21,716 nt of DNA from a virus: positions 1 to 21,716 of IMG/VR virus record IMGVR_UViG_3300024999_000446; one strand, written 5' to 3'. Positions 1-21,716 of the stretch are shown here, in pieces. Position 1 is the first letter of the stretch. Every line of letters begins with the position of its first letter. Below the pieces are notes generated by a model that made no database searches, was not told the origin of the DNA, and saw only the letters and a program-made list of their open reading frames with translations. The position numbers and the translations under genes are program-made.

Positions 1-94
1 AGCTACGCTGGCGTTTCGTACCAGTTGGGGTATTCGCGGAGCGGATTACTCCGTGGCCGCCACAACTGACCCTATTCGGAACGCCAGCGTAGCT
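1..94. repeat. GC-rich structured element with perfect 15-base terminal inverted repeats
   Basis: Bases 1-15 (AGCTACGCTGGCGTT) are the exact reverse complement of bases 80-94. Pairing can continue inward over 16-18 with 77-79, including one G-U pair. Inside are further possible stems: CAGTTG at 22-27 with CAACTG at 63-68, CGGAG at 37-41 with CTCCG at 49-53, and the alternative GTGG 53-56 with CCAC 60-63. The element is richer in GC than the phage genes beside it and contains no gene. It lies beyond the terminator of the lysis operon, where a prophage border or an intergenic repeat would be expected. It may be a REP- or MITE-like element or a structured RNA. It begins at base 1, so the repeat could extend outside the window. 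Confidence 0.6.
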
Positions 95-140
95 AGCGCA
101 CGCCCATCTCTTTCCCTATAGCCTCTCTCCACGCATTTAT

Positions 141-170
141 AAAAGAGAAGCACTCCTTATGAGTGCTCTC
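141..170 (-). terminator. Rho-independent terminator of the late/lysis operon
   Basis: On the minus strand GAGAGCACTC pairs with GAGTGCTTCTC across a five-base loop (hairpin 145-170, one bulged A), followed by the U-rich run TTTTAT. It starts nine bases after the stop codon of the holin gene at 179. Position, stem and U-tract together fit an intrinsic terminator closing the leftward operon. Confidence 0.8.
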
Positions 171-178
171 CCTTTTGG

Positions 179-391
179 TTATTTGATTTTTCGACTTGCC
201 TTTATCCTTCCGATAATAGCCAACATGCCTCCAGCAGCTGTGGACATGACTATAAATAAATCAGCCAATTGTACTTGGGTATCAGTATCAATTACGATAC
301 CCACTAACCCGGCACAAGCCGATGCCACCGCTATAATTCCCCCTATAATTGCTTGAGATTGCCACCACTTCTTAATTTCCTCATCCCTCAT
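179..391 (-). CDS. Small two-helix phage holin
   Basis: This 70-residue protein is a probable holin, which would permeabilise the host membrane so that the amidase encoded just upstream reaches the wall. It shows a short charged N-terminus (MRDEEIKKWW), two hydrophobic segments (about residues 14-34 and 42-62) separated by a short polar turn with Asp residues, and a basic C-terminus (GRIKASRKIK). Size and layout match small two-transmembrane phage holins; the WWQS start and GRIKA end are typical of one such group. Its ATG overlaps the amidase stop (ATGA), so translation is probably coupled. It is the last gene before the terminator at 141-170. Assignment rests on topology and position, since holins share little sequence. 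Confidence 0.75.
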   Translation of the reverse strand: MRDEEIKKWWQSQAIIGGIIAVASACAGLVGIVIDTDTQVQLADLFIVMSTAAGGMLAIIGRIKASRKIK

Positions 392-1110
392 TTGATTTCA
401 CCCGCCTTATATTTCTTGATCACTTCGGCTAATGTGTCCATCGCAGTATCTCCAGACATATGGAGGACATTTGGATGACTAATTGGAGGTCCTCCGACAT
501 TGAATACCTTGTCAGCCGCTTGTGCATCGGCATGAATTGATGTAGCTCCGTTACGATTGAATATAGCCACACCGCCCAGCAGGTTAGATATACCATTACC
601 TGCGGACTGATCTTCTGACGAGAAGATTACTACAACTCTCTTCACGCTTTTAGTACCTCCCTCGAGTCTTTTTTTCAATTCGTAGATATATCTGTCATAA
701 GGAAATCTATCCCCAGGACAATTCGTAGCGTACTGATCTTTATGTCGCCTAACTTTTGCTTTCGTAGGAAGAATCCCCCGAGTACGACATTCACGTTCAG
801 CTACATTCAAAGAGGATTGAAATTGGGCTTCTGGCATGTCATGTAGCATGAAATTACCTATATGAGAAATTGACAGAGATACCTGATTCATGTTATGCGT
901 TTGCCCTGGGGCGATTCCAGGATCGTGAGCACCTGCCCAATAAGGATCTCGTCCCTTTTCCACCGTACCATCTGCACGAATAATCCAATTGTACCCAATA
1001 TCCCCAAATCCACGAGACAAATGGCTACGACGAATTTCTGCCGCATCGGCCTCATTTCCTGCGGTATGGTGTAGATCCAACAATGTAATTTTTTCCGTTC
1101 TTATATACAT
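388..1110 (-). CDS. Endolysin: N-acetylmuramoyl-L-alanine amidase (Amidase_2 type)
   Basis: This endolysin should cleave the amide bond between N-acetylmuramic acid and L-alanine in peptidoglycan. I chose the ATG at 1110 (240 residues) because GGAGG stands eight bases upstream. An in-frame TTG at 1125 would overlap that ribosome site. Residues 8-140 match the T7 lysozyme/Amidase_2 fold. Probable zinc ligands are His14 (LHHTAG), His123 (RRHKDQ) and Cys131 (TNCPGD), and Tyr40 (GYNW) fits the catalytic tyrosine. The C-terminal part (about 160-240) alternates hydrophobic strands with VFNVGGP and a segment ending MSGDTAMDTLAEVI, resembling one degenerate CW_binding_2 cell-wall-binding unit; that part is inference. 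There is no signal peptide, so export through a holin is expected. It lies between the XhlA-like and holin genes. Confidence 0.88.
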   Translation of the reverse strand: MYIRTEKITLLDLHHTAGNEADAAEIRRSHLSRGFGDIGYNWIIRADGTVEKGRDPYWAGAHDPGIAPGQTHNMNQVSLSISHIGNFMLHDMPEAQFQSSLNVAERECRTRGILPTKAKVRRHKDQYATNCPGDRFPYDRYIYELKKRLEGGTKSVKRVVVIFSSEDQSAGNGISNLLGGVAIFNRNGATSIHADAQAADKVFNVGGPPISHPNVLHMSGDTAMDTLAEVIKKYKAGEIK

Positions 1111-1111
1111 A

Positions 1112-1453
1112 TTACCCACCTCCAACTTGCAATGTTATGTTAAGTATCTTCTGCAGTAGGAATGAGACAAAAGCAATTGTGGCCAGAACTGTTGACCAGA
1201 ATAATTGTCTTTGCCCCGCAGTAACTACCCTAATCTTATCCTCGAATGCAATGAATTTCTTATCACAATCGGCACATTTGAGTTTACATTCGGCTTTATT
1301 CATAAAGTCATTCTTCATTCCTACGAGAGATAAATTAACGCCATTAACCAGATCAGTAAGTTTGTCAATCTTTTTGTCTAAAGAGGCAATTTCAGACACT
1401 TTTACACCAAGCTCAGCCACTTTTCTTCCAATATCAACATCTTCTCCCGTCAT
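1112..1453 (-). CDS. XhlA-like lysis-associated protein, coiled coil plus one membrane helix
   Basis: The 113-residue protein has a helical, heptad-like N-terminal half (about residues 8-50: KVAELGVKVSEIASLDKKID...), a cysteine cluster (CKLKCADC, C-x3-C-x2-C, about 56-63), a second short charged helix, and one membrane segment near the C-terminus (about 86-104), ending QVGGG. This is the layout of the haemolysin XhlA family and related holin-associated phage proteins, which act with a holin and amidase in lysis. It opens the lysis cassette. The stop codon lies just before the amidase ATG, and its last codons (GTTGGAGGTGGG) carry the amidase ribosome site. The cysteine cluster is not a standard XhlA feature that I know of. 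Family assignment is by architecture. Confidence 0.6.
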   Translation of the reverse strand: MTGEDVDIGRKVAELGVKVSEIASLDKKIDKLTDLVNGVNLSLVGMKNDFMNKAECKLKCADCDKKFIAFEDKIRVVTAGQRQLFWSTVLATIAFVSFLLQKILNITLQVGGG

Positions 1454-1482
1454 ATGCTACCCCTCTTTCAACAACCTTGTCG

Positions 1483-1519
1483 GTATAAAAATAAAGCTTT
1501 TTATACTCTAGTTAACTAG
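1483..1519 (-). promoter_or_regulatory. AT-rich hairpin and 12-base palindrome between fibre and lysis modules
   Basis: The 62-base gap between the propeller gene and the lysis cassette holds a perfect nine-base inverted repeat, GTATAAAAA (1483-1491) with TTTTTATAC (1498-1506) and a six-base loop. Next to it is the perfect palindrome CTAGTTAACTAG (1508-1519), which contains the propeller stop codon. The hairpin is all A/T apart from one pair, so it is a weak terminator at best. It could be a partial terminator, an RNA-processing site or a protein-binding site separating tail from lysis expression. Confidence 0.3.
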
Positions 1520-3534
1520 GAAATTACCTTATAAGCAGTTGCCGTGCGGAGCTTTTGTATATTCACTCCGGTTTGGTAATAAGCAATGTACATGTTATCA
1601 AGAGCATCAAAGATAATACGCTTTGGTACAATATATGCAGACGTACATAGGCTCCACATTACTTTTCCTGAAGGATTCAACTTGTACAGGTAGGGCTCAA
1701 TTCTGTAAGGGTATGTGTGTGCTACACTGCGAGAAATATATATGTTATTCTCTGAGTCTAATGCAATGTTCGAACCACTACGTGGAATGTTTGACCACCA
1801 AATTTCATTTCCAGAAGAATCAAATTTACGTAGAATTTTACCCTGCTGATTTATATCATAAACAACAAGTACATTATCTTCATTATCTACAGCAGCGGAA
1901 ACATAGTCTGCTCCTGTTATGTCCGTATTCGACCAGACCGTCACGCCGTTTGGATCTATTTTGACTACGCCACTAGCAACGCCGTACTCATCTACCCACG
2001 TAACGTACACGTTTCCTGATGAATCCGTGGAAAGACTTTGGGTAGTACCGTATTCCATGACCCAGTGTCTCCACAATATATTTCCAAAGCTATCTAATTT
2101 ATGCACAAACTGATAGCCATCCACGCCGCCGCTAACTGCTACGTATATGTCCCCTGAATTATTAACGGCGATATGACTACAACTGCCTCTGTTATAATGG
2201 TCGCTTTCCATCTCTAGTCCTGTTTTAGACCATATAATTGTACCGTCAGTAGTCATTTTCTGGAGTGCTATGTTATTCCAATAACCAGTATAGGATACGT
2301 ACAAATACCCTGAGTCTAAAACAACATTGACCGCATACGCCACGGCTGATTGTTCCCAGATAGGGCTTCCATCAGGAGCCAATTTACATAAGGTTACCTG
2401 CCCCAAGGCCCTATTAAGAGTAACATACATATTGCCATCTGAATCTACTGCAATTCCTGTTGTGCTGGACAAACCTGTTTTACTCCAGAGTTCTTGAGGT
2501 GTAGTTACTGGTTGGCTTAATTTGCACACAGTTATACCAGATGTTTCGGCGCATGTAACGTATACATTATCCTCCGAATCCACTGCAACTCCCGTACCAT
2601 CGTATCCGGTAAGAGCCCATAGTTGATTCCCGGCAGCATCTAGTTTGCGAATACTCACTGCGTCATAATGGTACACTACGTACACGTTGCCATGTGAATC
2701 TGCCGCAATCCCACGAGGATACCCTACATCATATTTTGCCCACACTTGGCCCCCGTAACTAGCATAAAGCTTGCGCACAGTTATTATTGCACCCGTAATG
2801 TCAGAGTCGTAGATAACGTAAACGAAAGTACCTGAAGGATCAACGGCAATATCGTAGGCACGCTGCGCGTCAGATGACACCCAAATTTGGTTACCAGTTG
2901 AATAATTTAACTTTCTTACGTTGGTGTAGCCTGCGTTACCGTAGTATGCTACATATGCGTTGCCTATTGAGTCTACTGCAATACCATAAGGATATGCAAC
3001 GTCAGACGATGCCCAAATTTGATTGCCTGAAGCGTCTAATTTGCGTACGCCTGTAACACCTACCACGTTGCAGTAAGCTACATACACACTACCTGCTGGA
3101 CCTACAGCAATACCAATAGCACCCGGCACGTCGGATAGTGCCCACAGCTCTACCCCATAAGGGTCTAATTTACGCACGGAGGTTGTACCGACGGAACTAT
3201 AATAAGCTACACAAACGTTGTCTAGTGAATCTACTGCAATATCACGAGCGTATCCTATGTCGGACAGTGCCCACAACTCCACTCCATTGGGATCTAATTT
3301 ACGTACAGATGTAGTACCTACTGCATTATAATAGGCTACGTACGAGTTGCCTATTGAATCTACAGCAATGTTAATTGCATTTGGTACGTCGGATGATGTC
3401 CACACTTGTTGGTCAAGCTCGGATAAATTAACAGAACTAATGGAGTCGCCAATCTTGTACTTCTTATTATTGCCTGTTCGTTCGTTTACCGCAGCTAATC
3501 CAACAATCATACCATTGTCGAAATCCACAGTCAT
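1516..3534 (-). CDS. 14-repeat beta-propeller tail protein, probable receptor-binding
   Basis: This 672-residue protein is almost wholly tandem repeats of about 43 residues, each shaped like W...(D)...IAVDSxGNxYVAYY....VRKLDxxGxx. I count 14 units, as in two seven-bladed beta-propellers of the SBBP/NHL kind. Units near the N-terminus are closest to each other (VGTTSVRKLDPxGVELWALSD recurs); later ones are more diverged. The N-terminal cap (residues 1-42, with VDFDNGMIVGL...YKIGDSISS) resembles the C-terminus of the upstream fibre protein. There is no signal peptide or membrane segment. ATG at 3534 follows GGGAGG at normal spacing. As the last gene before lysis, it is probably a distal tail adhesin contacting the host surface; that role is inferred from position and fold, and no enzyme motif is seen. 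Confidence 0.7.
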   Translation of the reverse strand: MTVDFDNGMIVGLAAVNERTGNNKKYKIGDSISSVNLSELDQQVWTSSDVPNAINIAVDSIGNSYVAYYNAVGTTSVRKLDPNGVELWALSDIGYARDIAVDSLDNVCVAYYSSVGTTSVRKLDPYGVELWALSDVPGAIGIAVGPAGSVYVAYCNVVGVTGVRKLDASGNQIWASSDVAYPYGIAVDSIGNAYVAYYGNAGYTNVRKLNYSTGNQIWVSSDAQRAYDIAVDPSGTFVYVIYDSDITGAIITVRKLYASYGGQVWAKYDVGYPRGIAADSHGNVYVVYHYDAVSIRKLDAAGNQLWALTGYDGTGVAVDSEDNVYVTCAETSGITVCKLSQPVTTPQELWSKTGLSSTTGIAVDSDGNMYVTLNRALGQVTLCKLAPDGSPIWEQSAVAYAVNVVLDSGYLYVSYTGYWNNIALQKMTTDGTIIWSKTGLEMESDHYNRGSCSHIAVNNSGDIYVAVSGGVDGYQFVHKLDSFGNILWRHWVMEYGTTQSLSTDSSGNVYVTWVDEYGVASGVVKIDPNGVTVWSNTDITGADYVSAAVDNEDNVLVVYDINQQGKILRKFDSSGNEIWWSNIPRSGSNIALDSENNIYISRSVAHTYPYRIEPYLYKLNPSGKVMWSLCTSAYIVPKRIIFDALDNMYIAYYQTGVNIQKLRTATAYKVIS

Positions 3535-3549
3535 GACTCAGCCTCCCTA

Positions 3550-4134
3550 CTAGGATATTATTTCATAGCTCCGAGTCCCGTTCGGCTGCTTACTTACTAA
3601 TTCAAGACTAGTAGATAAAATTGTGTCCCCCACCGCGTAATCGCCGATCTGGCCTCCGTATCCCATACCAAGCTCGAGCCCTAAGATAAAGCCGGCATCG
3701 AAGTCCAGTAGATTATTTTTATTGGTGTTTATTATGGGATTTGCAGTAACTGAGCCTGCGCCTTGTGCGGTACCCGTGATTGGTGTATTGATTACCTCAA
3801 CCAGTGTAGCCGTGGCTGATACGGTGGTCGTAGTTAGTGCATCTCCATGTATCAGTGTTACACCTTTTGCAATACAAGTACAAAATACTGCGCCAGATAT
3901 ACTAACGAAATTCGGATTTATCAATTTCGCACCCAGACCAACCACAGAACTACTACTAACTACACTACCTGTCAGATGAATTGTGACTATGTCTATTGTT
4001 AGACTAGTCTCTGCGGTTATACTCCCGGTGCCTATCACATCGCCAGATACTTGCACCTTGACTACTGTTAACAAATTGGTATTCGCGGTTACGCTTCCAT
4101 TACCAGTTGAGTTCCCAACTATATATACGATCAT
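3550..4134 (-). CDS. Beta-repeat tail fibre protein with C-terminal DFDxG module
   Basis: This 194-residue protein is rich in Gly, Ser, Thr and Val and poor in charge. Its first 135 residues consist of about six imperfect repeats of roughly 25 residues, each with a G-x-(V/A)-x-G-x-G-S-(V/I)-T-A core (GNGSVTANTNLL, GTGSITAETSL, GAGSVTANPII). Some repeats have drifted, one containing FCTC. This suggests an elongated beta-structured fibre. The C-terminal 50 residues (LLDFDAGFILGLELG...YAVGDTILSTSL...SYEIIS) share a pattern with the next gene's N-terminal cap and last residues. The ATG at 4134 has only a weak ribosome site (GGTGTGA), 14 bases after the upstream stop. I read it as a fibre or adaptor in the distal tail. 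No database family is recognised with confidence. Confidence 0.55.
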   Translation of the reverse strand: MIVYIVGNSTGNGSVTANTNLLTVVKVQVSGDVIGTGSITAETSLTIDIVTIHLTGSVVSSSSVVGLGAKLINPNFVSISGAVFCTCIAKGVTLIHGDALTTTTVSATATLVEVINTPITGTAQGAGSVTANPIINTNKNNLLDFDAGFILGLELGMGYGGQIGDYAVGDTILSTSLELVSKQPNGTRSYEIIS

Positions 4135-4148
4135 GGTTCACACCAACC

Positions 4149-4532
4149 TTAGTCCAGGGTTACGGTTAATTGACCAACTAGAAACTGTAATTGTGTATCT
4201 GTGCCCACGGCTTGGGGTCCACTAAGTGTCCCGGAAAACCACAGATTACCTCCGGTTAACGCGGAAACTATACCAAAATGTGTAACAGTTCCCCAATCCG
4301 CAGTAGCCACCGGAAAACTTACAATTGCTGCGTTAGAGGTAACTCCATTAGTAGGTGCCGCAAACGTACAGGTTTGCCTAGCATAGCTCCCGCCGGTTAC
4401 TTCCGTCCCTGTGTTTGCGTCCATAGGATCAGAGGTATAAAGGGCGATATAACGTGAGGATGGTGAACTAAACGACGTACCGCGCAGAACATGGTTAATT
4501 AAAGTCGTCTCCAGATAATCACTCATTGACAT
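4149..4532 (-). CDS. Small tail-fibre-type structural protein
   Basis: This 127-residue protein belongs to a very widespread phage family often annotated as tail fibre or minor structural protein. The start SDYLETTLINHVLRGTSFSSP, the strand (R)YIALYTSDPMDANTGTEVTGGSYARQ, the middle FAAPTNG...NAAIVSFPVATADWGTVTHFGI and the C-terminal half (GGNLWFSGTL...VTLD) are all typical, and the length is normal. It folds as a small beta-sandwich; copies occur in virion tails or on capsids of various siphophages. Its position between baseplate and fibre genes favours a tail role. ATG at 4532 follows AGAGGTG at good spacing. The exact place in the virion is not shown by the sequence. Confidence 0.75.
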   Translation of the reverse strand: MSMSDYLETTLINHVLRGTSFSSPSSRYIALYTSDPMDANTGTEVTGGSYARQTCTFAAPTNGVTSNAAIVSFPVATADWGTVTHFGIVSALTGGNLWFSGTLSGPQAVGTDTQLQFLVGQLTVTLD

Positions 4533-4553
4533 AATTTATTCACCTCTAAAAAT

Positions 4554-5864
4554 TTAGTATGATACCGATATAGTTCTGCCCAAATCACTACTCATTGCTA
4601 TAATTCTACCCCCACCATCCTTTGTCCAAGTCCAAGTTTCGGCGTTACCGTCTTTTGTGATAACTACTCCGGCATCGGCAGGAGAATGAACAATAACCGT
4701 GTCTGTTGCTTGACTACCTCCACTGCCACCCTCAGGTATTAAATTTGTGATACCATCAGGATGTATCCAACCATAAGGCACTCCGGTGTTATCATTTTTA
4801 TAAAAGTACACCCCGCCATCCTCTAGAGCCTGAATATACCCTCCACCAGTTGGCCCGCCAGGTTTGAGGCGTATTGACGCTTGCTGCCCAGTAGCTGCAC
4901 TTGTGTCATAGGCTGTATCTATTTTTCCGCCATGCTCTCCCATCTCAAGAACTGCTGCATCATTTAACCCTATAATCTTACCGGCTTTGATCAAAAGTCC
5001 TTCGATAGTAGCTCCAGCAAGTAGTTGAGCCATGATCGTAGGACTATATAGGCCAGTAGCCGATATATGAGTCAAATATCCTTCAAGACTTGATATGTCA
5101 TTAATGTCTGGGTTCCAGTTTATATCCTTAGCCCCAACATCCTCTGCAGTTGGAGGATTAATAGCGTTCCAATCAATGACTGACCCCTCTAACATTTGCA
5201 CAACAGCAGATATTAAGAGCTTGCGAGTTACACCATCCAACTTTAATATTGGCAATCCCGCTTCATCAGTCATTTCAATAGTATCGCTATTGAGAATAAG
5301 CTTTCCAGATCCATCTGACTTTTCAATTTCTATACCCTTAGCCTTACCAATAGTTATCCCATAATATGGTTGATCCTCTATAAGATAAGCTTCCGTTAGA
5401 GTACTAAGTTTTAAGTTATCGCAATATAAAGGACTTGTAATACCATGTGTAATAATCTGCATAGTAATAGTATCCATATTGACTGTATCTCTGATATGAA
5501 TTACCGCATTTGTGCGCAGCCAAGACCAACCATTGTCCGTAATTATAGTACGTGCAGTTAACTGTCCTAGGGGGATCCAAGATACATCGGGATTACTGCC
5601 ATCACTAAATAGTGCAGTAACTTTAACTAGAGCTTTAGCTGGGGTAAGTATTTCAGTGGAGTATGTATCAATCTGTAACTGAAGTGTCTCAGGTGTTACT
5701 GATATGGCTTCAATAGTTTGTGACATTGAGGCATTTGCATTCATGCAGAAGCATTTAGAATCATCTGTGCCGGCAGCATATATGGTAACAATACCAGTTG
5801 TAATCCAATTAGTAAGATCAGTGATGGCACTAGGATTACGTAATAAATTGATGGACTCAGTCAA
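4554..5864 (-). CDS. Baseplate/tail-fibre protein with carbohydrate-binding-like N-domain
   Basis: The protein is 436 residues if it starts at the TTG at 5864, which I prefer because AAGGTGGTG precedes it by six bases; an in-frame GTG at 5876 lies inside that ribosome site. Residues about 5-155 look like a jelly-roll carbohydrate-binding module (LLRNPSAITDLTNW, a W near 115, YCDNLKL at the end). The middle (SGKLILNSDTIEMTDEAG, NPPTAEDVGAKDINW, YSPTIMAQLLAGATIEGLLIKAGKI) has the beta-helix and coiled-stalk character of Firmicutes phage baseplate/fibre proteins. The C-terminal part is Gly-rich and ends RTISVSY. It follows the hub gene by 18 bases. A role in host-surface sugar recognition is inferred. 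No hydrolase motif is visible. Confidence 0.65.
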   Translation of the reverse strand: MTESINLLRNPSAITDLTNWITTGIVTIYAAGTDDSKCFCMNANASMSQTIEAISVTPETLQLQIDTYSTEILTPAKALVKVTALFSDGSNPDVSWIPLGQLTARTIITDNGWSWLRTNAVIHIRDTVNMDTITMQIITHGITSPLYCDNLKLSTLTEAYLIEDQPYYGITIGKAKGIEIEKSDGSGKLILNSDTIEMTDEAGLPILKLDGVTRKLLISAVVQMLEGSVIDWNAINPPTAEDVGAKDINWNPDINDISSLEGYLTHISATGLYSPTIMAQLLAGATIEGLLIKAGKIIGLNDAAVLEMGEHGGKIDTAYDTSAATGQQASIRLKPGGPTGGGYIQALEDGGVYFYKNDNTGVPYGWIHPDGITNLIPEGGSGGSQATDTVIVHSPADAGVVITKDGNAETWTWTKDGGGRIIAMSSDLGRTISVSY

Positions 5865-5882
5865 TGTGTTCACCACCTTAAT

Positions 5883-7670
5883 CTAGATCAAATTGGCTCT
5901 TGTAGATAGACTGGCAGATAATCCTCCATCAAAGCCTATCTTAGAGCTAATGATGGTGAAGTTTCCCGGAGGTATTGCATCTATTATACTACTTATGTTC
6001 ACTACATCCAATAACTCCACAGCGGGATTACATCGCACATCCACGAGCAACTTAGCCCGAGGATCCTGCACTATATCCATAATATTACTAATATACGAAG
6101 TGGCTTCCGTTTCCGATTGAATTAACTCCGAATCAATAGTAAGTGTTTGTGCATCTCCGGTACCCATTGTTTGTGTAACAGCTGAGGTAGTATTGGATAT
6201 AACGCTACCGTATATATTAATAGACACAGTACTCAATACCGAAGAGGACAATGTTAATGTAAGTGCCCAAGGACTCCACGAAAAATCCACTATTTGCACG
6301 TCTTGCGTCCCCGCGATAACTATTTGATTTACTGCCGCAATCGGCCCATCTTGGAACATAATATCATTAATTACTGTGTTGCCAATAGGTACTATAATAT
6401 CCGTCAATTGTGCTACAATTGTTGCCTCTTGCACAGTATGCATTGCGTAGTTTACTACTATTCCAGTAATGACACTACGGTTCAGTTGAGGATTATCAAT
6501 CTGGGTAAGGTTACTATGGGTAAATGTTGCTACAGAAGCCCCGGTTTGTATTAGGGGCTTGACCGAAATAGAATCTAATCGAGATACAAATACACAACAA
6601 TTACCTGCAATAACTAATTTCTGTAAAGCATTACCAAATGTACCCATTGGAATATATCCATAGGGCACAGGCAGGTCTAAGGAGGGATCAATAAAATAAT
6701 CAGTAATTCCCATTGCTTCAAACAATTGAGCAAATAGCCCCGCAATTGTTGTATTGAGAGATAGGGACATTTTTGGAATTGTTTTAGAGGATAATCCATA
6801 AATGCGATCATATCCTACTAGTGTTGCTACAGTTCTTGTAGAGGGTGCACTCCAATCGCCAGAAAAGAATTTTCCTAAAGGTACATACTCGAACTGGGAT
6901 GAATCTACTTCAACACCCACATATGGACTAAATACTATTTCATCCTTTAGTAGTCCATAGAAGGCACTAGATGTATTGCGCGCCACAAATCTGTTACCTG
7001 CATTAGATAAATCAATTACGCATTCATTTGAACTTACAGAACCCGCCGGATGAAATGTTTCCGAGGATGTTTCTTCCAAGAGATCAATATTTATAATATC
7101 ATATCCCTCAAATATAACCGTCGAAATCAATCCAAATTGCATAATGCGTGCAGTGTTACTACTTGGGGCAATCTTAGTTATAGTAACGCGCACTTGTTCT
7201 GTTAATTTAGCTACTGTAGTAATACTCCATTCATACTTAGTATTATCAACTACATCTGAGACAGTTTCCCAAATTCCCGCCACTTTACGTTCAACTAGAA
7301 AATTAATGGGATAGTACCCGGGGATACCAATTAACCAAAAGTTACCTCCCAGGAGAGGTGTATTATACGTAACAATTAGAATTTCGGGAGTAGCAAATAC
7401 ACCATCTACACTAGCTACCTGACTACCCCACCAACCCTTTTGGGGGGCATTTAACGAATTCGGAAGATGCCCCACACAAGAATAATCTGTTGCATGTATT
7501 CGCCCATTACACACCTGGTCCGGAGCAGTAGAAGCGTCTTGTTGCGAAGTGGCCGTAGCTGTCGCAAATGGTAAAGATTGCTCCCCCAAAAAATGCATTA
7601 TCACAGCACCTTTAACACTTCTGGAATCACTATCCACTGCCGCGCGAAATGCTGCAGATACACTAAGCAC
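5883..7670 (-). CDS. Tail tip / baseplate hub protein with discoidin-like insertion
   Basis: This 595-residue protein lies where the hub (Tal/gp27-like) is encoded in siphophages, just after the distal tail gene. The N-terminus (SAAFRAAVDSDSRSVKGAVIM) is typical of Firmicutes phage tail-tip proteins that begin with a short strand region. Residues about 35-185 (ATATSQQDASTAPDQVCNGR...GWWGSQVAS...FATPEILIVTY...WLIGIPG...VRVTI) resemble an F5/8 type C (discoidin) sugar-binding domain. From about 190 on (INIDLLEETSS..., PYVGVEV, VPLGKFFSGDWSAPSTRTVATLVGYDRIYGLS) it resumes hub-like sequence. The start is a GTG at 7670 with GGAGG seven bases upstream. No lytic motif is seen, so a Tal-type peptidase activity is not supported. 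Confidence 0.65.
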   Translation of the reverse strand: MLSVSAAFRAAVDSDSRSVKGAVIMHFLGEQSLPFATATATSQQDASTAPDQVCNGRIHATDYSCVGHLPNSLNAPQKGWWGSQVASVDGVFATPEILIVTYNTPLLGGNFWLIGIPGYYPINFLVERKVAGIWETVSDVVDNTKYEWSITTVAKLTEQVRVTITKIAPSSNTARIMQFGLISTVIFEGYDIINIDLLEETSSETFHPAGSVSSNECVIDLSNAGNRFVARNTSSAFYGLLKDEIVFSPYVGVEVDSSQFEYVPLGKFFSGDWSAPSTRTVATLVGYDRIYGLSSKTIPKMSLSLNTTIAGLFAQLFEAMGITDYFIDPSLDLPVPYGYIPMGTFGNALQKLVIAGNCCVFVSRLDSISVKPLIQTGASVATFTHSNLTQIDNPQLNRSVITGIVVNYAMHTVQEATIVAQLTDIIVPIGNTVINDIMFQDGPIAAVNQIVIAGTQDVQIVDFSWSPWALTLTLSSSVLSTVSINIYGSVISNTTSAVTQTMGTGDAQTLTIDSELIQSETEATSYISNIMDIVQDPRAKLLVDVRCNPAVELLDVVNISSIIDAIPPGNFTIISSKIGFDGGLSASLSTRANLI

Positions 7671-7682
7671 ATTAATTCCTCC

Positions 7683-8042
7683 TTACTGCTCAATAAGATC
7701 AAATTTAAAATCTTTCCAATACCATACACCCTCTGTACGAAAACGTTTACGTGTAATATCTCCTACATACATAGTTTTGAGACGGGCCACCCCATCATCG
7801 TCATTATATTCCACGGTGAAGAACATATCCGTCCCGTATATGATGTTTTTTATTAGTACCAGTTCTGCTCCGGATATAACATTATACACAAGAAGTAGTT
7901 TTACCTTCTTGGCAATAAGATCCAACCTCATAGTGGCATCAGCTGTACGACTAGCTTTGGTTACATTGTACTCTTGAATATCACAATCAGATGGGGGTTT
8001 GATAGCAATGCCGTTAATGCGAATATTCATTCCTTCCGTCAT
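7683..8042 (-). CDS. Distal tail-type protein, DUF6711-like
   Basis: This 119-residue protein begins NIRINGIAIKPPSDCDIQEYNVTKASRTADATMRLDLIAKKVKLLL and ends with a strand-rich half (DMFFTVEYNDDDGVARLKTMYVGDITRKRFR...WYWKDFKFDLIEQ). Start motif (ING-IxxPS), RxDxIAxK-KL core, FFxVxYxD and the MYVGD strand fit the phage family DUF6711, found between tape measure and hub genes. It probably forms a ring at the tail tip linking tube to hub. The ATG at 8042 shares a base with the tape-measure stop (TAATG), so its translation is likely coupled; AAGGGGGG lies seven bases upstream. The family name is recalled, not searched. Confidence 0.6.
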   Translation of the reverse strand: MTEGMNIRINGIAIKPPSDCDIQEYNVTKASRTADATMRLDLIAKKVKLLLVYNVISGAELVLIKNIIYGTDMFFTVEYNDDDGVARLKTMYVGDITRKRFRTEGVWYWKDFKFDLIEQ

Positions 8043-11000
8043 TAACTTACCCCCCTTACTTGTTCGTTGAGTCTCACGGAACGCAACCTACGTTCCAATT
8101 CCGTGTAACTTCGCGTATCTCCAATCAACATTCCCACCTGTAGGACAATCTCACCTTTATTCGCACCAGCTCCCAAGATATCTAACCGCTGCACAATAGC
8201 ATCTGCCAAAGCATTAGCTATAGTGGTAGCACCACCCCCACTAAGAGGAACAACCCCTTCTGGGCGATTGGCTTCGGATACCCGCACAATCTGATCACGA
8301 GTAACTACTCCGCCACGAGCCAGGTGGGCTATGGGCGGCACGTAGGGAACCCCGATGGTTCCACCGCCATACACGGACCCATTCGGCATCGTTATAGAAG
8401 GTGTTTCAAATGATAATTTGTTCCACAAGCCAGTGAATTTGTTGATAAGATCGATAACACTGTTAATAGAGCCTTTAATCACTTGCCCAATACCATCCCA
8501 CTTCGCTTTTGCCGCAACCTTTAAGCTGTCCCAAACGTCCGAAATGCGATCTTTGATGCCCTGCCACTTATCTACTACCACTGTCTTAGTCTTGTCAATC
8601 TCCGATGCAGCAGCAGTCTTTACATTTGTGAAAGTAGTAACTACTGTTAACAGTAACACGGCAAAAGCCCCAGCCGCTAATTCTGCGGGTAAGAGCATAA
8701 AGGCTAAAACAATTGCAGCAACTGTTGCTACTACAATAGCTACAGTTTTTACTTGCCCACTTGCGAAAAAATCTGTTATATCTTCCCAGGTATCACTAAC
8801 TCTCTTCTTCATATCCACTTTCCACTGTTCCACGATCTTGCCTAGTGAGGCTGCCCATCCTGCTACTATGTCTATACCATCGGTAACCCACATGGCTAGT
8901 TCTGCTTGTGTGTCTGCCGACCAATCACTAATAGACTTAAGTGCCCCGGCTAGAGCGAGTCCTAAAACAACTCCTAGATTTAATCCCCAATCACTTATGG
9001 ATTTTACTCCATCAATAGTCCATTGTCCTAGTATTGCTCCAGTCTGTGTAGCCCAACCACTGATAGGTTTGACCCCGTTAACCCACCAACCATCCAACAA
9101 CGTGTTAAAATCATTTGCCCAGCCTTGTACCGTCTGTGTACCGGTTTGACGCCAACCCTCAAGAATTCTACCCGCTTCACCTACCCAATCTTCTAAAAGT
9201 CGTCTGGCTTTCTCTAATACGGGTGCTGGATCTGTGTCCATGTCGGGCAATCTCGGTATTATGGGAGGGGGTATAATGGGTACAGGAAAATGCAATACAG
9301 GTAGCGTGGGTATAATAGGAAGAATAGGGGGTGGTAAAATTGGAGGAGGTAGTGTTATGGGACTTGTGCTTCCTGTTGGAGGGATATCCACATGAGGAAT
9401 TGTAATATCAGGTAAATTTGGAACCTTGATGTCGGGTATCTTTAAACCGCCGCCTCCGCCGTCACCGTTGGGATCCTCGATTTGGAACACTTCATCAAAA
9501 GCTAGGATGTTATCCTGCACTTTTTTACCTGCTTTTTCTGCTGAATCACCAAACTCGTCCCAAGCATCTCCACCTTCAATAATCTTCTCATTGAAGATAT
9601 CTTGTTGCCCCAGTGTAGCATCATCGGTTAACGCAAATGAATCACCATTCATTCCCATAAGTCCCATCATCTGCTTCATTACACGATCTAACCAAGCACT
9701 TACAGTAGCTGAGGACATTGCCAAACCTAATAAAGCCGCCGAAATAAGCATGATAACAGCTGTAACAGGATTCTTGGTCATAGCAATATATAAAACAGAT
9801 ATCGTTTTACTGAGTAACATAACTGCTCCTGCTACGGCTTTAGCAATCCCTAAAACTCTGATGGCCCATGACAGATGCAGAATCATAGCCGTTGCCGCCC
9901 CGGCACTCATTAAGGCAAGAATAGCCATACCTAAATACTTGACCCCAGGAACACTATGTGATGCCCAATAGGCCAGTCTGGAGATTGCATTAGTTACTGA
10001 AGCAACAACGGGTAAAAGTAATGCCAATCCGCGAAATATGAATTCATTCAAGGCACTGGCCGCTGGGCCAAAAGCTGCCACCAAACGTTTTACGTTATTA
10101 GTAATATTACCGATACTGGTAAATACAATACGTGCAGTGGCCTGCAATTTTGGAGGAAACAGGGCATCTATGATTCCTCCTGTCCCGAACTTCCTACCTT
10201 CCATACGCACACGCTCAAGACCATCAGCAACTTTCGTTACAAAAGCGTTATATGAGGCCATAGGAGTCTTAAGAAGGTCCCGACTGATAAATAATAGATT
10301 GTCTTTAATAGTGCTAACTAAACCTAGAGTAGTTTTCTGAATTGCATCTGCTGCCCCACCATAACGTTTTTCGATACCCGTCATCAGAGCCGCTAGAGCC
10401 ACTTCTCCGGGAATTGCTTGTTTTCCTATATTTTGTATCTGCTCTGCGGTAAGACCTAACTCTTCTTGCAGTATCTTATTTGCAGGAATACCTGCTAGAA
10501 TCAATTCCCTTATCTCTCTGGCAGATGTCTTACTGGAGTTCTTAATTTGTCCTAAAGTGATAGTCATGCGCGAAAGTAGTAAAGGATCCTGATTACCACT
10601 CAAGGCCATAACGTCAGCCAAACTACGTAAAACAGGTATTACATTCTTTGCTTCAAAACCCATAGCCTGTAAACGTCTGGCACCTCTAGTAGCATCTTCC
10701 ATACTGAAGGGAGTCTTAGCCGCAAAATCTTCCATGGCCCCAATAAATTGTGTGGATTTTTGGGCACTGCCCATCATAAATTCAAATGATACAGCCGCTT
10801 GCTCCATCATTAAGCTGAAATGTACTACCTCGTCAGTAGCTTCACGTATTGATCTGATCAAACCGTAAAAAGCTTGAGAGATGAGAATACCTGTGATGAT
10901 TCTACTAATGTCTTTCATATAACCGGAAACATTTTGACTCATTCTTCTTGCTGCCCGATCAGTTTCACTTAAAGCTGCTTGGGGCCCAGTACCAAATGAA

Positions 11001-11116
11001 CTAGACATCGCACTACCGGCATTTCGTGACGCTGTTACTGCTACATTTAGTCCCGCAGAAAATTGGGTAGTACGAAGGGAGAGATCTGCAAATAAGTCAG
11101 CAACATGACCACTCAT
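8042..11116 (-). CDS. Tail tape measure protein
   Basis: This 1024-residue protein sets tail length and passes into the cell during DNA entry; at about 1.5 Å per residue it suggests a tail near 150 nm (inference). Residues about 95-280 match the tape-measure N-terminal domain (MEQAAVSFEFMMG, AAKTPFSMEDATRGARRLQAMGF, REIRELILAGIPANKILQEELG, ALMTGIEKRYGG). Hydrophobic segments fill about 345-475 and 783-825. Residues about 549-629 are very proline-rich (LPPPILPPPILPIIP) after a GGGGG stretch, and about 642-775 carry Trp repeats at about 11-residue spacing (QGWANDFNTLLDGWW, GWATQTGAILGQW). The C-terminus (from about 905) has the GxGxxGVPYVPPIAHLARGGVVTRDQ pattern common in Firmicutes tape measures. 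ATG at 11116 follows GAAGGGAGGG. The chaperone pair directly upstream is the standard arrangement. Confidence 0.93.
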   Translation of the reverse strand: MSGHVADLFADLSLRTTQFSAGLNVAVTASRNAGSAMSSSFGTGPQAALSETDRAARRMSQNVSGYMKDISRIITGILISQAFYGLIRSIREATDEVVHFSLMMEQAAVSFEFMMGSAQKSTQFIGAMEDFAAKTPFSMEDATRGARRLQAMGFEAKNVIPVLRSLADVMALSGNQDPLLLSRMTITLGQIKNSSKTSAREIRELILAGIPANKILQEELGLTAEQIQNIGKQAIPGEVALAALMTGIEKRYGGAADAIQKTTLGLVSTIKDNLLFISRDLLKTPMASYNAFVTKVADGLERVRMEGRKFGTGGIIDALFPPKLQATARIVFTSIGNITNNVKRLVAAFGPAASALNEFIFRGLALLLPVVASVTNAISRLAYWASHSVPGVKYLGMAILALMSAGAATAMILHLSWAIRVLGIAKAVAGAVMLLSKTISVLYIAMTKNPVTAVIMLISAALLGLAMSSATVSAWLDRVMKQMMGLMGMNGDSFALTDDATLGQQDIFNEKIIEGGDAWDEFGDSAEKAGKKVQDNILAFDEVFQIEDPNGDGGGGGLKIPDIKVPNLPDITIPHVDIPPTGSTSPITLPPPILPPPILPIIPTLPVLHFPVPIIPPPIIPRLPDMDTDPAPVLEKARRLLEDWVGEAGRILEGWRQTGTQTVQGWANDFNTLLDGWWVNGVKPISGWATQTGAILGQWTIDGVKSISDWGLNLGVVLGLALAGALKSISDWSADTQAELAMWVTDGIDIVAGWAASLGKIVEQWKVDMKKRVSDTWEDITDFFASGQVKTVAIVVATVAAIVLAFMLLPAELAAGAFAVLLLTVVTTFTNVKTAAASEIDKTKTVVVDKWQGIKDRISDVWDSLKVAAKAKWDGIGQVIKGSINSVIDLINKFTGLWNKLSFETPSITMPNGSVYGGGTIGVPYVPPIAHLARGGVVTRDQIVRVSEANRPEGVVPLSGGGATTIANALADAIVQRLDILGAGANKGEIVLQVGMLIGDTRSYTELERRLRSVRLNEQVRGVS

Positions 11117-11132
11117 TTCTTATCCCTCCCTT

Positions 11133-11336
11133 CTAAAATAGCACTTGATCAATAAAGTGTTGCACTTTTTTGGGTTGCACTTTCTCCTTATCAGGATTAT
11201 TTACCTCCCCATGAATCTTGGTTAAAACACTCAACTTTCGTGGGGTGCAATTCCAAAACTCTGTATCGGATAAGTGCAGAACGACTTTTCCCATGTAGTA
11301 TAAATAGGACCAATCCCAGCCGTCATCAATAGGCAT
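11133..11336 (-). CDS. Tail assembly chaperone T-segment, expected as a -1 frameshift extension
   Basis: This 67-residue reading frame (MPIDDGWDWSYLYYMGKVVLHLSDTEFWNCTPRKL...) has the usual position and features of the second tail chaperone part (gpT of lambda): WSY, YYMGK, and an S-x-x-EFW-x-x-TPRKL motif that typically contacts the tape measure. Its own ATG at 11336 has no ribosome site in the 20 bases upstream. The same frame stays open back through the end of the upstream gene, across a GGGAAAC heptamer at 11363-11369. The functional product is therefore probably the fusion listed at 11133-11719, with 76 residues from this frame added after Asn119. An independent 67-residue protein is possible but less likely. 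Confidence 0.75.
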   Translation of the reverse strand: MPIDDGWDWSYLYYMGKVVLHLSDTEFWNCTPRKLSVLTKIHGEVNNPDKEKVQPKKVQHFIDQVLF

Positions 11337-11719
11337 CTTATCTTCTATTGTGACGGCGTCTAGTTTCCCTCCAGAGCTCCCGACACTTGGGCGACAGATA
11401 TCGTTGTGACATCTTCAGCTGCTGGCAAAGCTCCAGTCATTGCTTCGGTGAGACTTGCGGACAATTCGGCCAGATCGCTTATTCCAATCATTGCGCCTAC
11501 TTGTTTTTCTGTAAGAGTTTCTTCTTCATGGATTAATCCACACCATAATAATGTTCTGATACCTTTAATGGTACCACTTTGTAACACTTGCATAGCTTTA
11601 TCTACAGAACCATAACGTTCCTCTAGCTCAGCAAAAGAATTCAAGTCGAACTTGAGAGTACGCGGTTTATCCAATTCAACCCGCACACCTTTATTTCTTA
11701 CGGATGCCACATTACTCAT
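11133..11719 (-). CDS. Predicted G-T fusion chaperone made by -1 ribosomal frameshifting
   Basis: Slippage at G GGA AAC (11363-11369) would join the 119-residue upstream chaperone to the downstream frame, giving ...ALEGN-LDAVTIEDKMPIDDGWDW... and a 195-residue protein. The two frames are offset by exactly -1, the slippery site directly precedes the zero-frame TAG (11360-11362), and a stem-loop begins five bases later. In lambda and most siphophages the minor G-T fusion bridges tube protein and tape measure during tail assembly. This entry is a prediction from sequence signals. The fusion should be the minor product, a few percent in known cases. Confidence 0.82.
11319..11369 (-). promoter_or_regulatory. 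-1 programmed frameshift signal: GGGAAAC slippery site plus stem-loop
   Basis: The minus strand reads G GGA AAC TAG in the chaperone frame, the X XXY YYZ form of a -1 slippery heptamer (11363-11369); lambda uses GGGAAAG. After a five-base spacer (TAGAC) comes GCCGTCA (11351-11357) pairing with TGACGGC (11319-11325). Inside that, AATAG (11345-11349) pairs with CTATT (11328-11332), separated by a 1x2 internal loop and enclosing a 12-base loop. Both tRNAs can re-pair in the -1 frame (GGG, AAA). The hairpin loop contains the second gene's ATG. Confidence 0.88.
11360..11719 (-). CDS. Tail assembly chaperone, G-segment
   Basis: This 119-residue soluble protein has the hallmarks of the first siphophage tail chaperone: a beta N-terminus (VRVELDKPRTLKFDLNSFAELEERYGSVDKAMQVLQSG), a helical middle with IRTLLWCGLIHEEETLTEKQVGAMIG, and a flexible Ala/Ser-rich end. 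The LKFDLNSFAELEERYGS segment followed by R-x-L-L-W-x-G-L is characteristic of this group. It lies between tube and tape measure genes, where such chaperones keep the tape measure soluble and recruit tube subunits. The ATG at 11719 follows GAAGGGATG at a rather long spacing (about 13 bases), which could temper its expression. The last codons contain the frameshift site. Upstream are the hairpin and C11 tract. Confidence 0.85.
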   Translation of the reverse strand: MSNVASVRNKGVRVELDKPRTLKFDLNSFAELEERYGSVDKAMQVLQSGTIKGIRTLLWCGLIHEEETLTEKQVGAMIGISDLAELSASLTEAMTGALPAAEDVTTISVAQVSGALEGN

Positions 11720-11750
11720 TTTTAAATTTCATCCCTTCATACTAAATAAT

Positions 11751-11784
11751 GGGGGGGGGGGACTGCTTAACATATTAAGCAGTC
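11751..11784 (-). promoter_or_regulatory. Perfect 10-bp hairpin followed by an 11-base C tract
   Basis: GACTGCTTAA (11761-11770) and TTAAGCAGTC (11775-11784) are perfect inverted repeats around a four-base loop. On the coding (minus) strand the hairpin contains the tube-protein stop codon and runs straight into a run of 11 C (11751-11761 read as G on plus). It has a terminator-like stem but C instead of U, so full termination is unlikely. It may stabilise the abundant tube mRNA at its 3' end or reduce read-through to the chaperones. The homopolymer is prone to slippage and its length may vary. Confidence 0.5.
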
Positions 11785-12662
11785 GTGAAGGAAACCAGTT
11801 TAGCCGTAGCCAAGTGATTACCCGCCCTATCTTGTATACTGGAAGAGGCAGCTGCCCAATATTTGGATGCAGCAGATAGGTTAACAGTAGGATCAAACGT
11901 CACTTGCGTGTAGGCCGCGTTAACAGTAAGAGCACCCGCTACAGCAGAATTATCTGCATCCTTGAATACAAAGAAATTATCAGAATTCACGGAGGAAGGT
12001 AATATGGCCTCATCGAAATTCCAAACCATATTACTCGTCACTGCTACTCCAACTGCGGCGTTAACGGGCACTGTAGTAGCTATAGTAGGCGGTGTAGTAT
12101 CTGCAGTACCCTCGACGGCACTAAACCAAGCAGTTCCCATAGAAGCTACATAATCCGCGGCATCCTCATCAGTGGTCTTTTGCCACAAGTCATCTCCATC
12201 ACGCTTAACGAAGTTTCCCTTGATGGAGGGTGTTTGAAAGGCCAACTTGTCAGATTTTGTAGCCCCTTTTTGCTCAGGAGCTGCAAATTTACCTTTCACA
12301 AGCCACACAAAACGATATTTACCATTAGATTTTAGTGATTGGAATCCAATGGCCACCCAAGGAGGTACATCAGAACTCTTGCGCAGTAATACCCCACCCA
12401 CAATGGCGTGTCCCAACAAAACCCCCTGCACCTCAAGGGGCAAATCTGCCACTGTTAAGTCTAAAGTAATCTGCCCTAATGTGGATGCTGTTTCCATGGG
12501 GCCATCATCCGCAAACAATGTCTCATTAGATGCATTGGGATTAATATCTGCCGTAATAACCCCAGGAATAGCAACTGGGGCACTGTATGTGATTGTGCCC
12601 ACTTCATCACTAGTTAGTAAGGCGTAGTGTAAATTGTTTAAACCAATAGTAACGCCGTCCAT
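11775..12662 (-). CDS. Major tail tube protein with C-terminal Ig-like (Big_5) domain
   Basis: This 295-residue protein fits a siphophage tube protein. Residues 1-180 have the strand-rich pattern (MDGVTIGLNNLHYALLTSDEVGTITYSAPVAIPGVITADINPN, LFADDGPMETASTLGQITLDLTVADLP, VQGVLLGH, WVAIGFQSLKSNGKYRFVWLVKGKFAAPEQ) of Firmicutes tube proteins annotated as phi13-type major tail proteins. From about 186 a separate domain begins, DTTPPTIATTVPVNAAVGVAVTSNMVWNFDEAI..., which is the Big_5/SbsA Ig-like fold, ending VSFTTA. Such Ig domains decorate the outside of tubes (lambda gpV also has one, of another subtype) and may bind cell surfaces weakly. ATG at 12662 follows GGAGG at good spacing. It precedes the chaperone pair and follows the tail terminator gene. 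Confidence 0.85.
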   Translation of the reverse strand: MDGVTIGLNNLHYALLTSDEVGTITYSAPVAIPGVITADINPNASNETLFADDGPMETASTLGQITLDLTVADLPLEVQGVLLGHAIVGGVLLRKSSDVPPWVAIGFQSLKSNGKYRFVWLVKGKFAAPEQKGATKSDKLAFQTPSIKGNFVKRDGDDLWQKTTDEDAADYVASMGTAWFSAVEGTADTTPPTIATTVPVNAAVGVAVTSNMVWNFDEAILPSSVNSDNFFVFKDADNSAVAGALTVNAAYTQVTFDPTVNLSAASKYWAAASSSIQDRAGNHLATAKLVSFTTA

Positions 12663-12680
12663 TTATTTACCTCCTTCTTT

Positions 12681-13073
12681 TTAATCTCCTAATGTAGTGA
12701 TACCCAAGTTAAATACAAATAAAGTTCGCGCCTGTTTATCCTCTTGAAATTTAATTGGCGTGTGTCTACCATGCATTATACCCCACCGTGTCGGGGTGAG
12801 ATGTACAAGTTCGTGTTGAGGATTAATCAAGAACTTATACAACCCCCAACTGGTACGCCGGGCATCCTCATAGGTATTAGCACGTACAATTACTTGCACG
12901 GATCTATCTGTAGCCCCTATACCCACACTACCCGGAGATCCAATATACTCAGAAAGAACGATAACGGTATCGGGAGAGTCGGGAATTTTGTCACGAAATA
13001 AATCCACCCCATCGGCTACCGCAAGTTCTCCGGCTATTAAGTATTCCTCAATGTCCTTAAGCAAGTCTGACAC
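12681..13073 (-). CDS. Tail terminator / tail completion protein
   Basis: The 130-residue protein starts with a helix (LLKDIEEYLIAGELAV) and continues as a small alpha-beta fold (DTVIVLSEYIGSPG, RSVQVIVRANTYEDARRTSWGLYKFLIN, and a final strand RTLFVFNLGITTLGD). The motif QVIVRANTYEDARRTSWGLYKFL is typical of the minor capsid/tail terminator group (lambda gpU-like position) in Firmicutes phages. It would cap the finished tail tube and form the surface that joins the head. The start is a GTG at 13073 with AAGGAG nine bases upstream. It sits between the gp10-like gene and the tube gene, the usual place. Assignment is by motif and order. Confidence 0.7.
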   Translation of the reverse strand: MSDLLKDIEEYLIAGELAVADGVDLFRDKIPDSPDTVIVLSEYIGSPGSVGIGATDRSVQVIVRANTYEDARRTSWGLYKFLINPQHELVHLTPTRWGIMHGRHTPIKFQEDKQARTLFVFNLGITTLGD

Positions 13074-13097
13074 GTGGGCGTTCTCCTTCCCCTCTCT

Positions 13098-13511
13098 TTA
13101 ACGTAAAAGTGCCCTTCTAAGCGCTGCTGCGATAGTGGGTTCAAACTTCGGAATATATTGAAGTATCGGACCTTCAAAGAATTTGGCATTACCCTTAGGA
13201 TGATGTATGTCAAGGCGTTCGTGTACCTGCATGATGTAACTTGACACAGTCTTACCCGATTTAGTATTTAATCGAGAACCATCATAACCGATACGCACTC
13301 TGGCATCAGCCCCCGCATTACGTGCATCCACAAAGCCCGCAGCAGCTAATGCTCCTGTGTCTTCAGGTACCTGGGAATGACTGTTCGCCATAATCTCTTC
13401 AGCTTGCTCCCTTATGGACAAACCTCCCTCAATCTGCCCCTGACGTAATTTACGTAGAAGCTGCTGTTCGAAGTTTGCTATGGAAGCAAAGTCAAATGTT
13501 AAATTGGCCAT
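13098..13511 (-). CDS. HK97 gp10-like head-tail joining protein
   Basis: The 137-residue protein carries the signature of HK97 gp10/minor tail proteins: an N-terminal helix (FEQQLLRKLRQGQIEGGLSIREQAEEIMANSHSQVPEDTGALAAAGFV) and later YIMQVHERLDIHHPKGNAKFFEGPILQYIPKFEPTIAAALRRAL. The VPxDTGALxxxGFV and VHE...HPxGxAKFxExP motifs are diagnostic, and length is normal. It acts at the head-tail interface or in tail completion. Its ATG shares one base with the preceding gene's stop (TGATG), which suggests coupled translation. No anomaly is seen. Confidence 0.85.
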   Translation of the reverse strand: MANLTFDFASIANFEQQLLRKLRQGQIEGGLSIREQAEEIMANSHSQVPEDTGALAAAGFVDARNAGADARVRIGYDGSRLNTKSGKTVSSYIMQVHERLDIHHPKGNAKFFEGPILQYIPKFEPTIAAALRRALLR

Positions 13512-13825
13512 CAGATGAATACCTCCACTATTTCTATGTTACCTAGATCATCATAATACGGCACAATAGATATAATAGGATATCTGTGACTATCAATATA
13601 TACGAAGTCCTTTAGATGTATCAATGAAGTGCCATCCATACAAAGAATCTTCGTACATATTATTTCCTCACCATTCTTATTACGTACTAATCGGGAACCT
13701 CCTCCATAAGAGTAACAATACAAATCAATCGAAGCGCCCAAAGTAGGATCTCCGGCACCATCTTGTGTCTGGTGTGCACGTACCTGTATAACCTGCTTCA
13801 TCCAACTCTTTAATGTAATATCCAT
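13511..13825 (-). CDS. Head closure / stopper protein (minor capsid-like)
   Basis: This 104-residue, strand-rich protein (SWMKQVIQVRAHQTQDGAGDPTLGASIDLYCYSYGGGSRLVRNKNGEEIICTKILCMDGTSLIHLKDFVYIDSHRYPIISIVPYYDDLGNIEIVEVFI) has the SH3-like barrel layout of head-tail stoppers such as SPP1 gp16 and the Firmicutes minor capsid family. The RLVRNKNGEEIICT strand pair and the DFVYIDSHRYPIISIVPYYD segment are typical. It sits between the connector adaptor and the gp10-like gene, exactly where stoppers are encoded. Only a weak ribosome site (AGTAGGTGTG) precedes the ATG, six bases after the connector stop, so coupling is likely. Confidence 0.68.
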   Translation of the reverse strand: MDITLKSWMKQVIQVRAHQTQDGAGDPTLGASIDLYCYSYGGGSRLVRNKNGEEIICTKILCMDGTSLIHLKDFVYIDSHRYPIISIVPYYDDLGNIEIVEVFI

Positions 13826-13832
13826 TACACAC

Positions 13833-14228
13833 CTACTCCGTCATCATATCGCGACTAAAGATCGGTTGCTTGATCTCAGTACTGAGTACTGCAACTACTT
13901 CCTCCGCCAGAGATAATCCTCCCGCGGTAGGGGCATTAAAGGCACAGGCACGTTTTCGAAATTTACGTGCCTCACGGCTGTAATGTTCGTATTTTTGTGC
14001 GTACGACTTTGTTTGAGGCCCTAGTTTACTATCGCACAAACGTGCAAATTTAGATGCAATTGCCTCACAACAACGTGCAGCGGTACCCAGATCACCCGAT
14101 TCCAAGGCATCTGAAGCTATAATTTCTTCGTCCGTAAGCAGTGGATCCGCTTCGATTGTATCACCTATGGTAAATCGTATAAAATCTTTTACGCTACTGG
14201 ATGGGTCACCACTGTACGTCCAAGTCAT
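13833..14228 (-). CDS. Head-tail connector (adaptor) protein
   Basis: The 131-residue helical protein (SSSVKDFIRFTIGDTIEADPLLTDEEIIASDALESGDLGTAARCCEAIASKFARLCDSKLGPQTKSYAQKYEHYSREARKFRKRA) matches the HK97 gp6/SPP1 gp15-type adaptor, which binds below the portal as a ring. The VRFxIGDT...PLLTDEEI start and the helix with CCEAIASKFAR...LGPQTKSY are highly typical of this group in Firmicutes phages. The C-terminus (about 95-131) is low in structure. GGAGG is placed well before ATG at 14228. The upstream small gene ends 11 bases away. Confidence 0.82.
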   Translation of the reverse strand: MTWTYSGDPSSSVKDFIRFTIGDTIEADPLLTDEEIIASDALESGDLGTAARCCEAIASKFARLCDSKLGPQTKSYAQKYEHYSREARKFRKRACAFNAPTAGGLSLAEEVVAVLSTEIKQPIFSRDMMTE

Positions 14229-14239
14229 GTGACCACCTC

Positions 14240-14518
14240 CTACTTCTTGCCAGTCTTACTTGGAGGTACTACTGTCGCAAGTTTAGTCTGTGCAATGGGA
14301 GGGGAGACACTTTTCGGTGCCTCCGCCTCCACAATTAATTCCTTTTGGATTTCTTGAGTTTCTTGGGTTCCTTCTTGGGCATCTTGAGCACCTTGGGTAT
14401 CTTTAACTTTGTTCAAAAATTGCGTTCTGTACATAGTCGCAGTATGTCCCTCAGGAATCAATTGGCCCTCCTTATATCGTTTACCCCGATAAAGAAAATC
14501 ATGATTAACCCTAAACAT
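14240..14518 (-). CDS. Small head-module protein with Q/E/T-rich tail, function unknown
   Basis: I start this gene at the ATG at 14518 (92 residues), which overlaps the capsid stop as TAATG; an in-frame TTG at 14530 is less likely. The first 35 residues (MFRVNHDFLYRGKRYKEGQLIPEGHTATMYRTQFLNKV) look like a small SH3-type or beta-hairpin domain. Residues about 40-65 are a low-complexity stretch of Q, E, T, A and D (QGAQDAQEGTQETQEIQ), and the C-terminus is Pro/Lys-rich (VVPPSKTGKK). Small proteins between capsid and connector genes are common, but I do not recognise the function. Weak ribosome site, so coupling to the abundant capsid is probable. Confidence 0.6.
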   Translation of the reverse strand: MFRVNHDFLYRGKRYKEGQLIPEGHTATMYRTQFLNKVKDTQGAQDAQEGTQETQEIQKELIVEAEAPKSVSPPIAQTKLATVVPPSKTGKK

Positions 14519-15495
14519 TATGCCACACAAGAAGCAAAATACGTACCGAGATCAGTGGCTACGACTTTCATGTCATAGGCCATTTCACCCTCAATACGTT
14601 CAGTGCCTGCACCTAACCAAGGCATTTCAATACGACCAATGTTACCCCCATAAGCATTGGCACCCTTGAGTCCGGTCCATGCGAATGTATATCCGGCAGT
14701 AGCAGTCTTCAATGCGGGTCTTGGCGCACTATATGCAAGTAAAGCACCCTTACCCAAGATGAAGGAGTTGGATTCTGCAGCACCCTTTGCTGCACTGTTC
14801 TTAACTGCCCAAGCAATGACTACTCGCTCAACGTCAAATAGGGTGGCTAGAAGTTCTGCCGTTACAATGCCCTTTTGTGTATAACGGATACGATCAAGGA
14901 TGTCATTGTGGTTCTTCAAAGCTTCATAGACTTGCGCACCAAGAACAAGTATATTCGGACGTTGTCCGGTGAGACCGGCCATATCTGTCTTATATTTTGA
15001 GAAGTCTTGAATTGGGGTTGATGCAGGATCATTCCACTGCTTAACTTCCCCAGGTCCCGGAACTCCTGCGACTCCGATGACATCGGTGCCCCATACACCT
15101 GCTTTGAAATAGGTATTTGCCCACTGCACTTCTTTTTTGAGAAGCAACTTACCCGTAACAAATTCAGTGGCATCTTGGTCTGCGTTAAGAGGTGTATCAG
15201 TATTTGTACGATCTTCGTCAGTGACATCTTTATGGTAGGCATACTTCTTACAGAAGTAATTAGGCGTATTATCAATGTCATAATCGCCTCCAGCTGATTC
15301 GGTGGCGGGCCCACGCTCTTCAGCTTCATCCCGGAACCAATCATCCCGATTATACTTGAAATAGCGATCCGATTGTTTTTGTACTCCCACCACAGGAAAT
15401 ACTTGATGCGCCACGAAGGAATCGGCACTCTGGATATAAGCCACGCTGATATTGGTTAACGCTCTGTCTATATGCACTTGGGATTTTGTTGGCAT
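14518..15495 (-). CDS. Major capsid protein
   Basis: This 325-residue protein is the expected head shell subunit (HK97 fold). Seen features are the N-terminal MPTKSQVHIDRALTNISVAYIQSADSFVAHQVFPVVGVQKQSDRYFKYNRDDWFRDEAEERGPATES segment, in which VFPVVxVxKQSDRYxxY and the DxxRDEAxxRxP pattern are typical of a common Firmicutes and Mu-like phage capsid group. A middle stretch (FVTGKLLLKKEVQWANTYFKAGVWGTDV) and a C-terminal domain with NILVLGAQVYEALKNHNDILDRIRYTQKG and IVTAELLATLFDVERVVIAWAV follow. Order after protease/scaffold and decoration genes supports the call. ATG at 15495 follows GGGGAGTG. There is no N-terminal delta-domain, so the scaffold probably comes from the C-terminal part of the protease gene. 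Confidence 0.88.
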   Translation of the reverse strand: MPTKSQVHIDRALTNISVAYIQSADSFVAHQVFPVVGVQKQSDRYFKYNRDDWFRDEAEERGPATESAGGDYDIDNTPNYFCKKYAYHKDVTDEDRTNTDTPLNADQDATEFVTGKLLLKKEVQWANTYFKAGVWGTDVIGVAGVPGPGEVKQWNDPASTPIQDFSKYKTDMAGLTGQRPNILVLGAQVYEALKNHNDILDRIRYTQKGIVTAELLATLFDVERVVIAWAVKNSAAKGAAESNSFILGKGALLAYSAPRPALKTATAGYTFAWTGLKGANAYGGNIGRIEMPWLGAGTERIEGEMAYDMKVVATDLGTYFASCVA

Positions 15496-15520
15496 TTATT
15501 TCACTCCCCTCAAATTTCTA

Positions 15521-16240
15521 TTATTGTTGCACCACAATGAGTAAAGTACCTTCGCCCTCTACGAAAGCCGTAGTAGCAGAAGCCACTACACTGATTTTAT
15601 TAACCGCAGTAAAAGTATTGAGCGCTGTAATTGCAGAACCCGCAATGACTTTACCCAAGGGAGTGCATGCCGCCGAAGTCAGCGCAATAACGCCCCCAGT
15701 AACGGCTGCTGCCTCGATCTCTAAACCCAAAGTAGCTAATTTTGCCCCCGTAGTCACTGGATCAGTTACAAGAAATTTAACGCTGACAATTTTCCCCGCA
15801 AATCCCGGAATATAATCCGTCACAATATCCCCATTGGCCACTTTGGGCAACTTTATAGGAATAGCTATAACTTGATATTGCGCAGCAGCTACCCCACCCA
15901 ACAGAGCTTTGTGCTTAGTGTCAGCCGCCCCAGATTCCATAGCTCTGGCTACCCCAATAGCGGGAGCAACTGCCACGACAAATTTACCATTAGCATCGGT
16001 AGCTAATGGATCGCCCGCAGTAACTGCTGCGCCAAAAATTAATCCCATCTGCCCCGTTTTAACTACCGTAACAGTCTCATCAGCTTTTCCCGCGTAACGA
16101 AGAATACCATCGATAGCCACTCCTGCCCCCGCAAGCGCAATCTTACCAGCGGCCGTAAGCACTACACCAAAACCCTCTTTACCCGTAAGATCCGCTGCAG
16201 CTATACCCGTAAAACTTTGTCTGGGAATTTCGTATGCCAT
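15521..16240 (-). CDS. Capsid decoration protein, DUF2190-like N-domain plus beta C-domain
   Basis: The 239-residue protein is Ala/Gly/Val-rich and low in charge. Residues about 1-110 (GIAAADLTGKEGFGVVLTAAGKIALAG...GQMGLIFGAAVTAGDPLATDANGKFVVA...AIGVARAMESGAADTKHKALL) match the DUF2190 small barrel used as a capsid decoration or cement protein. Residues about 120-239 (IPIKLPKVANGDIVTDYIPGFAGKIVSVKFLVTDPVTTGAKLATLGLEI...GGVIALTSAACTPLG...AFVEGEGTLLIVV) are a beta-sandwich domain that recurs in phage structural proteins and may be the exposed head-fibre part. The gene lies just before the capsid gene, as is usual for cement proteins. ATG at 16240 has GGGGAGG upstream. It probably binds the capsid surface. 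Confidence 0.75.
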   Translation of the reverse strand: MAYEIPRQSFTGIAAADLTGKEGFGVVLTAAGKIALAGAGVAIDGILRYAGKADETVTVVKTGQMGLIFGAAVTAGDPLATDANGKFVVAVAPAIGVARAMESGAADTKHKALLGGVAAAQYQVIAIPIKLPKVANGDIVTDYIPGFAGKIVSVKFLVTDPVTTGAKLATLGLEIEAAAVTGGVIALTSAACTPLGKVIAGSAITALNTFTAVNKISVVASATTAFVEGEGTLLIVVQQ

Positions 16241-16244
16241 TGGA

Positions 16245-16880
16245 TTATTCCTCCCCTCTTAACTCTTTTTGGTAGTTGTTATAAAGTTCAGGGTTCTCTC
16301 TACAAGCTTTTACAAAACCCTGCTCTATAGTGATATTATCCCGTTTGGCGATCTCAGACGCCTTGGCGTCGAGCGCCTCCATGGACGTACCAGTTGTGGG
16401 GGACCCGGCGGAGCCGAGGTCTTTAAAAATTAGGCTCGATTCCATTGCCGCGTTAACGGCACCCAATACCGACTCAATCTGGGCAAAAGCCTCAGGTACT
16501 GCCTTTGAAACAGCCATAAGTACTTTGCCAAACTCTTCAGCCTTCACTGGGATCTTGTCGAAGGCCTTGGCTTTGGCCACAAAACTAGCTATCTCCGCGG
16601 CGTCTTGAATCTTTTGAGCCTCAGCAAGTGCCTTTGCAGCAGCTGCCTGATCGGCAACATACCTTACACGCACGGCTTCGGGAAGACCTGCTAAGAAATC
16701 TGCATCTGATAGAGTGGCTACTGGGGTAGGGACTGCAGCTAAGGCAGCTTGTGCAACGCCTAGATCTGCTTGAGCTTGTACTAATTGGGCCGTAAGTGCT
16801 TCGTTACTTGCCGCCATGTGTGCGGTAATTATTGCTTGCTGATCTACTGGCAAGCTCGTGAATAGTGCATTAAAATCCAT
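16245..16880 (-). CDS. Predicted nested scaffold protein from internal in-frame start
   Basis: Inside the protease-scaffold gene, codon 239 is an ATG at 16880 preceded by GGGAGGAG (16890-16897) with nine bases between, a better ribosome site than many first starts here. It lies exactly at the boundary between the protease domain and the coiled-coil scaffold (KREENIP|MDFNALFTSLPVDQQ). Starting here would give a 211-residue free scaffold sharing the C-terminus of the full protein. This is the same arrangement as lambda C/Nu3, where excess scaffold is made from a nested start. The product is a prediction; the reading frame is the same as that of the larger gene. Confidence 0.72.
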   Translation of the reverse strand: MDFNALFTSLPVDQQAIITAHMAASNEALTAQLVQAQADLGVAQAALAAVPTPVATLSDADFLAGLPEAVRVRYVADQAAAAKALAEAQKIQDAAEIASFVAKAKAFDKIPVKAEEFGKVLMAVSKAVPEAFAQIESVLGAVNAAMESSLIFKDLGSAGSPTTGTSMEALDAKASEIAKRDNITIEQGFVKACRENPELYNNYQKELRGEE

Positions 16881-17594
16881 TGGAATATTCTCCTCCCTTT
16901 TTGGTGTATTCTCTATCCCAGGCTTTAATGTGGCCTTAGGAAGCTTAGCAAGTAGTTGGGCCACATTTTTCATCTTCTCGATTGACATCGATTGATTACT
17001 AAAAGTAATGGTATCATGGGTAATAGAAGCAGCTATCGGTTTCGCTTCGGTAATCTTATCGGCGAGACCGTAGGCCACACACTCATCGGCAGTTAACCAT
17101 GTTTCTGCCTCTAGAAGTGCCACAAGCTCAACCCGACTTAGGTTACAACGTTCCTCATAAGCGGCAATGATAGTCTCCCCAATTTTGTCGAGGTCATCAG
17201 CCATCTTACGAAAGTCTTCCGCATTACCTTGAGCCCGAGTTGAAGCTCTGTGTATCATCATCATGGCATTGGAAGGCATATATAATGTGTCTGCTGCCAT
17301 AGCAATAACAGAAGCAATGGACGCTGCTAATCCATCCACATACACATTTACATGAGCTTTATGCCTCTTAAGCATATTGTGAATAGCTTGCCCAGCAAAT
17401 ACTTCTCCTCCGCCACTGTTAATATAAACGTTAAGCACGTTTATATCCCCCAGACCCGCTAAATCCTTCTTGAACTGTTTTGGGGTAATACTGTCACTCC
17501 ACCAAGATTCAGCACTTGCTATCTGTCCATAGAGATAAAGTTCTCCTTCGCCCTTAGTAGTGGCGTTCTTGATTTCCCAGAATCGTTTGGTCAT
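16245..17594 (-). CDS. Head maturation protease (ClpP-type) fused to scaffold domain
   Basis: This 449-residue protein joins a ClpP/S14-type prohead protease (about residues 1-190) to a scaffold (about 235-449). In the protease, NVYINSGGGEVFAGQAI forms the substrate loop. Ser92 (DGLAASIASVIA) and His115 (MMMIHRAS) are the probable nucleophile and base; the acidic partner is probably Glu164 (EAETWLTA). The helical, Ala/Gln-rich scaffold half holds long coiled segments (LTAQLVQAQADLGVAQAALAAV; AADQAAAAKALAEAQKIQ). The protease would process scaffold and itself during head maturation. ATG at 17594 directly follows the portal stop (TAAATG). GGGGAGG, the ribosome site, lies in the last codons of the portal gene. 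An internal start for a separate scaffold is listed at 16245-16880. Confidence 0.88.
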   Translation of the reverse strand: MTKRFWEIKNATTKGEGELYLYGQIASAESWWSDSITPKQFKKDLAGLGDINVLNVYINSGGGEVFAGQAIHNMLKRHKAHVNVYVDGLAASIASVIAMAADTLYMPSNAMMMIHRASTRAQGNAEDFRKMADDLDKIGETIIAAYEERCNLSRVELVALLEAETWLTADECVAYGLADKITEAKPIAASITHDTITFSNQSMSIEKMKNVAQLLAKLPKATLKPGIENTPKREENIPMDFNALFTSLPVDQQAIITAHMAASNEALTAQLVQAQADLGVAQAALAAVPTPVATLSDADFLAGLPEAVRVRYVADQAAAAKALAEAQKIQDAAEIASFVAKAKAFDKIPVKAEEFGKVLMAVSKAVPEAFAQIESVLGAVNAAMESSLIFKDLGSAGSPTTGTSMEALDAKASEIAKRDNITIEQGFVKACRENPELYNNYQKELRGEE

Positions 17595-19028
17595 TTACTT
17601 ACCTCCCCTCTTCTTCTTGGTGTCGTTAGATTCACCCTCGTTAGATTCTCCCGGACCGTTACCGGTACCATTGGGGCTACCTCCAAGACCACTACTATTA
17701 CCCAAGTCACTACCTGTTTTGGGAGATTTATCTGTCTTTTTAGGTAAACTTGCCAATCCCCGAAGATAGTTTTCCAAGTCTTCATCAGGAAATAGGGGCA
17801 TCTTGGCTCCTGCAAGCACTTGAATAAAGCGTGCCAAGTCGGGAAGATCTGGTGTTTCAACTTCTCCAGATATCATCTTAGGTAATTTAGTTAATCCAGG
17901 AAAGGCATTCAATTTAAACAGCCTCGGAACTGCATGTCTATTGAATATGTCTGCCATTGACTCTAGCTGTGCTTCTAAAGCTGTAGCCAAAAGACCCTTC
18001 TTTACATCAGCTAGAGCAAAACTACCGACCTTATCGGCACCCAACATAACAATGTCCGCCAAAAGTGTAATCGCTATTCGTTGATCATACCTATTAATAA
18101 TGGCACTTGTATCAAATTGTCGACTACCCCCTGTAGTAGTTAGTTTAAACTCCCATCCGAAAGGAAGAACAATTCCTTCATTCTGATCTCTACGAACACT
18201 TCTCACCAAATTCTCTGCGGCTGCTTTAATCGCTAACATTCGAGGATCTTGAGTACCCCAGATATCCACACCATCAGGCACTGTAATCATTGGTAATCCA
18301 GCTAAATCCCGCTCAATTCCAATACCCTCAATCTCCTCAATATGCTTTTTGAAGTACCACGGACGATAGGCATTACGCAAGATTGATTTACCTTCAGGAT
18401 TGTTATTCTCAATCTTCGTACGGAATAATAAGGATTTTTCTAGCGGGATTATTCGCTGTTTTGCATCTGTGATGGCGTGTTGAATCATACCAGTAACGTC
18501 TTGGTCACCCGCCTCGTCAAATAGCCAACCACTCATACTCAATTGTGAACGTCCCGCAATCTTACGCCATCCGATACGATTGTCTGTATACTGACTACGC
18601 CGCATAGGATCGCGTGTGTCTCCTCCTCGATACTTGTATACAATCTCATGGTAAGACCAACCGTATACCAAGAACGAAAGAATCTCCGTTATTGTATCCG
18701 ACCACGTATTACTCATGTCATCCATACACTCAGCTAGGAATTGTGCAGCCTCTTTATCTACTAGGGAATCGCTGGCCGGTTCTACACGCCAAACAGCTTT
18801 CCTAATTAACATCTCCGCCGTAAACATAATAGCGCCAACGACGGGATCATTGTAGGACATTTCCCGGTATATCTTTCCGGCTCGCGGCCATCTAAGTTGT
18901 GGGAGAAAATCCTCCATTACTTGATTACCAAAACGAGATAATCCTGATATACCCAATTCACCAAATCTCTCGTTGTTCCTCGGGCTTTCCGCCGAATCCA
19001 CCACTGGTACGTCTGGTGCATTTTTCAA
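17595..19028 (-). CDS. Portal protein (DUF935-type)
   Basis: This 477-residue protein forms the head vertex ring for DNA passage. Typical portal segments are YNDPVVGAIMFTAEMLIRKAVWRVEPAS (about 58-85), ILSFLVYGWSYHEIVYKYR (about 115-134), the wing/clip part with LLFRTKIENNNPEGKSILRNAYRPWYFKKHIEEI (about 204-237) and IGIERDLAGLPMITVPDG, then ILLAD-type helices (INRYDQRIAITLLADIVMLG). The order matches DUF935 (Mu gp29-like) portals. The C-terminal 45 residues are Gly/Ser/Asn/Lys-rich and disordered. Start is TTG at 19028 after AGGAGGTGAT, nearly full complement to 16S rRNA. Notably the gene upstream is XkdX-like and not a terminase, and no Mu gp30/SPP1 gp7 homologue follows. Confidence 0.88.
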   Translation of the reverse strand: MKNAPDVPVVDSAESPRNNERFGELGISGLSRFGNQVMEDFLPQLRWPRAGKIYREMSYNDPVVGAIMFTAEMLIRKAVWRVEPASDSLVDKEAAQFLAECMDDMSNTWSDTITEILSFLVYGWSYHEIVYKYRGGDTRDPMRRSQYTDNRIGWRKIAGRSQLSMSGWLFDEAGDQDVTGMIQHAITDAKQRIIPLEKSLLFRTKIENNNPEGKSILRNAYRPWYFKKHIEEIEGIGIERDLAGLPMITVPDGVDIWGTQDPRMLAIKAAAENLVRSVRRDQNEGIVLPFGWEFKLTTTGGSRQFDTSAIINRYDQRIAITLLADIVMLGADKVGSFALADVKKGLLATALEAQLESMADIFNRHAVPRLFKLNAFPGLTKLPKMISGEVETPDLPDLARFIQVLAGAKMPLFPDEDLENYLRGLASLPKKTDKSPKTGSDLGNSSGLGGSPNGTGNGPGESNEGESNDTKKKRGGK

Positions 19029-19087
19029 ATATGATCACCTCCTCTCTAGTGGGCAATTCTTCGTACTTACCTTACTATTTTGTCAAA

Positions 19088-19237
19088 TTAAACAGTCGTA
19101 TATAAGGTCCCTGGAGTTTGTGGAGTTGCTAAAATCATATTCACTTCAGTCTGGTTAATGTATTTAGGGCAATACGACTGCACCTTAGCAGCATCGATTT
19201 TAGCCATAATCCACATGTTCAAAATAAATCCATACAT
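19088..19237 (-). CDS. XkdX-like small phage protein
   Basis: This 49-residue gene is too short for a routine ORF screen. The protein, MYGFILNMWIMAKIDAAKVQ followed by SYCPKYINQTEVNMILATP, has the XkdX family pattern: an aromatic N-terminal helix, then a turn with K-(I/L)-(T/D)-x-x-x-V, then YI-(N/T)-x-x-E-(Y/V)-x-x-I(L). XkdX-like proteins occur right after tail fibre genes in Firmicutes phages such as PBSX, with unknown function. ATG at 19237 has GGGAG eight bases upstream and follows the previous stop by 13 bases. It ends 60 bases before the portal start. Its position between a fibre-type gene cluster and the portal is unusual. Confidence 0.72.
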   Translation of the reverse strand: MYGFILNMWIMAKIDAAKVQSYCPKYINQTEVNMILATPQTPGTLYTTV

Positions 19238-19250
19238 ATTTATCACTCCC

Positions 19251-19862
19251 TTACATCATTAACGACATGTCCATCAGGATCATGATGGCGTCCTCAGTGG
19301 CACTGACCCTCTCGGCAGTAACCTGAACCTCGGGTTTCACAGGTATAGTGTTAGTAATTGCTTCGGTAATCTCATCCGCGGTAAAGATGAAGCAGTTTTG
19401 TTCTAGAGTATACGTGCGTTCCACCGTTTCTTCGATCATAATAGCCTCATGGTCTTCCCACTCAATAGGAACTTCGGAAGTGGGGGTTATCGTATCGTAG
19501 ATAGGTACTTCAACTTCTTCTTTTTTCGCAGTTCCATCCGGCTGAATAACATCCTGGAGCTCAGTAGTTGTTTGATCCGTACTTACTCTGTAGGTGTTCA
19601 CCTGTGATGCATAGACCGTTACTGTGCGCGCTTCAGTGGTTTCAGTGTAACTTTCCCGGGCAAATTCGTTGTTAACGATATCCTTTTTGTAAAGCAGTTC
19701 ACCCTGCCCGTTAACCTTCTGAACCATGTTACCAGTGAGTTCTGTAACTGTCTTCTGAAGGTTAACCGGATAGGGAATCTCTAAAGATAATTCAAATGGT
19801 AAAGGGTCCCGGTCATAACCTTTGATCTGTTCAGTTACGCGGTCATAGACAACGTTTTTCAT
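19251..19862 (-). CDS. Tail-fibre-associated protein of unknown function
   Basis: The 203-residue protein is acidic and Thr/Glu/Val-rich. It begins KNVVYDRVTEQIKGYDRDPLPFELSLEIPYPV and has a strand-rich middle (ESYTETTEARTVTVYASQVNTYRVSTDQTTTELQDV) with repeated glutamate/threonine patterns. The ending TAERVSATEDAIMILMDMSLMM resembles the closing helix of the proteins usually encoded just before XkdX in Firmicutes phages (helix of the type VSALEQAVAALML). I therefore infer a tail-fibre or fibre-assembly accessory role, without an exact family. ATG at 19862 follows GGAGG at six bases. It immediately follows the mini-protein gene at 19864-20025 and is followed by XkdX. Confidence 0.55.
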   Translation of the reverse strand: MKNVVYDRVTEQIKGYDRDPLPFELSLEIPYPVNLQKTVTELTGNMVQKVNGQGELLYKKDIVNNEFARESYTETTEARTVTVYASQVNTYRVSTDQTTTELQDVIQPDGTAKKEEVEVPIYDTITPTSEVPIEWEDHEAIMIEETVERTYTLEQNCFIFTADEITEAITNTIPVKPEVQVTAERVSATEDAIMILMDMSLMM

Positions 19863-19863
19863 T

Positions 19864-20025
19864 TTAGGCCTCCTTTAACTCTTCCTCAACGCGTTTAAGC
19901 ATCGTCCAAGTTTTACAGGCACAATCGGCGCATTTTTCTTCTGTTGGTGCCACTCTACACTCCCAACATGATCGCCCTATTAGAATGTCATCCCTTAATA
20001 ATACAAGTTCATCTTTCGTGAACAT
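19864..20025 (-). CDS. 53-residue zinc-ribbon-like mini-protein
   Basis: This short ORF encodes MFTKDELVLLRDDILIGRSC and continues with a cysteine-rich core, WECRVAP...KCADCACKTW, giving the pairs C20-x2-C23 and C32-x2-C35-x-C37. It ends with a charged helix (TMLKRVEEELKEA). The paired cysteines fit a small zinc-binding fold, which is inference. ATG at 20025 has AAGGAGG seven bases upstream, and the stop lies one base from the next ATG (19862), so the reading frame is well supported as a gene. It is one of two adjacent CxxC mini-genes between the fibre-like gene and the fibre-associated gene. Function is unknown. Confidence 0.65.
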   Translation of the reverse strand: MFTKDELVLLRDDILIGRSCWECRVAPTEEKCADCACKTWTMLKRVEEELKEA

Positions 20026-20044
20026 GTTTAATTCCTCCTTATAA

Positions 20045-20064
20045 GGGGCTATATTTCAAGCCCC
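20045..20064 (-). other. Weak GC hairpin between two mini-genes
   Basis: GGGGCT (20045-20050) and AGCCCC (20059-20064) form a six-base stem with an eight-base loop in the gap between the CxxC genes. On the coding strand it is followed by TTATAAGG, without a U-tract, so it is not a convincing terminator. It may tune expression or act as an RNA-processing site. Confidence 0.3.
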
Positions 20065-20072
20065 GCTTAATT

Positions 20073-20243
20073 TTACTTACCGTGCTCATAGTCATAATAA
20101 AGAGTGTGAAATACTCCGTCTTTATCTGTAATATAACTTTCTTGACATTCTTTACAGACAAATTCGACGTAATTACCCTTTACTATGATTTCAAAGCGTT
20201 CTTTATTACCACAGTCGGTACATTCCAGTTTAACCTCAATCAA
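20073..20243 (-). CDS. 56-residue CxxC zinc-ribbon mini-protein
   Basis: The product, TTG-started at 20243, reads MIEVKLECTDCGNKERFEII, then VKGNYVEFVCKECQESYIT, and ends YYDYEHGK. It has two knuckles, C8-x2-C11 and C30-x2-C33, the classic four-cysteine zinc ribbon with beta strands between (EVKLEC, RFEIIVKG, YVEFVC). AAGGAGG stands seven bases upstream of the TTG. It begins 13 bases after the stop of the large fibre-like gene, so it is probably co-transcribed. Function unknown: a nucleic-acid or protein contact role would be typical for zinc ribbons, but nothing here shows which. Confidence 0.65.
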   Translation of the reverse strand: MIEVKLECTDCGNKERFEIIVKGNYVEFVCKECQESYITDKDGVFHTLYYDYEHGK

Positions 20244-20255
20244 AATATAACCTCC

Positions 20256-21716
20256 TTAGATTGAGTTGTTGGTAGTTATGATCTTACCCGTTGTCTTATC
20301 AACAAGTCCCATCGGAATCAGCTCACCAGACTTCCAAGCAGTAGGCGTGTTAACTCCTGCTCTAACAAGACCCTCTGCCTCTTTAGACAGTGGTTTACCC
20401 GGTAAACTAACCAGTATACCCACGCCCGTTCCATCAACCGTAAGTCCACCTGTAGCAGAGTACTTACTGAAGATAAGGAGTTTTAGCTCGGAATTATGCA
20501 GTACTAAATACCTAGCGATTCCGACCATAGGCTTACTAATTGTTGCTAGGGCGTACTGCTTCCAATAGGCTGTACTAAACCCTGTCGCATTGACAGTTAC
20601 CTTGCTCCCTACGTTGATATCTTTGGAATCCGGAGCGAACTTAACTACGCTAAATCCTAGTTCTCCGTAGAGATTCAAATTATCCTGCCCCACACGATAA
20701 GCTAAGTTCATCCAATGATGAGTTCCCTGCTTATTTCCTACAGCACTTCCTAGATCGGTGATAAGGAATTCTGGAATCTCAGCAAGTATCGTCACATCAG
20801 TATTAGCACTAATTGGAATAGGTGCTTCAAGATACTCACTATACGTAGTCAACATAAACTCATTCGAATAAGGGAACAAGGACTGAACTTCCTTAGTCTC
20901 CTTCCTTACAAATAAAATTGAACTTAATCCAGCATCTCTTCTAGGATTGCTAGAAGATAAAACATCATATCCTGTTGGTTTTTTGAAGGTTAATTCAATG
21001 TTGCAGTAGTCCGTGTAGATGGTGGATGCTGTTACTCCGTCTGATGGGTCTGCATATGCGAGGAAGTGGACGAAGCCGTCTGCGGTGATATAATTTGATA
21101 TATTTGCTGATGTAGTTAAGATGCTAAGATTTTGAACGGATCCACCAGTATGATTTGTAGTCCCACCCCATAAATTAGCGACAACGTTGAAAACACTGAA
21201 TTTGGCGTTATTACCAGTCGGAGAACTTCCATATCCGTACCAATTTGATTTTATAGTTGTGTTTTCGATAAGCCATGCTTTCTTATCAATTGCAGGAATT
21301 GTACCCATCTTATCTTCTACTATGCGGATTAGGTTGAAGGAGAAGAGTTGTTGGGAGTATTCACCATTTGTACTACTAGATATATTCTTTAAAGTACCAT
21401 CAAGGGTGGAAATTACAGTATACGATAAATTACCTGTGCCATCAGTATTTTCAAGAGTAAAACTAGTTGGAGTTTTTAAACTACCAATACTAAAACCATA
21501 GTAGCCCTTATTAGGATTCTCAACGACACTCCCACTAATCTTCCCTGCAAAATCATCTCTCACATCAACGGTTTGACCTGTTGCTAAACTAAATGAATTC
21601 ACGATTTTATCCTGAAATTTCAGGTCTAGTGAAGCGTAGTCTACGTTGATGGTTGAGGGGGTTACTCCGTCTGAGGGGTCAGAATAAACAGTATAATGAA
21701 CAAAACCGTTAACATC
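20256..21716 (-). CDS. Fibre/adhesin-like protein, 5' end outside the window (partial)
   Basis: 486 residues are visible and the frame remains open to the edge. A GTG at 21602 could be read as a start, but the 38 codons upstream are open and clearly coding: the edge encodes DVNGFVHYTVYSDPSDGVTP, which repeats at about residue 213 as TADGFVHFLAYADPSDGVTA, a unit of about 210 residues. The first half (to about 245) is thus one tandem module plus the end of another, rich in strands, Asn, Ser and aromatic residues. The second half (about 250-486) differs and ends GELIPMGLVDKTTGKIITTN. No signal peptide or catalytic motif is visible. Neighbouring XkdX-like and fibre-associated genes suggest a tail fibre or surface adhesin; family unknown. 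Confidence 0.6.
   Translation of the reverse strand, partial: DVNGFVHYTVYSDPSDGVTPSTINVDYASLDLKFQDKIVNSFSLATGQTVDVRDDFAGKISGSVVENPNKGYYGFSIGSLKTPTSFTLENTDGTGNLSYTVISTLDGTLKNISSSTNGEYSQQLFSFNLIRIVEDKMGTIPAIDKKAWLIENTTIKSNWYGYGSSPTGNNAKFSVFNVVANLWGGTTNHTGGSVQNLSILTTSANISNYITADGFVHFLAYADPSDGVTASTIYTDYCNIELTFKKPTGYDVLSSSNPRRDAGLSSILFVRKETKEVQSLFPYSNEFMLTTYSEYLEAPIPISANTDVTILAEIPEFLITDLGSAVGNKQGTHHWMNLAYRVGQDNLNLYGELGFSVVKFAPDSKDINVGSKVTVNATGFSTAYWKQYALATISKPMVGIARYLVLHNSELKLLIFSKYSATGGLTVDGTGVGILVSLPGKPLSKEAEGLVRAGVNTPTAWKSGELIPMGLVDKTTGKIITTNNSI

Follow-up and report, generated by a model that had tools for sequence, protein, structure and literature searches.

The viral stretch analysed here (the window; 21,716 nucleotides) very probably makes a lambda-type G/GT tail assembly chaperone pair by programmed -1 ribosomal frameshifting. 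An earlier note on this DNA had proposed a lambda-type frameshift at this place, and that reading is supported by the gene order, the family matches, the -1 frame of the second gene, the heptamer, the hairpin and the conservation of the arrangement in relatives. All coordinates given below are positions in the window, and the chaperone pair lies on the minus strand. The zero-frame gene (11360-11719) encodes a lambda G-like protein of 119 aa, and the T-like extension in the -1 frame (11133-11363) has 76 codons plus stop. The major tail protein gene (11775-12662, minus strand; phrog_88) is located directly upstream of the pair and the tape measure protein gene (8042-11116, minus strand; TMP_3 and phrog_167) directly downstream, giving the order major tail protein, chaperone pair, tape measure that is expected of a lambda-type G/GT frameshift.

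Homology to known tail chaperones, the second trait expected of such a system, is indicated by phrog and family matches. The product of the first gene matched phrog_2115 (tail protein; E 5.7e-24) and phrog_183 (tail chaperone; E 2e-4), and Phage_TAC_11 was matched by 10 of the 12 chaperone family members. The T-like extension matched phrog_10988 (E 4.4e-7) and Phage_TAC_6 (E 1.7e-4), the latter just under the Pfam cut-off. All Pfam TAC_11/12 and TAC_6 matches of the window proteins fall below the curated cut-offs, which counts against the frameshift reading, and no credible match came from a profile search against solved structures. The family matches of the window pair thus appear weak but consistent with tail chaperones.

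The 3' end of the first gene reads GCT CTG GAG GGA AAC TAG on the minus strand. It contains, in the zero frame, the slippery heptamer G_GGA_AAC (11369-11363), which fits the X_XXY_YYZ pattern and sits near the end of the gene, as in lambda-type systems. The zero-frame stop TAG (11362-11360) abuts the heptamer and is part of a 5-nt spacer, TAGAC (11362-11358, stop included), that precedes a predicted hairpin. The -1 frame is open across the site; starting from CTA, it reads LDAVTIEDKMPIDDGWDW... and comprises 76 codons before its stop at 11135-11133, reaching up to the tape-measure gene. The 119 codons of the first gene and these 76 codons predict a fusion of 195 aa. The coordinates, the GGGAAAC-TAG order, the exact -1 frame open across the site and the 195-residue fusion that the earlier note had described were all confirmed on the sequence. 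The window contains 27 zero-frame X_XXY_YYZ heptamers (6706 codon positions in 23 genes), and only the one at 11369-11363 abuts or is within five codons of its stop. It is also the only one that opens a -1 frame of 76 codons, the next best being 56. Readthrough of the stop was considered and rejected, given that the zero frame encounters another TAG after four sense codons and that the T region is read in -1.

Folding predicts that the sequence following the spacer (11357-11319, minus strand) forms a stimulatory hairpin of 7 bp, a 1-nt bulge, 6 bp and a 12-nt loop (GCCGUCA-CAAUAG, loop AAGAUAAGAUGC, CUAUUG-A-UGACGGC), and a similar stem is present in the relative L002. The two-part stem proposed before keeps its 7 bp and its 12-base loop; its 1x2 internal loop and 5 bp are redrawn as a single bulged A and 6 bp, because the C and G placed in the internal loop can pair. 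The 73-nt stretch holding the hairpin has a minimum free energy of -21.7 kcal/mol (z = -3.24 against dinucleotide shuffles). Furthermore, when the -1-frame protein was kept constant and synonymous codons were redrawn, the hairpin of the window had a z of -4.45 and none of 200 redraws was equally stable.

Scans of IMG/VR identified an identical contig, a 60% relative and, in the widest scan, about 80 loci in total. Frames were counted over the 69 non-identical loci in which the second gene could be recognised, and clustering at 85% on the nucleotide level gave 56 clusters. tblastn searches of genome contigs with the chaperone alone and with a four-sequence alignment found no relative, and a scan with the T region alone returned nothing but the identical contig. 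The arrangement is conserved in the relatives, as expected of a lambda-type system: the second gene is in the -1 frame in 67 of the 69 loci and in +1 in 2. L035/L010 are one base short just after the stop of the first gene, which places the second gene in +1. L035, which is on one contig with L003/L010, was considered as a -2/+1 case and rejected, since near-identical relatives have an extra base after the TAA and are -1; the missing base is an apparent single-base deletion, either a sequencing error or a broken copy.

Among the 56 clusters, the heptamer is AAAAAAC in 18, CCCAAAC in 18, GGGAAAC in 7 and another sequence in 7, and 6 have none; a heptamer of the type X_XXA_AAC is kept in 43. The AAC at the slip site does not reflect codon usage, because the same genes favour AAT over AAC for asparagine elsewhere (124 versus 56 codons). 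The near-exclusive use of A_AAC heptamers in this phage family seems mildly unusual. The stop follows the heptamer at a distance of 0 codons in 12 clusters and of 1 codon in 24, a total of 36 of 56. The GGGAAAC-stop-short spacer-stem layout of the window recurs in L049 and L087, and the closest distinct relative, L002/L026, has kept the GGGAAAC and the stem CCGUCA...UGACGG, with its stop five codons later. An abutting stop is thus common and not required, as is also indicated by one-codon spacing being the commoner one; the position that the earlier note gave to the stop stands, with the qualification that the family can do without an abutting stop. In a GC-rich clade (L028, L030, L038 and L048) the second gene is also in the -1 frame, there is no X_XXY_YYZ heptamer, and the first genes end in GAC CCT NNN stop, which suggests that this clade may use a different slip site. 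These few relatives without a canonical heptamer count against the frameshift reading, as do the sub-cut-off Pfam matches and the low efficiency of G_GG.A_AA.C in E. coli.

The structural signal is also found across the relatives. In the 65 nt past the heptamer the mean z was -2.6 (49 clusters), versus -0.4 in control segments 100 nt upstream and downstream. With the -1-frame protein fixed and synonymous codons redrawn, the mean z was -2.06 (Wilcoxon p 1e-11, a value that is only indicative, because the clusters share ancestry and are not phylogenetically independent, so that p-values overstate the evidence). Since the structure persists with the -1-frame protein fixed, the signal is not a by-product of the protein.

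Based on this, we infer the following course of events. For most ribosomes translation would end at the TAG, with release of the 119-aa chaperone. A minority of ribosomes, delayed by the incoming hairpin at a moment when GGA and AAC are paired, would move back one base onto GGG and AAA and resume at CTA to make the fusion of 195 aa. If the analogy with lambda applies, the tape measure protein may be coated by the short form, and the long form, which is the rare one, may recruit the major tail protein. Lambda needs the two products at about 30:1 (PMC5009743), and a low frameshift rate would fit such a need. Both G_GG.A_AA.C and A_AA.A_AA.C have low efficiency in E. coli, which may not be the host of this phage, and IS elements very likely make use of both (PMC4066793). 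The junction peptide would be informative about the moment of slippage: EGNLDAVTIEDK would mean slippage after AAC decoding, and EGKLDAV slippage before it.

It seems very improbable to us that the downstream frame is a separate gene whose translation reinitiates, past the TAG, at an ATG of its own (11336). This ATG is in frame and 23 nt past the stop, and L002, the nearest distinct relative, also has one there; however, the ATG of the window lies in the loop of the hairpin, and no Shine-Dalgarno sequence was found before it (ACAATAGAAGATAAG-ATG), in agreement with the earlier claim that it lacks a ribosome site. By contrast, the start of the tape-measure gene has a clear one (GAAGGGAGGGATAAGAA-ATG). 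Moreover, in 40 of 50 relatives the stretch from the last in-frame stop to the conserved WDW motif has no ATG, GTG or TTG, so that these relatives lack an ordinary start codon from which the second gene could be translated by itself. The second frame of the window is thus -1 and lacks initiation signals of its own, as expected of a lambda-type pair. A change of frame by slippage of the RNA polymerase rather than the ribosome is conceivable in those relatives that have A7 runs at the site, but GGGAAAC has no run longer than three, the C_CCA_AAC relatives likewise, and the hairpin past the site in most relatives fits ribosomes; we regard this explanation as scarcely credible.

A variant of ribosomal frameshifting gives the abutting stop a mechanistic role: ribosomes awaiting a release factor would slip while their E and P sites are occupied by the heptamer codons, and the efficiency of termination would set the yield of the fusion. 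The clustering of stops 0 or 1 codon past the heptamer in 35 of the 49 -1-frame clusters, compared with only 2% in which the subsequent zero-frame stop is within one codon, speaks in its favour, as does the low activity in E. coli of the heptamers with which this clustering goes together (PMC4066793). Yet a stop one codon later (24 clusters) is commoner than an abutting one (11), and at that distance the heptamer is no longer in the E and P sites with the stop in the A site. In addition, the stop of L002 comes five codons later, and stops near the slip site could merely trim a functionless tail. We therefore consider a direct role of the abutting stop unlikely, and similarly doubtful is the broader idea that the family is fixed on weak A_AAC heptamers with a stop within 0-1 codon and that competition with termination (release factor) helps to set the chaperone ratio.

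Programmed -1 frameshifting at G_GGA_AAC would make this site, with strong comparative support, a further case of the known lambda trick and not a new principle. The lambda gpG/gpGT frameshift (Levin 1993; Xu, Hendrix and Duda 2004, as cited in PMC5009743) has in common with the window the position before the tape measure gene, an X_XXY_YYZ heptamer late in the first gene as the site of the -1 shift and, presumably, a fusion that is the minor product. The likeness described here is one of layout. The heptamer of lambda is GGGAAAG, whereas that of the window ends in AAC and is abutted by the stop. The GGGAAAC-TAG-hairpin layout that had been singled out as noteworthy is real and not new: in gp18/gp19 of Burkholderia phage KL1, GGGAAAC is located immediately upstream of a TGA and is followed by a predicted stem-loop (PMC3483164). 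Here too the comparison is one of layout; KL1 uses TGA instead of TAG and has a further tail gene before the tape measure. Homologous genes of the Paenibacillus phages LincolnB and Bob (MH454081, OP503972) are annotated as a joined CDS for a tail assembly protein or chaperone. They share with the window a first gene of 37-38% identity, a joined second part in -1, the gene order, a heptamer near the stop and a hairpin, and differ in that their heptamer is AAAAAAC, one codon before the stop. Caulobacter phage Colossus (PMC3556154) and archaeal virus HCTV-1 (PMC5009743) use GGGAAAC at the same place in the same kind of gene pair, and are compared with the window in these two features.

The window is a well-supported uncultured addition to a classic case of recoding, and its family displays two measurable regularities, the X_XXA_AAC heptamers and the stop 0-1 codon later, that could help gene callers to annotate the fusion. 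The preference for a heptamer with weak activity in E. coli also calls for an explanation; infrequent slippage would be suitable where the chaperone has to outnumber its fusion.

Two observations concern the region upstream of the pair. The major tail protein (11775-12662) has a bacterial Ig-like domain, Big_5, at its C-terminus (E 1e-20). Between the gene of this protein and the chaperone gene, the plus strand has 11 consecutive G (11751-11761), a tract that may be sensitive to sequencing or prone to slippage.
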